From Variovorax sp. 770b2 (GTDB lineage Bacteria; Pseudomonadota; Gammaproteobacteria; Burkholderiales; Burkholderiaceae_C), in NCBI RefSeq assembly GCF_900115685.1, contig NZ_FOXJ01000010.1:1-64000 (forward strand): 64,000 nt of DNA, given 5' to 3'. Shown piece by piece: positions 1 through 64,000 of this stretch; position 1 is the first letter of the stretch, and each line of letters opens with the position of its first letter. The translations under genes were made by a program, and so were the position numbers. Below the pieces are notes generated by a model. That model was not told the origin of the DNA. It saw only the letters and a list, made by a program, of their open reading frames with translations, and did no database searches.

Positions 1-290
1 AGCAACGTGAGCAGCTTGTCGACTTCGACGTCGTCGGGCCTGAGCACCGCCACGAGCAGCATCGACAGCCTGTCGACCTCCACATCGACCGGTCTGAGCA
101 CCGCAACCAGCGGCATCTCCAGCCTCTCCACCGGCCTGAGCACCACCAACACGAACCTCGGCAGCCTCTCGACGTCCACATCGGTCGGCCTGAGCACGGC
201 GGTGAGCGGCATCGGCAGTCTGTCCACGGGGCTGAGCACGACGAACCTGAACGTCAGCAACCTGAGCACGACGGTCAGCACGATCTACAA
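1..290. repeat. Degenerate in-frame repeats encoding Ser/Thr/Leu stalk units
   Basis: Repeated units around ctgagcac, agcctgtcgac and tccacatcgac recur in the same frame and encode variants of SLSTSTSTGLSTATSGI. Such repeats in trimeric autotransporter passengers usually form coiled-coil or beta-roll stalk and can change copy number. The array continues to the left edge, so its full length is unknown. Confidence 0.75.
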
Positions 291-1338
291 CACCGGCACC
301 AAGTATTTCCACGCCAATTCGACCGCGGCCGACTCCCAGGCGATCGGCCAGGAGTCCGTGGCGATCGGCCCGCAGTCGGTGGCCAGCGGCGCCAACTCCT
401 TTGCCGCCGGCAACGGCGCGAAGGCAACGGCCGACGGTGCCGTGGCCATCGGCTTCGGCGCGCAGGCCACGGGTGCCAACGCCATCGCGATCGGTACCGG
501 CGCATTGGCCACGGGCTCGCAGGCCATTGGCGAAAACGCCCGTGCGGGCGGTGGCGGTGCCGCCCTGGGTGACGGCGCCGATGCCGGCGGCACGCCGCTG
601 AGCCAGGCGCAGAACGTTTCCAAGGGCACGGCCATCGGCTTCGGCGCAGTGGTGCAGCAAAGCGGCGGCGTCGCACTGGGCTCGGGCTCGGTGGCCTCCA
701 CCGCAGCAGGCGTGGCCGGCTACGTGCCCGCCAACGCGGCTGCGCAACAGGCGGCGGCGGTCAACGCCACCACCAGCACGCAAGCCGCAGTGTCGGTCGG
801 CAACGCAGCCAGCGGCCAGTTCCGCCAGATCACCGGCGTGGCCGCGGGCACGGCCGACAGCGACGCCACCAACGTGGCGCAGCTTCGCGCCAGCGCCAGC
901 GCGGTAGCGGCAGGCAGCGTGCAGTACGCCACCAACGCGGACGGCTCGGTCAACTACGGCCAGGTCAACATGGGCAATGGCCAGGCGCCCAACGGCACGC
1001 GCATCTCCAACGTGGCGCCGGGTATCGCACCCACCGATGCGGTCAACCTGGGCCAGTTGTCGGCCGCGCAGAGCCAGCTGCAGGGCCAGATCAGCAGCAC
1101 GCAGCGCATTGCCTACTCGGGCGTGGCCATGGCCACCGCGATGAGCTCGCTGCCGCAGGCGATGACGCCGGGCAAGACGCTGCTCGCGGTCGGGGTGGGC
1201 AACTACTCGGGCTACAGCGCGATGGCCGTCGGCTTCTCCTCGCGTTCGGACAACGGCAAGTGGGTCTACAAGGTCAACGGCGGCTACAGCGGCACCAAGT
1301 TCAACATCGGCGTGGGCGTGGGCTATGAGTTCGATTGA
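1..1338 (+). CDS. Trimeric autotransporter adhesin, C-terminal part (5' end outside window)
   Basis: The reading frame is open from the first base, so this is the 3' part of a longer gene. The first ~95 codons are Ser/Thr/Leu-rich repeats (units like GLSTATSGISSLST). Next come YadA-head-type repeats with alternating AIG and AxG motifs (about residues 105-225), a neck-like DATNVAQL motif, a second TDAVNLGQL motif, and a ~70-residue C-terminal segment ending GVGVGYEFD that matches a YadA-type membrane anchor. Family knowledge: three chains form one 12-strand barrel that exports the stalk and head for adhesion. The last residue is Asp after Phe, whereas most barrel proteins end in Phe or Trp. 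The product is surface-exposed; its ligand cannot be inferred. Confidence 0.9.
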   Translation, partial: SNVSSLSTSTSSGLSTATSSIDSLSTSTSTGLSTATSGISSLSTGLSTTNTNLGSLSTSTSVGLSTAVSGIGSLSTGLSTTNLNVSNLSTTVSTIYNTGTKYFHANSTAADSQAIGQESVAIGPQSVASGANSFAAGNGAKATADGAVAIGFGAQATGANAIAIGTGALATGSQAIGENARAGGGGAALGDGADAGGTPLSQAQNVSKGTAIGFGAVVQQSGGVALGSGSVASTAAGVAGYVPANAAAQQAAAVNATTSTQAAVSVGNAASGQFRQITGVAAGTADSDATNVAQLRASASAVAAGSVQYATNADGSVNYGQVNMGNGQAPNGTRISNVAPGIAPTDAVNLGQLSAAQSQLQGQISSTQRIAYSGVAMATAMSSLPQAMTPGKTLLAVGVGNYSGYSAMAVGFSSRSDNGKWVYKVNGGYSGTKFNIGVGVGYEFD

Positions 1339-1416
1339 CGACCGTCGTGCGCCGCGGGTCGTTGCCGGCGGCAACGCGCGCGGCCGTGCGCGAGCGGGAC
1401 GAAGCCGCACGACCGG

Positions 1417-2133
1417 ATGACGGTGCGTTTGCGGGGCCCGTTGTCATTGGCGCTCCTGGAAGAAAAGAATGCGCACGGCCCGGCGGTGCAGCACCGGCTG
1501 GAAACGGCGGGCCATCGGGTGGTCACCTTCGCCAGCGCCGCCGACCTCCTCGCGGCACTGGGTTGCGGGCAGCGCTTCGACCTGCTCCTGCTGGCGTCGC
1601 CGGACGAGGTGACGCACAGCCGCCTGCGCGCGGCATGCGAAGTGCCGGGCCTGGCGATCCTGGTCATTCCACAGGGCGCGCCCTGGAAGGGCCTGCCCTC
1701 CTGGAACGCGGAACTGGTGCGCCGAAAGCACGCCGTTCTGCGGCGCAGGGATTCGCCGGTGCGCGAGATCGAACCCGACGGGATGGTTCGAGGCGCCTAC
1801 CGCTTCGTCGACACATCCGGCACGGTGCTTCTTGCGGGTCGCGAGATCCATCTTTCGCCGCAAACCTTCGCCTTTGCGTCGGCGCTGTTTCGCAACGCCG
1901 ACACCGTGCTGACGCGCGAGTGGTTGTGGCGCTCGATCTGGAACGCCCCGCCCCAGCGCGAAGTGGGCCGGGTGATCGACGTCTGCGCCGCGAACCTGCG
2001 CAAGAAGCTGGCGCTGGATGCCGGAAATGGCTTCGTGCTGCGGGCTGTCTACGGAACAGGCTACAAGCTCGTGACCGTCGCACCCGGCTCATCGGATGAA
2101 CGCGATCCGCAGGGCGAATCGCACGCGCGCTAG
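1417..2133 (+). CDS. OmpR/PhoB-like transcriptional regulator with degenerate receiver domain
   Basis: 238 residues. The C-terminal ~100 residues form a winged helix of the OmpR/PhoB type: LSPQTFAFASALFRN, then VLTREWLWRSIW, then RVIDVCAANLRKKL and the terminal GTGYKLV strand. The N-terminal ~110 residues look like a receiver fold, but where the phospho-acceptor Asp is expected (after FDLLLL) the sequence reads ASP with Ala in the key place, and the acidic pair near the start is not clear. This is probably a phosphorylation-independent regulator. It starts 78 bases after the adhesin gene on the same strand and may control it, which is inference. Its 3' end overlaps the convergent LysR gene by 4 bases. 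Confidence 0.75.
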   Translation: MTVRLRGPLSLALLEEKNAHGPAVQHRLETAGHRVVTFASAADLLAALGCGQRFDLLLLASPDEVTHSRLRAACEVPGLAILVIPQGAPWKGLPSWNAELVRRKHAVLRRRDSPVREIEPDGMVRGAYRFVDTSGTVLLAGREIHLSPQTFAFASALFRNADTVLTREWLWRSIWNAPPQREVGRVIDVCAANLRKKLALDAGNGFVLRAVYGTGYKLVTVAPGSSDERDPQGESHAR

Positions 2134-3050
2134 CGGCGCGACTTTCCGGCCGCCACGATCGCATCGAGCACCACGCGCAGGGCCTTGCTGACCGGCTTGT
2201 CCCGCCGCATGACGACCGCCAGCGTGCGGTGCATGCGCGGCGCGAGGCGGCTGATCTTCAGGTCGGGATGCGCGCCGCGGCCCGTCATTGCCATGCGGGG
2301 CACGATGCCGTAGCCCAGCCCCGCGGCCACCATCTCCTTCATGGCCTCGACGCTGCCCAGCTCCATCACGGGCTGCGGCTGCAGGCCGTCGGCGGCGAAC
2401 CAGCGGTCGACCAGCTTGCGCGTGTTGGCCGCGGGCTCGAACAGCACCAGCGGCAAGGCGCCCAGGTCCGCGGGTGTCACGCGCGCCTTCAATGGCGCGA
2501 GGTCGCTGCGGCCGATGGCGACGAACTCGTCGTCGAGCACCGGCGTCACGCTCAACGAACGGCCCGCGGCGGGGAGCGTGACCAGCGCGAGGTCGATGCC
2601 GTTCTCCTGGACCTTGCGCACGTGGTCGTCGGTATTGCCGGTGCTCACCACGATGCCCAGCGCAGGAAAGTCCTTTCGCAGCGCGTGCAGCACGGCCGGC
2701 AGGAAATGCAGGCAGGCCGTGGCGCCGGTGCCCAGCCGCACGCGGCCCGTCACGCCGCTCGCGTGGTCGGCCAGGGCGTCGATGGCGTTGTCCACCGCGG
2801 TCTCGATGTGGTGTGCATGGCGCAGCAGCTCCACGCCGGCCGGCGTGGCGCGCGCCCGCTTGCCGACCCGCTCGACCAGGCGCACCGCGAGCCTGCGCTC
2901 CAGTTGGCGCACCTGCAGGCTGACGGCCGGCTGGGTGAGGCCGAGCCGGTCGGCCGCGGCCGAGAAGCTGCCGGTTTCGATCACCAGACCGAATGACTTG
3001 AGCTGGTCGAGGTTCAGTGTCTTGTCCAAAGTATTCCTTATGGCTTGCAT
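2130..3050 (-). CDS. LysR family transcriptional regulator
   Basis: 306 residues, the usual LysR length. The N-terminal winged helix is clear (LKSFGLVIETGSFSAAADRL, then LTQPAVSLQVRQLERRL at about residues 18-55), followed by a periplasmic-binding-like effector domain from about residue 95. It is divergent from the GNAT gene at 3100, with 49 bases between starts, the classic LysR arrangement, so that acetyltransferase is its likeliest target. The start chosen is the only Met upstream of the helix-turn-helix. Effector unknown. Confidence 0.88.
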   Translation of the reverse strand: MQAIRNTLDKTLNLDQLKSFGLVIETGSFSAAADRLGLTQPAVSLQVRQLERRLAVRLVERVGKRARATPAGVELLRHAHHIETAVDNAIDALADHASGVTGRVRLGTGATACLHFLPAVLHALRKDFPALGIVVSTGNTDDHVRKVQENGIDLALVTLPAAGRSLSVTPVLDDEFVAIGRSDLAPLKARVTPADLGALPLVLFEPAANTRKLVDRWFAADGLQPQPVMELGSVEAMKEMVAAGLGYGIVPRMAMTGRGAHPDLKISRLAPRMHRTLAVVMRRDKPVSKALRVVLDAIVAAGKSRR

Positions 3051-3099
3051 AGGCTACCCAAGCTTCACTTATCGACGATGGATCGTCAAGATTCGCGGC

Positions 3100-3633
3100 A
3101 TGCCCTCACCGACCCTCTCGCCCCTTGCCTGCACCACCGTTGAAATCCTCGATGCCGAGCCGCACCACATGCCCTCGGTGCAGGCCATCTACAGCCACTA
3201 CGTGCAGCACGACCTGTGCTCCTTCGAGGAAGAAGTGCCCACCGCCGAACAGATGCAGGCCCGGCGCACCGAGGTGCTCCGCCGCGGCCTGCCCTATCTG
3301 GTCGCGCTGAAAGATGGCCAGGTGGTCGGCTATGCCTACGCGAGCCCCTACCGTTCCCGCTCCGCCTATCGCCACACGGTGGAAGACTCGATCTACGTCG
3401 CGCAGGGCATGCAGGGCCATGGCATCGGCAAGGCGCTGCTGCAAGCGGTGATCCGCCGTTGCACCGAGAGCGGCTTCACGCAGATGGTGGCGGTGGTCGG
3501 CAACAGCGCCAACGCCGGCTCGCAGCGGCTGCACGAAAGCCTCGGGTTCGAAACGGTCGGCGTGCTGCGCAACGTCGGCTTCAAGTTCGGGCAGTGGGTG
3601 GATACCGTGCTGATGCAGCGTGCGCTGCGCTGA
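3100..3633 (+). CDS. GNAT acetyltransferase, phosphinothricin acetyltransferase-like
   Basis: 177 residues. It follows the PAT/Bar-type pattern: an N-terminal MPSVQAIYSHYVQ segment, a SFEEEVPT motif, the acyl-CoA loop as GMQGHGIGKALL, and a C-terminal VGVLRNVGFKFGQWVDTVLMQ typical of enzymes that acetylate phosphinothricin or related amino acids such as methionine sulfone. Substrate is inferred only from family resemblance. The open frame extends far upstream, but that part lies antisense to the LysR gene and lacks its codon pattern. The ATG at 3100 gives the family length. Confidence 0.85.
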   Translation: MPSPTLSPLACTTVEILDAEPHHMPSVQAIYSHYVQHDLCSFEEEVPTAEQMQARRTEVLRRGLPYLVALKDGQVVGYAYASPYRSRSAYRHTVEDSIYVAQGMQGHGIGKALLQAVIRRCTESGFTQMVAVVGNSANAGSQRLHESLGFETVGVLRNVGFKFGQWVDTVLMQRALR

Positions 3634-3671
3634 CACCAGGCTACGGCGCGGCGGGCGCGCGCCGGCCGCGC

Positions 3672-4064
3672 TCAGCCGGCCTCGTCCTGCGACCACTCGG
3701 GGCTGTAGCCGCCGAGCGTCGGGTGGTACATCTCGTCGCCCGAGTGCTGGGTGAACTCGACGTTGAGCCGGTCTTCACGCAGGCCCAGTATCTCGGTGCA
3801 AGCGCGGCACAGCGCCTTGGCGACTTCGAGCCGCAGTTCGGCGGAGCGGCCGCGCCGGATGTCGCACATGAGCACCGACACCTCGGCGGGCTCGCCGTCC
3901 ACCATGCGCCAGACGCCGCCCTCGCCCACCTCGCGGATCGCGACGCTGATGCGGCGGATGTCCACGCTCATCAGTTGTGCATAGGTTTCGCAAAGCTGGC
4001 GCGCGAGGCGCTTCTTGTCGGCCGCTTCATGGCGGCCGTTCACGTCGAGCTGGAGATAGGGCAT
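3672..4064 (-). CDS. Tautomerase family protein (4-oxalocrotonate tautomerase superfamily)
   Basis: 130 residues starting MPYLQLDVNGRHEA. I chose this internal Met over one 3 codons upstream because it places Pro right after the initiator, the catalytic N-terminal proline of the superfamily once Met is removed. The length suggests two fused beta-alpha-beta units (the second around EVSVLMCDIRRGRSAE) and not the ~62-residue 4-OT form. It is divergent from the HxlR gene with ~100 bases between starts, and a second long tautomerase gene lies 600 bases away beside its own regulator. Substrate unknown. Confidence 0.8.
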   Translation of the reverse strand: MPYLQLDVNGRHEAADKKRLARQLCETYAQLMSVDIRRISVAIREVGEGGVWRMVDGEPAEVSVLMCDIRRGRSAELRLEVAKALCRACTEILGLREDRLNVEFTQHSGDEMYHPTLGGYSPEWSQDEAG

Positions 4065-4162
4065 GCCCGCCACCTTACGGACAATCGATTCCCATCAGTT
4101 CCAGCGCAGGCATTCAGGTTTTTATTTGCCACCGGAAGACCATCCCCCGTCTAATACGGGCC

Positions 4163-4636
4163 ATGGCCAAGAGACGAAGCCTCAAATCAGACACGTGCCC
4201 GATGGCGCGCTCGCTCGACATCGTCGGGGACCAGTGGTCGCTGCTCATCATCCGCGACGCGTTCGACGGCATGAAGCGCTTCGGCGAATTCCAGCAGAGC
4301 CTGGGCGTGGCGAAGAACATCCTGGCGGACCGGCTGAAGAACCTCGTGCAGGAGGGCGTGCTCGCGCTGGTGCCCGCCTCCGACGGCACGATGTACCAGG
4401 AATACGTTCTCACGCCCAAGGGCAACGGCCTCTTTCCCGTGGTGGTGGGCCTCAGGCACTGGGGCGAGCAGCACCTCTACGGCAAGGGCGAGGCCCACTC
4501 GGTGCTGCTCGAGCGGGACAGCGGCAAGCCGGTGCGCAAGCTCGAGCTGCGAGCGCACGACGGCGCGCCGCTCGATGCGGCCGCGACCTTCGTGAAGAAG
4601 CTGCCCGTCAAGACGGCGCGCGCCAAGGCCCGATAA
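4163..4636 (+). CDS. HxlR family winged-helix transcriptional regulator
   Basis: 157 residues. Typical HxlR features are the early Cys (SDTCPMARSLDIVGDQWSLL), the GMKRFGEFQQSLGVAKNILADRL recognition region read across residues 38-60, and the VLTPKGNGLFPVVVGLRHWG wing and dimer helix. Family members sense oxidants, aldehydes or quinones, sometimes through that N-terminal Cys. Divergent orientation to the tautomerase gene (3672-4064) makes that gene a plausible target. The C-terminal ~50 residues are a basic tail of no evident domain. Confidence 0.87.
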   Translation: MAKRRSLKSDTCPMARSLDIVGDQWSLLIIRDAFDGMKRFGEFQQSLGVAKNILADRLKNLVQEGVLALVPASDGTMYQEYVLTPKGNGLFPVVVGLRHWGEQHLYGKGEAHSVLLERDSGKPVRKLELRAHDGAPLDAAATFVKKLPVKTARAKAR

Positions 4637-4659
4637 GACTGCGCAAGGCCGCGTGGGCC

Positions 4660-5106
4660 CTAGGCGCCCGCGGCGGCCTTCGCCTTGGCAGCGAGCGCCG
4701 CGAACTCTTCCTTCCCGAAGGCCGTGCCGAACATGCCCCAGCCGCCCTCCGCGGCCTCGGTGAGGATCACCCAGGTGCGCGCCGCCTGGCTCGCATCGCC
4801 CGTGAGCTTCACGACGATCTCGGTGGCCTCCCGGGTGATCTGCTTTTGCCCTTCGCGGTTCAGCGAACCGGGCGGCGTGACGATCTGGATGCGCACGGTG
4901 CGGGCCTGTGCCGTCGTGGCGGTCTGCACGGCCGACGCCGGCAGGCGGTGGATGTAGGCAGCCGTATTGTCGAGATGGAAGGGGCCGGGTCTGGCCACGC
5001 CTTCGGCGCGCAGCACGGCGAGCGTGAGCGCCTCGCCGAGCTGGCGGTCGGTTTCGGCACCGGCCGGGAACAGGTCCGCGGCGGCGTAGACGTCGATCAT
5101 GGGCAT
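4660..5106 (-). CDS. Tautomerase family protein, long form
   Basis: 148 residues beginning MPMIDVYAAADLF, with Pro next to the initiator as in catalytic tautomerases. A second beta-alpha-beta unit is visible around ARTVRIQIVTPPG and REGQKQITREATEIVVKL, the latter a typical tautomerase helix. The ARTWVILTEAAEGGWGMFG end resembles the VWVIINEVPEGGWGIGG element of 4-OT-like proteins. It faces the TetR gene at 5229 across a 122-base region containing nested inverted repeats, so TetR control is likely. Substrate unknown. Confidence 0.8.
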   Translation of the reverse strand: MPMIDVYAAADLFPAGAETDRQLGEALTLAVLRAEGVARPGPFHLDNTAAYIHRLPASAVQTATTAQARTVRIQIVTPPGSLNREGQKQITREATEIVVKLTGDASQAARTWVILTEAAEGGWGMFGTAFGKEEFAALAAKAKAAAGA

Positions 5107-5148
5107 GGGGATTCCTCGATGGCTGTGGGAGTTGTTTTGAATTCTGAA

Positions 5149-5200
5149 TGACGATCATCATCCACATCGAGGATGATGATGAACATAATCCTGATCGTCA
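5149..5200. promoter_or_regulatory. Nested inverted repeats, likely TetR operator
   Basis: Two perfect inverted repeats share this region. ATCATCATCC (5154-5163) pairs with GGATGATGAT (5171-5180) across 7 bases. TGACGATCA (5149-5157) pairs with TGATCGTCA (5192-5200), enclosing the first. The region is AT-rich against a GC-rich background and sits between the divergent tautomerase (start 5106) and TetR (start 5229) genes, the usual place for a TetR autoregulatory operator. Operator function is inference. Confidence 0.65.
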
Positions 5201-5228
5201 AGCACCCCGATCGAGGACTTTCACGGAC

Positions 5229-5810
5229 ATGGGCCACTCCAAGGAGAACAAGGCGCAAAGCCACGACCGCATCGTGCAAACGGCTGCGGCGCGCTTTCGC
5301 GAAGCGGGCGTTGAAGGCGTGGGCGTGGCCGACCTGATGAAGGAAGCCGGCCTCACGCACGGCGGCTTCTACCGGCATTTCGCATCGCGCGACGAACTGG
5401 TCGCCGAGGCGGTCGAATGCGCCCTGCGCGACGGCGGCCGCGCGGTCCAGGCGCTGGCATCGGCCAAGCTCGCCCGCCCGGTGCTGGCGGCTGCGCTGGT
5501 CGATGCCTATCTGAGCACCGCGCACCGCGACGGCCTGGCAACGAGTTGCGCCGTCACGACCCTCGCCGGCGACGTGGCGCGCAGCAACGACAGGGCGCGC
5601 GCCGCGTACACGCAGCAGGTCGACATCTACCTGAAGCTGCTCACCGGGCTGGTGGCGGGGGACAAGCCCAAGGCGAGGCGCATAAAGGCGATCGCGGCGT
5701 TGTCTTCGCTGGTCGGCGCGGTATCGCTGTCGCGCGCGGTGAACGACGAGAAGCTGTCGCGGGAAATCCTCAAGTCGGCGGCCGACGAGTTGAAGGCGCA
5801 GCTGGGCTGA
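5229..5810 (+). CDS. TetR family transcriptional regulator
   Basis: 193 residues from the ATG at 5229. An upstream ATG at 5148 would add 27 residues encoded by the operator-like repeats and is unlikely. The helix-turn-helix is at residues ~12-55 (HDRIVQTAAARFREAGVEG, then KEAGLTHGGFYRHFASRDEL). The C-terminal ligand domain matches the common TetR group with a TSCAVTTLAGDVAR segment seen in repressors of small redox or efflux genes. Presumed target is the divergent tautomerase gene. The stop lies 7 bases from the end of the convergent AI-2E permease gene. Confidence 0.87.
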   Translation: MGHSKENKAQSHDRIVQTAAARFREAGVEGVGVADLMKEAGLTHGGFYRHFASRDELVAEAVECALRDGGRAVQALASAKLARPVLAAALVDAYLSTAHRDGLATSCAVTTLAGDVARSNDRARAAYTQQVDIYLKLLTGLVAGDKPKARRIKAIAALSSLVGAVSLSRAVNDEKLSREILKSAADELKAQLG

Positions 5811-5816
5811 ACGGCC

Positions 5817-7148
5817 CTACTCGCCCAGCAGCTCGCCAATGGGCTGCAGGTCTTCCACCCGGTCGCAGATCGACTTGATCACCATCGTGATCGGAATGCC
5901 CAGCAGCAGCCCCCAGATGCCCCAGAGCCAGCCCCAGAAGATCACGCCCACGAACACCGCCACCGGGTTCATGCGGCTGGTGCGGCTGGTGAGCCAGGGC
6001 ATCAGCAGGTTGCCGATGAGCGTGTGGATGGCCAGCGAGACGCCGGCGACCACGATGCCCATCTGCAGGCTGTTGAACTGCAAAAAGGCCACCAGCCCCG
6101 CGGCCACCAGCACGATCACCGAGCCGATGTAGGGAATGAGGTTGGTCACCGCCGCGATGATTCCCCACACGACGGCGTTCTCGACCCCGATGAGCCAGAA
6201 CGCCACGCCGGTCGTCACCCCCACCACCGCACTGACCAGGATCTGCACCAGCAGGTAGCGCTCGATGTTGCGCGTGATGTCGTCCAGCACGTGCACCGTG
6301 ACCTTCTTCTTCTGCAGGCTCGATCCCGTGATCTTGATGAGCTTGCGGCGGAAGGTGTCGCCCGAGCACAGCGCGAAGTAGGTGAGGAAGGCCACCAGCG
6401 TGAACTGCCCCATCGCGCTCAAGAGGCCGACCGTGCCGCTCAGCAGGTAGTCGCGCACGTTGAAGCCGGGCCGCTCGATGATGACGCGGGCCACGCCGCG
6501 CCGCGAGGCGACTCGCGCGGAGTTTTCCTCGGCGGCTTTCTCCAGTTGCGCGGCGGCCTGCTGCACGCTTTCGAGCGGCGTGGCGCTCGCGCCCTTGTCG
6601 CGGCGCATGGCCTGCCCGAGCTTCTGCGCGGCGACCGGCAGCGAATCGACCAGTTGCGATGCGTTGCCCGACAGCGAATAGCCCGTCCAGCCGATGCCGC
6701 CGAACAGGCCCACGAGGATGAGCGCCGCACCGATCCAGCGCGGCAGGTGCCAGCGGTGCAGCATCTCGACCACCGGCGACAGCGCGTAGGTCAGCAGGAG
6801 GCTCAGCATCAGCGGAATGAACACCGCCTGGCCCCACTGCAGCGCGAACACGCTGGCCAGCACGGCGAGCACCACCAGCGAGGCGCTGCGCACATCGACC
6901 GGCATCTGCAGCAGCAGGCGGCGGCGCTGGGCGGCGGTGGGCTCCGCGGTGGGCTCCTCTGACGCAGATGCGGAGGCAGAGGCCGATGCCGACGCGGCCT
7001 CGAGTGCGGCGGGAGAAGGCACCTCCAGCGGTTCAGAGGCTTCGGCGGCCGGCGCCTCTGGTGCGCGCCGCGGCGCCTCTGGCGCGGGCCGCGGCGCCTC
7101 TGCAGCCGGGGCGTTGTCGGGCACCGGGGATTGGCGTTCGTCGGTCAT
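5817..7148 (-). CDS. AI-2E family transporter (PerM/TqsA superfamily permease)
   Basis: 443 residues. Residues ~1-80 are a cytosolic Pro/Ala/Glu/Ser-rich extension (PAPEAP repeats and an alternating Ser-Ala run), encoded by GC-rich tandem repeats at about 7040-7105. From residue ~90 there are about eight hydrophobic segments, with the family hallmarks: a paired helix after the N-terminus, a polar central region (QKKKVTVHVLDDITRNIERYL) and a conserved end (GIWGLLLGIPITMVIKSICD). Members include TqsA (autoinducer-2 export) and Na+/H+ antiporters, so substrate is not assignable. The ATG overlaps the LytTR gene stop as ATGA, which implies co-translation. Confidence 0.88.
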   Translation of the reverse strand: MTDERQSPVPDNAPAAEAPRPAPEAPRRAPEAPAAEASEPLEVPSPAALEAASASASASASASEEPTAEPTAAQRRRLLLQMPVDVRSASLVVLAVLASVFALQWGQAVFIPLMLSLLLTYALSPVVEMLHRWHLPRWIGAALILVGLFGGIGWTGYSLSGNASQLVDSLPVAAQKLGQAMRRDKGASATPLESVQQAAAQLEKAAEENSARVASRRGVARVIIERPGFNVRDYLLSGTVGLLSAMGQFTLVAFLTYFALCSGDTFRRKLIKITGSSLQKKKVTVHVLDDITRNIERYLLVQILVSAVVGVTTGVAFWLIGVENAVVWGIIAAVTNLIPYIGSVIVLVAAGLVAFLQFNSLQMGIVVAGVSLAIHTLIGNLLMPWLTSRTSRMNPVAVFVGVIFWGWLWGIWGLLLGIPITMVIKSICDRVEDLQPIGELLGE

Positions 7149-7891
7149 CGCGTTTCCTTGAGCACCTCGCGCACGGCGGCGAGCTGGCGCCGCGACACCG
7201 CGACGGGTTCGGGAATCGCGTCGAGCCTGAGGGCCCAGCCCTCGGCGTCCTCGCCGTCGTCGTATTTCTCGAGCGCGCGGATGGCCGAGCGGGCCACCAG
7301 CGCGTTGCGGTGCACGCGCAGGAAGCGGTTCGGATAGCGCTCCTCGAACTCGTTGAGCGAGCCATCCAGGATGTGGCTGCGCGTGGCGGTGCGCACGGTG
7401 AGGTATTTGTATTCGGACTTCAGGTACAGCACCTCGGACAGCGGCACGCGCTCGGCGCGGCCGCGGTCCTGAATCAGCACGGTCTCGGGTGCAGCTTCGG
7501 CCTGCAGCGCGCGGCGCTCCTTCAGGAAGCGCTCGGCCTTCTGCAGCGCCTGCTGCAGCCGCTCGGCGCGCACCGGCTTGGTCAGGTAGTCGACCGCATC
7601 GAGCTCGAAGGCCGTGACCGCATGCGTCGCGTGCGCCGTGACGAACACGACCGCCGGTGCATCGGGGTTGCTGCGCAACGCGCGCGCCACCTCGATGCCA
7701 TCGACGCCGGGCATGTGCACGTCCAGCAGCACCAGGTCCAGCGCCATCGTGGCCAGGTGCTGCTGCGCCTCGGCGCCCTGCGAGGCCTCGGCCACCACCT
7801 CGGCGGCGGGCGAGTTGCAATCGCGCAGCAGGGTGCGCATGCGGGAACGCGCCAGGGCTTCGTCGTCGACGATCAGGGTCTTGAGGCTCAT
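7145..7891 (-). CDS. LytTR-type response regulator (AlgR/LytR-like)
   Basis: 248 residues. The receiver domain covers residues 1-120, with acidic pair D9-D10, phospho-acceptor D57 (LVLLDVHMPG), conserved Thr (VTAHATHA) and Lys (YLTKPV). The LytTR DNA-binding domain covers residues ~140-245 (LYLKSEYKYLTVRTATRSHI, then RFLRVHRNALV). It is coupled by a 4-base ATGA overlap to the upstream kinase gene and to the downstream permease gene, so the three are one operon. Family members often regulate autolysis, peptide transport or exopolysaccharide. Confidence 0.92.
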   Translation of the reverse strand: MSLKTLIVDDEALARSRMRTLLRDCNSPAAEVVAEASQGAEAQQHLATMALDLVLLDVHMPGVDGIEVARALRSNPDAPAVVFVTAHATHAVTAFELDAVDYLTKPVRAERLQQALQKAERFLKERRALQAEAAPETVLIQDRGRAERVPLSEVLYLKSEYKYLTVRTATRSHILDGSLNEFEERYPNRFLRVHRNALVARSAIRALEKYDDGEDAEGWALRLDAIPEPVAVSRRQLAAVREVLKETR

Positions 7892-8964
7892 GGTGATTCG
7901 GCGGGGATCGCGATGCGTACCCGGTAGTTTTTCTGGTCCATGCCGGCGCTGAACTGCATCTGCATGTCGTGCAGGAGGCGCAGGCGGTCGCGCACATTCG
8001 CCAGCGCGATGCCATGGCCGCGCGGCAGCGGCTCGTCGGCCCAGCGCAGCGGCGGCAGGCTGTTGACCACCTCGATCACCACCATGCTGCCGCGCCGCTC
8101 GGTGCGGATGCGCAGCTTGGCGCCCTCGGGGCTGGGCTCCACACCGTGCTTGATGGCGTTCTCCACCAGCGGCTGCAAGAGGAGCGGCGGCAGGCGCGCA
8201 TTGCTGGCGGCGGCATCCAGGTCCCAGCGGATGCGCAAGCGGTCGCCGAAGCGCACCTGCTCGATCGCCAGGTAGCGCTCGGCCAGCGCGATCTCGTCGG
8301 CCAGCGTGCCCGATTCGCCCGGGTCGGCCAGCGCCTGGCGGAACAGCTCGGCCAGGTCTTCGAGCATGGTCTCGGCCTTGGCCGGCTCCTCGCGCACCAG
8401 CGCGATGGCGCTGTTGAGCGTGTTGAACAAAAAGTGGGGGCGGATGCGCGACTGCAGTTCCTCCAGCCGGGCCGTGGTGGCGGCGGGCGTCTGGCCGCGC
8501 GCGCGCAGGGCCATCGCGGTCATCACGAGGCCGGCGAACAGCGCGCCGGCCAGTGCACTGGCCAGCCACGGCGCGCTGGCCAGCACGCCCGTCAGGCGCA
8601 GCAGGCCGCAGCCATAGAGCGATGCGAGCGCACCGAGGATGGCGCCGGCCGCGTACTGCCACTGGCGCGGCAAGCGCCGCAACTGCTTCTTGAGCCCGCA
8701 GGCCGTCACCAGCCACAGCAGCGTGGCGGGCAAGGCGCCGCCGGTGACGGTGGCCGTCTGCACCAGCCATTCGCCGGGCGTGGAGACCACGAACAGCGCG
8801 GCGATGGCCACGACCAACTCGACGAACACCACCGTGCGCAGCACCACCCCGATCTGGCACGCATCGAACAGCGAAGGCCCGCCGCGCAGGGGTGCGCGAG
8901 CCCTTTCCGACGGCGTCGGGGACGTGGAGCCAGGGCTGGCCGATAAAATCGCCGGGTTGCGCAT
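7888..8964 (-). CDS. LytS/AlgZ-type membrane sensor histidine kinase
   Basis: 358 residues from the ATG at 8964; Met codons up to 9045 would overlap the argH start. Four to five hydrophobic segments occupy residues ~38-150. The HisKA-like motif [13 protein letters not shown] places the phospho-acceptor at His177. The ATPase has the N-box [12 protein letters not shown] and the G-box [14 protein letters not shown]. There is no recognised extracellular sensor domain, so the membrane region probably senses the signal. It is cotranscribed with the LytTR regulator (4-base overlap) and is divergent from argH, its start lying inside the argH leader. Confidence 0.9.
8944..8949 (+). promoter_or_regulatory. 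Candidate -10 element of argH
   Basis: TAAAAT in an AT-rich island (CCGATAAAATCG) 74 bases before the argH ATG. This resembles the extended -10 boxes common in betaproteobacteria. I see no good -35 hexamer at the expected distance, so it is tentative. Confidence 0.3.
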
Positions 8965-9022
8965 CGCAGACATCACAGATACATCGGGTGACCAACCCAT
9001 TATTGCCTCCTGGACGGCTCCC

Positions 9023-10420
<1,398 letters not shown>

Positions 10421-10554
10421 ACATGTCGGCCCCCCGGCTTTTCACTCGCTGCGCTCGTGTAGCTCCACCCCCCCAGGGGGAGGCGCGGCACGCCTTGGGG
10501 CGGCCCGGCGGCGGCCGTCCGCTGCCGGCAACGTCTGCGCACTGAAGGCACCAC
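10421..10554. repeat. Intergenic GC-rich repeat-like sequence between argH and the rhomboid gene
   Basis: No gene is visible. The stretch contains CACTCGCTGCGCTCGTGTAG, a CCCCC/GGGGG self-complementary core, and a TTGGGGCGGCCCGGCGGCGG tail. From memory this resembles a palindromic intergenic sequence scattered through Comamonadaceae genomes; that is recollection, not a search. It could fold into a hairpin and serve as a terminator for argH. Confidence 0.45.
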
Positions 10555-12033
10555 GTGTTCTACGCCATCCCGCTCGAGAACAAACCGAGCTGGCGCAACC
10601 CACCGTGGCTGACGGTGCTGCTGATCCTCGTCAACATGATCGTGTGGTGGGGCCCGCAGACCAGCGAGGAGAACGGCCGCGAGCGCGCCGCCCACTACTA
10701 CGTGAAGAGCGTGCTGCCCGAGCTGGAACTGCCGCCCTTCGTGGCGTGGCTGAAGAAGAGCGACGCGAAGCGCGGCAAGCTGGGCGAGCGCATGTTGAAG
10801 GCCGAGGTCTACGAGCAGCTTGTCGAAGCCATGGAGCGCGACAAGGCCTTCCTGAAGAAGCTCAAGGCCGAAGAGATCATCACCCCCGCCCACCCGCAGT
10901 ACGCCGAGTGGAAACGTGACCGCCAGCAGTACGAGTCGATGCTGCCCGCCCCCTTCACCGAACGCTGGGCGCAGGACTACGGCAAGGACGCCGGGTTCAG
11001 CAAGCCCTGGACGCTCGTCACCTCGGCCTTCCTGCACGGCAGCACCGGCCACCTGCTGGGCAACATGCTGTTCCTCTTCCTGTTCGGCGCCTCGGTCGAG
11101 CTGGCACTGGGCCGCAGCACCTACCTCACTTTCTACCTGCTGGGCTGCGTGGGCGCCTCGGCGCTGGCCGCCTGGGCCTATGCGGGCAAGGGATCTTTCG
11201 GGCTGGGTGCCTCGGGCGGGGTCTCGGCGCTGATGGGCATGTACGCGGTGATGTACCGGCTGCGGCGCATCCGCTTTTTCTACCAGCTGTTCTTCTATTT
11301 CAACTACGTCAGCGCGCCGGCCCTGCTCCTGCTGCCGGCCTGGATCGTCAACGAACTGATGCAGCACTGGCTCGCCGACGAGGGCGTCGCCTACATGGCC
11401 CACCTGGGCGGCCTGCTCGCGGGCGCCGCGCTGATGGCCGGCGCCATGCTGCTGGGCCGCGTGAAGACGCCCGAGACCGTGAAATCGGAAATGGTGAACG
11501 ACGACGACCGCTTCCATGCGCACGTGGCGGCCGCCCGCCGGCTGGGCGCCGCGATGAAGTTCGAGCAGGCCGCGGCCGAATGGCGCGCCGCCGCGGCCCT
11601 GAGCCCCGGCGACACCGACACCCTGCGCGCCTGGTTCAACACCGCGCGCCTGCAGCCCGCGAGCGAGGACTTCCACCAGGCCGCGCGCCGCATCTTCCGC
11701 CTGCCCGCCACCGACCCCGAGACGATCGCCCTGCAGCACGCGAGCTACCGCACCTACCTGGACCAAGCCAAGCCGGGCCTGCGCCTGAAGCCCGACGACA
11801 TGGCCCGGCTCGCGCGCCGGTTCGCCCGCATCCGCGAGTTCGGCGATGCCGACATGCTGTGCCGCATCCTGCTGAAGACGGCACCCGACCATCCCCAGCT
11901 GGCCGACACGCTCTCGGTGTGCGCCAACGGCCTGCTGCACGCGGGCGAGCGCGAGAAGGCGATCGGCCTCCTGCCGCACCTGCTGCGGCTTGCGCCCAAC
12001 GACATGGTCACGCGCGCCCTGCAGCGCGCCTGA
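10555..12033 (+). CDS. Rhomboid family intramembrane serine protease with C-terminal helical repeats
   Basis: 492 residues with a GTG start. A first hydrophobic helix (LTVLLILVNMIVWW) is followed by a ~110-residue charged insert, then the rhomboid core: HGSTGHLLGNMLFLFLFG, the active-site GASG loop with Ser220, and catalytic His283 in MAHLGGLLAG. Family knowledge: Ser/His dyad proteases cut transmembrane helices within the membrane. Residues ~310-492 are alpha-helical and TPR-like (AAAEWRAAAALSPGDTDTLRAWF), probably for protein contacts. Substrate unknown. The insert between helix 1 and the core is unusually long. Confidence 0.88.
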   Translation: MFYAIPLENKPSWRNPPWLTVLLILVNMIVWWGPQTSEENGRERAAHYYVKSVLPELELPPFVAWLKKSDAKRGKLGERMLKAEVYEQLVEAMERDKAFLKKLKAEEIITPAHPQYAEWKRDRQQYESMLPAPFTERWAQDYGKDAGFSKPWTLVTSAFLHGSTGHLLGNMLFLFLFGASVELALGRSTYLTFYLLGCVGASALAAWAYAGKGSFGLGASGGVSALMGMYAVMYRLRRIRFFYQLFFYFNYVSAPALLLLPAWIVNELMQHWLADEGVAYMAHLGGLLAGAALMAGAMLLGRVKTPETVKSEMVNDDDRFHAHVAAARRLGAAMKFEQAAAEWRAAAALSPGDTDTLRAWFNTARLQPASEDFHQAARRIFRLPATDPETIALQHASYRTYLDQAKPGLRLKPDDMARLARRFARIREFGDADMLCRILLKTAPDHPQLADTLSVCANGLLHAGEREKAIGLLPHLLRLAPNDMVTRALQRA

Positions 12034-12235
12034 CACCACGCCCGCCCCTTGGGGCTCTCCTGCCTCTTGGCGCTGCGCCGGGGCTGTCATGCCCCTGTAG
12101 AGCGACGCCCGCAACATGTGGCACTGCAATTGCTGCATCCCGCGTGTAAAGCCGGCCCTTGCGCCCGCGCCTCGTTGAACTTGAGGCTGCCCGCCCGCTC
12201 CATCCGGGGCTTTTCCTACTTCCGTCGCCTGATTC

Positions 12236-13489
12236 ATGCCTGACCACATCTCCTCCCGCTTCGCCCTGCTCGTTACAGCCCTGGCCATCGCCGCGCTCGC
12301 AGGCTGTTCACGCACCAGCGTGGAGACGCCCACCGCGGCCAAGGCGGCCGCCGCACCAGAAAAGGAAGTCGGCGCGGTCACCCTGAAGCATGAAACCCTC
12401 GCGCTGAGCACCGAGCTCCCCGGCCGCACCGCCGCGCCGGTCATCGCCGAGATCCGCCCGCAGGTCGGCGGCATCCTGAAGGAACGGCTATTTACAGAAG
12501 GCTCGCAGGTCAAGGCCGGACAGGTGCTCTACCAGCTCGACCCGGCCTCGCTGCAGGCGGCGCATGCCAGCGCCCAGGCCAGCGTGCGCAAGGCCGAATC
12601 GGCCCTTTCGACGGCCCGCACGGTGGCAAGACGCAATGCCGAACTGGTGAAGATCGATGCCATCAGTCGCCAGGTGTTCGACGAATCGCAGGCCGCCGAG
12701 CAGCAGGCCGAGGCCGACGTGGGCGTGGCCCGCGCGGCCGAGCAGACCACGCGCATCCAGCTGGGCTACACGCGCATCACCTCGCCGATCACGGGCTGGG
12801 CCGAGCTCTCGAGCGTGACCCCGGGCGCGCTGGTCACAGCCAACCAGGCGGCGGCCATGACCACCGTGCAGCAGCTCGACCCGATGCACGTGCACGTCAC
12901 GCAATCGAGCAGCGAGCTGCTGCGCCTGAAGCGCGAGCTCGCCAGCGGCCGCCTGCAACGCGCGAACGGCGCCGAGGCGAGCATCCAGCTGCTGCTCGAA
13001 GACGGCAGCAAGTACCCGCATGCGGGGCGCCTCACCTTCAGCGGCGTCACCGTCGATGCCGGCACCGGCAGCGTCACGCTGCGCGCGGTGGTGCCCAACC
13101 CCGACCGGATGCTGATGCCCGGCATGTACGTGCGCGCGGTGCTGCAGGAAGGCGTGAACCAGGCCGCGCTGCTGGTGCCGCAGCAGGCCGTCACGCGCGC
13201 GCCGGATGGCAGCGCCTCGGCGCTGGTGATCGACACCGAGAACAAGGTGGCCAAGCGGCCCATCAGTGTGGGCCGCGCCGTCGGCACGCAATGGCAGGTG
13301 ATCGACGGCCTGGCCGCGGGCGACCGCGTGATGATGGAAGGCTCGCAGCGCGTGAAGGTCGGCGACAAGGTGCGCGTGGTCGACCTGGGCGCAAAGCCGG
13401 CAACGAGCCCTGCAGCAGATGCGAGGCCGGTCCCCGGCCCCGTGGCCATCGCCAAGCCCGACGCCGCTTCCGCCACCGTCGCGCGCTGA
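12236..13489 (+). CDS. RND efflux periplasmic adaptor (membrane fusion) lipoprotein
   Basis: 417 residues. The N-terminal signal ends in the lipobox LAGC with lipidated Cys24. The order is that of AcrA/MexA: barrel-sandwich halves (AEIRPQVGGILKERLFTEGS, then LGYTRITSPITGWAEL) around a helical hairpin at ~95-160, a beta-barrel, and a membrane-proximal domain ending near residue 375. A Pro/Ala-rich tail follows. It opens a three-gene operon with the pump (9-base gap) and the outer-membrane channel. No regulator gene lies immediately upstream; the 202 bases before it hold no gene. Confidence 0.95.
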   Translation: MPDHISSRFALLVTALAIAALAGCSRTSVETPTAAKAAAAPEKEVGAVTLKHETLALSTELPGRTAAPVIAEIRPQVGGILKERLFTEGSQVKAGQVLYQLDPASLQAAHASAQASVRKAESALSTARTVARRNAELVKIDAISRQVFDESQAAEQQAEADVGVARAAEQTTRIQLGYTRITSPITGWAELSSVTPGALVTANQAAAMTTVQQLDPMHVHVTQSSSELLRLKRELASGRLQRANGAEASIQLLLEDGSKYPHAGRLTFSGVTVDAGTGSVTLRAVVPNPDRMLMPGMYVRAVLQEGVNQAALLVPQQAVTRAPDGSASALVIDTENKVAKRPISVGRAVGTQWQVIDGLAAGDRVMMEGSQRVKVGDKVRVVDLGAKPATSPAADARPVPGPVAIAKPDAASATVAR

Positions 13490-13498
13490 GGCCCCGCC

Positions 13499-16400
13499 AT
13501 GGCCCAGTTCTTCATCGACCGCCCCATCTTCGCGTGGGTGCTCTCCATCGTCATCATGCTCGCCGGGCTGATGGCCATCCGCACGCTGCCGCTGGAGCAG
13601 TACCCCGACATCGCCCCGCCGCGCGTGTCCATCAACGCCACCTACACCGGCGCCTCGGCCAAGACGGTCGAGGACTCGGTCACCCAGGTCATCGAGCAGC
13701 AGATGAAGGGGCTGGACAACCTGCTCTACATGCAGTCGACCAGCAACTCCTCGGGCGTGGCGCGCCTGTCGCTCACCTTCAACGCGGGCACCAACATCGA
13801 CGTGGCCCAGATGCAGGTGCAGAACAAGCTGCAGCAGGCCATGTCGCGCCTGCCGCAGCAGGTGCAGAGCCGGGGCGTGACCGTCACCAAGGGCGGCAAC
13901 GACTTTTTGATGATCGTCTCGATGTACTCGGGCGACGGCAGCGCCTCGGCGGTGGACGTGGGCGACTACATCAGCAGCAACCTGGTCGACGTGATCAGCC
14001 GCATCGACGGCGTGGGCGAGGTGCAGACGCTGGGCACCGGCTACGCCATGCGCCTGTGGCTGGACCCCGACAAGCTGCGCAAGTACGCGCTGATGCCCTC
14101 GGACGTCAACGCCGCCATCACCGCGCAGAACGCGCAAGTGTCGGCCGGCCAGCTGGGCGCGCTGCCGGCCGGTGCGCAGCAGCAGTTGAACGCCACCATC
14201 ACCGCGCGCAGCAAGCTGCAGACGGCCGAGCAGTTCGAGAACGTGGTGCTGCGCGCCACGCCCGACGGCGCCGTGGTGCGCCTGCGCGACGTGGCGCGCG
14301 TGGAACTGGGCGCCGAGAACCTCACGGTGCGTTCGCAGCTGGGCGGCCGTCCCGGCGCGGGCATGGGCGTGGTGCTGGCCGACGGCGCCAACGCGGTGCA
14401 GGTGGCCAAGGCCGTGAATGCCAAGGTGGCCGAGCTGCAGCCGCTCTTTCCCAATCAGCTGCAGACCTTCGTGAGCTACGACACCACGCCCTTCGTGAGC
14501 GCGTCGATCGACGAGGTGGTGAAGGCGCTGGCCGAGGCCATGCTGCTGGTCGTGCTGGTGATGTACATCTTTTTGCAGAACTTCCGCGCGACGCTGATTC
14601 CCGCGATCGCGGTGCCGGTGGTGCTGCTGGGCACCTTCGGCGTGCTCTCCATCGCCGGCTACTCGATCAACACGCTCACCATGTTCGGCATGGTGCTGGC
14701 CATCGGCCTCCTGGTGGACGATGCCATCGTGGTGGTGGAGAACGTCGAGCGCGTGATGCATGAAGAGGGCCTCTCGCCCAAGGAGGCCACGCGCAAGTCG
14801 ATGGCCGAGATCACGCCCGCGCTGGTGGGCATTGCGCTGGTGCTGTCGGCGGTGTTCATCCCGATGGCCTTCTTCGGCGGCTCGACCGGCGTGATCTACC
14901 GGCAGTTCTCGATCACCATCGTCTCGGCGATGGCGCTGTCGGTGTTCGTGGCGCTCACGCTCACGCCGGCGCTGTGCGCGACGCTCCTGAAGCCCGTCGC
15001 CAAGGGCCAGCATGCGGTGCCGCGCAAGGGCGTGCTGGGCGCGGTCGACCGCTTCTTCGCGGGCTTCAACCGCAACTTCGACAAGGGCGCCGACCGCTAC
15101 CAGGGCGTGGTGGGCGGCATCGTGCGGCGCGGCAAGCGCAGCATCGTGGTGTACCTGCTGATCGCGGCCGCGATGGCGGTGCTGTTCATGCGCCTGCCCA
15201 CCTCCTTCCTGCCCGACGAGGACCAGGCCTTCCTGCAGGTGCAGGTGACGCTGCCGCCGGGCGCCTCGGACGCGCGGCTGCAGCCGGTGGTCACGCAGAT
15301 GCAGGACTACTTCACCAGGCAGCCCGAGGTGGTGAGCGTGAACGTCATCACCGGGCAGAACGGCGACCAGAGTTCGGCGCGCGCCTTCGTGAAGCTCAAG
15401 GACTGGGCCGAGCGCGAAGGCGACGGGCAATCGGCCGCGGCGCTCGCGCGCCGCGCCAACAAGGACCTCTCCACCATCCGCGATGCGCGCGTGTTCGTGC
15501 TGCTGCCGCCGGCGGTGCGCGGCCTGGGTGCCAACGCGGGCTTCAACTTCCACCTGAAGGACATCAATGGCCTGGGCCACGACGCGCTGGTGAAGGCGCG
15601 CGACCAGGTCGTCGAGCTGCTCGGCAAGCGCTCCGACGTGGTGGTGAACGTGCGCAGCAACAACCTGGACGACACACCGCAGTTCGCGGTGGACATCGAC
15701 GACGCGCGCGCGGGTGCGGCCAGCCTGGCCACCGCCGACATCGACAGCACGCTCTCCAGCGCCATGGGCGGCACCTACATCAACGACTTCCTGGACAACG
15801 GGCGCGTCAAGCGCGTGTACATGCAGGGCGACACCGCCTTTCGCATGCTGCCCGCCGACATCGACCGCTGGAGCGTGCGCAACGGCCTGGGGCAGATGGT
15901 GTCGTTCCCGGCGTTCTCCAGCACACGCTGGACCTATGGCTCGCCGCAGCTGCAGCGCTACAACGGCAGCCCGAGCTACGAGTTCGTGGGCGACGCCGCG
16001 CCGGGCGTGAGCTCGGGCGATGCGATGGCCGCGGTGGACGAGGTGATGAAGCAGATGCCCGCCGGCATCGGCTACGAATGGACCGGCGCGTCGTTCCAGG
16101 AACGGCTCTCGGGCGCGCAGGCGCCGGTGCTCTATGCGATTTCGATCCTGTTCGTGTTCCTGTGCCTGGCCGCGCTCTACGAGAGCTGGTCGGTGCCGTT
16201 CTCGGTGATCCTGGTGGTGCCGCTGGGCATCGTGGGCGCGCTGCTGTTCACCAGCTTCCGGGGCCTGAGCAACGACGTGTATTTCCAGGTGGGCCTCCTG
16301 ACGACGGTGGGGCTCTCGTCGAAGAACGCGATCCTGATCGTGGAGTTCGCCAAGCAGTTGCAGGAGCAGGGCAAGGGCGTGATCGAGGCGACATTGGAGG

Positions 16401-16684
16401 CGGTGCGGCTGCGCCTGCGGCCTATCCTCATGACCTCGCTGGCCTTCGGCTTCGGCGTGTTGCCGCTGGCCATCGGCACCGGCGCGGGCGCGGGTGGCCG
16501 CCAGTCGATCGGCACCGCGGTGCTGGGCGGCATGGTGGTGGGCACGGCGCTGGGCATCTTCTTCGTGCCGCTGTTCTTCGCGCTGATCCGCGGATGGCTG
16601 GAGGGCAGGCGAAAGCCGGCACCGGCCAAGGCCGAAGCGACGGGTGCATTGCCGGCGCCCACCGCAGAACAGGGAGGCCACTGA
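13499..16684 (+). CDS. RND multidrug efflux pump, inner-membrane subunit (AcrB/MexB/HAE1 family)
   Basis: 1061 residues, full length. It starts MAQFFIDRPIFAWVLSIVIM as HAE1 pumps do. The proton-relay pair D407-D408 is present in GLLVDDAIVVVENVERVM, at the same numbering as E. coli AcrB. Two large periplasmic loops and 12 hydrophobic helices are visible, including the LTLTPALCATLLKP motif. It exports hydrophobic or amphiphilic compounds, driven by protons, as a trimer with the adaptor and OMF encoded on either side. Drug range cannot be read from sequence. Its stop overlaps the OMF start by one base (TGATG). Confidence 0.96.
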   Translation: MAQFFIDRPIFAWVLSIVIMLAGLMAIRTLPLEQYPDIAPPRVSINATYTGASAKTVEDSVTQVIEQQMKGLDNLLYMQSTSNSSGVARLSLTFNAGTNIDVAQMQVQNKLQQAMSRLPQQVQSRGVTVTKGGNDFLMIVSMYSGDGSASAVDVGDYISSNLVDVISRIDGVGEVQTLGTGYAMRLWLDPDKLRKYALMPSDVNAAITAQNAQVSAGQLGALPAGAQQQLNATITARSKLQTAEQFENVVLRATPDGAVVRLRDVARVELGAENLTVRSQLGGRPGAGMGVVLADGANAVQVAKAVNAKVAELQPLFPNQLQTFVSYDTTPFVSASIDEVVKALAEAMLLVVLVMYIFLQNFRATLIPAIAVPVVLLGTFGVLSIAGYSINTLTMFGMVLAIGLLVDDAIVVVENVERVMHEEGLSPKEATRKSMAEITPALVGIALVLSAVFIPMAFFGGSTGVIYRQFSITIVSAMALSVFVALTLTPALCATLLKPVAKGQHAVPRKGVLGAVDRFFAGFNRNFDKGADRYQGVVGGIVRRGKRSIVVYLLIAAAMAVLFMRLPTSFLPDEDQAFLQVQVTLPPGASDARLQPVVTQMQDYFTRQPEVVSVNVITGQNGDQSSARAFVKLKDWAEREGDGQSAAALARRANKDLSTIRDARVFVLLPPAVRGLGANAGFNFHLKDINGLGHDALVKARDQVVELLGKRSDVVVNVRSNNLDDTPQFAVDIDDARAGAASLATADIDSTLSSAMGGTYINDFLDNGRVKRVYMQGDTAFRMLPADIDRWSVRNGLGQMVSFPAFSSTRWTYGSPQLQRYNGSPSYEFVGDAAPGVSSGDAMAAVDEVMKQMPAGIGYEWTGASFQERLSGAQAPVLYAISILFVFLCLAALYESWSVPFSVILVVPLGIVGALLFTSFRGLSNDVYFQVGLLTTVGLSSKNAILIVEFAKQLQEQGKGVIEATLEAVRLRLRPILMTSLAFGFGVLPLAIGTGAGAGGRQSIGTAVLGGMVVGTALGIFFVPLFFALIRGWLEGRRKPAPAKAEATGALPAPTAEQGGH

Positions 16685-18132
16685 TGCGACGCACATCCCT
16701 CCCCCGCTTTCCGCTGCGCACGCTGGCCTGCGCGGCCATGGCTTCGGCCGTGCTCTCGGGGTGCGTCAACCTCGCGCCCGCGTATGAAACACCCGCCTCG
16801 CCGGTGCCGCAGTCCCTGCCCTCCGCAGGCGCAGCCGACGTGAAGGCGGCCACGCCGCTCGACGTCAGCTGGCGCGATTTCTTTATCGACAAACAACTGC
16901 AGGGCGTGATCGAACTCGCGCTCGCCAACAACCGCGACCTGCGCGTGGCGGCGCTCAACATCGAGCGCGCACGCGCCCAGTACGGCATCGCGCGCGCGGG
17001 CCTGTTCCCGACCGTCGAGGCCGGCGCGGGCGGCAGCCGCTCGCGCACGCCGGGCAGCCTCTCGACCAGCGGCGAGGCGCGCATCGCCTCGCAGTACAGC
17101 GCCGACCTGGGCATGACGGCCTACGAGCTCGACCTGTTCGGGCGCGTGCGCAACCTCGGCGAATCGGCGTTGCAGAGCTACTTCCAGACCGAGGAAATCC
17201 GGCGCAGCACGCAGATCAGCCTGGTGGCTTCCGTGGCCACGGCCTGGCTGCAGCTGGCCGCGGACGAGCAGCGCCTGGCGCTCGCGCGCAGCACGCTGGA
17301 GAGCCAGCGCAAGTCCTTCGACCTGATCCAGCGCAGCCACGCGCTGGGTTCGCAGTCGGGGCTGGCGCTCGCGCAGTCGCAAAGCACCGTCGAAGCCGCG
17401 CGGGCCGACGCCGCCGCGTTCGACAGCCTGGTGGAGCAGGACCGCAATGCGCTCACCCTGCTGGTGGGCACCACGCCGCCGGCCGAACTGCTGCCGACCA
17501 CGGCGACGACCGAGGCCGCGCAACTGCTCGTGCCACCGGCCGGCCTCTCGTCGAACGTGCTGCAGCAGCGCCCCGACGTGCGCGCCGCCGAGCACGCCCT
17601 GCGTGGAAGCAACGCCGACATCGGCGCGGCGCGCGCGGCCTTCTTTCCGCGCATCGCGCTCACGGCCTCGGCGGGCACGGCGAGCAGCACGCTCTCGGGC
17701 CTGTTCACGAGCGGCAGCAAGGCGTGGAGCTTCGCGCCTTCGATCAGCGTGCCGATCTTCGACGGCGGCGCGAACCGCTCGAACCTGAAGGTGGCCGAGG
17801 CGCAGCAGAAGATCCAGCTCGCGACCTACGAGAAGACCGTGCAGACGGCCTTCCGCGAAGTGGCCGATGCGCTGGCCGAGCGCCGCACGCTGGCCGAGCG
17901 GCTCGATGCGCAGCGCTCGCTGCTGGGCGCGACCTCGCGCAGCTTCGAGCTGTCGCAGTCGCTCTTCAGGAGCGGCGCAAGCAGCTTTCTCGATGTGCTG
18001 GATGCGCAGCGCGCCCACTACGCGGCGCAGCAGACGCTGATCGGCCTGCAGCTCACCGAGCAGACCAACCGCCTCACCATCTACAGGACGCTGGGCGGCG
18101 GCTGGAGCGAGGGCGCGGAAAAGAACGGCTAG
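16684..18132 (+). CDS. Outer-membrane efflux channel lipoprotein (NodT/OprM family)
   Basis: 482 residues. Signal peptide with lipobox LSGC at Cys27. Two repeats of the OEP fold are visible, each with long helical hairpins and short strands (first repeat ~60-270, second ~270-475). Conserved sites include NNRDLRVAALNIERARAQYG, the QQRPDVRAAEHALRGSNADI segment starting the second repeat, and the SLFRSGASSFLDVLDAQR end. It forms the trimeric TolC-like exit duct for the adjacent RND pump. Confidence 0.95.
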   Translation: MRRTSLPRFPLRTLACAAMASAVLSGCVNLAPAYETPASPVPQSLPSAGAADVKAATPLDVSWRDFFIDKQLQGVIELALANNRDLRVAALNIERARAQYGIARAGLFPTVEAGAGGSRSRTPGSLSTSGEARIASQYSADLGMTAYELDLFGRVRNLGESALQSYFQTEEIRRSTQISLVASVATAWLQLAADEQRLALARSTLESQRKSFDLIQRSHALGSQSGLALAQSQSTVEAARADAAAFDSLVEQDRNALTLLVGTTPPAELLPTTATTEAAQLLVPPAGLSSNVLQQRPDVRAAEHALRGSNADIGAARAAFFPRIALTASAGTASSTLSGLFTSGSKAWSFAPSISVPIFDGGANRSNLKVAEAQQKIQLATYEKTVQTAFREVADALAERRTLAERLDAQRSLLGATSRSFELSQSLFRSGASSFLDVLDAQRAHYAAQQTLIGLQLTEQTNRLTIYRTLGGGWSEGAEKNG

Positions 18133-18144
18133 TTCGGTTCGGCA

Positions 18145-18172
18145 GCGACTCCTCGAAACCGAGAGGGGTCGC
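18145..18172 (+). terminator. Hairpin after the RND operon, possible terminator
   Basis: GCGACTCCTC and GAGAGGGGTCGC can pair around a GAAACC loop 12 bases after the OMF stop. There is no T-run after it, so it would be a non-canonical terminator or a 3' stabiliser. Confidence 0.4.
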
Positions 18173-18304
18173 GCCCGTCCGGCCAGCATGTGGCGCTCGA
18201 TCGCCGAGCGCATCAGCGTGCGGTTCACGGCCACGATCACTCCGGAGATTGCGTGCTGCGCGAGGGCCGGGGCGCGCCATCGCAGTGGACATCGATCGAT
18301 TCAT

Positions 18305-18314
18305 TCGTATACGA
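18305..18314. promoter_or_regulatory. Palindrome TCGTATACGA, candidate GntR/FCD operator
   Basis: A perfect 10-base palindrome 26 bases before the GntR gene start. GTATAC-centred palindromes are typical operators of FadR/VanR-type (FCD) regulators. A second palindrome, ATCGATCGAT, lies at 18291-18300. Autoregulation is inferred from position. Confidence 0.55.
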
Positions 18315-18340
18315 TATCCCGCCAAAACAAGGATCTCCGC

Positions 18341-19033
18341 ATGCTGCCCTGGCTCGTCGAACCCCCTGCAGACCACCTCTCGGCCGTGCGCGACACCCCG
18401 CTCGCGAAGCTGGTGCGCGACGACATGCTGGCCATGATCCTCAGGGGCGAACTGCGGCCCGGCCAGCGCATCAACGAGCCCGACGTGGCCGCGCGGCTCG
18501 GCGTTTCGCGGGTGCCGGTGCGGGAGGCATTGCGCGAACTCGAAAGCACCGGCCTGGTGGTCGCACGCAAGCACGCCGGCGTCTTCGTGCGCGAGCCCAC
18601 CGCCGACGAAGTGCACGACCTCTACGAAATGCGCGGCCTGCTCGACGGCTTTGCCGGCCGCCGCGCGGCCCGGCTCGATGAACCCGCGCGCATCGCGCTG
18701 GCCGACCGGCTCGACGCCTCCATCGTCGCGATGAACGCGGCCTTCGATGCGCACGACGTGCAGCGCTACTACCGCGAGAACCTCGCCTTCCACTGGGCCA
18801 TCGTGGAGGCCGCCGGCAACCACGCGCTGGCCGCGACCTACCGCACGGTGGTGCAGAAGCTGCACCTGTCGCGCCTGAAGAACCTGTCGCAGGACATGGG
18901 CATGCGCGCATCGATCGCCGAGCACACGCGCATCGCCCGGGCCCTGCGCAAGGGCGACATCGCGCGCTGCGAAGACCTGATGGCGCGCCACGTGAGCGAC
19001 GCCTACGACCGCTTGCAGAGCTGCCGCCGCTGA
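18341..19033 (+). CDS. GntR family transcriptional regulator, FCD (FadR) subfamily
   Basis: 230 residues. The N-terminal winged helix is at ~15-75 (GELRPGQRINEPDVAARLGV, then SRVPVREALRELESTGLVV), followed by an all-helical FCD ligand domain with metal-binding-type residues (YEMRGLLDGFAGRRAA, EH and ARH spacing near the C-terminus). The ATG at 18341 gives the family length and lies just after the palindrome at 18305. It heads an apparent operon with a Bug protein, an MmgE/PrpD protein and a second binding protein, and FCD ligands are often organic acids, which fits. Confidence 0.9.
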   Translation: MLPWLVEPPADHLSAVRDTPLAKLVRDDMLAMILRGELRPGQRINEPDVAARLGVSRVPVREALRELESTGLVVARKHAGVFVREPTADEVHDLYEMRGLLDGFAGRRAARLDEPARIALADRLDASIVAMNAAFDAHDVQRYYRENLAFHWAIVEAAGNHALAATYRTVVQKLHLSRLKNLSQDMGMRASIAEHTRIARALRKGDIARCEDLMARHVSDAYDRLQSCRR

Positions 19034-19082
19034 ACGCGCGGCCCGGCCGCCCTGGCTCGAACAACCACCAGGAGACAAGACC

Positions 19083-20057
19083 ATGAAACGCCGCGCCTTC
19101 ACCCTCGCCATTCCCACGTCCGCCTTCCTCGGGCTGCACCGCTCCGCGCGTGCCGAGGACTTTCCGAGCAAGCCCATCCGCTACATCGTGCCGGTCGCGG
19201 CCGGCGGCGGCAGCGACATGGTGGGCCGCACCGTCACCGAACGCTGGGGCAAGCTGCTGAACCAGACCTTCATCGTGGACAACCAGGGCGGCGGCGGCGG
19301 CGTGATCGCCTCGCAGAACACCGCGCGCGCACCGGCGGACGGCTACACGCTGATGCAGGGCTACGTCGCCACGCACGGCACCAGCCCGGCGACGCGCCAG
19401 GTGCCCTACGACCCGGTCAAGGACTTCACGCCCATCGGCATGATCGGCGGCACGCCCAACGTGCTGGTGATCAACGCCGACCTGCCCGCCAAGGACTTCA
19501 AGCAGTTCCTGGACTACGCCAAGGCCAACGCGGGCAAGCTCAGCTACGGCTCGGCCGGCGCGGGCTCGCTCACGCACCTGACGATGGAGCTCTTCAAGCA
19601 GCAGACCGGCCTGCAGATGACGCACGTGCCCTACCGCGGCGTCGCCCCGGCCTTCACCGACCTCATGGGCGGGCAGACGCAGGCGATGTTCCCGGGCCTG
19701 GCCGCTGCGATGCCGCACCTCAAGTCGGGTCGCGTGCGTCCGCTGGCCGTGACCGGCAAGGCGCGCCATCCGCAGATCAAGGACGTGCCCACGCTCGAGG
19801 AGCTGGGCCTTGCAGGCTTCGACGCGATGCAGTGGTACGGCGTGGTCGGCCCGGCCCACATGCCGGCCGCCGTCGTGAAGCAACTCAACGACACGCTCAA
19901 CACGGTGCTCAGGGCGCCCGACCTCAGCGAGAAGCTCGCGGTGGAGGCCGTGGAGCCGATGCCCATGAGCGCGCAGCAGTTCGGCGACTACATCCGCACC
20001 GACGTCGCGCGATGGACCCAGCTCGCACGCGATCGCAAGATCGAACTGAGCACCTGA
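19083..20057 (+). CDS. Tripartite tricarboxylate transporter substrate-binding protein (TctC/Bug family)
   Basis: 324 residues. A signal peptide with a twin-Arg start (MKRRAFTLA) ends near ARAED. The Bug hallmarks are FPSKPIRYIVPVAAGGGSDM near the N-terminus, LMQGYVATHGTSP and YDPVKDFTPIGM. It is a periplasmic binding protein, usually for a carboxylate. As is common in Variovorax-like genomes it has no TctA/TctB membrane genes next to it, so it either shares a distant permease or acts as a sensor. An AGGAGA ribosome-binding site lies just before the ATG. Confidence 0.93.
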   Translation: MKRRAFTLAIPTSAFLGLHRSARAEDFPSKPIRYIVPVAAGGGSDMVGRTVTERWGKLLNQTFIVDNQGGGGGVIASQNTARAPADGYTLMQGYVATHGTSPATRQVPYDPVKDFTPIGMIGGTPNVLVINADLPAKDFKQFLDYAKANAGKLSYGSAGAGSLTHLTMELFKQQTGLQMTHVPYRGVAPAFTDLMGGQTQAMFPGLAAAMPHLKSGRVRPLAVTGKARHPQIKDVPTLEELGLAGFDAMQWYGVVGPAHMPAAVVKQLNDTLNTVLRAPDLSEKLAVEAVEPMPMSAQQFGDYIRTDVARWTQLARDRKIELST

Positions 20058-20107
20058 AGTCCGTTTCCGTTTTTCTCCTTCGCTATCCACCAGAGACTTT
20101 CAAACAC

Positions 20108-21478
20108 ATGGCCCGCAACACCCAGGTCGCCGCAGACCACAACGCCCCCCCCATCACCCGCATCCTTGCCGAGTACGTCGCGGGCCACGCCTCGCGCGGC
20201 TGGAGCGACGCGGTGGACCACGAGGCGCACCGCACCTTTCTCAACTGGCTGGGCTGCGCCGTCGGTGCCGCGAAGCACGAAGCGGTGGAGGCCGCGCTGG
20301 CGGCCGTGCAGGTGCTGCAGCCGGCACCGCAAGCCACCGTGCTCGGGCGCGCCGAGAAGGTCGACATCGCCAATGCGGCGCTGCTCAACGGCATCACCTC
20401 GCACACCTTCGATTTCGACGACACGCACCTGAAGACCATCATCCACCCCGCCGGCCCCGTGGCCTCGGCCGTGCTGGCGCTGGCCGAGCACACCGGCGCG
20501 AGCGGCCGCGCGGTGCTCGATGCGCTGGTGCTGGGCATCGACGTGGCGTGCCGCCTGGGCAACACGGTCTACCCCGAGCACTACGACCGCGGCTGGCACA
20601 TCACCGGCACCACGGGCATGTTCGGCGCGGCGGCGGGTTGCGCGCGGCTGCTCGGGCTCGATGCGGACCGCACGGCGATGGCGCTGGGCATTGCCGCATC
20701 GCAGCCGGTGGGCCTGCGCGAGCAGTTCGGCACCATGACCAAGCCCTTTCATCCGGGCGGCGCGGCGCGCGCGGGCCTGATGGCCGCGCTGATGGCGCAG
20801 CACGGCTACACCGCGAGCCCCAGGGCGATCGAGGCACCCCGCGGCTGGGCGCAGGTGGTGTCGACCAAATACGCATGGAACGAAGTGACGGACGAGCTCG
20901 GTGAGCGTTTCGAGATCTCGTTCAACAGCTACAAACCGTTCGCTTGCGGCATCGTGATCCATCCGAGCATCGATGCCTGCGTGCAGTTGCGCGAGCGCGG
21001 CATCGCGGCGGAGCAGATCGAGCGTATCGAGCTCAAGGTGCATTCGCTGGTGCTCGAACTCACGGGCAAGAAGGAACCGGCCGACGGCCTGAGCGCCAAG
21101 TTCAGCGTGTATCACGGGTGCGCGGCGGGTCTCTTGTTCGGGCGCGCGGCCGAAGAGGAGTTTGCCGACGACATCGTGAACCGCCCCGACGTGGTCGCCC
21201 TGCGCCGCAAGGTCGTGGCCACGGTGGACGACAGCATCGACGAGGCCAGCGCCGACGTGACCGCGGTGCTGGCCGATGGCCGGCGCGAGCACGTGTTCAT
21301 CGAGCATGCGATCGGCTCGCTGCAGCGCCCGATGAGCGATGCGGACCTGGAGCGCAAGTTCCACGGGCTGTCGGACGGCATCCTCGGCGCGAAGCGCACG
21401 GGCGAACTGCTCGCGGCCTGCTGGTCGCTGGGCGAGGCGGCCGATGTGCGCGGCCTCGCGGCGCTGGCCCGCCCCTGA
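20108..21478 (+). CDS. MmgE/PrpD family protein (2-methylcitrate dehydratase superfamily)
   Basis: 456 residues. The family core is all-helical with motifs DFDDTHLKTIIHPAGPVASA, then GTTGMFGAAAGCARLLGLD, TKPFHPGGAARAGLMAALMA and FKPFACGI-like SYKPFACGIVIHPSID. Members dehydrate 2-methylcitrate or related hydroxy-acids, or decarboxylate cis-aconitate. Substrate here is open, but pairing with a carboxylate binding protein and FCD regulator suggests organic-acid catabolism. The ATG at 20108 matches the family start. No citrate synthase or prpB homologue is nearby, so this is probably not the propionate pathway. Confidence 0.9.
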   Translation: MARNTQVAADHNAPPITRILAEYVAGHASRGWSDAVDHEAHRTFLNWLGCAVGAAKHEAVEAALAAVQVLQPAPQATVLGRAEKVDIANAALLNGITSHTFDFDDTHLKTIIHPAGPVASAVLALAEHTGASGRAVLDALVLGIDVACRLGNTVYPEHYDRGWHITGTTGMFGAAAGCARLLGLDADRTAMALGIAASQPVGLREQFGTMTKPFHPGGAARAGLMAALMAQHGYTASPRAIEAPRGWAQVVSTKYAWNEVTDELGERFEISFNSYKPFACGIVIHPSIDACVQLRERGIAAEQIERIELKVHSLVLELTGKKEPADGLSAKFSVYHGCAAGLLFGRAAEEEFADDIVNRPDVVALRRKVVATVDDSIDEASADVTAVLADGRREHVFIEHAIGSLQRPMSDADLERKFHGLSDGILGAKRTGELLAACWSLGEAADVRGLAALARP

Positions 21479-21504
21479 CAAGCCCCGACAAGGAGACATT
21501 CCAC

Positions 21505-22338
21505 ATGAAGCAGCCCGATCTCTCCCACGCCATCGACCGCCGCGCCTTCTGTGCCGCAGGCGCGCTCCTGCTGGCGGGCTGCGCCGGCACAACGGCAGGC
21601 TCGCAAACAGCAGCGGCTGCGGAACTCGGCGGCACCGGCAAGCTGCGCGCCGCCATCAATTTCGGCAACCCGATCCTGGCCAGCCGCGGCGCGGGTGGCG
21701 AGCCGAGCGGCGTGTCGGTGGACCTCGCGCGCGAGGCGGCGCGCCGGCTCGGCCTGGCGATCGAGCTGGTGCAGTTCAACTCCGCCGGCAACGTGGTCGA
21801 AGCCGTCAAGGCGCGCCAGGTCGACATGGCTTTCGTCGCGATCGACCCGGTGCGCGCGGCGGACATGGAATACACCGCGCCCTACGTGGTCATCGAAGGC
21901 GCCTACCTCGTGCGCAACGCCTCGCCGCTGCAGCGCAACGCGGACGTCGACCGCGCCGGCACCCGCGTGGTGGTCGGCAAGGGCAGCGCCTACGACCTGT
22001 ACCTCACGCGCGAGCTGAAGGCCGCGACGCTGGTGCGCGCGCCGACCTCGCCCGAGGTCACGAACCAGTTCATCGCGCAAAGCCTGGACGTGGCCGCCGG
22101 CGTGAAGCAGCAGCTCGAAGCGGATGCCAAGCGGGTGGGCGGCGTGCGCCTGCTGCCGGGGCGCTTCATGGTGATCGAGCAGGCCATGGGCGTACCGAAA
22201 GGCCGGCTCGCCGCACAGGCGTGGCTCAGCGGATTCATCGAGGAGATGAAGGCTTCGGGCTTCGTCGCAGAGGCGCTGAAGCGGCACGGCATCGCGGGCG
22301 CCGCGGTGGCGCCTCCCCCTCCCAGGACCGGGCGTTAA
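21505..22338 (+). CDS. ABC-type amino-acid/polar substrate-binding lipoprotein (SBP family 3)
   Basis: 277 residues. The N-terminus has both an Arg-Arg (DRRAFCAAGALL) and a lipobox LAGC at Cys26, so it may be a Tat-exported lipoprotein. The mature part follows the family 3 pattern: LRAAINFGNPILASRG, GVSVDLAREAARRLGLAIEL, VDMAFVAIDPVRAADMEYTAPYVVIEG. No permease or ATPase is encoded beside it. It is 26 bases behind the MmgE/PrpD gene and is probably its operon partner. Its stop overlaps the end of the convergent gene by 4 bases. Confidence 0.88.
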   Translation: MKQPDLSHAIDRRAFCAAGALLLAGCAGTTAGSQTAAAAELGGTGKLRAAINFGNPILASRGAGGEPSGVSVDLAREAARRLGLAIELVQFNSAGNVVEAVKARQVDMAFVAIDPVRAADMEYTAPYVVIEGAYLVRNASPLQRNADVDRAGTRVVVGKGSAYDLYLTRELKAATLVRAPTSPEVTNQFIAQSLDVAAGVKQQLEADAKRVGGVRLLPGRFMVIEQAMGVPKGRLAAQAWLSGFIEEMKASGFVAEALKRHGIAGAAVAPPPPRTGR

Positions 22339-23648
22339 GCGGAGGCCTCGGGCGCCGGCCGCAGCAGCCAGCGCACTTCCTGCGTCTGCTCGCTGTCGGG
22401 GTAGCGCGACTCCATCGTGGTGAGGATGGGCTGCGCCATGTCCGCACGCCCCAGGCCTTGCACCAGCGCGCGGGCCGCGAGTTCGTAGGCCTGCGGAATC
22501 GCCTCGTGGCCCCGGAAGCGCCGGTCGAAGCCCGACAGCAGCGCGAGCGTGGCGTGCGCATCGCCGTTGCGCCATTCGGCCCGCGCCATCGCGATCACCA
22601 TGGCGGCATCGTCCAGCGCGAAGGCCTTGTCCTTCTCGCGGCAGCTCTTGAAGACCTTGAGCGCTTCGGAGGACAGGTCGCGCCGCATCAGGAGCGGAAT
22701 GAAGCGCCTGGCCTGGTCGAGCATCGTGCCTTGCTTGTCCGGCATCATCGACAGCACGCGGTGGTAGCGGCGCTGCGCGGCCAGGTCGTCGATCGCGGCG
22801 GTGCGCTGCGCCTCGTAGGCGGTGCCCAGTGCGGCGGCCAGGTCGCCTTCGGTGATGAACTGCGCCACTTCGGCATCAATGCGCTGCGCGGCGATCTGCG
22901 CGGGCGTGCGGCGGTCCACCGGCATGCCCTCGCCCACGCCGGCACCGGGCACCACGTCGATGCCGAAGGCGTCGTGGTGCTGGTACATCACGTAGCCCAG
23001 GAGGCTCGCCATGACCCAGCCGAAGTAGATGAACGCGAAATTGACGATCGGCAGGATGATCCGGCCGTCGAACATCGGCACCACCATCGAGATGGCGATC
23101 TGCGCGCCCGTGCTCAGCATGAACAGGAACAGGCACAGCAACGCATAGGGCCAGCCGACGGTGCGGATCGCATCCCACACATGCCCGGGATTCATCGCCT
23201 GGAAGAAGCTGCCCGACTGCACCAGCACCAGCACCGCGGCCGGGAAGCTGAACGACATGACGAACAGCGCGACGGTGCCCAGCACCGGCTCGTACCACGC
23301 GAGCCAGGCGATCAGGGCGCCCTGCACCAGCGAGATGGCAAAGAGCTTCCACGGCAGGTAGGTCCACTCGTCGCTCGATTCGCGCCCGAAATCGGCCGAC
23401 TGCCAGATGCCGCGCGCGCCCAGCGCGGTGATCTTGAAGCCGTAGCGGCTGGCCGCCAGCATGATGCCGATCTCGATGACGACGAACGCCAGCGCGTCGG
23501 GCAGGAAGAAGACCGCCTCGAAGAGCAGGCTGCAGAACGACAGCACGAGGCCGTAGGCCAGCGGCCGCAGTTGGAGCGGAAAGGCGAAGAAGCTGTTCAG
23601 GCGGTGCCAGAACGGCGGGGGGCGCGGCGGCGAATCCTGGGCGATCAT
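22335..23648 (-). CDS. Multi-pass membrane protein with DUF4013-like region and C-terminal helical repeats
   Basis: 437 residues. The first ~240 hold about six hydrophobic segments with the polar loop GFKITALGARGIWQSADFG and QSGSFFQAMNPGHVWDAIRT, resembling DUF4013-type membrane proteins. Residues ~270-437 are soluble and helical, TPR-like (RYHRVLSMMPDKQGTMLDQA, then SEALKVFKSCREKDKAF). Function unknown; the tail suggests partner binding at the cytoplasmic face. The next gene on the strand (23668-24207) lies 19 bases upstream, so the two are likely cotranscribed. Confidence 0.7.
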   Translation of the reverse strand: MIAQDSPPRPPPFWHRLNSFFAFPLQLRPLAYGLVLSFCSLLFEAVFFLPDALAFVVIEIGIMLAASRYGFKITALGARGIWQSADFGRESSDEWTYLPWKLFAISLVQGALIAWLAWYEPVLGTVALFVMSFSFPAAVLVLVQSGSFFQAMNPGHVWDAIRTVGWPYALLCLFLFMLSTGAQIAISMVVPMFDGRIILPIVNFAFIYFGWVMASLLGYVMYQHHDAFGIDVVPGAGVGEGMPVDRRTPAQIAAQRIDAEVAQFITEGDLAAALGTAYEAQRTAAIDDLAAQRRYHRVLSMMPDKQGTMLDQARRFIPLLMRRDLSSEALKVFKSCREKDKAFALDDAAMVIAMARAEWRNGDAHATLALLSGFDRRFRGHEAIPQAYELAARALVQGLGRADMAQPILTTMESRYPDSEQTQEVRWLLRPAPEASA

Positions 23649-23667
23649 GGCGGCTCTGTCCCTCGGT

Positions 23668-24207
23668 CTATTTGCGGAAGAACTCGCTCTGGCTCATGGC
23701 GCCGCGGCCGCCCACGCGCACCACCGTGGCCTCCTCGGCATGCACCAGGCGCACCTGGCCCAGCTCGCGCTCCAGGCGCTGGGTGAAGCTGGTCTTGAAC
23801 TGGAGGAGCGACTCGCCCATCTTGAGCACGTTGGTGCCCTGGACGGTGGCGCTCTTGCGGTCGGGCGCGAGCTCGACGCTGTCGATCTGGTAGTCGTACT
23901 CGATGGACAGGATGCTGCCGACCTGGTCGCTGACCATGCGCAGCTTCTCGAAGGTCCGGTGCTGGGCCTCGCAGGCTTCGTCGCGGTTGTGCGTGGTCTC
24001 CACGGTCTTGCCCATCATCGTGGTCTTGCTCTCGATGACGGCCTTGCGGCTCAGCTGCTTGCACAGCTTGTCGGCGTCGTTGGCGGAAATGGCGCGCGCT
24101 TCCTTGTAGTAATAGTCGCGAACCATCGGCTCGTCGAGCTTGCGGCCGCCGATAAAGAAGTACCACGCGCCCACGCAGAGCACGATGACGATCGCAATTT
24201 GCTTCAT
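23668..24207 (-). CDS. Hypothetical membrane-anchored protein
   Basis: 179 residues starting MKQIAIVIVLCVGAWYFFIG, a single N-terminal membrane anchor or uncleaved signal. The rest is a mixed alpha/beta domain with two Cys (DKLCKQLS and DEACEAQH) that could pair in the periplasm. I do not recognise the family. A Met at this site with the hydrophobic segment directly after it supports this start over the longer frame. It is probably cotranscribed with the DUF4013-like gene downstream and is divergent from the ECF sigma gene. Confidence 0.75.
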   Translation of the reverse strand: MKQIAIVIVLCVGAWYFFIGGRKLDEPMVRDYYYKEARAISANDADKLCKQLSRKAVIESKTTMMGKTVETTHNRDEACEAQHRTFEKLRMVSDQVGSILSIEYDYQIDSVELAPDRKSATVQGTNVLKMGESLLQFKTSFTQRLERELGQVRLVHAEEATVVRVGGRGAMSQSEFFRK

Positions 24208-24302
24208 TCCGCCTCCCGCGCATGCGCGGCCCCGCTCCGATTTTGCGGGGCAGTATACGTTAACGAATGTTTCCAGAAACAGGATCTGGCGACCTGTTGT
24301 TT

Positions 24303-24330
24303 GAATCCGGCGACCCGGCGGGGCCGTACC
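24303..24330 (+). promoter_or_regulatory. Possible ECF-type promoter before the sigma gene
   Basis: GAATCC (24303-24308) and CGTACC (24325-24330) are separated by 16 bases, resembling the GAAxC/CGTA pairs used by many ECF sigma factors that transcribe their own gene. The pattern is short and could be chance. Confidence 0.25.
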
Positions 24331-24346
24331 TTGTCCATGCCCACCG

Positions 24347-24940
24347 ATGCCCGACAATCCGCCGATGACAGCACCCAGCCCCGACGCCGAACTGATGGCG
24401 CTGATCGATCGCATCGGCCATCGCGACGAAGCCGCCCTGCGCCAGCTGTACGACCGCACGGCGCCCAAGCTCATGGGCCTGGCGATGCGCGTGGTCCGGC
24501 AGCGCGAATGGGCCGAGGATGTGCTGCAGGAGGCCTTTCTCACGGTCTGGCGCGTGGCCGGCGACTACCGCGCCACGCTGAGCCCGCCGCTCGCCTGGCT
24601 GGGCCTGATCGTGCGCAGCCGCGCGCTCGACCTCCTGCGGCGCCGCACCGCCGACCGCGCCCAGCTCACGCAGGAGTTCGACGAGCTGATGGCCGACACC
24701 CTCGAATCCGACGCGCCCAACCCCGCCGACACGGCCGATGCGAGCGAACAGGCCTGGGCGCTGCACCAGTGCCTGCGCCAGCTCGAGGGCAAGCAGCGCG
24801 AAGTGGTCAGCCTGGCCTACCTGCGCGAAATGAGCCACGGCGAGCTGGCCGAGCAGCTCAAGCTGCCGCTGGGCACGGTCAAGACCTGGATCCGGCGAGG
24901 GCTGGAAAAACTGCGCACCTGCATGGGTCGTTTTGCGTGA
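24347..24940 (+). CDS. ECF-type RNA polymerase sigma factor
   Basis: 197 residues. Region 2 is at ~25-95 (ALRQLYDRTAPKLMGLAMRV, then EWAEDVLQEAFLTVWR) and region 4 at ~130-190 (LEGKQREVVSLAYLREMSHG, LPLGTVKTWIRRGLEKLR). A second Met at 24365 is an equally possible start. The anti-sigma gene begins 25 bases after its stop, so the pair is coexpressed. An SGNH hydrolase gene follows and may belong to the operon. The inducing signal is not evident. Confidence 0.93.
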   Translation: MPDNPPMTAPSPDAELMALIDRIGHRDEAALRQLYDRTAPKLMGLAMRVVRQREWAEDVLQEAFLTVWRVAGDYRATLSPPLAWLGLIVRSRALDLLRRRTADRAQLTQEFDELMADTLESDAPNPADTADASEQAWALHQCLRQLEGKQREVVSLAYLREMSHGELAEQLKLPLGTVKTWIRRGLEKLRTCMGRFA

Positions 24941-24965
24941 TGACGGTGAAGAAAGCGGCCCCCTC

Positions 24966-25724
24966 ATGAACCTCATCGCCCACCCCGAACTGCTCGAACT
25001 GCTGGCCGCGAGCCACGCGCTGGGCACCCTGCGCGGCGGCGCCCGCCGCCGTTTCGAATCCCTGGCGCGCGAGCAGGCGCCGGTGCGCGCCGCGGCGCTG
25101 GTCTGGCAGGGCCGGCTCGCGAGCATGACCGAGCTGCAGAGCCCGGTCGTCCCCGATGCCGCCGTCTGGACCCGCATCCGCAACATCATCGATGCCGAGA
25201 AGGCGCAGCACGCCCTCGAACGGCAGCGCGACGAGGCCAATGCCCGCGACGCCGCCAAGCCTCGGGGCGGGTGGCTCAGCAGCTTGGCGCTCTGGCGCGG
25301 TGCCACGGCCGCCGGCGCGCTCGCCACGGTGCTGGCGGTGGTGGTCGGCCTGAACCTGCGCGACCAATTGATCAATGCGCCGGCCGTGCAGTACGTGGCC
25401 GTGCTGTCCGACGACCAGGCCGCCGCCTCGATGCTGGTGACCTTCGACCCCAGGAAAAAGCAGCTGGTGCTGCAGCGCGTAGGCAGCTACGCCGAAGGCG
25501 CCGACAAGTCGCTGCAGCTGTGGGCCCTGCCGCCCGGCGGCGCGCCGCGCTCCCTCGGCGTGCTCGACAACGCGCCGGCCCTGCGGCTGGCTGCGTCAGA
25601 ATCCGATGTGCACCAGGTGCCGACCCTGGCCGTTACCCTGGAAGCCAAGGGCGGCGTGCCACCGGGCAGCGGCCCGAAGGGGCCCATCGTGTTCAAGGGC
25701 GCCCTCATTGAAAAAACCATCTGA
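24966..25724 (+). CDS. Transmembrane anti-sigma factor (RskA-like C-terminal domain)
   Basis: 252 residues. The N-terminal cytoplasmic part has the ASHALGTLRGGARRRFESLA motif of ECF anti-sigma proteins and no HxxxCxxC zinc site. One transmembrane helix is at ~111-129. The extracytoplasmic part has the RskA-type pattern (VLSDDQAAASMLVTFDP, LQLWALPPGGAPRSLGVL). An in-frame TTG at 24933 would add 11 residues; the ATG at 24966 starts where the family normally does. It presumably holds the sigma factor encoded just upstream at the membrane. Confidence 0.9.
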   Translation: MNLIAHPELLELLAASHALGTLRGGARRRFESLAREQAPVRAAALVWQGRLASMTELQSPVVPDAAVWTRIRNIIDAEKAQHALERQRDEANARDAAKPRGGWLSSLALWRGATAAGALATVLAVVVGLNLRDQLINAPAVQYVAVLSDDQAAASMLVTFDPRKKQLVLQRVGSYAEGADKSLQLWALPPGGAPRSLGVLDNAPALRLAASESDVHQVPTLAVTLEAKGGVPPGSGPKGPIVFKGALIEKTI

Positions 25725-25745
25725 CCTGATATCCCTGCCTTTCCG

Positions 25746-26531
25746 ATGCCTTCGATGAAATCCGCGCTGGCCGCGGTCGCGCTGCTCGCGGCGGCGCTCG
25801 CCTCCCACGCCCAGACCGCCTCGGCCGCCTTCCCCTACGAGGCGGACGGCGCCACCGCCGCGGACGCCTCCTCCGACTACCTGGCCGCCAAGGCGCGCTG
25901 GCACAACGAGCTCGCGGCCTTCGCGCGTGCCGACCAGGAGCGCCTCCCGCCTCCGGGCGGCGTCGTGTTCGTGGGCAGTTCCACCGTGCGCATGTGGACG
26001 CGCCTGTCGCAAGACTTTGCCCGCGTGCCCGGCGGCGTCGTCAACCGCGGCTTCGGCGGCTCGACGCTGGCCGACTGCAGCCTGTTCGCGCGAGAGCTGG
26101 TGGTGCGCTACAGGCCGCGGCAGGTGATGGTGTATGCCGGCGACAACGACCTGGCCGAGGGCCGCACGCCGCTGCAGGTGCTCGACAGCTTCGCGCGCTT
26201 TGCCAACGCGGTGCGCGCCGAGCTGCCGGACGCGCGCATCAGCTTCATCTCGGTCAAGCCCAGCCCGTCGCGCGAGCAGTTGATGCCGCAGATCCGCGAG
26301 ACCAACCACGTGATCTCGGCCTACCTCAACCTGCTGCCCAACAGCGAGTACATCGACATCTACACGCCGATGCTCGGCGCCGACGGCCGGCCGCGGATGG
26401 AGCTGTTTCGCGGGGACAGGCTGCACATGACGGACGAGGGGTACCGGCTGTGGCAGTCGGTGATTGCGTCGCACCTGCCGGGCGCAGCCGCGCCCGTGGC
26501 GCCGGCAGCGCCGGCCAGCGGCCTGCCTTGA
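25746..26531 (+). CDS. Secreted SGNH/GDSL-type hydrolase
   Basis: 261 residues with a signal peptide ending near ASAAF. SGNH blocks: block I VFVGSSTVRMW (nucleophile Ser), block II NRGFGGSTLADC (Gly), block III YAGDNDLAEG (Asn), and block V DRLHMTDEGY (Asp and His). Such enzymes are esterases, lipases or carbohydrate deacetylases; the substrate cannot be named. It lies 21 bases after the anti-sigma gene, so it may be a target or member of that regulon. The C-terminus is a Pro/Ala tail. Confidence 0.87.
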   Translation: MPSMKSALAAVALLAAALASHAQTASAAFPYEADGATAADASSDYLAAKARWHNELAAFARADQERLPPPGGVVFVGSSTVRMWTRLSQDFARVPGGVVNRGFGGSTLADCSLFARELVVRYRPRQVMVYAGDNDLAEGRTPLQVLDSFARFANAVRAELPDARISFISVKPSPSREQLMPQIRETNHVISAYLNLLPNSEYIDIYTPMLGADGRPRMELFRGDRLHMTDEGYRLWQSVIASHLPGAAAPVAPAAPASGLP

Positions 26532-26537
26532 TCGCCA

Positions 26538-27350
26538 TCAGGGCGGCGGCAGCAGATCCTGGTACTCGGGGAGCGTGAGCAACTCCAGGTCCGGGAATTT
26601 TTGCGCCGCTTCCCGGATGTTCTTGAGCGTCTGCACCATGCGCGCGCGCACTTCCCTGCGCACCTCAACCTGCTCGCCAGAGGGCAGGCTGCCAAGGTAG
26701 TAGGTGCCTGGCACGCAGCCGTGCAGAAAGTTTTCCGCCTTCGGCTCAGCTTCCCGCAGAAGCACTGCATGCCTCTGCGCCGCAATCTGCGAAAAATCCG
26801 CGCTCGGCGACGCTTCGCGCGCCTTGTGCAACGCGACCGTCATGTAGCCGGCGGTATCGAACGAGGCCGGATGGCAGGAAACCCATGAAAGAAACATGCG
26901 ATCGGCCACCGATTTGCGGTCCAAGCCATCAAGGCCGATGCGCCCGCCCAACTGCTTCGCAGCATCGGCGATGCCATGCTCGGCCGCGAGCCAGCGCCAA
27001 CGCAGGCTCTCGCTTCTGTCGGAACCTCGCTCCAGATGGATCGCGAGGGCTTCATAGGCGGGCGGATAGCCTTGCGCCGCCGCGAAGCGGAAGTCTTCGA
27101 TCGCGCGCGCACGGACACCTGAGTCGACTGTCGAACTCCGCATGAGCGCATGGCCGCGATGCACACGCCCGAACGGTGTGCCACTGTTGCCGAGCGCGAT
27201 TTCGCATGCGCCCTGATCTGCGGTGCTGTAACAGGCCAAGCGTTGCTGCACGTCCTGCTGAACTGCGTCCGGCAAGGCCGAGTGCGCCATGCCACCCAAA
27301 TCCATTGCCCAGGCTGCCAGGACATTTCTGGAGAAAGCAGAATCGATCAT
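26538..27350 (-). CDS. Hypothetical protein, possibly Sel1/TPR-like helical repeats
   Basis: 270 residues from the ATG at 27350, chosen because GAGG lies 6 bases before it; Met codons at 27356 and 27362 are alternatives. The middle part has Sel1-like spacing (AIEDFRFAAAQGYPPAYEAL, then RWRWLAAEHGIADAAKQLGG). No signal peptide or catalytic motif is recognised. By eye the GC content is lower than in neighbours, which may mean later acquisition. It is tail-to-tail with the SGNH gene, 6 bases apart. Confidence 0.6.
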   Translation of the reverse strand: MIDSAFSRNVLAAWAMDLGGMAHSALPDAVQQDVQQRLACYSTADQGACEIALGNSGTPFGRVHRGHALMRSSTVDSGVRARAIEDFRFAAAQGYPPAYEALAIHLERGSDRSESLRWRWLAAEHGIADAAKQLGGRIGLDGLDRKSVADRMFLSWVSCHPASFDTAGYMTVALHKAREASPSADFSQIAAQRHAVLLREAEPKAENFLHGCVPGTYYLGSLPSGEQVEVRREVRARMVQTLKNIREAAQKFPDLELLTLPEYQDLLPPP

Positions 27351-27390
27351 CGTCATCCTCATCACATCCCAAAAGGAGATGTCGCGACAG

Positions 27391-28533
27391 CTAGGCCGGC
27401 GCGGGGCTCGAAGGCACATCGTCCGCCGGCGGCGGCACATCCGCCCCGCGCGTGAACCGCGCCACGACGTACATCCCCGCGAACACTGCCAGCAACAGGA
27501 GCCCGTCGCCCCACCACGGCCGCGCGGTCTGGCTGTCGCCGTAGAAGGCCAGCACCAGCAGCACCGCCACCAGGTGCGCGCAGAACACCGGCAGCGACGC
27601 CGAACCCATTGCCTCCAGCCAGTGCAGCCGCGGAATCCGGCGCATCAGCCAAGGCCCGAAGCGCACCGCCAGGATGCCCAGCGCCACAAGGTTCACGAGG
27701 CGCAGCGGGCCCAGCTGCCACTTGTCGAACAGCAGGTTCAGCTCCACGTCGCCACCGAACGGCGCCTGGCCGTTGATGCCGGTGTGGCGCCAGTAGACGC
27801 CGTAGAGCGCGATGCCCGCCGCCAGCGCCAGCAGCCACCACGGAAAGCGCAGCGGCCGCGCCTGCGGCCCGCTGCGGGTGGCGCCGATGCACAGGCCCGC
27901 GAACCACAGGAACTGCCAGGCATAGGTATTGAAGGCCCCCATCTCGTGGAACGGAACCGGGATGTGCAGGTAGTGCACCGCCAGCCCGTAGATCCATTCG
28001 CTGATGCCGAACTGCGCCGCCGCCCACACGGCGACGCTGGCCACCATCACCAGCGTCCAGCCGTGGCGCATGGCGAAGGCCAGCACCCAGGGGCTCATGA
28101 GCATGAAGAAGATGTACATCGGCAGGATGTCCAGCAGCGCCGGCTCATAGATCAGCAGCAGCCCGAACAGGAAGCCGTCGCGCGGCTCCGCCAGGTAGTA
28201 CGACACCAGGTTCTTCACCGCCGGCTGGTCGATGTGCAGCCCGAGTGCTGCGATCACGGTGAACAGGAACAAAAGGATCGCCGCCTGGCACAGGTAGACC
28301 TTGACCACCCGCCGCCAGAACGCGGTGCGCATCGAGTCCACCCCGCGGGCGTAGCCGATGCGGCTGTAGACCAGCCCCGCCACGAAGGCCGACAGCAGCA
28401 CGAAGCCCTCGGCCGCCGAGACGAAGCCGAAAGGCTGTCCCAGCGGATCGGTCAGGCGGGTGGGAAGGTGGGTGACGGTCATCAGCACGAGCATCAGCCC
28501 GCGCAAGGCGTCTATTTCCCAGTAGCGTTTCAT
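27391..28533 (-). CDS. OpgC-domain membrane protein (putative acyltransferase/succinyltransferase)
   Basis: 380 residues with about ten hydrophobic helices. It starts MKRYWEIDALRGLMLVLMTV, the RxxxIDxLRG motif of acyltransferase-3/OpgC proteins, followed by HLPTRLTDPLGQPFGFVSAAE, typical of OpgC. OpgC succinylates osmoregulated periplasmic glucans in enterobacteria; here no opgGH genes are nearby, so the acceptor is unknown. The ATG at 28533 is taken because the motif begins directly after it. Divergent from the macroglobulin gene with 182 bases between starts. Confidence 0.85.
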   Translation of the reverse strand: MKRYWEIDALRGLMLVLMTVTHLPTRLTDPLGQPFGFVSAAEGFVLLSAFVAGLVYSRIGYARGVDSMRTAFWRRVVKVYLCQAAILLFLFTVIAALGLHIDQPAVKNLVSYYLAEPRDGFLFGLLLIYEPALLDILPMYIFFMLMSPWVLAFAMRHGWTLVMVASVAVWAAAQFGISEWIYGLAVHYLHIPVPFHEMGAFNTYAWQFLWFAGLCIGATRSGPQARPLRFPWWLLALAAGIALYGVYWRHTGINGQAPFGGDVELNLLFDKWQLGPLRLVNLVALGILAVRFGPWLMRRIPRLHWLEAMGSASLPVFCAHLVAVLLVLAFYGDSQTARPWWGDGLLLLAVFAGMYVVARFTRGADVPPPADDVPSSPAPA

Positions 28534-28715
28534 CGGTCGGCGGCGAGGTCTTGGTGGCGGTCTGCGCGGCGCACGCACGACGGTACGGATTGTAAGAAGC
28601 CCGGCGTAAACCCCGTGTGAACCGGGCCGAAGGCACGAACGACATATGACGGTTGGCACTGCCGTACTGACGCGCAAATCGGCTACGCTGCGCGCTGCCC
28701 CAAGGAGGAGATTCC

Positions 28716-31700
28716 GTGACCCGTTTCGTTCCCTCATTGCTCCTGGCCGCGAGCGCGCTGCTGGCCGCACCGAGCTTTGCACTCCAGATCACCAGCCTCA
28801 CGCCCCAGGGCGAAGTGGCGCGCGTGCGCCAGATCGTCGCCAAGTTCGACCAGGCGGCCGTCAACTTCGGCGACCCCAAGGCGCCCGCCCCGCTCTCGGT
28901 GAGCTGCACCGATGCGCAAGCCGGCAAGGGCACCGGCCGCTGGACCGACGCCAAGGCCTGGGTCTACGACTTCGAGAACGACCTGCCGCCCGGCGTGCGC
29001 TGCACCGTCACCCGCATTCCCACCTTCAAGCCCAGCGCGGGCGGCGAGCTCACCGGCCCGGAACGCTATCAATTCAATAGCGGCGGCCCGTTCGTGCGCA
29101 ACTTCATGCCGGGCACCTACGCCCGCATCGACGAGCAGCAGATGTTCGTGCTCGAGCTCAACGGCGCGGCCACGCTGGAGAGCGTGCGCCAGAACGTCTG
29201 GTGCGCGGCCGACGGCGTGGGCGAGCGCATTCCGGTCAAGCTGCTTGAGGGCGAGCAGCGCGCGGGTCTCCTGAAGGCCTTCAGCCGCGACAAGGCGGCC
29301 GAGAAGGAGCCGCTGCGCTTCATCACGATGCAGTGCAACCGCACGCTCACGCCGGGCGCCAAGGTGCAGGTGGTCTACGGCAAGGGCGTGGCCACGCCCT
29401 CGGGCGTCGCCAACAACGTGGAGCGCCGGCTGGACTACCAGGTGCGCGAACCCTTCGCGGTTTCGTTTACCTGCGAGCGCGAGAACGCGCAGGCCGCGTG
29501 CCTGCCGCTGCGCCCGATGCAACTGAGCTTCAATGCGCCGGTCACGCGCAAGCTGGCCTCGCAGATCGAGCTCAAGGGCGACGGCAAGACGCTCAAGGCC
29601 AGGCTCGAGAACGAAGGCGGCACGCAGAGCGACGACGACGTGGTCAACAACGTGAGCTTCGGCCCGCCGCTGGCCGAGAGCACGCAATACAGCATCGAGC
29701 TGCCCGCCAAGTTCGAGGACGCCTCGGGCCGCCCGCTGGCCACGCCGTCCAGCTTTCCGCTGAAGGTCGCGACCGGCGCGATGCCGCCGCTGGCCAAGTT
29801 CGCCGCCTCGCCCTTCGGCGTGATCGAGCGGCTGGCCGAACCCGACACGCCGGCCATGATGCCGGTGACCGTGCGCCGCGTGGAGCCGCAACTGATGGTG
29901 CAGGCCCTCACGCCCGGCAAGGTGAGCGACATGAACCCGAAGACCGACGCGGAAATCATCGCGTGGTATCGCAAGGTGCGCCGCTACGACAACAGCTATG
30001 TGGTCAACCGCGATGTCGCGCGCAAGGACGTGAAGGGCGCCCTGCCCCCCGTCATCGACAAGGACGACCGCACCACCGTGCAGACCCGCATGCTGTCGCT
30101 CCTGGCCGGCCAGCCGGGCGTGAAGGCGCTGGACATGCCCAAGTCCGAGGCGGGCGATCCCCGCCCCTTCGAAGTCATCGGCATCCCGCTGACGCCCGGC
30201 TTCCACGTGCTGGAGATCGCCTCGCAGAAACTGGGCGAAGCCCTGCTCGACGAGCGCTACCCCGCCGGCCGCACGATGTACGTGCGCACCACGGCGCTGG
30301 CCACCAACCTGGCCGTGCACTTCAAGCTGGGCCGCGAGAACTCGATGGCCTGGGTCACCACGCTGGACAAGGGCAAGGTCGTCGCGGGCGCCGAGGTGCG
30401 CGTGTCCAGCTGCGACGGCAAGGCCGTGGCCACCGGCACCACCGACGCCAACGGCATCGTCACGCTGCAGGGCGTGTCGCCGCAGGCGCCCAACTGCAAC
30501 GGCCCGAACGAATACGACAGCGGCGCCTGGTTCGTGAGCGCCCGCGCCAAGGACGACAAGGGCGTGGAAGACCTCGCCTTCACCTTCAGCGACTGGCAGC
30601 GCGGCATCGAGCCCTGGCGCTTCAACGTGCCCACCAACCTGCAGCCCGAGCCCGACCGCATCGCCCACACCATCTTCGACCGCACGCTCCTGCGCGCCGG
30701 CGAAACGGTGTCGATGAAGAGCCTGATCCGCACGCAGACGAGCAAGGGCTTCGGCCTGCCGGAGAGCCGGCCCGACACGCTGGTCATCACCCACACCGGC
30801 AGCGGCCAGCGCTTCACGCAGCCGCTGGCCTGGCGCAAGACCGCCACCGGCGGCCTGAGCGCCGAAAACACCTTCCCCATTCCACCCGCCGCCAAGCTCG
30901 GCGTGTACGAGGTGATGCTGCGCAGCGGCGCCGGCAAGGACGCCAACGGCGACGGTGAAGAAGGCGATGAAGGGGGCGAAGGCGGCGGCAGCCGCAGCTT
31001 CAGCACCGGCACGTTCCGCGTCGAGGAATTCCGCCTCCCCGTGCTCGAAGGCCGCATCGCGCCCACCGAGAAGAAGCCGCTGGTGGCCGCGACGAGCGTG
31101 CCCACCGACGTGCAGATCAACTACGTGGCCGGCGGCGGCGCCGCCAACCTGCCGGTGCGCGTGTCGGCCATGGTGCGCGGCAAGAGCCTGAGCTTCTCCG
31201 ACTACGACGCCTTCAGCTTCAACCCGCCGCGCGCCGAACAGGGCGAAGGCACGCAGGCCGCGTCCGCGGCCGACACCGCGGGCGCCGAGGAAGACATCAA
31301 CAGCGCCAGCGACACCCGCGTGATCGCCGACAAGCTCGCGCTCACGCTCAACAAGGACGGCGCGGGCAAGGTCACCATCGACAAGGTGCCCAAGGTCAAG
31401 GCCGCGCGCGAGCTGCTGCTCGAAGCCACCTACGCCGACCCGAACGGCGAGGTGCAGACCATCCGCAGCACGCAGACGTTGTGGCCCGCGTCGGTCATCG
31501 CCGGCATCAAGACCGAGGGCTGGGTCTCCACCAGCCAGAAGCTCAAGTTCCAGGCGCTCGCGCTCGACCTCACGGGCAAGCCCCAGGCCGGCGTGACGCT
31601 CAACGTGCGCGCCGTGGCACGCATCACCACCACCAGCCGCAAGCGCATGGTGGGAGGCTTCTACACCTACGACAACAAGACCGAGACCAAGGACATCGGC

Positions 31701-34700
31701 ACCGTCTGCAGCGGCAAGAGCGATTTGCGCGGCCTGCTGCTGTGCGAATCGGAGCTGAAGGAGGCCGGCGAAGTCGAACTCATCGCCAGCGCCACCGACG
31801 GCGACGGCCGCGATGCCAAGGCCGTGAGCTCCGTCTACGTGACCAAGCAGGGCGAGCTCTGGTTCGGCGGCGAGGACAACGACCGCATCGACGTGCTGCC
31901 CGAGAAGAAGAGCTACCAGCCCGGCGAAGTCGCCAAGTTCCAGGTGAGGAGCCCCTTCCGCTTCGCGACCGCGCTGGTCTCGGTGGAACGCGAAGGCATC
32001 ATCGAAACCCACGTCGTGCAGCTCGACGGCAAGGACCCGACGGTCACGCTGCAGGTCAAGCCCGAATGGGGCCCCAATGCCTACATCAGCGTGCTCGCGC
32101 TGCGCGGACGCCTGCGCGAAGTGCCGTGGTACAGCTTCTTCACCTGGGGCTTCAAGGCGCCGCGCGAGTGGTGGACCGCCTTCTGGTACGAAGGCAAGGA
32201 ATATGTCGCACCCACCGCGATGGTCGACCTGAGCAAGCCCGCCTACCGCCTGGGCATGGCCGAGATCCGCGTGGGCACGCGCGCCCACCAGCTGGACGTG
32301 ACCGTCACCAGCGACAAGCCCAGCTACCCGATCCGCAGCAAGGCACAGCTCACCATCACCGCCAAGCTGCCCGACGGCAAGCCCGCAGCCGGCGCCGAAG
32401 TGGCGCTGGCCGCGGTCGACCAGGCGCTCTTGGAGCTGATGCCCAACGACAGCTGGAACCTCTTGAACGCGATGCTGCAGCGGCGCAGCTGGGGCGTGAG
32501 CACCTCCACCGCGCAGATGGAAATCGTCGGCCGGCGCCACTACGGGCGCAAGGCCGTGCCCGCGGGCGGCGGCGGCGGCAAGGGCCAGACGCGCGAACTG
32601 CTCGACACCCTGCTCCTGTGGAACCCGAAGGTGGTGCTCGACGCCAACGGCCAGGCCGTGGTGACGGTGCCGCTGAACGATGCGCTCACCACCTTCAAGA
32701 TCGTGGCAGTCGCCGATTCGGGCACCAGCCTCTTCGGCACCGGGCAAGCGAGCATCCAGGCCACGCAAGATTTGCAGATCATCAGCGGCCTGCCGCCACT
32801 GGTGCGCGAGGACGACCAGTTCCGCGCCCAGATCACGCTGCGCAACACCACGCAGAAGCCGATGAAGGTGGAAGCCACGCCGCGCGCCACCCTGCTCACG
32901 CTGGAGACGCAGACCGTGGACATCCCGGCCGGCGAAGCGCGTGAAGTGGCATGGACCGTGACCGCGCCCGCGCAACTCGCGCAGACGCGCGCCGAAGCCA
33001 TCCTGTGGGAAATCGAAGCCAAGGACACCATCGGCGGCGCGCGCGACGCGCTCAAGGTGCGCCAGCGCATCGTGCCCTCGGTGCCGCTCACGGTGCAGCA
33101 GGCCACGCTGGTGCAGATCGACGGGCCTTTCACGCTCGACGTGGCGCCGCCGGCCGACGCCCTCCCCGGCCGCGGCGGCCTGAAGCTGTCGCTGCAACCC
33201 AAGCTGGCCGAGGGCCTCCCGGGCGTGCGCGACTGGTTCGCCAACTACCCATTCATCTGCCTCGAACAGAAGACCAGCAAGTCGGTGGGCCTGCGCGACG
33301 CGAAGATGTGGCAGGGCGTGCTGGCGACGTTGCCGACCTACCTGGACAGCGACGGCCTGGCCAACTACTTCCCGCCGCGCGACGGCGAAGCCAACCGCGG
33401 CAGCGACATCCTCACCTCGTACCTGCTCGCAGCGACCAATGAGGCCGCGCAGCTGAACCCCGCCTTCGCGCTGGCCGACGACGTGCGCGCCCCGATGGAG
33501 TCGGGCCTGATCGCCTTCGTCGAAGGCCGCATCACCCGCGAGTTCTGGAGCCCGCGCAAGGACCTGGACGTGCGCAAGCTCGCCGCGCTCGAAGCGCTCT
33601 CGCGCTACGGCAAGACCAAGGGAAGCATGGTCGGCAGCATCACCATCGCGCCGAACCAGTGGCCCACCAGCGCGGTGATCGACTGGCTCAATATCCTGAA
33701 GCGCGTGCAAGACGTGCCGCAGCGCCAGCAGCGACTGGACGAAGCCAACAGCGTGCTGAAGGCACGCCTGTCGTACCAAGGCACCAAGCTCATCTTCAGC
33801 ACCGAGCAGGACGACTACTGGTGGTGGCTCATGACCAACGGCGACGTCAACACCGCGCGCCTGTTGCTCAGCGTGATGGACGACCCGGCCTGGAAGGACG
33901 ACATCGGCAAGCTCGCCAACGGCTTCATCGGCCGCCAGCAGAACGGCGCCTGGCACACCACCACCGCCAACCTGTGGGGCGGGCTCGCGCTGGAGAAATT
34001 CAGCAAGGTCTTCGAAAGCACCCCGGTGGCCGGCGTCACCGCCGCCACGCTCGGCGCGGTGAAGGCGCAGGTCGACTGGAGCCGTGTGGAACGCGTGAAG
34101 ACCAGCGACCCGGCCGGCGCACCGAACCAGACCACGATGTTCGGCGCGCCCGCATCGCCCGGCAACCTGAAGAGCAACACGATGTTCCTGCCGTGGGCTG
34201 CATCCCCGTCGGGCGCACCGGTGCGCGACACCCTGCTGGTCACCCAGCAAGGCACCGGCAAGCCGTGGCTCACGCTGCAGTCGCTGGCCGCCGTGCAGCT
34301 GAAGGCGCCGTTCGCCGCCGGCTACGCGATCAAGAAGACCATCACGCCGGTCGAGCAGGCCACCGCGGGCAAGTACACCCGCGGCGACGTGCTGCGCGTG
34401 AGCATCGAGGTGAACGCCAGCGCCGACATGACCTGGGTGGTGATCAGCGACCCGATCCCGGGCGGCGCCACCATCCTGGGCGGGGGCCTGGGCCGCGACT
34501 CGCAGATCGCCACGCAGGGCGAGAAGAAGTCGGGCGCCGGCTGGCCGGCCTTCGAGGAACGCAGCTTCGAGGCTTTCCGCAGCTACTACGAATACCTGCC
34601 CAAGGGCGTGGTGAAGATGGAATACACCGTGCGCCTGAACAACGTCGGCGACTTCGCGCTGCCGCCCAGCCGCGTCGAAGCGATGTATGCGCCCGAGATG

Positions 34701-34748
34701 TTCGGCGAGGCGCCGAATGCGCGGGTGAAGGTGGAGGCGGCGAAGTAA
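28716..34748 (+). CDS. Bacterial alpha-2-macroglobulin family protein
   Basis: 2010 residues, GTG start with an AAGGAGGAG ribosome-binding site. The signal peptide ends about PSFALQ with no lipobox Cys, so the protein is probably soluble in the periplasm, unlike E. coli YfhM, which is a lipoprotein. Macroglobulin-like domains fill the first ~1200 residues, an MG-type LDVTVTSDKPSYPIRSKAQL strand region precedes the A2M core, and the thioester motif CLEQ is at Cys1515 (NYPFICLEQKTSKS), followed by an alpha/alpha toroid and C-terminal receptor-like beta domain. It is thought to trap invading proteases and protect the envelope. An acidic Gly-rich insert lies at ~741-765. PBP1C, its usual partner gene, is 13 kb downstream. 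Confidence 0.93.
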   Translation: MTRFVPSLLLAASALLAAPSFALQITSLTPQGEVARVRQIVAKFDQAAVNFGDPKAPAPLSVSCTDAQAGKGTGRWTDAKAWVYDFENDLPPGVRCTVTRIPTFKPSAGGELTGPERYQFNSGGPFVRNFMPGTYARIDEQQMFVLELNGAATLESVRQNVWCAADGVGERIPVKLLEGEQRAGLLKAFSRDKAAEKEPLRFITMQCNRTLTPGAKVQVVYGKGVATPSGVANNVERRLDYQVREPFAVSFTCERENAQAACLPLRPMQLSFNAPVTRKLASQIELKGDGKTLKARLENEGGTQSDDDVVNNVSFGPPLAESTQYSIELPAKFEDASGRPLATPSSFPLKVATGAMPPLAKFAASPFGVIERLAEPDTPAMMPVTVRRVEPQLMVQALTPGKVSDMNPKTDAEIIAWYRKVRRYDNSYVVNRDVARKDVKGALPPVIDKDDRTTVQTRMLSLLAGQPGVKALDMPKSEAGDPRPFEVIGIPLTPGFHVLEIASQKLGEALLDERYPAGRTMYVRTTALATNLAVHFKLGRENSMAWVTTLDKGKVVAGAEVRVSSCDGKAVATGTTDANGIVTLQGVSPQAPNCNGPNEYDSGAWFVSARAKDDKGVEDLAFTFSDWQRGIEPWRFNVPTNLQPEPDRIAHTIFDRTLLRAGETVSMKSLIRTQTSKGFGLPESRPDTLVITHTGSGQRFTQPLAWRKTATGGLSAENTFPIPPAAKLGVYEVMLRSGAGKDANGDGEEGDEGGEGGGSRSFSTGTFRVEEFRLPVLEGRIAPTEKKPLVAATSVPTDVQINYVAGGGAANLPVRVSAMVRGKSLSFSDYDAFSFNPPRAEQGEGTQAASAADTAGAEEDINSASDTRVIADKLALTLNKDGAGKVTIDKVPKVKAARELLLEATYADPNGEVQTIRSTQTLWPASVIAGIKTEGWVSTSQKLKFQALALDLTGKPQAGVTLNVRAVARITTTSRKRMVGGFYTYDNKTETKDIGTVCSGKSDLRGLLLCESELKEAGEVELIASATDGDGRDAKAVSSVYVTKQGELWFGGEDNDRIDVLPEKKSYQPGEVAKFQVRSPFRFATALVSVEREGIIETHVVQLDGKDPTVTLQVKPEWGPNAYISVLALRGRLREVPWYSFFTWGFKAPREWWTAFWYEGKEYVAPTAMVDLSKPAYRLGMAEIRVGTRAHQLDVTVTSDKPSYPIRSKAQLTITAKLPDGKPAAGAEVALAAVDQALLELMPNDSWNLLNAMLQRRSWGVSTSTAQMEIVGRRHYGRKAVPAGGGGGKGQTRELLDTLLLWNPKVVLDANGQAVVTVPLNDALTTFKIVAVADSGTSLFGTGQASIQATQDLQIISGLPPLVREDDQFRAQITLRNTTQKPMKVEATPRATLLTLETQTVDIPAGEAREVAWTVTAPAQLAQTRAEAILWEIEAKDTIGGARDALKVRQRIVPSVPLTVQQATLVQIDGPFTLDVAPPADALPGRGGLKLSLQPKLAEGLPGVRDWFANYPFICLEQKTSKSVGLRDAKMWQGVLATLPTYLDSDGLANYFPPRDGEANRGSDILTSYLLAATNEAAQLNPAFALADDVRAPMESGLIAFVEGRITREFWSPRKDLDVRKLAALEALSRYGKTKGSMVGSITIAPNQWPTSAVIDWLNILKRVQDVPQRQQRLDEANSVLKARLSYQGTKLIFSTEQDDYWWWLMTNGDVNTARLLLSVMDDPAWKDDIGKLANGFIGRQQNGAWHTTTANLWGGLALEKFSKVFESTPVAGVTAATLGAVKAQVDWSRVERVKTSDPAGAPNQTTMFGAPASPGNLKSNTMFLPWAASPSGAPVRDTLLVTQQGTGKPWLTLQSLAAVQLKAPFAAGYAIKKTITPVEQATAGKYTRGDVLRVSIEVNASADMTWVVISDPIPGGATILGGGLGRDSQIATQGEKKSGAGWPAFEERSFEAFRSYYEYLPKGVVKMEYTVRLNNVGDFALPPSRVEAMYAPEMFGEAPNARVKVEAAK

Positions 34749-34775
34749 TCGCGCGGCCCCACCAGCGCCGGACCC

Positions 34776-34815
34776 TCGGCGAACGCGCGTGCCGCGCCGG
34801 CAACGCGTTCGCCGA
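34776..34815 (+). terminator. 12-bp perfect hairpin after the macroglobulin gene
   Basis: TCGGCGAACGCG (34776-34787) pairs exactly with CGCGTTCGCCGA (34804-34815) around a 16-base loop, 28 bases after the stop. There is no T-run, so intrinsic termination would be weak; it could also protect the 3' end or attenuate read-through into 34854. Confidence 0.45.
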
Positions 34816-34853
34816 TCCGAGGACCCAGTGACCATTGAAACAAGGAGGACCCC

Positions 34854-35498
34854 GTGGGCCTGTCCATTTCCGTCGGCATCCTGGCCGACCTGATCGAAAA
34901 CGATCCCGAGAGCGCCGAGCGCTTCGATGAAGATTTCGCCGCCGCGAACCGCAAGCTCGCCGAGGCCGGCCTGCCGCCGCACGTGGAGCCCCGCGCGCTG
35001 CCGCCGCTCGATTCGCGCGCGCAGATCGACGGCCTGCCCTACTCGTTCATCCACTACCTGCGCCGCGCCTACGCGCACCGCGTGACGACGCCCGGATGGA
35101 TGGCCACGCCGCTGCCCGAGGACACCGATCCCACGGAAGACGAGACGCTCGAAGACGTGGCCAGCACCTTCGAGAGCCACCTGCTGTGCCACTCCGACGC
35201 GGAAGGTTTCTACCTGCCGGTCGACTTCGAGGAGGTGATCTTTGCCGAGGAAGACGAGACCGACCTGCCCGGCGGCATGCTCGGCTCGTCGTACCGGTTG
35301 CTCGAAGAACTGGTGCTGGTCGCCCCGGCGCTCGGCATCGAACTCTCGGATGGCCAGCTGTCGGACGAGGAAGCCGCGCGACTCGGTGACACCATGGGCG
35401 ACGACGAAGGCCTCTACCGGGAGATCGAGTCGTGGCTGCTGCTTTACGAATCGGCGCGCTTGAGCATTGCGCACAAGACGGCGATTGTTTTTTCCTAG
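34854..35498 (+). CDS. Hypothetical acidic protein
   Basis: 214 residues, GTG start with an AAGGAGG site 5 bases before it. Strongly acidic with runs such as PEDTDPTEDETLEDVASTFE and FEEVIFAEEDETDLPGG; no signal peptide, membrane helix or known motif. Acidic, single-domain, cytosolic proteins of this size are sometimes immunity or inhibitor proteins, but no toxin partner is seen here. I do not recognise the family. Confidence 0.65.
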   Translation: MGLSISVGILADLIENDPESAERFDEDFAAANRKLAEAGLPPHVEPRALPPLDSRAQIDGLPYSFIHYLRRAYAHRVTTPGWMATPLPEDTDPTEDETLEDVASTFESHLLCHSDAEGFYLPVDFEEVIFAEEDETDLPGGMLGSSYRLLEELVLVAPALGIELSDGQLSDEEAARLGDTMGDDEGLYREIESWLLLYESARLSIAHKTAIVFS

Positions 35499-35534
35499 GA
35501 CCCGGCGGCCGGATTACCCGCTGAAATCGAGGCC

Positions 35535-36074
35535 ATGTTCGAGACAACCATCCACTGGGTACAGGACATAACGCCTCACAGGCTGGGTCTCATGGCGCGC
35601 CCGCGCGGAGGTGAATCACTTTGCGAGGAGATCGCCTCCTGGCAGCGCGCGTCCGTGGGTATGGTGGTCTCGTTGCTCGAGTCCCACGAGATTCGAGAGC
35701 TCGAACTCAGGGAGGAAGCGTCGCTCTGTGCCGAACGTGGCATCGCATTCCGGCAGTTTCCGATTCCGGACCGAAGTACACCGCGGTCACAGAGGGAAGT
35801 TCGAGCACTCATTGCTGAACTGACGGCAGAACTTGCCAGCGCACGGTCCGTTGCCATTCATTGCCGCGCAGGCATCGGTCGCACGGGCCTGATCGCAGGA
35901 TGCGTGCTCCATGCACTGGGTGTTCCTGAAAAGGACATCTTCCGCCTGCTGAGCCGCTCCCGCGGCGTGGCAATGCCTGACACGACGGAACAGGCGGATT
36001 GGGTCCGAAAGTACGCCCTCGATACGATCCGGGAGCAAATCGATCAACGCTCCGGATTCAATCCTCCGTCTTGA
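35535..36074 (+). CDS. Dual-specificity/tyrosine phosphatase-like protein
   Basis: 179 residues. The cysteine-phosphatase P-loop HCRAGIGRTG is intact with Cys110 and Arg116, and a likely general acid Asp79 (PIPDRSTP) sits ~30 residues before it, as in dual-specificity and cyclin-dependent-kinase-inhibitor-3-like phosphatases. Substrate could be protein, phosphoinositide or RNA. By eye it is clearly less GC-rich than flanking genes, suggesting transfer. Its TGA overlaps the next ATG by one base. Confidence 0.82.
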   Translation: MFETTIHWVQDITPHRLGLMARPRGGESLCEEIASWQRASVGMVVSLLESHEIRELELREEASLCAERGIAFRQFPIPDRSTPRSQREVRALIAELTAELASARSVAIHCRAGIGRTGLIAGCVLHALGVPEKDIFRLLSRSRGVAMPDTTEQADWVRKYALDTIREQIDQRSGFNPPS

Positions 36075-36487
36075 TGCCCCGCCACCTCGCCACCGTCACC
36101 CTCCTCGTCCACGACTACGACGAGGCCATCCGCTTCTTCACCGATGCGCTGCGCTTCGACCTCCTCGAAGACACGCCGCGCGGCCCTGGCAAGCGGTGGG
36201 TTGTGGTCGCGCCCTCGCACAACGCGGGTGCCACGCTGCTGCTCGCCAAGGCCGCGAACGACGAGCAGAAGGCAGCGGTCGGCCACCAGGCCGGCGGGCG
36301 CGTCTTCCTGTTCCTGCACACGCGGGACTTCGCGGCCGACCACGCGCACATGAAGGCGCACGGCGCCCGCTTCCTGGAAGAACCGAGGCATGAGCCCCAC
36401 GGCACGGTGGCGGTCTTCCAGGATCTCTGCGGCAACAGGTGGGACCTGCTCCAACCCCTCACGGCCCCCGACGAAAGCGCCTCATGA
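36074..36487 (+). CDS. Glyoxalase/bleomycin-resistance (VOC) fold protein
   Basis: 137 residues. Paired beta-alpha-beta-beta-beta modules are visible: LATVTLLVHDYDEAIRFFTD in the first, FLFLHTRDFAADHAHMKAHG in the second, ending FQDLCGNRWDLLQ, the usual metal-ligand strand of VOC enzymes. Members include glyoxalases, dioxygenases and antibiotic-binding proteins; function is not assignable. It overlaps the phosphatase gene by one base and the next gene by four. Confidence 0.85.
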   Translation: MPRHLATVTLLVHDYDEAIRFFTDALRFDLLEDTPRGPGKRWVVVAPSHNAGATLLLAKAANDEQKAAVGHQAGGRVFLFLHTRDFAADHAHMKAHGARFLEEPRHEPHGTVAVFQDLCGNRWDLLQPLTAPDESAS

Positions 36488-36833
36488 ACCGCCTCCTCGA
36501 AATCCGCACCTACCGGCTGAAGCCCGGCACGCTCGAAGCCTTCCACAAGGCCGTGCACGAACGCGCGGTGCCGATGCTGCGCAGCAAAGGCATGGACGTG
36601 GTCACGTATGGCAGGTCGGACCACGAGGAAGAGGCCTATCACCTCGTTCGCGCCTACGAAAGCCGCGAGGCGCTGGAGGCCGGGCAGGCCAGGTCTACGG
36701 ATCTTCGGAATGGCGCGACGGCCCGCGCAGCGATCTGGTGGACCGCATCGACACGTATCTCAACACGCTGCTGTGGGTGTCGCAGGAGGCGGTAGACAGC
36801 ATGCGCACGCTCAATCCTTCGACCCTGTCCTGA
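36484..36833 (+). pseudogene. NIPSNAP family protein gene, frameshifted
   Basis: Translation from the ATG at 36484 gives a NIPSNAP start (LEIRTYRLKPGTLEAFHKAV, then EAYHLVRAYESREALEAGQ) and loses similarity at about 36690. The end of the family domain (YGSSEWRDGPRSDLVDRIDT, then YLNTLLWVS) continues in another frame to 36833. Restoring one T in the aggtctacgg stretch would rejoin the frames as ARFYGSSEWRDG. Either a real one-base deletion or a sequencing error. NIPSNAP proteins are small ferredoxin-like-fold proteins of mostly unknown role. The start overlaps the VOC gene stop as ATGA. Confidence 0.75.
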
Positions 36834-36835
36834 CG

Positions 36836-37327
36836 ATGCAACACACCGCAACCCTCGCCTACGACGAAGCGCTGATCCGCGAGGCGGCGTTCTGCTTCTG
36901 GCGCCGCACGGTCGGCTGGGGCTTCCCCCTGGCGCTGGCGGTGCTCGCCGTGTCGCTGTGCGTGCTGCTCCTGGGCGGCAACCGGTCCTGGATCGTCGGT
37001 GTCGAGGCGAGCGCGCTGGCCGTGGGCATCGGGTTCGCCATTGCCATCTACGCTGTGCATTACCGCAATGCGATGACCAGGTTCCGGGCCCTGGTTTCGG
37101 GAAAGGCCACCTTCATCGCGCAGGACGACGGCCTGTCGTTCTCGTCGGAACTCGGCAGCACGACCCTGCCCTGGTCCGCGGTCACGGAGGTGTGGCGGTT
37201 CGAGCGCGTCTGGCTCCTGCTCTTTTCGAAGGCGCAGTTCTCGACGCTGCCCCTCGCCTCGATCCCGCCGGAGATGCAGTCTTTTCTATTGCAGCGGGTC
37301 GAGGCATCGGGCGGCAAGATCGTCTGA
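36836..37327 (+). CDS. YcxB-like membrane protein
   Basis: 163 residues. Two hydrophobic segments (about 25-45 and 52-70) are followed by a YcxB-type C-terminal beta domain: AQDDGLSFSSELGSTTLPWS, AVTEVWRFERVWLLLFSKAQ, and a final helix. Function unknown in the family. The ATG lies 2 bases after the frameshifted NIPSNAP gene, so the genes from 35535 form one tight run. Confidence 0.75.
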   Translation: MQHTATLAYDEALIREAAFCFWRRTVGWGFPLALAVLAVSLCVLLLGGNRSWIVGVEASALAVGIGFAIAIYAVHYRNAMTRFRALVSGKATFIAQDDGLSFSSELGSTTLPWSAVTEVWRFERVWLLLFSKAQFSTLPLASIPPEMQSFLLQRVEASGGKIV

Positions 37328-37414
37328 GCGTCTCGCTGCGAACGCTGCCACGAACGGGCGCGCAGGCCTACACTGCGGCTCGGTCACCACCCCCTACATC
37401 CATAGGAGAAACGC

Positions 37415-37780
37415 ATGAACACCCAGGAAATCGCCAACCAGCTCGTGGCGGTGTGCAAGGCAGGGAATTTCGAGGACGCCCTCGTGCTCTACGCCCCCGA
37501 CGCGGTGAGCGTCGAGGCCGGCGGCCCGCCCGGCCAGTCGCGCGAGGCGGTCGGCCTTGCGGCCATCAAGGCCAAGGGCGAGTGGTGGGTCGCCAACCAC
37601 GAGGTGCACTCCATGCAGGTCGCCGGCCCGTGGCCGCATGGCGACCGCTTCATCGTCGGCTTCAAGATCGACGTGACCATGAAGGCCACCAAGCACCGCT
37701 TCACGATGGAAGAAATGGCGCTCTATACCGTCGAGGGCGGCAAGATCGTGCGGGAAGAATTCTTCTACGCGATGGGCTAG
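37415..37780 (+). CDS. SnoaL-like/NTF2-fold protein
   Basis: 121 residues, with an N-terminal helix pair (EIANQLVAVCKAGNFEDALV, LYAPDAVSVE) and an antiparallel sheet (RFIVGFKIDVTMKATKHRF, LYTVEGGKIVREEFFYAMG) that fit the cone-shaped NTF2/SnoaL fold. Family members are small enzymes or ligand-binding proteins; no catalytic residue set is evident. An AGGAGA site precedes the ATG. Its role here cannot be inferred. Confidence 0.8.
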   Translation: MNTQEIANQLVAVCKAGNFEDALVLYAPDAVSVEAGGPPGQSREAVGLAAIKAKGEWWVANHEVHSMQVAGPWPHGDRFIVGFKIDVTMKATKHRFTMEEMALYTVEGGKIVREEFFYAMG

Positions 37781-37805
37781 CGCGGATGCGCAACCCGGCG
37801 TTGCC

Positions 37806-38237
37806 ATGACCCTCGAATGGCGCCACACGCTCGACGCGCTCGACTGGAACGAGCTCTCGCGCCTCTACGAGATCGCCCCGCTCGGCCACAAGAAGCCGGC
37901 CGACCTGCAGGTCGTGTTCTCGAACAGCCTGTTCAAGTGCCTGGTCTATGAAGGCGATCGCTTGATCGGCGCGGGTCGCGCAGTGGCCGACGGCCTGGAC
38001 TGCTCCTACATCTGCGACGTGGCGGTGCACCCCGACCACCAGGGCATCGGCCTGGGCAAGGCGATCGTCGCGAAGCTCGTCGAGTTCTCGCGTGGACATC
38101 GCAAGATCATCCTGTACGCGGTGGCGGGCAAGGAGCCCTTCTACAAGAAGCTGGGCTTCAGGCGCATGCGCACCGCGATGGCGATCTTCGGCAACGAGCA
38201 GCAGGCGCGCGAGCGCGGGCTGATCGACGACAGCTGA
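37806..38237 (+). CDS. GNAT family N-acetyltransferase
   Basis: 143 residues, a minimal GNAT domain: DCSYICDVAVHPDHQGIGLG contains the beta-4 strand and acetyl-CoA loop (QGIGLGKAIV), and the end KEPFYKKLGFRRMRTAMAIF is the usual terminal hairpin of the YjgM/arylamine-like group. Substrate unknown. It follows the SnoaL-like gene by 25 bases. Confidence 0.85.
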   Translation: MTLEWRHTLDALDWNELSRLYEIAPLGHKKPADLQVVFSNSLFKCLVYEGDRLIGAGRAVADGLDCSYICDVAVHPDHQGIGLGKAIVAKLVEFSRGHRKIILYAVAGKEPFYKKLGFRRMRTAMAIFGNEQQARERGLIDDS

Positions 38238-38366
38238 ATCACCAAAGCAGCGCGGGCGGGCGGCGTGACAGCCGTTACGCCCGTGACGAAGCGCGGGGCC
38301 GCCTGCGTTGTGAATGGCCAGCGTGCACTGGATGATCCGCACCTTCCATCACGCGCCGCACACGAC

Positions 38367-39233
38367 ATGCCTCTGCTTCCTCCGCCTTTCACGACCCACA
38401 CGCCCCGCGCGCGCCGCACCTTTCTCGCCCAAGGCGGCTGCGGCCTGCTCGCCGCGCTCGGCGCCGCCCGCTTCGCCGACGCCGCCACGCCCGCCGCACA
38501 CGTGGAAGAGCGGCCAGACCTCGCCGCCCACTTCAAGGAAGCCGGCGTGCGCGGAACCTGGGTGGTGCTCGACAGCGCCACCTCGAAGCTCACCGTGGTC
38601 GACCGCCGGCGCGCCGAGAAGCGCTTCAGCCCCGCCTCGACCTTCAAGATCCCCAACAGCCTGATCGCGCTGGAGACCGGCGCGGTGAAGGACATCGACG
38701 AAATCCTTCCCTACGGCGGCGGCACCTACAAGCGGAAGGACTGGGAGCGCGACATGAACCTGCGCGATGCGATCCGCGTCTCGCACCTGCCGATCTACCG
38801 CGGGGTGGCGCGCCGCATCGGCTTGGCGCGCATGAACGCGTGGATCGCGAAGCTGCACTACGGCAACGAGACGCTGGGCACCGAGGTCGACCAGTTCTGG
38901 GTCAACGACAAACTGCGGATCTCCGCCGCCGAGCAGGTGCGCTTCCTGATGCGGCTCGCGCAGCGCAGCCTGCCGATGTCGATGCGCACGCAGGACATGG
39001 TCCACGAGATCACGCGGCTCGAGAAGACGCCCACGCACGCCCTGCACGGCAAGACCGGCTGGTACGAAACGCCGGGCTTCTCGCTCGGCTGGTGGGTCGG
39101 CTGGGTCGCGCAGGCGAACGGCAGCGTGCAGAGCTTCGCGCTGAACATCGACATGCACGGCGAAGCCGACCTGGCCAAGCGCATTCCGCTGGCCCGCAAG
39201 CTGCTCTCGCAGATGAACCTGCTCCCGTCCTAG
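38367..39233 (+). CDS. Class D beta-lactamase (OXA-type) with Tat-like signal
   Basis: 288 residues. All class D motifs are present: STFK at Ser91-Lys94 (nucleophile and carbamylated Lys), S-H-L at 139-141 in the place of SxV, YGN at 165-167, and KTGW at 229-232. The signal peptide contains RARRTFLAQGG, a twin-arginine pattern, and ends near RFADA, so export through Tat is likely. It would hydrolyse penicillins; whether it covers other beta-lactams cannot be read from sequence. No regulator or mobile element is adjacent, which suggests an intrinsic chromosomal gene. Confidence 0.92.
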   Translation: MPLLPPPFTTHTPRARRTFLAQGGCGLLAALGAARFADAATPAAHVEERPDLAAHFKEAGVRGTWVVLDSATSKLTVVDRRRAEKRFSPASTFKIPNSLIALETGAVKDIDEILPYGGGTYKRKDWERDMNLRDAIRVSHLPIYRGVARRIGLARMNAWIAKLHYGNETLGTEVDQFWVNDKLRISAAEQVRFLMRLAQRSLPMSMRTQDMVHEITRLEKTPTHALHGKTGWYETPGFSLGWWVGWVAQANGSVQSFALNIDMHGEADLAKRIPLARKLLSQMNLLPS

Positions 39234-39287
39234 GGCAACACCCCTCATGCGGACGCGTTGCGGGCAAAATGCCCCGCAGGTGCCCTC

Positions 39288-40205
39288 ATGAATACACGAT
39301 TTGTCGAAGCCTTCCTCTGGGCCGCGCGGCTGGGCAGCTTTCGCGCGGCGAGCGACCGGCTCCACATCACGCAGGCGGCGGTGTCCAACCGCGTGGCCTC
39401 GCTGGAAGAAGACATCGGCGCGCGCCTCTTCGAGCGCGACGCGCGCGAGCTGCGGCTCACGCCCGTGGGCGTGCGGCTCATGGACTACGGCGAGCGGCTG
39501 CTCGAACTGCGGCGCGAGATCGTCTCGCTGGGCCGGCCGCGCGGCGACATCCTCGGGCTCGTGCGCATCGGCGCCATCGAGACCGTGGTCCACACCTGGC
39601 TCCTGGGCTTTCTCACCAACCTGCGCTCCACCTACCCGGGCATCGAGGTGCAACTGACCTCCGAGACCACGCTCGCCCTGCACCGGGGCCTGCGCGAAGG
39701 CGCGCTCGACATCGCGCTGCAGACCGACCACATCGCCGGCGCGGGCATCGTGAGCACGCCGTGCCTGCCGATGCCGATGGGCTGGGTCGGCCCGCCCGGC
39801 GCCGAGGGCACGCAGACCGTCGAGCAGCTGCTGCGCCAGCCCGTGCTCACCATGAGCCCCGGCTCGCAGCCGCACGAGGCGCTCAAGAACCTGTTTCGCG
39901 CGGCGGGCATTCCGCTGGGCAAGGTGCACTGCGTGAGCTCGATCTCGGCGCTCGCGCGCCTGGTGAAGGCGGGCTTCGGCAATGCGCTGGTGCCGCTGCC
40001 GCCCTGCTACGAATACGTGGCCATCGGCGATGTGCGGATCATCGCGTGCGATGCGCTCATCTCGCCGCAGCGCATCGTGGTGAGCCACCTGGAAGCGGCC
40101 GACTCCGATGCGATCCGGCTCGTGGCCGAACTGGCCTGCCGGGCCTCCGACCAGTTCACGACCTCGGCAGTCGCACCAACCTGGAGCGCAGCTTCAGAGG
40201 GTTAA
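39288..40205 (+). CDS. LysR family transcriptional regulator
   Basis: 305 residues from the ATG at 39288. Winged helix at ~3-60 (FVEAFLWAARLGSFRAASDR, LHITQAAVSNRVASLEEDIG). The effector domain begins near 90 (GLVRIGAIETVVHTWLLGFL). It is codirectional with, and 144 bases upstream of, the alpha/beta-barrel, permease, DUF2848 and amidase genes, and is probably their regulator. A perfect palindrome spans its stop codon. Confidence 0.88.
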   Translation: MNTRFVEAFLWAARLGSFRAASDRLHITQAAVSNRVASLEEDIGARLFERDARELRLTPVGVRLMDYGERLLELRREIVSLGRPRGDILGLVRIGAIETVVHTWLLGFLTNLRSTYPGIEVQLTSETTLALHRGLREGALDIALQTDHIAGAGIVSTPCLPMPMGWVGPPGAEGTQTVEQLLRQPVLTMSPGSQPHEALKNLFRAAGIPLGKVHCVSSISALARLVKAGFGNALVPLPPCYEYVAIGDVRIIACDALISPQRIVVSHLEAADSDAIRLVAELACRASDQFTTSAVAPTWSAASEG

Positions 40206-40210
40206 CCCTC
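40197..40210. promoter_or_regulatory. 14-base perfect palindrome spanning the LysR stop codon
   Basis: GAGGGTTAACCCTC includes the TAA at 40203-40205. It lies 140 bases before the amide operon and could be an operator for it, or simply part of the 3' end of the LysR transcript. Function is inferred only from symmetry and position. Confidence 0.4.
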
Positions 40211-40225
40211 AAATTGGCGCATTCC

Positions 40226-40242
40226 GGCCCCGAAAAGGGGCC
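40226..40242 (+). terminator. Short GC hairpin after the LysR gene
   Basis: GGCCCC (40226-40231) pairs with GGGGCC (40237-40242) around GAAAA, a stable tetraloop-like hairpin, followed by AGTAATTCTTG, which is T-enriched but not a clean T-run. It probably ends the LysR transcript. Confidence 0.5.
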
Positions 40243-40349
40243 AGTAATTCTTGTGGCTGTCGCCCAAAAAAACTCGTTTGTGACAGTCCGACCCCGCGAC
40301 GGAAGATCGCGCCTTTATTTTTCGAAGGCCCGCCTCCTCTTCCGCCGCC

Positions 40350-41027
40350 ATGAACACACCTGACCTTTCCTCCCCCGCAGCGATCGCGAACGGCATGCTC
40401 TTCGTCGCGTCCGACGTGGAGCCGGCCGACGAGGCCGACTTCAACCGCTGGTACGACAGGGAGCATGTGCAAGAGCGCGTGCGCATCCCCGGATTCCTTT
40501 CGGGCGCGCGCTATGTCTCGCTCGAAGGCGGACGCAAGTACCTGGGCCTGTACCGCACCGAATCGCTGGCCGTGTTCGGCTCGCCGGGCTACCGCGCCGC
40601 GTTCGAGAAGCAGACGCCGTGGTCCATCGCCAACCTCGACCGCATGCGCCAGCCGATCCGCCGCGTGTGCGCCGTGCGGGCCGTGACCGGCTTGGGCAGC
40701 GGCAGCCACGCGGTCGTGCTGCCGCTGGCTGTCACCGGCGACGTCGAGGCACTGGTCGCGCGCGCCGCTGCGGCCGGCCGCCAGCTCGCCGAGCAGGCAG
40801 GCTTCGTGCAGTCGTACCTGCTCGCACCCGACACCACGCTCAGCACGCCGCTGCCGCGCGAATCCACCGAAGGCCGCGTGCTGCAGCCGATGCTGGTCGT
40901 GGAGACCAGCAGCGCCGATGCAGCGCGCGCCGCTCGCACGCTGGCAGCCGCCGCGCTCGATGCCGACCCGGCCACCGGCTGGCTGCTTGCACTCGGCTGG
41001 AAGCTGGGCGCGGCCGAGCTGAACTGA
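40350..41027 (+). CDS. Dimeric alpha/beta-barrel (DUF4286/EthD-like) protein
   Basis: 225 residues. The first half has a ferredoxin-like pattern: NGMLFVASDVEPADEADFNR, WYDREHVQERVRIPGFLSGA, and YLGLYRTESL. A second, weaker copy starts near residue 120. Similar proteins bind or transform aromatic or polyketide-like compounds, some as monooxygenases. It is the first structural gene of the run ending in an amidase at 44470, so it may act on a metabolite of that pathway. Function not demonstrated. Confidence 0.7.
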   Translation: MNTPDLSSPAAIANGMLFVASDVEPADEADFNRWYDREHVQERVRIPGFLSGARYVSLEGGRKYLGLYRTESLAVFGSPGYRAAFEKQTPWSIANLDRMRQPIRRVCAVRAVTGLGSGSHAVVLPLAVTGDVEALVARAAAAGRQLAEQAGFVQSYLLAPDTTLSTPLPRESTEGRVLQPMLVVETSSADAARAARTLAAAALDADPATGWLLALGWKLGAAELN

Positions 41028-41083
41028 TCACGCTTCCTCGCACCTCCTCGCACTCTTCCTCTTCATCGAACAAGGGCATCTCC

Positions 41084-42400
41084 ATGACCGAACACGTTCT
41101 CAAGGCCCCGGCCACCGCCGCAGCACCGCCTGCGCCCAAGATGGGCCGGCTCGCGATGGCCAGCTCCATCGGCACCACGCTGGAGTGGTACGACTTCACC
41201 GTCTACAACATCATGGCCGCGCTGGTCTTCAACGCGGTGTTCTTCCCGTCGTTCGACCCGCTCACGGGCACCATCCTCGCCTTCTCGACCTACGCGGTCG
41301 GCTACATCTCTCGCCCGCTGGGCGGCGTGGTGTTCGGCCACCTGGGCGACCGGCTCGGCCGGCGCTTCGTGCTGGTGGCCACGCTGGTCATCATGGGCGT
41401 CTCGACCGGCCTCATGGGGCTCTTGCCGACGTATGCGACCTGGGGCATCTGGGCGCCCGTGGCGCTCGTTGCCTTGCGCTTCGTGCAGGGCGTGGCGCTC
41501 GGCGGCGAATGGGCCGGCGCGGTGCTGCTGTCGATGGAACATGGCAAGCCCAACGAGCGCGGCCGCAACGCCTCGTTCACGCAGATCGGCCCGTCGTTCG
41601 GCACGCTGATCGGCACCGGCTTCATCGCGGCCGTGTCCGCATGGCTGAGCCCGGAAGACTTCATGGCCTGGGGCTGGCGCATTCCGTTCATCTCCAGCGT
41701 GGCGCTGGTGCTGTTCGGCCTGTGGCTGCGCAGCGGCGTGGAAGAAACGCCGGTGTTCCTCGAAATGGAAGAGAAGAAAGCCACCGCCAAGACGCCCGTG
41801 AAGGAAGTGTTCACGCAGCACTGGCGCCGCCTGCTGGTGGCCGGCGGTTCGCGCATCGGCTCCGACGTTCTGTATGCGCTGGTGGTGGTGTTCACGCTGA
41901 CCTACGTGACGACGGTGCTGCACCTGTCGCGGCCGCTCGCGCTCACCGCCACGATGATCGGCGCGGCCTGCAACGCGATCGCGGTGCCCTACTTCGGCAG
42001 CTTGTCGGACCGCATCGGCCGCAAGCCCGTCTACATCGCCGGCGCGTTGCTGGGCATCGTCTGGGCCTTCGTGTTCTTCGTGCTGATGAACAGCGCGCAA
42101 CCCATCGCGATCTGCGCGGCGGTGGTGGTCGGCCTGATCATCCACGCCATCATGTACGGCCCGCAGGCCGCCTTCGTGACCGAGCAGTTCCCGGGCCGCG
42201 TGCGCTATGCCGGCTCGTCGCTGGCCTACACGCTGGCCGGCATCCTGGGCGGCGGCTTCGCGCCGCTGATCATCGCGAGCCTCTACAAGTCGTGGGGCAC
42301 CACGGTGGCCGTGTCGCTGTACGTGACGGTGGCCCTCTGCATCACGCTGGTCGCGCTCTTCATTGCCCGCGAAACCGCCAAGAAACCCCTGGAAGCCTGA
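41084..42400 (+). CDS. MFS transporter, metabolite:H+ symporter (MHS) family
   Basis: 438 residues with about 12 hydrophobic helices. The MHS hallmarks are TTLEWYDFTVYNIMAALVFN near the N-terminus, RPLGGVVFGHLGDRLGRRFV between helices 2 and 3, and GVALGGEWAGAVLLSMEH after helix 4. Known members import shikimate, citrate, alpha-ketoglutarate or proline/betaine. In this operon it most likely imports the substrate of the amidase. Its stop is 7 bases before the DUF2848 start. Confidence 0.92.
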   Translation: MTEHVLKAPATAAAPPAPKMGRLAMASSIGTTLEWYDFTVYNIMAALVFNAVFFPSFDPLTGTILAFSTYAVGYISRPLGGVVFGHLGDRLGRRFVLVATLVIMGVSTGLMGLLPTYATWGIWAPVALVALRFVQGVALGGEWAGAVLLSMEHGKPNERGRNASFTQIGPSFGTLIGTGFIAAVSAWLSPEDFMAWGWRIPFISSVALVLFGLWLRSGVEETPVFLEMEEKKATAKTPVKEVFTQHWRRLLVAGGSRIGSDVLYALVVVFTLTYVTTVLHLSRPLALTATMIGAACNAIAVPYFGSLSDRIGRKPVYIAGALLGIVWAFVFFVLMNSAQPIAICAAVVVGLIIHAIMYGPQAAFVTEQFPGRVRYAGSSLAYTLAGILGGGFAPLIIASLYKSWGTTVAVSLYVTVALCITLVALFIARETAKKPLEA

Positions 42401-42407
42401 GACCGAC

Positions 42408-43121
42408 ATGCATCTGCGTTTTGCCTGCGAAACCGTGAGCGCCGACGGCGCACGGTCCATCGAATTGCGCTCCATCGAACCCACCGCGCTGGTGGTGGCC
42501 GGATGGACCGGCCGCGACGTCGCGGCCATCGAACACCACATCCAGGAGCTGGCCGCCATCGGCGTGCCGCGCCCTTCGAGCGTGCCGCTGTACTACCGGG
42601 TGGCGTCCCAGCTGCTGACCCAGTCGAGCGCCATCGAAGCGCTGGGCGACCAGAGCTCCGGCGAGGCCGAGCCCGTGTTCTTCTTCTCGCAAGGCGAGTG
42701 GTGGCTGAGCGTGGCCTCGGACCACACCGACCGCCAGGTCGAGAGCTACTCGGTCGCCGTCTCCAAGCAGATGTGCGCCAAGCCCGTGGCCCAGGTGGCC
42801 TGGCGCTGGCACGACGTGCAGGCGCACCAGGACGAGATCGAATTGCACTCGCGCATCCTCGAGGACGGCCGCTGGGTGGACTACCAGCGCGGCACGCTCG
42901 CGTCGATCCGGCCGCTGGCCGCGCTGCGCGACGGCATGCCCGGCACGAGCGCCGCGCCCGAGGGCCTGTTCATGACCTGCGGCACGCTCGGTGCGCTGCC
43001 CAATGCGAAGGGCGAGGGCATCCGCCCCGCCGCGCAGATGGAAATCGAACTGCGCGACCCGCGCCTGCAGCGGCGCATCGTGCATCGCTACGCGGTGAAC
43101 GCACTGCCGGTGGTGGCGTGA
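42408..43121 (+). CDS. DUF2848 family protein
   Basis: 237 residues. The family pattern is recognisable: VVAGWTGRDVAAIEHHIQEL, LAAIGVPRPSSVPLYYRVA, and SVASDHTDRQVESYSVAVSK, and FMTCGTLGALPNAKG near the end. The fold is thought to be related to fumarylacetoacetate hydrolase-type proteins, and the gene is often beside amidases and permeases, but its reaction is unknown. It overlaps the amidase gene by one base (TGATG), a strong sign of joint function. Confidence 0.85.
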   Translation: MHLRFACETVSADGARSIELRSIEPTALVVAGWTGRDVAAIEHHIQELAAIGVPRPSSVPLYYRVASQLLTQSSAIEALGDQSSGEAEPVFFFSQGEWWLSVASDHTDRQVESYSVAVSKQMCAKPVAQVAWRWHDVQAHQDEIELHSRILEDGRWVDYQRGTLASIRPLAALRDGMPGTSAAPEGLFMTCGTLGALPNAKGEGIRPAAQMEIELRDPRLQRRIVHRYAVNALPVVA

Positions 43122-44470
43122 TGCGCGGCACCGGCCACCTCACCATCGCCGCGCTGCGAGAACGCATTGCGCGCGGCGAGCTGTCGCACGAAGCGTTGAT
43201 CGGGCAGGTGCTCGAAGCCGCTGCGCTGCCCTCGGCGCAGCATGTGTTCACGAAGACCTACGCCGATGCGGCGCTCGCGGCGGCGCGTCATGCGGATGCC
43301 GCGCAGAAGGCCGGCGTGCAACTCGGCGCACTCGCGGGCCTGCCGGTGTCGGTCAAGGACCTGTACGACGTCGCGGGCGAAACCACGATGGCCGGCTCCG
43401 CCGTCTGCGAAGGCGAACCGCCGGCCGCGCGCGATGCGGTGGCCGTGGCGCGGCTGCGCACGCAAGGCGCGGCCATCGTCGGCAAGACCAACATGACCGA
43501 ATTCGCGTTCTCGGGCGTGGGCATCAACCCGCACCACGGCACGCCGCACAACCCGGCCGATGCGGAGACACCGCGCATCCCGGGCGGCTCGTCCTCGGGG
43601 GCGGCCGTGTCGGTGGCGCTCGGTCTCGCGGTCGCCGGGCTGGGCTCGGACACGGGCGGCTCGATCCGCATCCCGGCCGCGCTCTGCGGGCTCGTGGGTT
43701 TCAAGAACACGCAGTCGCGCGTGCCGCGCACGGGCGCCTTCGAGCTCGCGCGTTCGCTGGACACCGTCTGCGCGATGGCGCGCAGCGTCGAAGACTGCCT
43801 CGTCGCCGATGCGGCGATTGCCGATGCACCGCTGGCGGTGCGCCGGCGTCCGCTCGCGGGCCTGCGCCTCGCGGTGCCCCGCACGCTGATGTTCGACGGC
43901 ATCGAGCCCGCGGTCGCTCGCGCCTTCGAGCGCTCGGTGCAGGCGCTGTCGGCGGCGGGTGCGCAGGTGGTCGAGATCACGCTGGCCGAGCTCGCGGAGA
44001 TCGCATCGATCAACGCGCCCGGTGGCTTCTCGCCGGTGGAAGCATCGGCCGTGCACCGCGAGCGCTTCGCCGCGAAGCGCGAGGGTTTCGACTCGCGCGT
44101 GGCCGCACGCATCGCACTCGGCACCGAGGTGCGCGCCGCCGACTACATCGTCATGCAGGACCGCCGCCGCGACTGGATCGGCCGCGTCGAACACGCGCTC
44201 GAAGGCTTCGACGCCCTCGTCTGCCCGACCGTGCCGATCGTCGCGCCGCCCATCGCGTCGCTGGCCGAAGACGCAGCGTTCTTCCAGGCCAACGGCCTCT
44301 TGCTGCGCAACACCTTCGCAATCAACTTCCTCGATGGGTGCGCGTTCAGCCTGCCGTGCCATGCGCCGGACGAACTGCCGGTGGGGCTGATGCTCTCGTC
44401 GGTGCGCGGCGACGATGCGCGGCTCGCAGCCGTGGCGCTGGCCGTGGAGCCGGTGCTGCGTTTCGCCTGA
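43121..44470 (+). CDS. Amidase signature family hydrolase
   Basis: 449 residues. The catalytic triad is in place: Lys79 (LPVSVKDLYD), the cis-Ser in GGSSSG at 155-160, and nucleophile Ser181 in GSDTGGSIRIPAALCG. These enzymes hydrolyse amide bonds in small molecules or transfer ammonia as GatA. Length and context (no gatB or gatC) argue for a catabolic amidase. It is the last gene of the operon behind the permease and DUF2848 genes, so it probably frees ammonia or a carboxylate from the imported compound. Confidence 0.93.
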   Translation: MRGTGHLTIAALRERIARGELSHEALIGQVLEAAALPSAQHVFTKTYADAALAAARHADAAQKAGVQLGALAGLPVSVKDLYDVAGETTMAGSAVCEGEPPAARDAVAVARLRTQGAAIVGKTNMTEFAFSGVGINPHHGTPHNPADAETPRIPGGSSSGAAVSVALGLAVAGLGSDTGGSIRIPAALCGLVGFKNTQSRVPRTGAFELARSLDTVCAMARSVEDCLVADAAIADAPLAVRRRPLAGLRLAVPRTLMFDGIEPAVARAFERSVQALSAAGAQVVEITLAELAEIASINAPGGFSPVEASAVHRERFAAKREGFDSRVAARIALGTEVRAADYIVMQDRRRDWIGRVEHALEGFDALVCPTVPIVAPPIASLAEDAAFFQANGLLLRNTFAINFLDGCAFSLPCHAPDELPVGLMLSSVRGDDARLAAVALAVEPVLRFA

Positions 44471-44530
44471 GCGAACGGGGCCGGTCGGGCCGTGTCAGGG
44501 ACCGGCCCCGATTCGGCTATCGTCTTGCGA

Positions 44531-45115
44531 ATGCCGCTTTCGCACCCCACCCTCACCGGCCCGCGCATTCTCCTGCGCCCCCTGCTTGCATCCGATGCGC
44601 CGGCGCTCATCGACGCCGCCGCCGACGGCGAGCTCTGGAACCTGCCGTTCACCGTCGTGCCTTCGGCGGAGACGGTCGATGCGTACATCGGAAACGCCCT
44701 GCAAGGGAAAGCGGCCGGCACCGTGATGCCCTTCGCGACCGTGCTGCGCGAGACCGGCCGAGTCATCGGCTCGACGCGCTTCTGGAAGATCGACCGCATC
44801 AACCGCAAGCTGGAGATCGGCAGCACCTGGATCTCGGCGTCGTGGCAGAAGAGCTTCGTCAACACCGAGGCCAAGCACCTGATGCTGTGCCACGCCTTCC
44901 AGGAGATGGCGTGCGTGCGCGTGCAATTCACCACCGACGAGATCAACGCAAAATCTCGCGCGGCCACCCTGCGGCTCGGCGCGAAGCAGGAAGGCATCGT
45001 GCGCCACGAGCGGATCATGCCGGACGGCCGCAAGCGCAACTCGGTGCGCTTCAGCATCATCGATGACGAGTGGCCGGCCGTGAAAGCGCAACTGGAAGCG
45101 AGGATTCGCACATGA
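44531..45115 (+). CDS. GNAT family N-acetyltransferase (RimJ/RimL-like)
   Basis: 194 residues from the ATG at 44531. RimJ-like features: TGPRILLRPLLASDAPALID at the start, VIGSTRFWKIDRINRKLEIG, STWISASWQKSFVNTEAKHL, and the end RHERIMPDGRKRNSVRFSI. Substrate unknown; relatives acetylate protein N-termini or small amines. It overlaps the next GNAT gene by four bases. Confidence 0.88.
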   Translation: MPLSHPTLTGPRILLRPLLASDAPALIDAAADGELWNLPFTVVPSAETVDAYIGNALQGKAAGTVMPFATVLRETGRVIGSTRFWKIDRINRKLEIGSTWISASWQKSFVNTEAKHLMLCHAFQEMACVRVQFTTDEINAKSRAATLRLGAKQEGIVRHERIMPDGRKRNSVRFSIIDDEWPAVKAQLEARIRT

Positions 45116-45606
45116 CCCATTCCGTCGTAGCGACCCAAGAGCGCCACTTCGAGAGCCTGTACCAGGCGCTCGACACCGTGGCGCGCGAAAAGAAGTACCT
45201 CGCGCAGACCCAGGCGCCGCCGTGGCAGCAATCGCTCGCCTTCTATCGCAACGTGCTGGCCGAAGGCTTTCCGCATGTCGTCGCGGTCGATGCCGGCGAC
45301 CGGGTCGTGGGCTGGTGCGACGTGTCGCCGGTCTTCGGGCATTCGAGGGCGCACATCGGCATCCTGGGCATCGCCCTCTTGCCCGAGGCGCGCGGCCGGG
45401 GCCTGGGCACGCAGCTGCTGCAGGCGGCCATCGACAGGTCGTGGTCGCGCGGGCTCACCCGCATCGAGCTCTCGGTCCGCGCGGACAACCTGAACGCCAA
45501 GGCGCTGTACGAGCGGCTGGGCTTCGAGCACGAAGGCCTCGCGCGGCGCGCCAGCCTGATCGACGGCATTTACCACGACGCTTTCAGGATGGCCCTGCTT
45601 CGCTAG
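45112..45606 (+). CDS. GNAT family N-acetyltransferase
   Basis: 164 residues. Acetyl-CoA loop EARGRGLGTQLLQAAIDRSW and the terminal NAKALYERLGFEHEGLARRA hairpin are clear. It starts four bases inside the preceding GNAT gene, so the two are translationally coupled and may act on the same type of substrate. No specificity is evident. Confidence 0.88.
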   Translation: MTHSVVATQERHFESLYQALDTVAREKKYLAQTQAPPWQQSLAFYRNVLAEGFPHVVAVDAGDRVVGWCDVSPVFGHSRAHIGILGIALLPEARGRGLGTQLLQAAIDRSWSRGLTRIELSVRADNLNAKALYERLGFEHEGLARRASLIDGIYHDAFRMALLR

Positions 45607-45641
45607 ACTGAAGCATTCACTGCAATTTGGAGAGAGCGCCC

Positions 45642-45920
45642 ATGTGCAGAAGCATCAAGACCCTCTACAACTTCGAGCCCCCCGCCACCGAGCAGGAGAT
45701 ACGCGCCGCCGCGCTGCAGTTCGTGCGCAAGCTCAGCGGTTTCAGCGTGCCGTCCAAGGCCAACGAAGAGGCCTTCGAGCGCGCGGTCGATGAAGTGGCC
45801 GCGACGGCCGCGCGCCTGATCGAGTCGCTGGTCACCACCGCCGAGCCAAAGGACCGCGTCGTCGAGGCCGAGCGTGCCAAGGCCCGCTCGGCCGCCCGGT
45901 TCGGCACAGCGCCTGCCTGA
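45642..45920 (+). CDS. DUF2277 family protein
   Basis: 92 residues starting MCRSIKTLYNFEPPATEQEI, the diagnostic start of DUF2277, followed by RAAALQFVRKLSGFSVPSKA and a helical end. Function unknown; the conserved early Cys suggests metal or redox chemistry, which is inference. The ATG at 45642 is preferred to one 5 codons upstream because the family begins MCR. Confidence 0.85.
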   Translation: MCRSIKTLYNFEPPATEQEIRAAALQFVRKLSGFSVPSKANEEAFERAVDEVAATAARLIESLVTTAEPKDRVVEAERAKARSAARFGTAPA

Positions 45921-45995
45921 AAAGCCCCCGCCGCTGCCCATTGGCACGGCATTTGATATGGTGTTTGCCGGCTGCCCGACGCAGCGAACAAGCAC

Positions 45996-46397
45996 ATGAA
46001 AAAGACTTACACCGGCGGCTGCCACTGCGGCGCCGTGCGATTCGAAGCCGACATCGACCTGAGCCTGGGCACCCTGCGGTGCAACTGCGCCATCTGCACC
46101 CAGACGCGCTTCTGGCCGGCCATCGTCGCAACCAATGCCTTCCGCCTGCTCGAAGGCGAATCTGAACTCAGCGACCAGATGCTGGACACCCGCAACAGCC
46201 ACTACATCGTGTGCCGCCATTGCCGCGTGCGCTCCTTCGGCGTGGGCCATTCGCCCGAGACAGGCGCGAGCGCCTACGGCGTGAACGTGACCTGCCTGGA
46301 CGACGTGGAACTGGACGACCTCACCAGCTCGCCGATCAGCTACGTGGACGGGCACCGCGGCGCCTGGCACGTCGCGCGCACGGCCCTCGGCACCTGA
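45996..46397 (+). CDS. GFA family (glutathione-dependent formaldehyde-activating enzyme-like) protein
   Basis: 133 residues. Zinc-binding Cys are arranged as in the CENP-V/GFA domain: GGCHCGAVRFEADI (Cys9, Cys11), RCNCAICTQTRFW (Cys29, 31, 34), and VCRHCRVRSFGVG for the second metal site. Members bind two zinc ions; glutathione-formaldehyde activity is shown for only a few, so the enzyme name is provisional. It stands between the DUF2277 and LysE-type genes with ordinary spacing. Confidence 0.87.
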   Translation: MKKTYTGGCHCGAVRFEADIDLSLGTLRCNCAICTQTRFWPAIVATNAFRLLEGESELSDQMLDTRNSHYIVCRHCRVRSFGVGHSPETGASAYGVNVTCLDDVELDDLTSSPISYVDGHRGAWHVARTALGT

Positions 46398-46446
46398 CGC
46401 GGACCATCGCCTTCCAAGAACACCGACACCACCAGGAGACAACCTC

Positions 46447-47073
46447 ATGCCCATCGAACTCTGGCTCGCCTTCGTCGCGGCCTCCGCCGTGCTCCTGATC
46501 ATTCCGGGGCCGACCATCCTCACGGTGATCAGCTACTCGATGTCGCACGGCCGCCGCGCCAACGTGCCGCTCATCGCCGCGGTGGCGCTGGGCGACTCGA
46601 CCGCGCTGGTGGTGTCGCTGCTGGGCCTGGGCGCGCTGCTGGCGACCTCGGCATTCTGGTTCACGGTGGTGAAGTGGGTGGGCGGGCTGTACCTGCTGTA
46701 CCTGGGCATCCGGCTGATGCGCGCGGGGATCACGTCCACCGAGATGGCCGCGCCCGCAGCGCCCGCCTCGCGCTGGAGGCTCTTTGCCAACACCTACCTG
46801 GTGACGGCGCTGAACCCCAAGGGCATCGTGTTCTTCGTGGCGTTCCTGCCGCAGTTCATCAGCCCGGCCGCCGACGTGACGCGGCAGATGTGGGTGCTGG
46901 CCGTGACCTTCGTGGCGATGGCCGCGCTGAACGCGACGCTGTATGCGGTGTTCGCGGGCTCGGCGCGCAAGCTGCTCTCGTCGCCGCGCGCGCAGCGGCG
47001 CTTCAATCTCACCGGGGGGTCGCTGCTGAGCGCAGCGGGCCTCTGGGCGTTGATGGCGCGCCGGCCGGGGTAA
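46447..47073 (+). CDS. LysE/RhtB family amino-acid exporter
   Basis: 208 residues with six hydrophobic helices, the family number. The signature GPTILTVISYSMSHGRRANV lies after helix 1, and YLVTALNPKGIVFFVAFLPQ contains the conserved NPK motif. Members export amino acids such as homoserine, threonine or lysine. AGGAGA precedes the ATG. A strong terminator follows at 47088. Confidence 0.9.
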   Translation: MPIELWLAFVAASAVLLIIPGPTILTVISYSMSHGRRANVPLIAAVALGDSTALVVSLLGLGALLATSAFWFTVVKWVGGLYLLYLGIRLMRAGITSTEMAAPAAPASRWRLFANTYLVTALNPKGIVFFVAFLPQFISPAADVTRQMWVLAVTFVAMAALNATLYAVFAGSARKLLSSPRAQRRFNLTGGSLLSAAGLWALMARRPG

Positions 47074-47087
47074 AGGCAGGCCGCTTG

Positions 47088-47128
47088 AAAAAAAGGCCGT
47101 GAAGCGCAGAGCTTCGCGGCCTTTTTTT
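47088..47128. terminator. Bidirectional rho-independent terminator
   Basis: A stem of GGCCGTGAAGC (47095-47105) with GCTTCGCGGCC (47111-47121), one G-T pair, is flanked by seven A on the left and seven T on the right. It serves the LysE-type gene on the plus strand and the small lipoprotein gene on the minus strand. Confidence 0.92.
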
Positions 47129-47131
47129 GCT

Positions 47132-47335
47132 TCAGCGGTTCGGGTTGTTCGGCGCCCGGTCGTAGCGGTTCGGAACCCCGTCGCCATCGCGGTCGCGGTC
47201 GGCGCGGTTCGGTATGCCGTCGCGATCGCGGTCGCGCTGGGCGCGCGGTGGCGGGTTGTTGTCGTACGGTGCGACCACGCAGCCGGCCAGGGCGGCCGAT
47301 GCGGCCAGCAGGACTGCCAATGTCTTCATCATCAT
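47132..47335 (-). CDS. Small lipoprotein with calcium-binding-type (thrombospondin 3-like) repeats
   Basis: 67 residues starting MMMKTLAVLLA. Lipobox LAGC gives a lipidated Cys about residue 19. The mature ~48 residues are almost only Asp/Arg/Asn-rich repeats (RDRDGIPNRADRDRDGDGVP), matching the DxDxDG pattern of thrombospondin type 3 calcium-binding repeats. AAGGAG stands before the first Met. It probably sits in the outer membrane; its role is unknown. Three consecutive Met make the exact start uncertain by two residues. Confidence 0.82.
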   Translation of the reverse strand: MMMKTLAVLLAASAALAGCVVAPYDNNPPPRAQRDRDRDGIPNRADRDRDGDGVPNRYDRAPNNPNR

Positions 47336-47600
47336 GATGCGTTTCTCCTTGGAGTGGTTATGAAACCGGGCTCGCCTCCTGCGAGCCGGTAGGGCATTGA
47401 AGGCCACGCCGGTACGCGTTCGGTTTCTCCATTGAAGCCATCGCGTGAAGTTCGTTACCGGATGTGGAATCTGCTGTGAACTTTGGGTCGAAGTCGTCGC
47501 GCCGGCAAGGCGGCGAGCCACCCGTCGCCGAGTAGGCGAGGTTCCCGTGGTGCATCGCAGAGAATGCGGGCAACCGTCCTGAACCATCCCCTTGCCTTCG

Positions 47601-49838
47601 ATGCAGTTGCTTGCGCTTTCCATTCACAGGGCCTTCGCCGTGGCCGTGCTGTCCGCGGCCTGCGCGCACCCCGCCTGGGCGCTTGCGAGCTTCGAGGACG
47701 TAAAGCGCGATTTCCGTTCCTCCGACACCGCCGTGCTCGACCGCAACGGCGAACTGCTGCAGCGCGTGCGCACCGATGCCACCGTGCGGCGCGGCCAGTG
47801 GATCGCGCTGGCCGACGTGTCGCCGGCCCTGCGCGCGGCCATGGTGCTGAGCGAGGACCGCCGCTTCTACGAACACAGCGGCATCGACTGGCGCGCGGTG
47901 TCCTCCGCGGCCTGGGGCAACCTCTGGAACACGCGCACCCGCGGCGCATCGACCATCACGATGCAGCTCTCGGGCCTGCTCGACGAGGACCTGCGCCGCG
48001 CGGCCAGCGGGCGCAGCTTCACGCAGAAGATCGGCCAGACCGTGGCCGCCGCGCAGCTGGAGCGCAACTGGCGCAAAGACCAGATCCTGGAGGCCTACCT
48101 CAACACCGTGCCGTTCCGCGGCGAGATCGTGGGCATCGATGCGCTCTCGCGCACCCTCTTCAGCAAGGCGCCCAGCGGCCTGGACGCGCGAGAAGCCGCC
48201 GTGGCCGCGGCGCTGGTGCGTGCGCCCAATGCCAAGCCCGCGCTCGTCGCGCAGCGCGCCTGCGAGGTGCTGCGCGCGATGGAGCCCGAACAGAAGGTCG
48301 ATTGCGACGCGATCGACATGTTCACCAGCGCGGCGGTGCAGCGGCGCGCCTTCGATGCGAACGAAGGCATCGCGCCGCATGCCGCGCGGCGGGTGCTGCG
48401 CGAGATGCGGGATGCGGCAACCACGGCTCCGGTGGCCCTGCCGAAGGGAAAGGAAACCAGCGTTCGCACCACCTTGCGCGCGCCGCTGCAGCGCTTTGCG
48501 CTCGACTCCCTGCAGCGCCACCTGCGCGAGCTGCGCGACCGGCACGTGGAAGACGGCGCGCTCGTGGTGCTGGACAACGCGAGCGGCGAAGTGCTCGCAT
48601 GGGTCGGCTCCTCCGGCCCCTTGAGCCAGGCGGCCGAGGTCGACGGCGTGACCGCGCTGCGCCAGCCCGGCTCCACGCTCAAGCCGCTGCTCTACGGCCA
48701 GGCGATCGCCGAGAAGCGGATCACCGCGGCCTCGCTGATCGAGGACTCGTCGGCACAGATCAGCACCGCGAGCGGCCTCTACATTCCGCAGAACTACGAC
48801 CGCCAGTTCAAGGGCCCCGTCTCCGCGCGCACCGCGCTGGCCGCATCGCTGAACGTGCCGGCGGTGCGCACGCTGGTGATGGTGTCGCCCGAGTCGTTCG
48901 CGCGCAGCCTGCGCGCCGCCGGCCTGCCGCTGCGCGAGAGCGGCGACTACTACGGCTACAGCCTCGCGCTCGGCAGCGCCGAGGTGTCGCTGCTGTCGCT
49001 CGCCAACGCCTACCGGATGCTGGCCAACGGCGGGCGCTACGGCACCACGACGCTGACCGCGCGGCCGCCAGCGTCTGCCGCCGACAAGGCGAAGGCCGCG
49101 GCCGCCCCGCCACTGCTGGATCCGCGCGCCGCCTTCATCGTCGGCGACATCCTCTCCGACCCCAACGCGCGCACGCGCACCTTCGGCCTGGACAGCATCC
49201 TCTCCACCCGCTTCTGGACCGCGGTGAAGACCGGCACCAGCAAGGACATGCGCGACAACTGGGCCGTGGGCTGGTCGCAGCGCTACACGGTCGGCGTGTG
49301 GGTGGGCAACGCGAGCGGCGCCTCGATGTGGGACGTGAGCGGCACCAGCGGCGCGGCGCCGGTGTGGGCCGAGGTGATGCGCTTCCTGCATGCGCGGGAG
49401 CCCAGCCGCGCGCCCGCACCGCCGGCCGGCCTCGTCGAGGCGCGCGTGGAGTTCGGCCCCGCGGCCGACGGCAACGCCATCGAGGCTGCGCGCAGCGAGT
49501 GGTTCCTGCAGGGCACCGAGCAGCCGCTCTTCGCGCTGGACACCGGCATGGCGACCGACGCCTTCGCCGCGCGCATCACCGCGCCCTCGGACGGCACCAT
49601 CATCGCGCTGGACCCCGACATCCCGCCGCTGCGCCAGCGCGTGCGCTTCGAGTCCGAAGGGCGCGGCGTGCAGTGGCGCATCGACGGCAAGCCCTTTGCG
49701 CGCGGCAACAGCGCGCAGTGGCTGCCCTGGCCCGGGCGCCATGTGATCGAACTGGTCGATGCCTCCGGCAAGGTGGTCGACCAGCGCAGGCTCGAAGTGC
49801 GCGGCGCGGGCGTGGTGACGAAGAGCGCAAACAGATGA
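47601..49838 (+). CDS. pbpC: Penicillin-binding protein 1C (bifunctional transglycosylase/transpeptidase)
   Basis: 745 residues from the ATG at 47601; a TTG at 47592 is an alternative. Glycosyltransferase motifs: SEDRRFYEHSGIDWRAV (catalytic Glu) and RGASTITMQL. Transpeptidase motifs: PGSTLKPLLYG (Ser nucleophile), SLN in AASLNVPAVR, and KTGTS. The end is the BiPBP_C beta domain specific to PBP1C (from ~ITAPSDGTIIALDP). The N-terminal hydrophobic stretch ends AHPAWALA, which looks like a cleavable signal, although PBP1C is normally membrane-anchored. It is coupled (ATGA) to the TPM-domain gene. The macroglobulin gene, its usual neighbour in proteobacteria, is 13 kb upstream. Confidence 0.93.
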   Translation: MQLLALSIHRAFAVAVLSAACAHPAWALASFEDVKRDFRSSDTAVLDRNGELLQRVRTDATVRRGQWIALADVSPALRAAMVLSEDRRFYEHSGIDWRAVSSAAWGNLWNTRTRGASTITMQLSGLLDEDLRRAASGRSFTQKIGQTVAAAQLERNWRKDQILEAYLNTVPFRGEIVGIDALSRTLFSKAPSGLDAREAAVAAALVRAPNAKPALVAQRACEVLRAMEPEQKVDCDAIDMFTSAAVQRRAFDANEGIAPHAARRVLREMRDAATTAPVALPKGKETSVRTTLRAPLQRFALDSLQRHLRELRDRHVEDGALVVLDNASGEVLAWVGSSGPLSQAAEVDGVTALRQPGSTLKPLLYGQAIAEKRITAASLIEDSSAQISTASGLYIPQNYDRQFKGPVSARTALAASLNVPAVRTLVMVSPESFARSLRAAGLPLRESGDYYGYSLALGSAEVSLLSLANAYRMLANGGRYGTTTLTARPPASAADKAKAAAAPPLLDPRAAFIVGDILSDPNARTRTFGLDSILSTRFWTAVKTGTSKDMRDNWAVGWSQRYTVGVWVGNASGASMWDVSGTSGAAPVWAEVMRFLHAREPSRAPAPPAGLVEARVEFGPAADGNAIEAARSEWFLQGTEQPLFALDTGMATDAFAARITAPSDGTIIALDPDIPPLRQRVRFESEGRGVQWRIDGKPFARGNSAQWLPWPGRHVIELVDASGKVVDQRRLEVRGAGVVTKSANR

Positions 49839-51301
49839 AGGCGTCGCGCATCGGGTTCGGCTTTCTGCTGGCATGCGTCGCGATGCTCGCCTGGCTGCCT
49901 GCCGCGCAGGCCAGGCCGCTGCCTGTGCCCGCCATGTCGTCGCGCGTGGTCGACCTCACGAACACGCTGCAGGCTTCCGAGGCCGAGGACCTGCGCCAGC
50001 AGATCGACGCGCTCCAGACCGACACAGAGGCGCAACTCGCCGTGCTGATCGTGCCGACCACCGGCGAGGACTCCATCGAGCAGTTCGCCACGCGCGTGTT
50101 CGCGGAGTGGAAGCTCGGCCGCGAGGCAGAAGACGACGGCGTGCTGCTGCTGGTGGCGCTGAAGGACCGCCGCATGCGCATCGAGGTGGGCACCGGCCTG
50201 GAAGGCAGGATCACCGACATCCAGGCCGCCCGCATCATCGACCAGCAGATGACGCCGCGTTTTCGCAGCGGCGACTTCGCCGGCGGCATCCGCACGGCGG
50301 TGCAGTCGCTGTCGCTGCTGATCGGCGGCACGCTGTACGGCACGCAGCCGTCCGGGGCGGTCGAGCTGCCGCAAGCGCTGGACATCGGGCCGTCGGCTGA
50401 CAGCGCGCCGCCAACCGCGGGCGGCGTCACGCCCGCGGGCTGGGCGCTCTTCGGCGTGCTGCTGTGGAGCACCGCCATCGGCGCATGGCATGGCCGCCGG
50501 CGCGCGAAGCCGGCGGACACGGCCCAGGAGTGGCTCGCGCACCGCACCCCGGCAGAGGAGAGCCCGGCCCACGCCTCCGGAAAACGCAAGAAGCGCCGCA
50601 AGAACGCCGACCGATCGCGGCCACCGGTGCCGGTGGCGGCGCCGGCGTCCGCGCCGTTCAAGCGCTGGCCGTTCTCGATGGCCCTGCTGGCCGCCGCGCC
50701 CCTGGTGGCGGCGACCGTGCTGGTCAGTCCCGCGCTGCTTGGAATGCTGCTCCTGCTGCCCGCGCCGATCGGCTTCGGCCTGGGCATCGCCTGCAGCCGC
50801 TCGGCGTTGGCACGGATCATCACCGCCATCGCCGTGCTGCTGATCGCGGCGCTGACCTTCGCCGGCAAGGTCATGAACCCGGACGACCTGGCCCTGGGCA
50901 TGATGTACACGGTCATCGCGGCGATCGGACTCGCCTACCTCGCGGCCGTCGGCCTGGGCGCGCGCAACGCCTGGCGCGAAAGCCCGCGGGGCTTCTGGGC
51001 CCGCCTCCTCTTCGTGCTCGGGGCCATGGCGATCCTGGGCTGGAGCTTCTACGAGGGCGACGCCGACGAGCTCGCGCTGCCGCTGCTGCTGGTCGCCGCC
51101 GTGAGCGCGGCCTTCGCGTTCCTGCCGAAGGCCTTCAACCTGGAGAGCGACGGCGACTCCGGCGGCAGTTCCGACGACAGCGGCTGGAGCAGCAGTTCGT
51201 CGAGCGATAGCTCGTCATCGTCCTCCTCGTCGTCGTCTTCTTCTTCCTCGTCGGGCGGCGGTGGCTCCAGCAGCGGCGGCGGTGCGTCGGGCAGCTGGTA
51301 G
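49835..51301 (+). CDS. TPM-domain membrane protein with Ser/Gly-rich tail (YgcG-like)
   Basis: 488 residues. Signal peptide ending near AQARP; TPM domain at ~38-150 (VVDLTNTLQASEAEDLRQQI, then LLLVALKDRRMRIEVGTGLE), thought to hold a periplasmic phosphatase-like or PSII-repair-like fold. One helix at ~198-214, a basic linker (RKKRRKN), four or so more helices at ~275-430, and a tail of poly-Ser and Gly ending GGGASGSW. That tail is typical of YgcG-type proteins. It starts inside the PBP1C gene stop (ATGA), which argues for a role in peptidoglycan or envelope work. Confidence 0.83.
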   Translation: MKASRIGFGFLLACVAMLAWLPAAQARPLPVPAMSSRVVDLTNTLQASEAEDLRQQIDALQTDTEAQLAVLIVPTTGEDSIEQFATRVFAEWKLGREAEDDGVLLLVALKDRRMRIEVGTGLEGRITDIQAARIIDQQMTPRFRSGDFAGGIRTAVQSLSLLIGGTLYGTQPSGAVELPQALDIGPSADSAPPTAGGVTPAGWALFGVLLWSTAIGAWHGRRRAKPADTAQEWLAHRTPAEESPAHASGKRKKRRKNADRSRPPVPVAAPASAPFKRWPFSMALLAAAPLVAATVLVSPALLGMLLLLPAPIGFGLGIACSRSALARIITAIAVLLIAALTFAGKVMNPDDLALGMMYTVIAAIGLAYLAAVGLGARNAWRESPRGFWARLLFVLGAMAILGWSFYEGDADELALPLLLVAAVSAAFAFLPKAFNLESDGDSGGSSDDSGWSSSSSSDSSSSSSSSSSSSSSSGGGGSSSGGGASGSW

Positions 51302-51311
51302 CTGCGCAACG

Positions 51312-54300
51312 TCAGGCGCGTGCCGGCGGGGTCGGTGCGGACGGCGCTGCGACGCGCCGGATCACGACAGCCGGCGGCATCGGTGGCGCGGGCTGTTGCA
51401 GCTTTGCCAATGCATGCACGATCTGCCAGAGCTGCATTCCGTTGGAGCCTTTCAGGAGCAACAGGTCGCCTTCGCCGATTGCATCGAACAGCGCGCGCTG
51501 GAGGTCGGCGAGCGTCTCAGGCGCATGCACGAGCGATGTCGGCGGCAAGGCCGCCGCGAGCCGGTCGCGCAGCCTGTGCATGTGCGGCCCCCGGAGGAAC
51601 ACCAGTGGAGGCCGGCATTGCACGATGTGCGCGACGAGCTCCTCGTGGTAGCGGGCGGCATCGCTGCCCAGCTCCAGCATGTCGCCGAGCACGAGCACCT
51701 TGCGGCCACCGGCACACGGCTCCCCGGCCATCATCGCCAAGGCCATCGTCATCGACAGCGGGTTCGCGTTGTAGGTCTCGTCGATGAGCCGGAAGCGCCG
51801 CTGCCCGAGCGAGAGTTCCAGGAGCTGGCCCCGCCCGGCCACCGCCGCGAACGATGCAAGCTGCGCCGGAACCTTCGCTTCGTCGAGCGCCAGGGCGCGC
51901 GCCACCGCGAAGCACACCAGGCTGTTGATGGCCATGTGCCGCCCTTTCGCACCCAGCATGTACGAGAAGGTCTGGCCGCGGTGGCTGGCCGTGACCTTGC
52001 CGGACATGGGGTCGTGCGCTTCGAGGCGGACGTCCGCGCAAGCCGCCTCTCCGTAGGTGAGCACCGTGAGCCGTCGCGCCCGAGCCCGTCTCAGCAGATA
52101 GTCGAAATGATCGGTGTCGGTGCACAGCACGGCGATGCCGCCGGGCCGCATGCCGTCGAAGATGTTCGCCTTGCGCCGCGCGATGTCCAGCACCGTCTGC
52201 CCTTTTCCCAGGTGCGACGGCGCGATGTTGGTGACGATGGCCAGGTCGGGGTCCACCAGCTTGATGTTCTGGAAATTCGGCGCGTTGATGCCGCTCACCG
52301 CGGTCTCCAGCACGACGAGGTCGGTGTCGGCCGAAACGTTCGCCAGCATGGCGAGCATGCCCACGCGCGAGTTGTAGTTGTCCAGCGTCGAAAAGACGCG
52401 ATGCGAAGCTGCGAACGCATGCGCCAGCATCCGGCACACGGAGGTCTTGCCGGCGCTGCCGGTGATGGCCACTACCCGGCCCCGCAGGCGTTGCCGCGCC
52501 GTGGCGCCCAGTTCGATCAAGGCGTGGATCGAATCGTCGACCATCAGCACCGGGAAGTCCGGGGCCAGTCCTTCCACGGGCTTGCTCAGCACCGCCCCAG
52601 CCAGGCGCCGCTGCATTCGCACAAGCCGCGCGCCCGCTTCCGCATCCATGCGAGTCGGCGCGGCCGCATAGCGCTCGTGCAATGCGCGCGTGGGTTGATC
52701 GGACACAACGAACAGTGCCGGTGCCGGCAACAGATCCAGGAACGTGCGGCCGCGCGCCACCGAGCGAACGAACCATCCGGGCGGCGGCTCGACCAGCCAG
52801 GTTCCGCCGGTAACAGCGGCCACCTGCGCGGCGTTCCATGTCTGGCCGGGCACGTCCGGCAGATCGGGCGGCAACTCGTCGGGTGCTGTCGCGCGGTAGC
52901 GCGGTGGCGGCGGATACGTCTCCACGGGCTGCGGCGTGACCTTGCCTCTGCGTGCTGTGAACGGGATCGGCGACCCCACCGACACGCCCGCGAAGTCCCC
53001 CGAGGTGCCAACCCAACCGATCACGAGCTGCAGTTGCGCGTCGTGCAGCGTATTGCCCGCTGGAGGACGCAGGCCGCAGTAATCGCGGTAGATCACGCCG
53101 GGCTGCCAACGGCTGGTGGGCCACATCCAGTCGCAGGGGTCGTGGTCCATGGCGGCGCCCCATGACGGCATCGTGGCGGGCGCGAGGGGCACCGCGCGGA
53201 TGTCCAGTCGCCAGTCGGTGTCGAGGGGCTGGTCGATCTGCGGGTCGATCTGCCAGAAGGTCTCGACGAACAGCAACTGACGGCCTTCGACGGCCTTCGG
53301 CGCCGCCTGCACGCCGAGCAGGCGAAGCGGCCCGAACGACAGGGGCGACGCGAGCTTCGCCTCGGACGGCACGGCGTCCACCCGCCATTCGTCGCGCGGC
53401 ACGGACACGGGCCGGATCGCCTCCGGCCGAACCGCCACGGAAGGCAGGTCCGGCAGCGCTTTGCGCGCCCTGGGCGGCGGCTGAAGCTCGAGCACGCACT
53501 GGCCCGTCGGCGCCATCGTGAAGGCCGATCCCAGGTCCGCGCATTTCTGCAGGAAGCGGCCCGCCGAGGCCGCGGCGCGTTCGCCTTCCAGCTGCACCGT
53601 CTGGCCGAAGCCCGTACCGATGGGCGTGAACATCACGCGCCGCACGCCGTCTTCGGTGAGCTGCAGCGAGAACACGCCGCCCTCGTCGTCGTCGCGCCGC
53701 ACGGCGTCGAACAGGAAGTCGCCGGCGTCGTGGACGATGGGCCGGTCCCTGTGGATCTCGACACCCTGCAACATGTGGGCCGATGCCCCCAGCACCGCGT
53801 CGGCACCGGCCTCGATGATGGCGTGGCCCACGGCGATCTCTTCGCCGCCGGGCGCGGGCTCCTGGTTCTTTCCCCAGTGCACGGCCACCAGCACCACGTG
53901 CGCCTGCGCGCGGACCGCGGCGATGCGGGGCGCGAGGCATTCGAGCCACGCGGCCGGCGCGGACAGCGGCAGGTACGCGCTCCCGCCCGTGGTCTCGCCG
54001 GCCGCGAAGCGCGGCTGGGTCGCATCGATGACGAACAGCGCCACGTTGAGCGCGCCCACGCGGCGCAGCACCGGCTTGAGCGCGGCTTCGAGCGTCGCGC
54101 CGGTGCCCGCGTGGCCGATGCCTGCGGCGTCCAGCAGGCTCGCCTGCTCCAGCAGCGCCTGGACACCGTAGTCGCCGCTGTGGTTGTTGGCGGTGGCGAC
54201 CACCTCGATGCCGGCCTCGGTAAGGACGCGCAGCATCTCCGGCCGCGCGCGGTAGTAGTAAGGCGTGGCCTCGTCTTTCTCCACGCCCTGCGCGCCGAGC

Positions 54301-56201
54301 GTGGAGACTACGCATTCGAGGTTGACGATGCGCAGGTCCGCTTCGGCCAGCACCGGCACTCCGCCAAGCACGGCAGCCAGGCCCACCTCCTGCGTGCGGT
54401 AGTGCTGCCGGCGGCCGAGGTTGACGTCGCCGCCCCAGGCCACCACGGGTCCATCGGCCGGCGGCAGCAGCCGGGGCGCGGGGGCATCGCCCACGCCCGG
54501 GGCGGTTGCATCGACATTGTCCTTTCCTTGCTGCAGCAGCTTCAGGTACGCCACGTAGCCCGAGAGGTAGTGCTCCACGTCGTCGATGCGCACGCGAAAG
54601 CTGTGGTGCTTGATGAAGAACGAGCCGGCCACGCGGTCGGGGTTGCGGAAGAACATCGCCAGCTCGGGCCAGAAGTGGCCGTTGGCGAGGTACCGCGCGC
54701 GGTGCTCCAGCGCGCGGTCGAACTTCTCGCGGTCCAGCCCCTCCAGCAGCGGGCGCAGCGCCGGGTCGGCCTGGATGCGCAGCACCATCTCGCGCGCGGC
54801 CATCATCAACTCCAGCAGCGTCGGGAAGGTGGTGATGCGCTCCAGCACGAAGTCCAGGTAACCGGCCACGTTCTGCAGCCCGAACCGGTAGTAGCGCGTC
54901 TCGGGCCGGTAGCGCGTGAGCTCGTTCACGCAGTAGCTCAGCCAGTGGTCGTGCGCCTCCCAGTGCCTGGCGGCGATGAAATGGTCGAAGGCTTTTTCCA
55001 CCACCGAGAGCCAGCGCTCGTCGCGCGTGAGCCCATAGAGGCGCATCAGCCCGAAGGCGGCCTCGCCGTCGTAGTAGATGACGCGAAACGCATCCTTGAT
55101 GTCCAGCTTGGGGAAATTGAGCACGTGCACGAAGCGCCCGCTCTTCTGGTCCTGCATGGCGCGGATGCCGAGCGCGAGCTGCTCCATGAGGGTCATGTAC
55201 TGCCGGTCGCCGGTGAGCTCGGTGTACTTCACCAGCGCGAGCAGGCAGACCGCATTGCCGCCGAGCTTGACCTCGTTGCCCACGTCCACCAGCAGCGCCG
55301 CCTGTGTGCCGTCGGGCAGCGGCACCTGGCGGATCAGGCGCTGCGTGAGGATGCCCAGCGAGCGGTCGATGGCCGCCTTCTGCGTGGCGCTGCGCGTGAG
55401 CTCCCAGGCCTCCAGCATCGCGTAGGTGGTGCTGGCGTGGCGCAGGGTGTTGTAGGTGGGAATGGCGCGGTCGAAGCAGGGAAACCAGCCGTAGTGGAAT
55501 TCGCCGGTGGGCTTGACCTGTTCGGCGAGATAGTCGCTCGCCGAATCGATCAGCTGGCGGACCTGCCGCGCATTCCAGTGGTCCAGCCGGCGGTAGCCCG
55601 CGGCCTGCCCTTCGGCGGTGATCGGCCACGCGCCCTCTGCATCGACGTACACGGCGCGGGTGGTGAAGCACCAGACGGGCGCGGCATCGTCCGCGGGAAA
55701 GTCGATCTCGGCGCCGAAGCGGCGCTTGGCATGCAGGCGCAGGTTGGTGGGGTTGGGCAGCGCGTGCTCCACCTCGCCGCTGTAGAGGACTGCGGCGCCC
55801 TGCATCTCCTGCGCGAGCAGCGCGTGCTTGAAGCCTGCATCGAATGCGATGCCGAGGTTGAAATAGTTGCGCTTGGTTTGCGCCAACTTCGCTTTCAACT
55901 CGCCCCAACTCATGGCCGTGACCGTGTCGACGATTTCCGCGCGCAGGCGCTCGGGCAGCCGGTCGCCGCGCTTTGCCTGGACGGTGGCCGCATCGGCGGC
56001 CCGCTGCCATGCGGCTTCGATGTCGGGTCCGCGTCCGGCCACCACGCGCGCGCGGCTCTCGCCTTCGCCCATGGCGAAGAACACCACGCATCCCGCCTCC
56101 GCCGTGGCGGGCGACGCAGGGGGCAGAACGCCCTCGACATCCGCCAGGGCAAGCCTGGCGCGGTTCAACAGATCGGCGAGGGGATTCGGGTCGTGCGTCA
56201 T
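51312..56201 (-). CDS. Large fusion protein: alpha-helical domain, CapA domain and MurF-like ligase
   Basis: 1629 residues in one open frame. About 1-190: mixed domain of unknown type. About 190-570: helical repeats resembling an alpha/alpha-toroid (HYGWFPCFDRAIPTYNTLRH, YYDGEAAFGLMRLYGLTRDE, HDHWLSYCVNELTRY). About 585-870: CapA/PgsA metallophosphatase-like domain with GGDVN at Asp592 and ANNHSGDYG at His674, then HWGKN. About 900-1110: beta-rich linker. About 1115-1610: complete MurF-like ligase, with an N-terminal UDP-binding-like region, P-loop ITGSAGKTS at Lys1252, DETYNANPLSMTMAL and LLKGSNGMQLWQIV. No signal peptide is seen, so CapA would be cytosolic. Possible role: building or attaching an amide-linked polymer. 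The reaction is not known to me. It is convergent with the TPM gene, 10 bases apart. Confidence 0.88.
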   Translation of the reverse strand: MTHDPNPLADLLNRARLALADVEGVLPPASPATAEAGCVVFFAMGEGESRARVVAGRGPDIEAAWQRAADAATVQAKRGDRLPERLRAEIVDTVTAMSWGELKAKLAQTKRNYFNLGIAFDAGFKHALLAQEMQGAAVLYSGEVEHALPNPTNLRLHAKRRFGAEIDFPADDAAPVWCFTTRAVYVDAEGAWPITAEGQAAGYRRLDHWNARQVRQLIDSASDYLAEQVKPTGEFHYGWFPCFDRAIPTYNTLRHASTTYAMLEAWELTRSATQKAAIDRSLGILTQRLIRQVPLPDGTQAALLVDVGNEVKLGGNAVCLLALVKYTELTGDRQYMTLMEQLALGIRAMQDQKSGRFVHVLNFPKLDIKDAFRVIYYDGEAAFGLMRLYGLTRDERWLSVVEKAFDHFIAARHWEAHDHWLSYCVNELTRYRPETRYYRFGLQNVAGYLDFVLERITTFPTLLELMMAAREMVLRIQADPALRPLLEGLDREKFDRALEHRARYLANGHFWPELAMFFRNPDRVAGSFFIKHHSFRVRIDDVEHYLSGYVAYLKLLQQGKDNVDATAPGVGDAPAPRLLPPADGPVVAWGGDVNLGRRQHYRTQEVGLAAVLGGVPVLAEADLRIVNLECVVSTLGAQGVEKDEATPYYYRARPEMLRVLTEAGIEVVATANNHSGDYGVQALLEQASLLDAAGIGHAGTGATLEAALKPVLRRVGALNVALFVIDATQPRFAAGETTGGSAYLPLSAPAAWLECLAPRIAAVRAQAHVVLVAVHWGKNQEPAPGGEEIAVGHAIIEAGADAVLGASAHMLQGVEIHRDRPIVHDAGDFLFDAVRRDDDEGGVFSLQLTEDGVRRVMFTPIGTGFGQTVQLEGERAAASAGRFLQKCADLGSAFTMAPTGQCVLELQPPPRARKALPDLPSVAVRPEAIRPVSVPRDEWRVDAVPSEAKLASPLSFGPLRLLGVQAAPKAVEGRQLLFVETFWQIDPQIDQPLDTDWRLDIRAVPLAPATMPSWGAAMDHDPCDWMWPTSRWQPGVIYRDYCGLRPPAGNTLHDAQLQLVIGWVGTSGDFAGVSVGSPIPFTARRGKVTPQPVETYPPPPRYRATAPDELPPDLPDVPGQTWNAAQVAAVTGGTWLVEPPPGWFVRSVARGRTFLDLLPAPALFVVSDQPTRALHERYAAAPTRMDAEAGARLVRMQRRLAGAVLSKPVEGLAPDFPVLMVDDSIHALIELGATARQRLRGRVVAITGSAGKTSVCRMLAHAFAASHRVFSTLDNYNSRVGMLAMLANVSADTDLVVLETAVSGINAPNFQNIKLVDPDLAIVTNIAPSHLGKGQTVLDIARRKANIFDGMRPGGIAVLCTDTDHFDYLLRRARARRLTVLTYGEAACADVRLEAHDPMSGKVTASHRGQTFSYMLGAKGRHMAINSLVCFAVARALALDEAKVPAQLASFAAVAGRGQLLELSLGQRRFRLIDETYNANPLSMTMALAMMAGEPCAGGRKVLVLGDMLELGSDAARYHEELVAHIVQCRPPLVFLRGPHMHRLRDRLAAALPPTSLVHAPETLADLQRALFDAIGEGDLLLLKGSNGMQLWQIVHALAKLQQPAPPMPPAVVIRRVAAPSAPTPPARA

Positions 56202-56314
56202 TCCACCGCGGATGATGACAGGCCACGGCGCCGCCTGCCATCCCGGCGATCCATGATCCGAGCGTGGCCAGGCACTGCCCGGGTGCTGTTCAGGTGCTGC
56301 TCAGGTAACCGGGT

Positions 56315-57361
56315 CTAGAGCCGCAACAACTCCACGCGCCGGTTCTTCGCGCGGCCGTCTTCGCTCGTGTTCGGCGCCACGGGCTCCTTGGAGCCGGCGC
56401 CGCGCGAGGTGAAGCGGCGCCCGTCCACGCCCGTCTTCGCCAGCGCCGCGATGACCGACACGCTGCGCCGGCGCGAGAGGTCCGCGTTGTGCGGCTCCTC
56501 GCCCTGTGCATCGGTGTGGCCCACCACCTGCACGCGCAGTTGCGGGTTGGTGCGCATGAGCTTGGCGATCTCGTCCAGCGTGGGTTGCGACTCGGGCTTG
56601 ATCGTGTCCTTGTCCAGGTCGAAGCGGATGCCGTAGAGGTTGACGCGGCCGGCTTCCGCCAGGCCCTTCTGCATCGCGGTGGCATCGACGAAGACGATCT
56701 TGTCGGCCTCCATCGCCTTCGTCTCGACCACGCGCACGAAGGCGAAGTTGCCCTTGCCCGGCGTGCTCTCGGCCAGCGCGATGCTGGCGTACACCGTGCC
56801 CGCGGGGCCGTCGTACTGCGCGAGCACGTAGCGGCCGCTGTTCTCGAAGTAGTTGCTGACGAACTGGCGCCCGCGGCCGATCTGCGGCCACTCGGGCGTG
56901 TCGATCGCGTTGGCCAGGCCCGAGACGTCGGTGTACGGGGTCTCGCGGTCCGGGTCCTTCCTGTAGCAGCTGCTGTCGGTCGTCGCGCAACTGAACTTCA
57001 GCTGGAAGCCCTTGGCCTTCAGGCTCGCCTCGTAGTTGCGCTGCACCTCCAGCAGCGAGCGCCCGTCGGGCAGCTTGTAGTAGTAGAGCGAGACCTTGCC
57101 CGCCACCTTGAGCGCATCGGGATTGGTCTTGTCCCCGTACTTGATCGGCCCGCGGATGAGGCCGACCTCGTCGTAGGCGTTGCTCTGGAACGCGTCGAGC
57201 ACGGAGCCTTCGTAGCGCCCGACCAGCGGATGGTCCTTGGCCGGCTCGGCGGCCGATGCGAAAGCGGCGGTCGCCAGCAGCGCGACGCAGGCCAGAAGGT
57301 GGTGCCAGCGAAGGCCTGTGCGGCCGGTCCGGGTGGACTGCGGCGGTGAAAGATGAGCCAT
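56315..57361 (-). CDS. OmpA-family outer-membrane/periplasmic protein with DUF4892-like N-terminal domain
   Basis: 348 residues. Signal peptide ending near FASAAEPAKD. Residues ~45-225 follow DUF4892-type proteins (HPLVGRYEGSVLDAFQSNAY, YYYKLPDGRSLLEVQRNYEA). The C-terminal ~110 residues are an OmpA/peptidoglycan-binding domain: LYGIRFDLDKDTIKPESQPT, VQVVGHTDAQGEEPHNADLS and KNRRVELLRL. It probably tethers the envelope to peptidoglycan. It lies 113 bases upstream of the CapA-MurF gene on the same strand. A strong hairpin occupies its leader. Confidence 0.88.
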   Translation of the reverse strand: MAHLSPPQSTRTGRTGLRWHHLLACVALLATAAFASAAEPAKDHPLVGRYEGSVLDAFQSNAYDEVGLIRGPIKYGDKTNPDALKVAGKVSLYYYKLPDGRSLLEVQRNYEASLKAKGFQLKFSCATTDSSCYRKDPDRETPYTDVSGLANAIDTPEWPQIGRGRQFVSNYFENSGRYVLAQYDGPAGTVYASIALAESTPGKGNFAFVRVVETKAMEADKIVFVDATAMQKGLAEAGRVNLYGIRFDLDKDTIKPESQPTLDEIAKLMRTNPQLRVQVVGHTDAQGEEPHNADLSRRRSVSVIAALAKTGVDGRRFTSRGAGSKEPVAPNTSEDGRAKNRRVELLRL

Positions 57362-57386
57362 GTAGTTTTCCGTTTTTCCAATGCAG

Positions 57387-57410
57387 ATCGCGCCCCGGAT
57401 GGGGCGCGAT
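57387..57410 (-). promoter_or_regulatory. Perfect hairpin in the leader of the OmpA-type gene
   Basis: ATCGCGCCCC (57387-57396) pairs without mismatch with GGGGCGCGAT (57401-57410) around a 4-base loop, 26 bases upstream of the ATG at 57361. In the mRNA it would precede a GGAAAA ribosome-binding region. It may stabilise the 5' end, as in ompA leaders, or be an operator. Function inferred. Confidence 0.5.
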
Positions 57411-57558
57411 TCAAAGGTAGCGGCGACGCGATGGACCGGTCAATAAGCCGTTCGTCATGCCCCGTAAGAAGAAACTCGTAAGAACGGCGGTGGGCAGATG
57501 TAAAAGTCGCGGGAGGGTTCGTTCGGGGTGGGTGCACAGGCCATCGGGTACTCCCCTC

Positions 57559-57752
57559 CGCGAATGTCCCCCGGGCTTCGCCCTCCTCCTTTATTTTGCT
57601 GCGGGGAGCACCCGACGCCCTGCGCACCGGGGCACGCTGCTGGTGATCGCCGATCAACGACCGCACTGAAGCGCTCGCGCCGATGGTGGGCCCTGTTTCG
57701 CGAAATAAAGGAGGAGGCGAAGCCGGGGGACATTCGCGAAACAGAGCCCACC
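57559..57752. repeat. Composite inverted-repeat element
   Basis: Arm A (57559-57596, starts CGCGAATGTCCCCCGG) pairs with arm A' (57703-57738, ends CCGGGGGACATTCGCG) with two one-base indels. A second pair, 57685-57704 and 57733-57752, matches at 19 of 20 positions and overlaps A', so two alternative hairpins compete. The element is non-coding. Its layout resembles a palindromic interspersed repeat; whether other copies exist must be tested in the full genome. Confidence 0.65.
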
Positions 57753-57780
57753 GTCGGCGTGAGTGCCGCCCTGAATGACT

Positions 57781-58659
57781 TCAGGCCCACGCCTCCATCA
57801 CCGCCCCCCGCACCGCATCGACCGACACGGCCCGCTTGCCATCGACCGACGCGATCCAGCACAGCCACGTGTGCGACCGCCACCCATTCCAGATCGCAAG
57901 CTCGCCATTGCGCGCGCCTTGCTCGGCTTGGTCCAGCCGCATCAGCCCCGCGCCCATGCCGCTGGCGACCATGCTGCGGATCGCGCTCTCGCCATCGGCG
58001 GTGCGGCCCTGGTGATACTCGCGGCCTGCGCTCGCGAAGAGCTTTTCGAGGTGCACGCGCAGGATGCAGGACGTCGGCGTGCCCACCCATGGCAGGTTCA
58101 CGAGTTCGTCCAGCGAAAGATCGGGATGCGCCTGGGCCACCGGCAGCGGCAGCACCACGGTCAGGTCGACCACGCTCAGGCGCCGCAGCTCCAGCCCTTC
58201 GGACTGCTCGCTGTCGCTGAGCACATAGGCGCAGTCCAGGTCGCCGCGCTGCACGCCGGCCAGCGTCTCGAACGACAGCCCCTGCTTGAGCTGCAGCGTG
58301 ACCTGCGGATGCCGCTCGGCGAGCTTCACCAGCACCTCGCCCAATTTCAGCGACACCGGATCGACCACCGTGCCGAAGCGCACCACGCCCTGCGCCGCGC
58401 CGCGCAGCTGGTCGGCCGCCGAGCGCATGCGCGTCGCCGAGGCCAGCGTGCGCTCGGCTTCGTCCAAGAGGCTGTGGCCGGCTTCGGTGGGCACCATGCC
58501 GCGCGGGGTGCGGTCGAAGAGTTTCACGCCCAGCTCGTCTTCCAGCGCCTTGAGCTGCGCGCTGACCGCCGGGGCGCTGGTGAACACGCGCTCGGCGGCG
58601 CGGGTCAGGCTGCCCTCCTTGGCGATGGCGACAAAGGTCTTGAGTTGGTAGAGCTCCAT
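57781..58659 (-). CDS. LysR family transcriptional regulator
   Basis: 292 residues from the ATG at 58659. Winged helix at ~3-60 (LKTFVAIAKEGSLTRAAERV, FTSAPAVSAQLKALEDELGV), effector domain from ~90 (GVVRFGTVVDPVSLKLGEVL). It is divergent from the EamA permease gene (start 58792), with a long inverted repeat between, so the permease and the Old Yellow Enzyme gene behind it are the likely targets. Inducer unknown. Confidence 0.9.
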   Translation of the reverse strand: MELYQLKTFVAIAKEGSLTRAAERVFTSAPAVSAQLKALEDELGVKLFDRTPRGMVPTEAGHSLLDEAERTLASATRMRSAADQLRGAAQGVVRFGTVVDPVSLKLGEVLVKLAERHPQVTLQLKQGLSFETLAGVQRGDLDCAYVLSDSEQSEGLELRRLSVVDLTVVLPLPVAQAHPDLSLDELVNLPWVGTPTSCILRVHLEKLFASAGREYHQGRTADGESAIRSMVASGMGAGLMRLDQAEQGARNGELAIWNGWRSHTWLCWIASVDGKRAVSVDAVRGAVMEAWA

Positions 58660-58675
58660 GGGGCAAATTGTGGGC

Positions 58676-58752
58676 GCTTCGGTCCGATTCGGCCATTCGC
58701 TTTTTTGGAGGGGCCCGTCCAAAGAAGCGAATGGAAATCGGAGCGCCGAAGC
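58676..58752. repeat. Long imperfect inverted repeat between LysR and EamA genes
   Basis: Left arm 58676-58709 and right arm 58718-58752 are near-complementary (gcttcgg, tccgatt, ccattcgctt and tttgga blocks, interrupted by short mismatches) around an 8-base loop. From memory the core resembles a short intergenic palindrome common in Variovorax and Acidovorax. It also occupies the promoter space of both divergent genes, so it may be an operator or a repeat. Confidence 0.6.
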
Positions 58753-58791
58753 ACGATCCTTGGAGCCATCGATTCATTGCAAAGGCTCCCC

Positions 58792-59775
58792 GTGTCACTC
58801 CCTCTGTCCCCTCGCCAACGCCTGCTCGGCATCGCCGCGCTGCTGCTCGCCACCTCCAGCTGGGGTGGCATGTTCCTGGTCAGCAAGGGCGTGCTGCACC
58901 ACGTCGAACCCGTGTGGTTCACGCTGATCCGCTACAGCATGTCCGCGCTGCTGTTCGTGCTGCTCATTCTTCCGCGCGGCATGGCGCCCTGGCGCAAGCT
59001 CAGGCTGCACGCGGGGCCGCTGGCGCTGCGCGGGTTCGCGGGCTTCGGCGTCTTCAGCGTGATGCTGCTGGTCGGCCTTGCGCATTCGGTGCCCTCGCAC
59101 GGCGCGGTCATCGTGGCCACCACGCCCATGACCACGCAGCTGCTGCGCTGGGCACTCGACGGCGTGCGCCCCTCGCGCACGACGCTGCTGGCCTCGGCGC
59201 TCGCGCTGCTGGGCGTGGCCATCGTGTCGGGTCTGCTGTTCGGCGATGCGGCGGCCGGCGCCTCGACGCTCTTCGGCGATGCCGTCGCCTTCGTCGGCAC
59301 GCTGGGCTGGGTCTGGTACACGCGGGGCGCGGCGCGCTTTCCCGGGCTGGACGTGATCGAGTACAGCGCGCTCACCGTGCTGGCCGCGTGGCCGCTGCTG
59401 CTGGTTGCCGCCGTCGGGGCCAGCGTGCTGGGACTCTCGCAGATGCCGAGCGTGGAAGGCCTCAGCCTGTCGTGGGAAGCGCTGCTCTACGTGGGCCTGG
59501 TATCTTCGGCCATCGCGGTGCTGGCTTTCAACTTCGGCGTGAGCAAGCTCGGGGCCGTGACGGGCACGGCCTTCTTCAACTTCGTGCCGGTGTCGGCGCT
59601 GCTGATGAGCATGGCGATGGGCAAGATGCCCACGGCGAACGAGGCGGTCGGCATGGCGATGGTGATCGGCGCGCTGCTGCTCCATACCGCGGCGGGCCGC
59701 AAGGCTTCTGCGGCACCGGCTGCCCCGATCGCGGCAACGCTCCAGAATCGCGGCACCTGCGCAGCCACTTCATGA
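58792..59775 (+). CDS. EamA/DMT family permease
   Basis: 327 residues, GTG start at 58792 chosen because the hydrophobic core begins soon after. About ten helices form two EamA repeats, with LATSSWGGMFLVSKGVLHHV starting the first and EALLYVGLVSSAIAVLAFNF in the second. DMT permeases export or import metabolites such as amino acids. The Old Yellow Enzyme gene begins one base after its stop, so they share a transcript. Confidence 0.88.
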   Translation: MSLPLSPRQRLLGIAALLLATSSWGGMFLVSKGVLHHVEPVWFTLIRYSMSALLFVLLILPRGMAPWRKLRLHAGPLALRGFAGFGVFSVMLLVGLAHSVPSHGAVIVATTPMTTQLLRWALDGVRPSRTTLLASALALLGVAIVSGLLFGDAAAGASTLFGDAVAFVGTLGWVWYTRGAARFPGLDVIEYSALTVLAAWPLLLVAAVGASVLGLSQMPSVEGLSLSWEALLYVGLVSSAIAVLAFNFGVSKLGAVTGTAFFNFVPVSALLMSMAMGKMPTANEAVGMAMVIGALLLHTAAGRKASAAPAAPIAATLQNRGTCAATS

Positions 59776-59776
59776 C

Positions 59777-60898
59777 ATGAGCCAAGCCCACCTCTTCACG
59801 CCCCTGCAACTGGGCACCCTTCGACTGGACAACCGCATCGTCATCGCGCCGATGTGCCAGTACTCCGCCACCGAGGGCACGCCGGGCGACTGGCACCTGA
59901 TCCACCTGGGCCACCTCGCGCTCTCGGGCGCGGGGCTGATGATCCTGGAGGCGACGGCGGTGGAGGCCGAAGGGCGCATCTCGCCCGGCGATCTCGGGCT
60001 TTATTCCGATGCCAATGAAGAGGGCCTGGCCCGCGTGCTCGCGGCGACGCGGGCCCATTCGCCCATCAGGATCGCGATGCAGCTCGGGCACGCGGGGCGC
60101 AAGGCATCGAGCCGCGCGCCATGGGAAGGCGGCAAGCAGATTGCACCCGGCGAACCCGGCGGATGGAAGGCCTCTGCACCCTCGGCCGTGCCGCATGCCC
60201 CGACCGAAGATGCGCCCATCGCACTCGATGCCGCAGGCCTCGCGCGCATCCGCAACGCCTTTGCCGAAGCCGCACGGCGCGCGGCGCGGCTGGGCCTGGA
60301 TGGCCTGGAGATCCACGCGGCGCACGGCTATCTGCTGCACCAGTTCCTCTCGCCGCTGGCCAATCACCGCGACGACGCATACGGCGGCAGCCTGGAGAAC
60401 CGCATGCGCTTTCCGCTCGAGGTGTTCGATGCGGTGCGCGAAGCCTTTCCCGCCGACAAGCCGGTGTGGGTGCGCGTGTCGGCCGTCGACTGGGTGCCGG
60501 ACGGCTGGGACCTGGAAGGCACGGTCGCCTTCGCCAAGGCGCTCGAAGCGCGCGGCTGCGCGGCCATCCACGTGTCCAGCGGCGGCGTGTCGCCCAAGCA
60601 GGCCATCGCGCTCGGCGCGGGCTACCAGGTGCCGTTCGCCGAGCGCGTGAAGTCCGAGGTCGGCATGCCGGTCATCGCCGTGGGCCTGATCACCGAGCCG
60701 CGGCAGGCCGAGGAGATCATCGCCAAGGGCCAGGCCGATGCGGTGTCGCTCGCACGCGCGATCCTCTACGACCCGCGCTGGCCGTGGCATGCGGCGGCCG
60801 AGCTGGGCGCACAGGTGAAGGCGCCGCACCAGTACTGGCGCTCGCAGCCGCGCGAGTTCAAGGACCTGTTCGAGAACGCGGTGTTCGGGGCGCGTTGA
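59777..60898 (+). CDS. NADH:flavin oxidoreductase, Old Yellow Enzyme family (YqjM-like)
   Basis: 373 residues, a single FMN-binding TIM barrel. YqjM-class residues are visible: Cys27 in APMCQYSA (redox-tuning Cys), substrate-binding His pair in EIHAAHGYLLHQF, and FLSPLANHRDDAYGGSLENR. It reduces activated C=C bonds of enones, nitro-compounds or similar with NAD(P)H. In the operon with EamA it may detoxify or recycle an electrophile. The physiological substrate is open. Confidence 0.93.
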   Translation: MSQAHLFTPLQLGTLRLDNRIVIAPMCQYSATEGTPGDWHLIHLGHLALSGAGLMILEATAVEAEGRISPGDLGLYSDANEEGLARVLAATRAHSPIRIAMQLGHAGRKASSRAPWEGGKQIAPGEPGGWKASAPSAVPHAPTEDAPIALDAAGLARIRNAFAEAARRAARLGLDGLEIHAAHGYLLHQFLSPLANHRDDAYGGSLENRMRFPLEVFDAVREAFPADKPVWVRVSAVDWVPDGWDLEGTVAFAKALEARGCAAIHVSSGGVSPKQAIALGAGYQVPFAERVKSEVGMPVIAVGLITEPRQAEEIIAKGQADAVSLARAILYDPRWPWHAAAELGAQVKAPHQYWRSQPREFKDLFENAVFGAR

Positions 60899-60913
60899 TC
60901 GCGACGGCCCGCG

Positions 60914-61402
60914 TCAGTCGCTCGACGCGACCCGCACCCAGCGCTGCGTCTTGCCGAACAGCGGCAGCCCGACATACGCATGCAGCAGCAGCTCGCCTGC
61001 CGCGTTGCCGGCGGTGCTGACCGACATGTTGCAGCTGTAGAGCTTGCCGTTCTCGCGGTTGTAGATCTGGCCGGTCCATTCGGTGGGCGGGCGTGCGGGG
61101 TCGGCCGCATCGACGGGCGCGAAGTCCTTCAGCAGCGTCATGCCCAGCGCCGGGCGCTTGTCGGCGGCCTGCATGTCGCCGCCGCCGGGGGCCATCGAGC
61201 GGTTGCCCAACACCTTGGTGACGGTGCCGCACAGTCCAGCGCCGCAGGGCGCGACTTCCACTTCGAGGTTGCCGTTCGCGGTGATCCAGCGGCCACGTGG
61301 ATCGGAGGCCGCAGCGGATTGGGCCTGCGCCGCGAAGGCAGTGGCGAACAACAGGACAGCGCCGAATGCGCGGCCTGAACGAGGGAGCGAGGGCATGGTC
61401 AT
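60914..61402 (-). CDS. DUF2147 family secreted protein
   Basis: 162 residues. Signal peptide ending near AQAQSA. The DUF2147 pattern is clear: PRGRWITANGNLEVEVAPCG, GLCGTVTKVLG, and WTGQIYNRENGKLYSCNMSV; Cys pairs suggest a periplasmic disulfide. It ends VGLPLFGKTQRWVRV as usual. Lipocalin-like fold; function unknown. Two Met near the start (61402, 61396) are both possible. It is convergent with the Old Yellow Enzyme gene, 15 bases apart. Confidence 0.88.
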   Translation of the reverse strand: MTMPSLPRSGRAFGAVLLFATAFAAQAQSAAASDPRGRWITANGNLEVEVAPCGAGLCGTVTKVLGNRSMAPGGGDMQAADKRPALGMTLLKDFAPVDAADPARPPTEWTGQIYNRENGKLYSCNMSVSTAGNAAGELLLHAYVGLPLFGKTQRWVRVASSD

Positions 61403-61458
61403 GGCGGGCTTCGTGTCGAGTGGATGGAGCGCCCATTCCATCGCGGCACGCGCCGTCA

Positions 61459-61476
61459 TGTGTGTCGAGACACACA
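61459..61476. promoter_or_regulatory. Inverted repeat upstream of the DUF2147 gene
   Basis: TGTGTGTC (61459-61466) pairs exactly with GACACACA (61469-61476) across GA, 57 bases before the ATG at 61402. The symmetry and place fit a repressor or activator site. No cognate regulator is obvious; the XRE gene at 62869 is one candidate. Confidence 0.45.
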
Positions 61477-61491
61477 CTGAATCGTCGTGTT

Positions 61492-61518
61492 CCGTATCTG
61501 GCGGGGTGCCAGACACGG
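61492..61518 (-). terminator. Hairpin between the methyltransferase and DUF2147 genes
   Basis: CCGTATCTGGC (61492-61502) pairs with GCCAGACACGG (61508-61518), one mismatch, around a 5-base loop, 24 bases past the methyltransferase stop on the minus strand. No clear T-run follows on that strand, so it could also be part of the DUF2147 promoter region. Confidence 0.4.
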
Positions 61519-61541
61519 TACGGTACAAAAATCCGCGCGGC

Positions 61542-62330
61542 TCAGCCTGCCGCTGGTTTGACGGCCTCCAGCCAGAACAGCTTCTGCCGCATCGGCAGTG
61601 GGCCGCTGTCCTGGATTCGCGCGTGCAGGCGCTCCAGTGCGGCGCGGCATCCGTCGATGGTGAATTCGGGGCACACATACGGCACGTGCTTCAGGTACCA
61701 GGCGAACGCGCCGATGTCGTCGAACGACAGCAGCTCCGCGCCCTCTTCGCCTTGCGCGATGACCAGGCCCGCGCGCGCCAGTTGATCGACCGCGGTGTCC
61801 AGCTGCCATCGCGGCAACGCGGGCATGCGCAGGTCCAGCAGCGCGTAGCAATCGGCATTGAAGTCCGACGCGACCTGCTGCGTGACGAAGCGCCCGCCCG
61901 CCACGAGGATGCGATGCACATCGCCCGCGACGAAGGACTCGTGGCGATCGACGACCAGATGGAACGACGCATCCGCGAACGGCAGTCGCGCCTCTTCATC
62001 GCCGGGCGTCTGCGCCGCGTTGTCATCGGCGCCTTCGACCTGGACCACCTCCACGCCCAGCGGCGCCAGGCGCTCGCGCGCGACGGCCACGTTGGGTGCC
62101 CAGCCCTCGGTCGCGACAGTGCGCGCCGGACGATGCGCCAGCGCACTCAGCCACTCGCCGCCACCCGTGCCCATGTCGAGCATGTCGGGCGACCGGTGCG
62201 CATGCCGCACGACCGCGGCTTCGAAATTCCATGGCGTGGCAGCGGTGGTGATACGACCGTCGCACGACAAGTCCCATCCGATGAGCGGCCGTGCATCCGC
62301 CTCGTGCAGCAGTTGCTCGAAGCTGCTCAT
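61542..62330 (-). CDS. Class I SAM-dependent methyltransferase
   Basis: 262 residues. Motif I is LDMGTGGGEWLSALA (~50-64), motif post-I TVATEGWAPNVAVARERL, and motif III region ADASFHLVVDRHESFVAGDV. The C-terminal ~100 residues carry the substrate cap. Target unknown. The ATG overlaps the stop of the GNAT gene upstream (ATGA), so the two are coupled. Confidence 0.87.
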   Translation of the reverse strand: MSSFEQLLHEADARPLIGWDLSCDGRITTAATPWNFEAAVVRHAHRSPDMLDMGTGGGEWLSALAHRPARTVATEGWAPNVAVARERLAPLGVEVVQVEGADDNAAQTPGDEEARLPFADASFHLVVDRHESFVAGDVHRILVAGGRFVTQQVASDFNADCYALLDLRMPALPRWQLDTAVDQLARAGLVIAQGEEGAELLSFDDIGAFAWYLKHVPYVCPEFTIDGCRAALERLHARIQDSGPLPMRQKLFWLEAVKPAAG

Positions 62331-62872
62331 GCACGCTCCTGCAGCGCGAGATAGAAGAAGGTGGTGCTGCACGGCTCGCCCTCTGGCAGCAGCGCGAAGC
62401 CGGGGATCACGCCCACGCGCTGCCAGCCCATGCGCGCATAGAGGCGCTCGGCCTCGGCGCTCGATGTGTCGAGCACCAGCAGCGTCTTGCGGTGCGCGCG
62501 CGCCGCGTCCTCGGCCGCCTGCATCAGCAGTGCGCCGATGCCCCGGCGCCGCGCGCGGCGAAACACGAGCATCTTGGAGACCTCGGCGCGGTGCGGCTGG
62601 TTCTCGGGCTGGTCGAGCACGACCTGCACGGTGCCCAGCAGGCCCTCGTCGTCTTCGGCCACCAGCAGCACGCGTTCGCCGCGCGCCACGCCATCGGTCA
62701 CCTTGCGCCAGAACGCGAGGGCGCGTTCGCGCGTGATCGGCAGCATGAAGCTCACTGACGCGCCGCCTTCGACGCAATCGATCAGCAGCTCGGCCAGCGC
62801 CTGCACCTGGGCATCGCTCACTGTCGCAAGGGCACGGATGCGGGGTACTTCGGTCGTCGTCATTTCATTCAT
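62327..62872 (-). CDS. GNAT family N-acetyltransferase
   Basis: 181 residues from 62872, where ATG overlaps the XRE stop as ATGA; a Met three codons later (62863) is better spaced from GGAG and also possible. Acetyl-CoA loop RRARRRGIGALLMQAAEDAA, and SSAEAERLYARMGWQRVGVI near the end. It is the middle gene of an XRE-GNAT-methyltransferase operon. Relatives acetylate small amines or antibiotics; substrate unknown. Confidence 0.88.
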   Translation of the reverse strand: MNEMTTTEVPRIRALATVSDAQVQALAELLIDCVEGGASVSFMLPITRERALAFWRKVTDGVARGERVLLVAEDDEGLLGTVQVVLDQPENQPHRAEVSKMLVFRRARRRGIGALLMQAAEDAARAHRKTLLVLDTSSAEAERLYARMGWQRVGVIPGFALLPEGEPCSTTFFYLALQERA

Positions 62873-63471
62873 CTCCAGGAAGCAGGTGCCGAGGTGATCA
62901 CGACGGCATAGCGCGCGGTCTTGCGCGTCGGGTTGTGATAACTCACCGGATGGTCGAGCGACAGCGCGAGGCAGTCGCCCGCGTCGAGCCGGTGCAGGTC
63001 GTCGCCCACGGTGACTTCGATGCGGCCTTCGAGCACCCACACCTGCTGGTGGATGCGCGGCTCGCGCGCGCCGGTTTCGTAGGCCACGCGGGCCTTGGGC
63101 GGGAAGTTGACCTCGACGATCTGGATGGGTGAGATGGCGCCGCCGGGCGAGACGTTCCGCCGCACATAGCCGGAGTGCGGGTCGCGCCACTGCAACTGGT
63201 CCGCGAGGCGCGACACCGGACTGGCGGTGGGCTCGGCATCGTCGAACAGCGAGGCGAGCGGAACGCCCAGGCCGGTGGCGAGTTTTTCGAGCAGCACGGC
63301 CGTCGGACTGCTCTCTCCGCGCTCGATCAGAGAGATCATGGAGCGGCTGACGCCGCAGTGCGTGGCCAATGCATCGAGCGACAGGGCGCGGGTGGCGCGC
63401 AGGTCGCGCACGCGCTGGGCGATGCGGTCGTTGAGGGTGGCCGTCGCAGGGGTTGGCGTTGATTCCGTCAT
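62869..63471 (-). CDS. XRE family regulator with C-terminal cupin domain
   Basis: 200 residues from the ATG at 63471; Met codons at 63489 and 63504 are alternatives, but the operator-like repeat at 63472-63490 makes 63471 likelier. Helix-turn-helix at ~15-70 (RDLRATRALSLDALATHCGV, SRSMISLIERGESSPTAVLL), cupin domain at ~105-195 (IHQQVWVLEGRIEVTVGDDL, HRLDAGDCLALSLDHPVSYH). XRE-cupin proteins bind small ligands and often control catabolic genes. Divergent from putA, it may regulate it as well as its own operon. Confidence 0.9.
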   Translation of the reverse strand: MTESTPTPATATLNDRIAQRVRDLRATRALSLDALATHCGVSRSMISLIERGESSPTAVLLEKLATGLGVPLASLFDDAEPTASPVSRLADQLQWRDPHSGYVRRNVSPGGAISPIQIVEVNFPPKARVAYETGAREPRIHQQVWVLEGRIEVTVGDDLHRLDAGDCLALSLDHPVSYHNPTRKTARYAVVITSAPASWR

Positions 63472-63490
63472 ATTGGATGAAATATCCATT
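63472..63490. promoter_or_regulatory. Inverted repeat at the XRE start, candidate autoregulatory operator
   Basis: ATTGGAT (63472-63478) and ATCCATT (63484-63490) form an inverted repeat with one mismatch around GAAAT, directly beside the chosen XRE start. The ~110 bases from here to putA are AT-rich compared with surroundings and presumably carry both divergent promoters. Function inferred from position. Confidence 0.45.
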
Positions 63491-63601
63491 AAACGGGAAT
63501 GCACGTCAACCTGTCATTTGTTCGGTGTCACGGCAATTCTTCGGATAAATATTCGTGAGACAGATTGCGATCATTCAACATATCACCAGCATGGACCTGA
63601 C

Positions 63602-64000
63602 ATGAGCGCCAACGACCCCGACCCCCTGCCTTCCTCGTTCATCGATTTCGCCGATGGACTGGCCCCGCCTTCGGCCTTGCGCGCCCAGATCACCGCCGCC
63701 TGGCGGCGCCCCGAACCCGAGGCATTGCCGCCCTTGCTCGAACAGGCGCGCCTTTCGGCCTCGCAGGCCGAAGAGGCACACGCCCTCGCCCATCGAATCG
63801 CACTGCAGTTGCGAAACCGCAAGAACGCCAGCGGCCGCGCCGGCCTCGTGCAGGGCCTGCTGCAGGAATACGCACTCTCCTCGCAGGAAGGCGTCGCGCT
63901 GATGTGCCTGGCCGAAGCGCTGCTGCGCATTCCCGATGCCGAGACGCGCAACGCGCTGATCCGCGACAAGATCGCGCACGGCCAGTGGCAGTCGCATGCG
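63602..64000 (+). CDS. putA: PutA, bifunctional proline dehydrogenase / P5C dehydrogenase, N-terminal part (cut by window end)
   Basis: 133 codons from the ATG at 63602, open to the window edge. The sequence SSFIDFADGLAPPSALRAQI, then GRAGLVQGLLQEYALSSQEG and VALMCLAEALLRIPDAETRN is the arm and start of the proline dehydrogenase domain of PutA. PutA oxidises proline to glutamate using FAD then NAD+. No N-terminal ribbon-helix-helix is present, so this PutA would not be a self-repressor like E. coli's; control may come from the divergent XRE protein. That last point is inference. Confidence 0.9.
   Translation, partial: MSANDPDPLPSSFIDFADGLAPPSALRAQITAAWRRPEPEALPPLLEQARLSASQAEEAHALAHRIALQLRNRKNASGRAGLVQGLLQEYALSSQEGVALMCLAEALLRIPDAETRNALIRDKIAHGQWQSHA

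Follow-up and report, generated by a model that had tools for sequence, protein, structure and literature searches.

A widespread protein family that includes CapA and MurF-like ligase fusions is genetically linked to adhesins with alanine/serine-aspartate tracts

Bacteria from soil, plants and the clinic have adhesins with long Ala-Asp or Ser-Asp tracts, and the explained modification found for them is serine glycosylation in staphylococci where, according to passages of PMC8561734, SdgB glycosylates Ser-Asp repeats. Addition to the aspartates themselves is described, in passages of PMC9262961, for cyanophycin synthetase, whose Mur-like domain adds Arg to Asp side chains. A passage of PMC10406935 is the source of the metal and catalytic positions of the epimerase MslH that are used in comparisons below. 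The terms Mur ligase and alanine-aspartate are absent from the main text of the SdgB paper, and the matches listed from the open-licence PMC literature include no published Ala-Asp tract modification and no family combining the N, CapA and Mur modules considered here; decoration of tracts by such a family has probably not yet been described.

The window, by which is meant the whole 64,000-nucleotide stretch of Variovorax sp. 770b2 DNA analyzed, encodes on its minus strand a 1629-residue protein (51312..56201) from an ATG-initiated frame with no internal stops. Its order of modules, N, CapA, mid and MurF-like ligase, comes from the ORF call, a domain search and relatives of the same order, and the family to which it belongs is widespread and unnamed. 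Pfam matches are to PGA_cap (residues 587-832, E 7e-54), Mur_ligase_M (1246-1434, 2.9e-32) and Mur_ligase_C (1468-1586, 7.8e-11), with none above the Pfam cut-off in residues 1-580 and 850-1240. The same N-CapA-mid-Mur architecture is shared by 31 proteins, the window's included, among the compared loci, and the original prediction of a CapA domain and a MurF-like ligase in one chain, in an order to be sought across genomes, is thereby borne out. The active-site motifs that it quoted are present as well (GGDVN at 590-594, NNHSGDYG at 672-679, ITGSAGKTS at 1246-1254 and NANPLSM at 1478-1484), and key catalytic residues are kept. The nearest relatives with the same ligase subtype, L182 and L183, have an identical module order, their open frames being 1647 and 1661 codons long, and in comparison with these two, dN/dS for the barrel part of N and for the CapA and Mur modules is 0.15-0.26, i.e. 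purifying selection, with values of 0.37 and 0.55 for N1, the leading part of N, and of 0.43 and 0.41 for mid. Because relatives keep the same order, in open frames and under purifying selection, the fusion is genuine, and a sequencing error joining two genes, which had been named as a potential undoing of the proposal, is ruled out. Judged by eye, there is no signal peptide at the start of the chain.

Members of the family have the N module as their constant core; it is found alone or fused to Mur, to CapA-Mur or to an SdgB-type glycosyltransferase. It had been taken for an alpha-helical domain of no evident function. The helical description suits N2 (residues 208-563; 54513..55580, minus strand), predicted to be an (alpha/alpha)6 barrel of sugar 2-epimerase or GH76 type, the fold of N-acylglucosamine and cellobiose 2-epimerases, its model matching cellobiose 2-epimerase 5zig (Z 26.4, rmsd 2.7, 321 residues aligned with VIA-align). 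It does not suit N1 (residues 1-207; 55581..56201, minus strand), which is mixed alpha/beta in an AlphaFold2 model (pLDDT 94.7) and lies outside the fold matches of the N model, these spanning residues 208-563 only. As for function, the absence of a Pfam family at cut-off, with no NCBIfam family for N1 either, agrees with the earlier description, and the place of the domain as constant core of an adhesin-linked family does not. Among 56 sequences, many charged residues of N2 are invariant, and some members have weak GH88, GH127, GH76 or C5-epimerase matches; an EpiA sequence-family match was found for two of the 56 (E up to 0.1) and not for the window protein, and searching the N profile against sequences of solved structures yielded weak, chance-like matches only.

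The CapA module (residues 582-908; 53478..54458, minus strand) scores 183.4 bits for PGA_cap against a gathering score of 27, and its predicted calcineurin-like fold is nearest that of MslH (8gq9; Z 37.0, rmsd 2.5, 314 aligned). Seven of the eight MslH metal and catalytic positions are kept, including both His/Asp dyads, with D592 placed by motif outside the alignment; the exception is one of the four metal ligands, H261, which is G777 here. Its score with the MslH equivalog model NF038314 is 76.5 bits versus a cut-off of 700. By analogy, the module would most likely act as an MslH-like metal-dependent epimerase of peptide residues. The mid module (residues 930-1110; 52872..53414, minus strand), without a Pfam match, accompanies CapA in 28/28 mid-bearing genes compared and appears to be a beta-rich linker domain in a model of moderate confidence (10-residue pLDDT blocks 44-84, mean about 66); the fold-match lists of the CapA-mid-Mur model were filled by Mur and CapA entries.

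For the ligase (residues 1117-1601; 51399..52853, minus strand), the predicted fold matches MurF 4qf5 (Z 34.7, rmsd 3.5, 437 aligned). Residue tables show K1252, E1299, H1330, K1344, D1474, N1478 and D1507 to be the same as in all eight canonical MurF proteins compared, and with these seven ATP-site and catalytic residues kept, the loss of catalytic residues that was held to count against the original prediction is not seen. Other conserved MurF positions, e.g. the GMNH stretch, differ, and the DSR motif, which all eight have in their first domain and which we take to serve in uridine binding, is replaced by D1168 Q1169 P1170. With the MurF model TIGR01143 the window ligase has 256.9 bits versus a cut-off of 288.6; a canonical murE-murF fusion elsewhere in the genome (contig C13) passes with 349.5 bits, which favors a role for the window copy other than that of canonical MurF, as had been anticipated should a separate murF exist. 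The modeled fold also matches cyanophycin synthetase 7lgq (Z 24.5, 341 residues), and the score with TIGR02068, for that enzyme, is 34.5 bits versus a cut-off of 850. K1252, E1299, K1344 and D1474 are kept in 31/31 of the proteins with the full architecture. At the positions of H1330 and D1507, 27 of these 31 stand-alone ligases have Gln and Arg, MurF-like residues being confined there to the window protein, L116, L182 and L183.

The link of the family to tract adhesins is strong. Outside Variovorax, an (Ala/Ser-Asp)n tract is present at 39 of 52 N-family loci, and a tract, a T1SS gene or a LapD/LapG-type gene at 48 of them; in the operons of the genus the layout adhesin(tract)-[N+Mur]-ABC-HlyD-OEP is found in 21/21. 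A tract was also present in 15/17 regions selected among plasmid and E. coli matches, in Staphylococcus, Listeria and Enterococcus as part of wall-anchored adhesins. What recurs near the family across phyla is the tract adhesin and, in Gram-negatives, also its secretion system. Among arbitrary 19.9-kb stretches, 0/20 had a tract (four operon-bearing genomes of the genus gave 19 of them and G107 one), and MurF/CapA control loci totaling 129 kb had none either. Counting against the link, the N-family loci L177 (A. baumannii) and L231 also show no tract. In S. epidermidis the N gene lies between sdrF and a glycosyltransferase gene, and the glycosyltransferase partner in L040 is SdgB-like (PDB sequence group of 7vfk, E 6e-52); in Listeria and Enterococcus regions N adjoins the adhesin with no ligase or glycosyltransferase annotated within 8 kb. 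Tracts are mostly Ala-rich at ligase loci and mostly Ser-rich at glycosyltransferase loci (23 versus 9 phylogenetically non-independent loci, Mann-Whitney p 0.003). This is a tendency only, and a strict code can be dismissed given L093 (ligase, all Ser), L072 and L075 (glycosyltransferase, Ala-rich), and Ser-rich tracts in 3/21 genus operons despite the ligase partner. The Walker lysine is kept in 11/11 N+Mur proteins outside the operon set, and the loci of the nine that are from other genera carry a tract, a T1SS gene or both.

Co-occurrence was assessed within the genus, the class-level sample being too sparse (N in 2/274 genomes, that of the window included). An adhesin N-terminus match is present in 30 of 33 N-positive versus none of 28 N-negative genomes (Fisher p 2.6e-14, with no correction for relatedness). 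In 29/29 operon N+Mur copies of the genus the residues at the K1252, H1330 and K1344 positions are lost, with the ligases still kept as full domains; stand-alone N-CapA-Mur proteins such as the window's retain the Walker lysine. Among 31 operon-bearing genomes, 20 have an intact stand-alone ligase, three have N+CapA+mid without Mur, four N only and two no stand-alone copy, with contig edges or breaks leaving two unclassified. Operon genomes devoid of an intact stand-alone ligase show that the operon does not strictly require an active one: the ligase is dispensable or optional. The window copy is not itself beside a tract adhesin, there being no (Ala/Ser-Asp)n tract in the window, nor, within the stretches examined, at any of 28 Variovorax loci of stand-alone type (some on short contigs) or eight further stand-alone loci. 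Its genome does have two adhesins with an AD tract, the first split between contigs C14 and C5 and the second further on in C5. In G598 the 11-kb contig that carries an intact N+Mur ligase has neither a tract nor a T1SS gene, and nothing in it matches the adhesin. Alpha/beta hydrolase and aldose-epimerase genes follow 8/8 stand-alone genes compared with their flanks; they do not follow the window gene.

That the family adjoins adhesins with Ala-Asp or Ser-Asp tracts means that it probably acts in their chemical decoration. We put slightly better than even trust in a specific version of this, in which the window protein is a cytoplasmic maturation enzyme of such adhesins, acting in trans and with its ligase joining an amine to Asp side chains. 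The N module would recognize and process the tract, either on its own or paired with a transferase, of which there are two kinds. With an SdgB-type glycosyltransferase as partner, tract serines would be glycosylated; with the MurF-like ligase, ATP would activate the side-chain carboxylate of tract Asp for joining to an amine, perhaps of an amino acid or amino sugar, a chemistry modeled on that of the Mur-like M domain of cyanophycin synthetase on poly-Asp. CapA, MslH-like, may epimerize peptide residues of the tract or of the added group. Action in trans, presumptively on the two AD-tract adhesins of the same genome, is proposed because no ATP site survives in the ligase encoded with the adhesin in the operon. 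More tentatively, there could be a general system, spanning phyla, by which Ala-Asp tracts made on the ribosome become an amide-decorated polymer, possibly with D-residues, with Sdg as an alternative transferase branch of the same family. Such a polymer, in an equally speculative extension, might in effect be a ribosomally templated surface cyanophycin, the joint product of a Mur ligase, a barrel enzyme of a new kind and an epimerase of MslH type.

Unlikely, though to be weighed seriously, is that chemistry centers on a tract glycan built or trimmed by the barrel and glycosyltransferases, with Mur joining an amino acid or peptide to a glycan carboxylate or amine, not to Asp, and CapA epimerizing or hydrolyzing a bond in the appendage. 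The sugar-enzyme fold of the barrel, its weak glycosidase and C5-epimerase family matches, the hydrolase and aldose-epimerase genes next to stand-alone copies, and the SdgB-like partner are all in keeping with it. However, Ala-Asp tracts offer almost no hydroxyl side chains to O-glycosylate, and N accompanies tracts of this kind where the locus has no glycosyltransferase by profile (L111, L112, L115) or, in Listeria L178 with a tract serine of 0.01, by annotation. It is improbable that N is the sole active part and that CapA and Mur are structural or regulatory passengers swapped among family members, even if Listeria and Enterococcus have N beside the adhesin with neither transferase annotated nearby, the operon ligases retain full domains without an ATP site, and no intact family ligase is seen in several genomes. 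Conservation of the four ligase residues in all 31 stand-alone proteins, purifying selection on Mur and CapA, and the Walker lysine of the non-operon N+Mur proteins, nine of them at loci of other genera with tract or T1SS genes, argue otherwise.

The original prediction was of a self-contained machine for an amide-linked polymer or a modified peptidoglycan precursor. Its amide chemistry is plausible and is retained in the preferred reading, tract maturation; that CapA and Mur make a free poly-glutamate-like polymer or a modified UDP-MurNAc peptide is now very improbable. The PGA_cap and MurF family scores speak for it, but that role is set low because DSR is lost, the TIGR01143 score is below cut-off, canonical murEF is elsewhere in the genome and the family is linked genomically to adhesins; the chain start without signal peptide is also contrary to it. 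Annotated recurrent neighbor clusters are of genes other than CapB/CapC. Significance had also been read into the neighbors, PBP1C, whose gene is convergent to the window ORF, and OmpA. They are not conserved nearby and are rejected as functional partners: PBP1C is at 0/36 Variovorax and 0/52 other loci, and OmpA is near 7/36 and 0/52, five of the 36 being from contigs <14 kb and one locus being counted twice (L057 = L186).

An enzyme family shared by tract loci of Proteobacteria and Firmicutes predicts a tract modification that would go unnoticed in proteomics searches, and offers a function for proteins labeled hypothetical or poly(glycerol-phosphate) alpha-glucosyltransferase. The contrast between operon ligases, which lack the ATP site, and stand-alone ligases, which keep it, makes the prediction testable in a soil bacterium.

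In relation to described enzymes, the window ligase is like MurF in predicted fold and in ATP and catalytic motifs, and unlike it in lacking DSR, in its sub-threshold score and in coexisting with a canonical murEF. CapA shares with the lasso-peptide tryptophan epimerase MslH its predicted CapA-type calcineurin-like fold and most metal and catalytic positions, and differs by the glycine for H261, by its score below the equivalog cut-off and by fusion to N and Mur. The CphA1 M domain, a Mur-like ATP-dependent ligase on poly-Asp side chains (passages of PMC9262961), has a fold related to that predicted for the window ligase, whereas the window protein has no detected ATP-grasp, falls short of the TIGR02068 cut-off and has a presumed acceptor that is ribosomally made. 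As with SdgA/SdgB of staphylococcal Ser-Asp adhesins, the genes adjoin adhesins with dipeptide-Asp tracts and one glycosyltransferase partner is SdgB-like, but many N-family tracts are of the Ala-Asp kind, poor in serine or devoid of it, and Gram-negative loci use type I secretion rather than sortase anchoring. Finally, many family members have ABC, HlyD, OEP, Peptidase_C93 (LapG type) and LapD-type genes nearby, as in LapA/LapD/LapG systems; the distinction is in the N, Mur, CapA and glycosyltransferase genes, to our knowledge no part of the Lap gene set, and in the place of the tract, which in each of four adhesins examined comes after a hydrophobic stretch close to the N-terminus.

The 1629-codon open frame on the minus strand of the window (51312-56201), in which Pfam recognises PGA_cap (residues 587-832) and two Mur ligase domains, middle and C-terminal, over 1246-1586, bears out the original prediction that CapA and a MurF-like ligase are fused in one chain. 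Outside those stretches no Pfam family reaches cut-off in the protein. Its ligase part is nearest MurF (NCBIfam TIGR01143, 256.9 bits, below the cut-off of 288.6), and a separate canonical murF, which that prediction had named (in the dcw cluster) as a sign of another role for this copy, is present in the genome (7.45 Mb, 16 contigs) as a murE-murF fusion on contig C13 that passes the MurF cut-off at 349.5 bits; the window ligase is thus not the cell's only MurF, and the canonical one is the C13 copy. The window protein is a four-module fusion under selection, with predicted folds and kept residues: an N-terminal domain (N), CapA, a beta-rich linker (mid) and the ligase (Mur).

Two further N members are encoded in the same genome, a paralogue on contig C9 (60%, same module order) and a contig C5 protein consisting of N and Mur without CapA. 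Relatives were sought with an alignment of three N domains, yielding 264 pattern matches in genome contigs, 214 of them encoding a relative; the best 80 of the 214 (L041-L120) comprise 28 from Variovorax and 52 others, from Enterobacterales, Pseudomonas, Microbulbifer, Methylobacter, alphaproteobacteria and more. Members of this modular family occur as N alone, N+Mur, N+CapA+mid, N+CapA+mid+Mur and N+GT4 (a glycosyltransferase, GT), and at other loci separate Mur, Mur+CapA or CapA+mid+GT genes lie close by. Pfam and NCBIfam hold no model for N, weak matches among 56 members being to GH88 (10/56) and, in a few, to GH127, GH76 or C5-epimerase; N is a family of its own. An AlphaFold2 model from those 56 sequences (pLDDT 94.7) predicts for residues 208-563 an (alpha/alpha)6 barrel, best matched by cellobiose 2-epimerase 5zig (Z 26.4, rmsd 2.7, 321 aligned) and also by GH76 mannanase (Z 24.6). 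Many charged residues of the barrel are invariant, and the several basic ones would suit an acidic substrate.

Between the window gene and the C9 paralogue (L037, L038), residues about 104-552 (window 54546-55892) are ~95-99% identical in bases, reaching 98.5% over residues 187-552, with sharp borders (53-65% identity on the 5' side, 49% on the 3' side). The barrel segment thus appears, from this base identity, to have been exchanged between the copies by recent gene conversion or module exchange. Contig C9 (454 kb) begins and ends within the paralogue, and its two ends share an inexact overlap of ~570 bases (98.9% identity), which points either to a circular replicon or to an assembly that broke at this shared repeat.

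Near the 52 non-Variovorax loci are genes for a type I secretion system (T1SS) ABC protein, HlyD, TolC-type, Peptidase_C93 (LapG type) and LapD-type proteins, the names being taken from Pfam matches of one representative each. An adhesin tract of Xaa-Asp (XD) pairs, scored as an open frame with at least 6 uninterrupted pairs in which X is mostly Ala or Ser, is present in 39 of the 52, often with hundreds of pairs, and 48 have at least one of a tract, a T1SS gene and a LapD/LapG-type gene. The controls gave no tract: none in 20 stretches of 19.9 kb picked arbitrarily (398 kb in all; four genus genomes having the operon described below supplied 19, genome G107 one), none in MurF/CapA control loci totalling 129 kb, and none in the window. 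Four adhesins were read over their full length or almost so (L156, L040, L119, L171), and in each a hydrophobic segment near the N-terminus precedes the tract. At a Sulfitobacter locus (L224) an N+Mur gene is preceded by a condensation-domain gene and followed by genes for a BapA-prefix adhesin and a polyketide synthase.

Within Variovorax the order tract adhesin, N+Mur, ABC, HlyD, OEP is kept at 21/21 operon loci examined (the C5 copy and 20 other genomes). Of 61 genomes of the genus, 33 have N; the adhesin N-terminus is present in 30 of these 33 and in none of the 28 N-negative ones (Fisher p 2.6e-14, a statistic that ignores relatedness). The three N-positive genomes with no adhesin match (G577, G592, G598) are assembled in 240 to 1310 contigs; despite this lack the G592 contig has a tract of 38 pairs, and the 11-kb G598 contig has neither tract nor T1SS gene. 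Two adhesins with tracts are encoded in the genome of the window, one split over the ends of C14 and C5, the other at C5:104904. In region L036 (1-4000) an adhesin frame has a masked run of N letters and a contig edge inside its Ala-Asp tract.

The association with adhesins also holds in Gram-positive bacteria. A tblastn search of plasmid records gave 54, including 15 from Staphylococcus, 6 from Enterococcus and 2 from Listeria, and a tract is present in 15 of 17 annotated regions chosen by the author (16 of the 54 plus one of three E. coli plasmids). Arrangements include an SdrD-like LPXTG adhesin, N and Mur ligase in S. simulans; SdrF, N and glycosyltransferase in S. epidermidis; an LPXTG protein whose 145 pairs are almost entirely AD, then N in Listeria; and adhesin, TolC, ABC, HlyD, N and a gene annotated murF in Nitratireductor. 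The exceptions are a Variovorax region (L231) and A. baumannii L177 (5535-13434), where N, annotated poly alpha-glucosyltransferase, directly follows a type I secreted Ig-repeat protein with no XD tract in the stretch read. The genetic tie of the N family to XD-tract adhesins, seen in two phyla, is strong, and a true link between them very probable.

Window residues K1252 (Walker), E1299, H1330, K1344, D1474, N1478 and D1507 are the canonical MurF ones. K1252, E1299, K1344 and D1474 are kept in 31/31 N+CapA+mid+Mur proteins; H1330 and D1507 occur only in the window protein, L116, L182 and L183, with Gln and Arg in the other 27. K1252, H1330 and K1344 are all lost from the N+Mur proteins of the genus operons (29/29), which therefore should not bind ATP normally, the Walker lysine being present in each of the 11 other N+Mur proteins in the comparison. 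The intact ligase of the genus accordingly resides in stand-alone proteins such as that of the window, and this is the best reason for tying the window protein to the adhesin despite its lying elsewhere. Of the 31 genomes in which an operon copy is present, 20 also encode an intact stand-alone ligase; 3 have N+CapA+mid without Mur, 4 N only and 2 no stand-alone copy, while 2 cannot be told. That some operon genomes do without an intact ligase makes it an optional layer on an N core.

Loci L182 and L183 share the window ligase subtype (80% and 72% identity), and L184-L186 are without Mur. In 8/8 loci with flanks (L182-L189) an alpha/beta hydrolase gene and then an aldose-epimerase gene follow the stand-alone gene; profile searches of the window found neither. 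An alpha/beta hydrolase gene also lies beside N+Mur or N+CapA genes at L098, L111, L112, L115, L118, L180 and L191, and the aldose-1-epimerase gene after it in Variovorax has a ~270-aa front part. Across 36 Variovorax loci (some on short contigs, one counted twice) LysR is upstream in 21, OmpA near in 7 and PBP1C in none. At 14764-18129 of the window (plus strand) an open frame of 1122 codons has a TolC/OEP-like stretch (profile score 87).

The CapA part is weakly near the lasso-peptide epimerase MslH by profile (NCBIfam, 76.5 bits against a cut-off of 700), and its predicted fold matches MslH (Z 37.0, 314 aligned, rmsd 2.5). MslH epimerises the C-terminal Trp of its peptide with dyads Asp11/His295 and His88/Asp91 and metal ligands Glu44, Asn87, His259 and His261 (PMC10406935). 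E629, N673, H674, D677, H775 and H809 are kept in the alignment, D592 (GGDVN motif) is matched to Asp11 by position, the printed alignment beginning after it, and these seven residues do not vary among 18 sequences. The best guess is an epimerase-like role with a peptide as substrate; the module differs from MslH in having G777 in place of His261, and might instead be a phosphoesterase.

Transferase type goes with tract composition, the 9 GT loci having mostly Ser-rich and the 23 ligase loci mostly Ala-rich tracts (Mann-Whitney p 0.003; Fisher p 8e-5 when split at half serine; the loci are not independent), against which stand L072, L075, L093 and 3/21 genus operons. Ala-rich tracts (0.84, 0.60, 0.74) go with a long ligase on three plasmids (L175, L227, L229); on the staphylococcal plasmids L176 and L226 the tract is Ser-rich (0.70) and the ligase, as annotated, is short and seemingly fragmented, and L228 has no annotated ligase, yet its tract is 0.67 Ala. 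That the window protein acts on the tract is a reasonably likely reading. The Asp carboxylate is the only reactive side chain of an Ala-Asp tract and a Mur ligase could activate it; amide formation there is a more tentative proposal, somewhat short of an even chance. The GT adjoining N in L040 is a relative of SdgB (sharing the sequence entry of 7vfk, E 6e-52), which places GlcNAc onto serines of Ser-Asp repeats (PMC8561734), a known chemistry for that branch, and the window-type ligase may do as cyanophycin synthetase does, whose Mur-like M domain puts arginine on the Asp side chain (PMC9262961) and which the predicted ligase fold matches at Z 24.5 over 341 residues.
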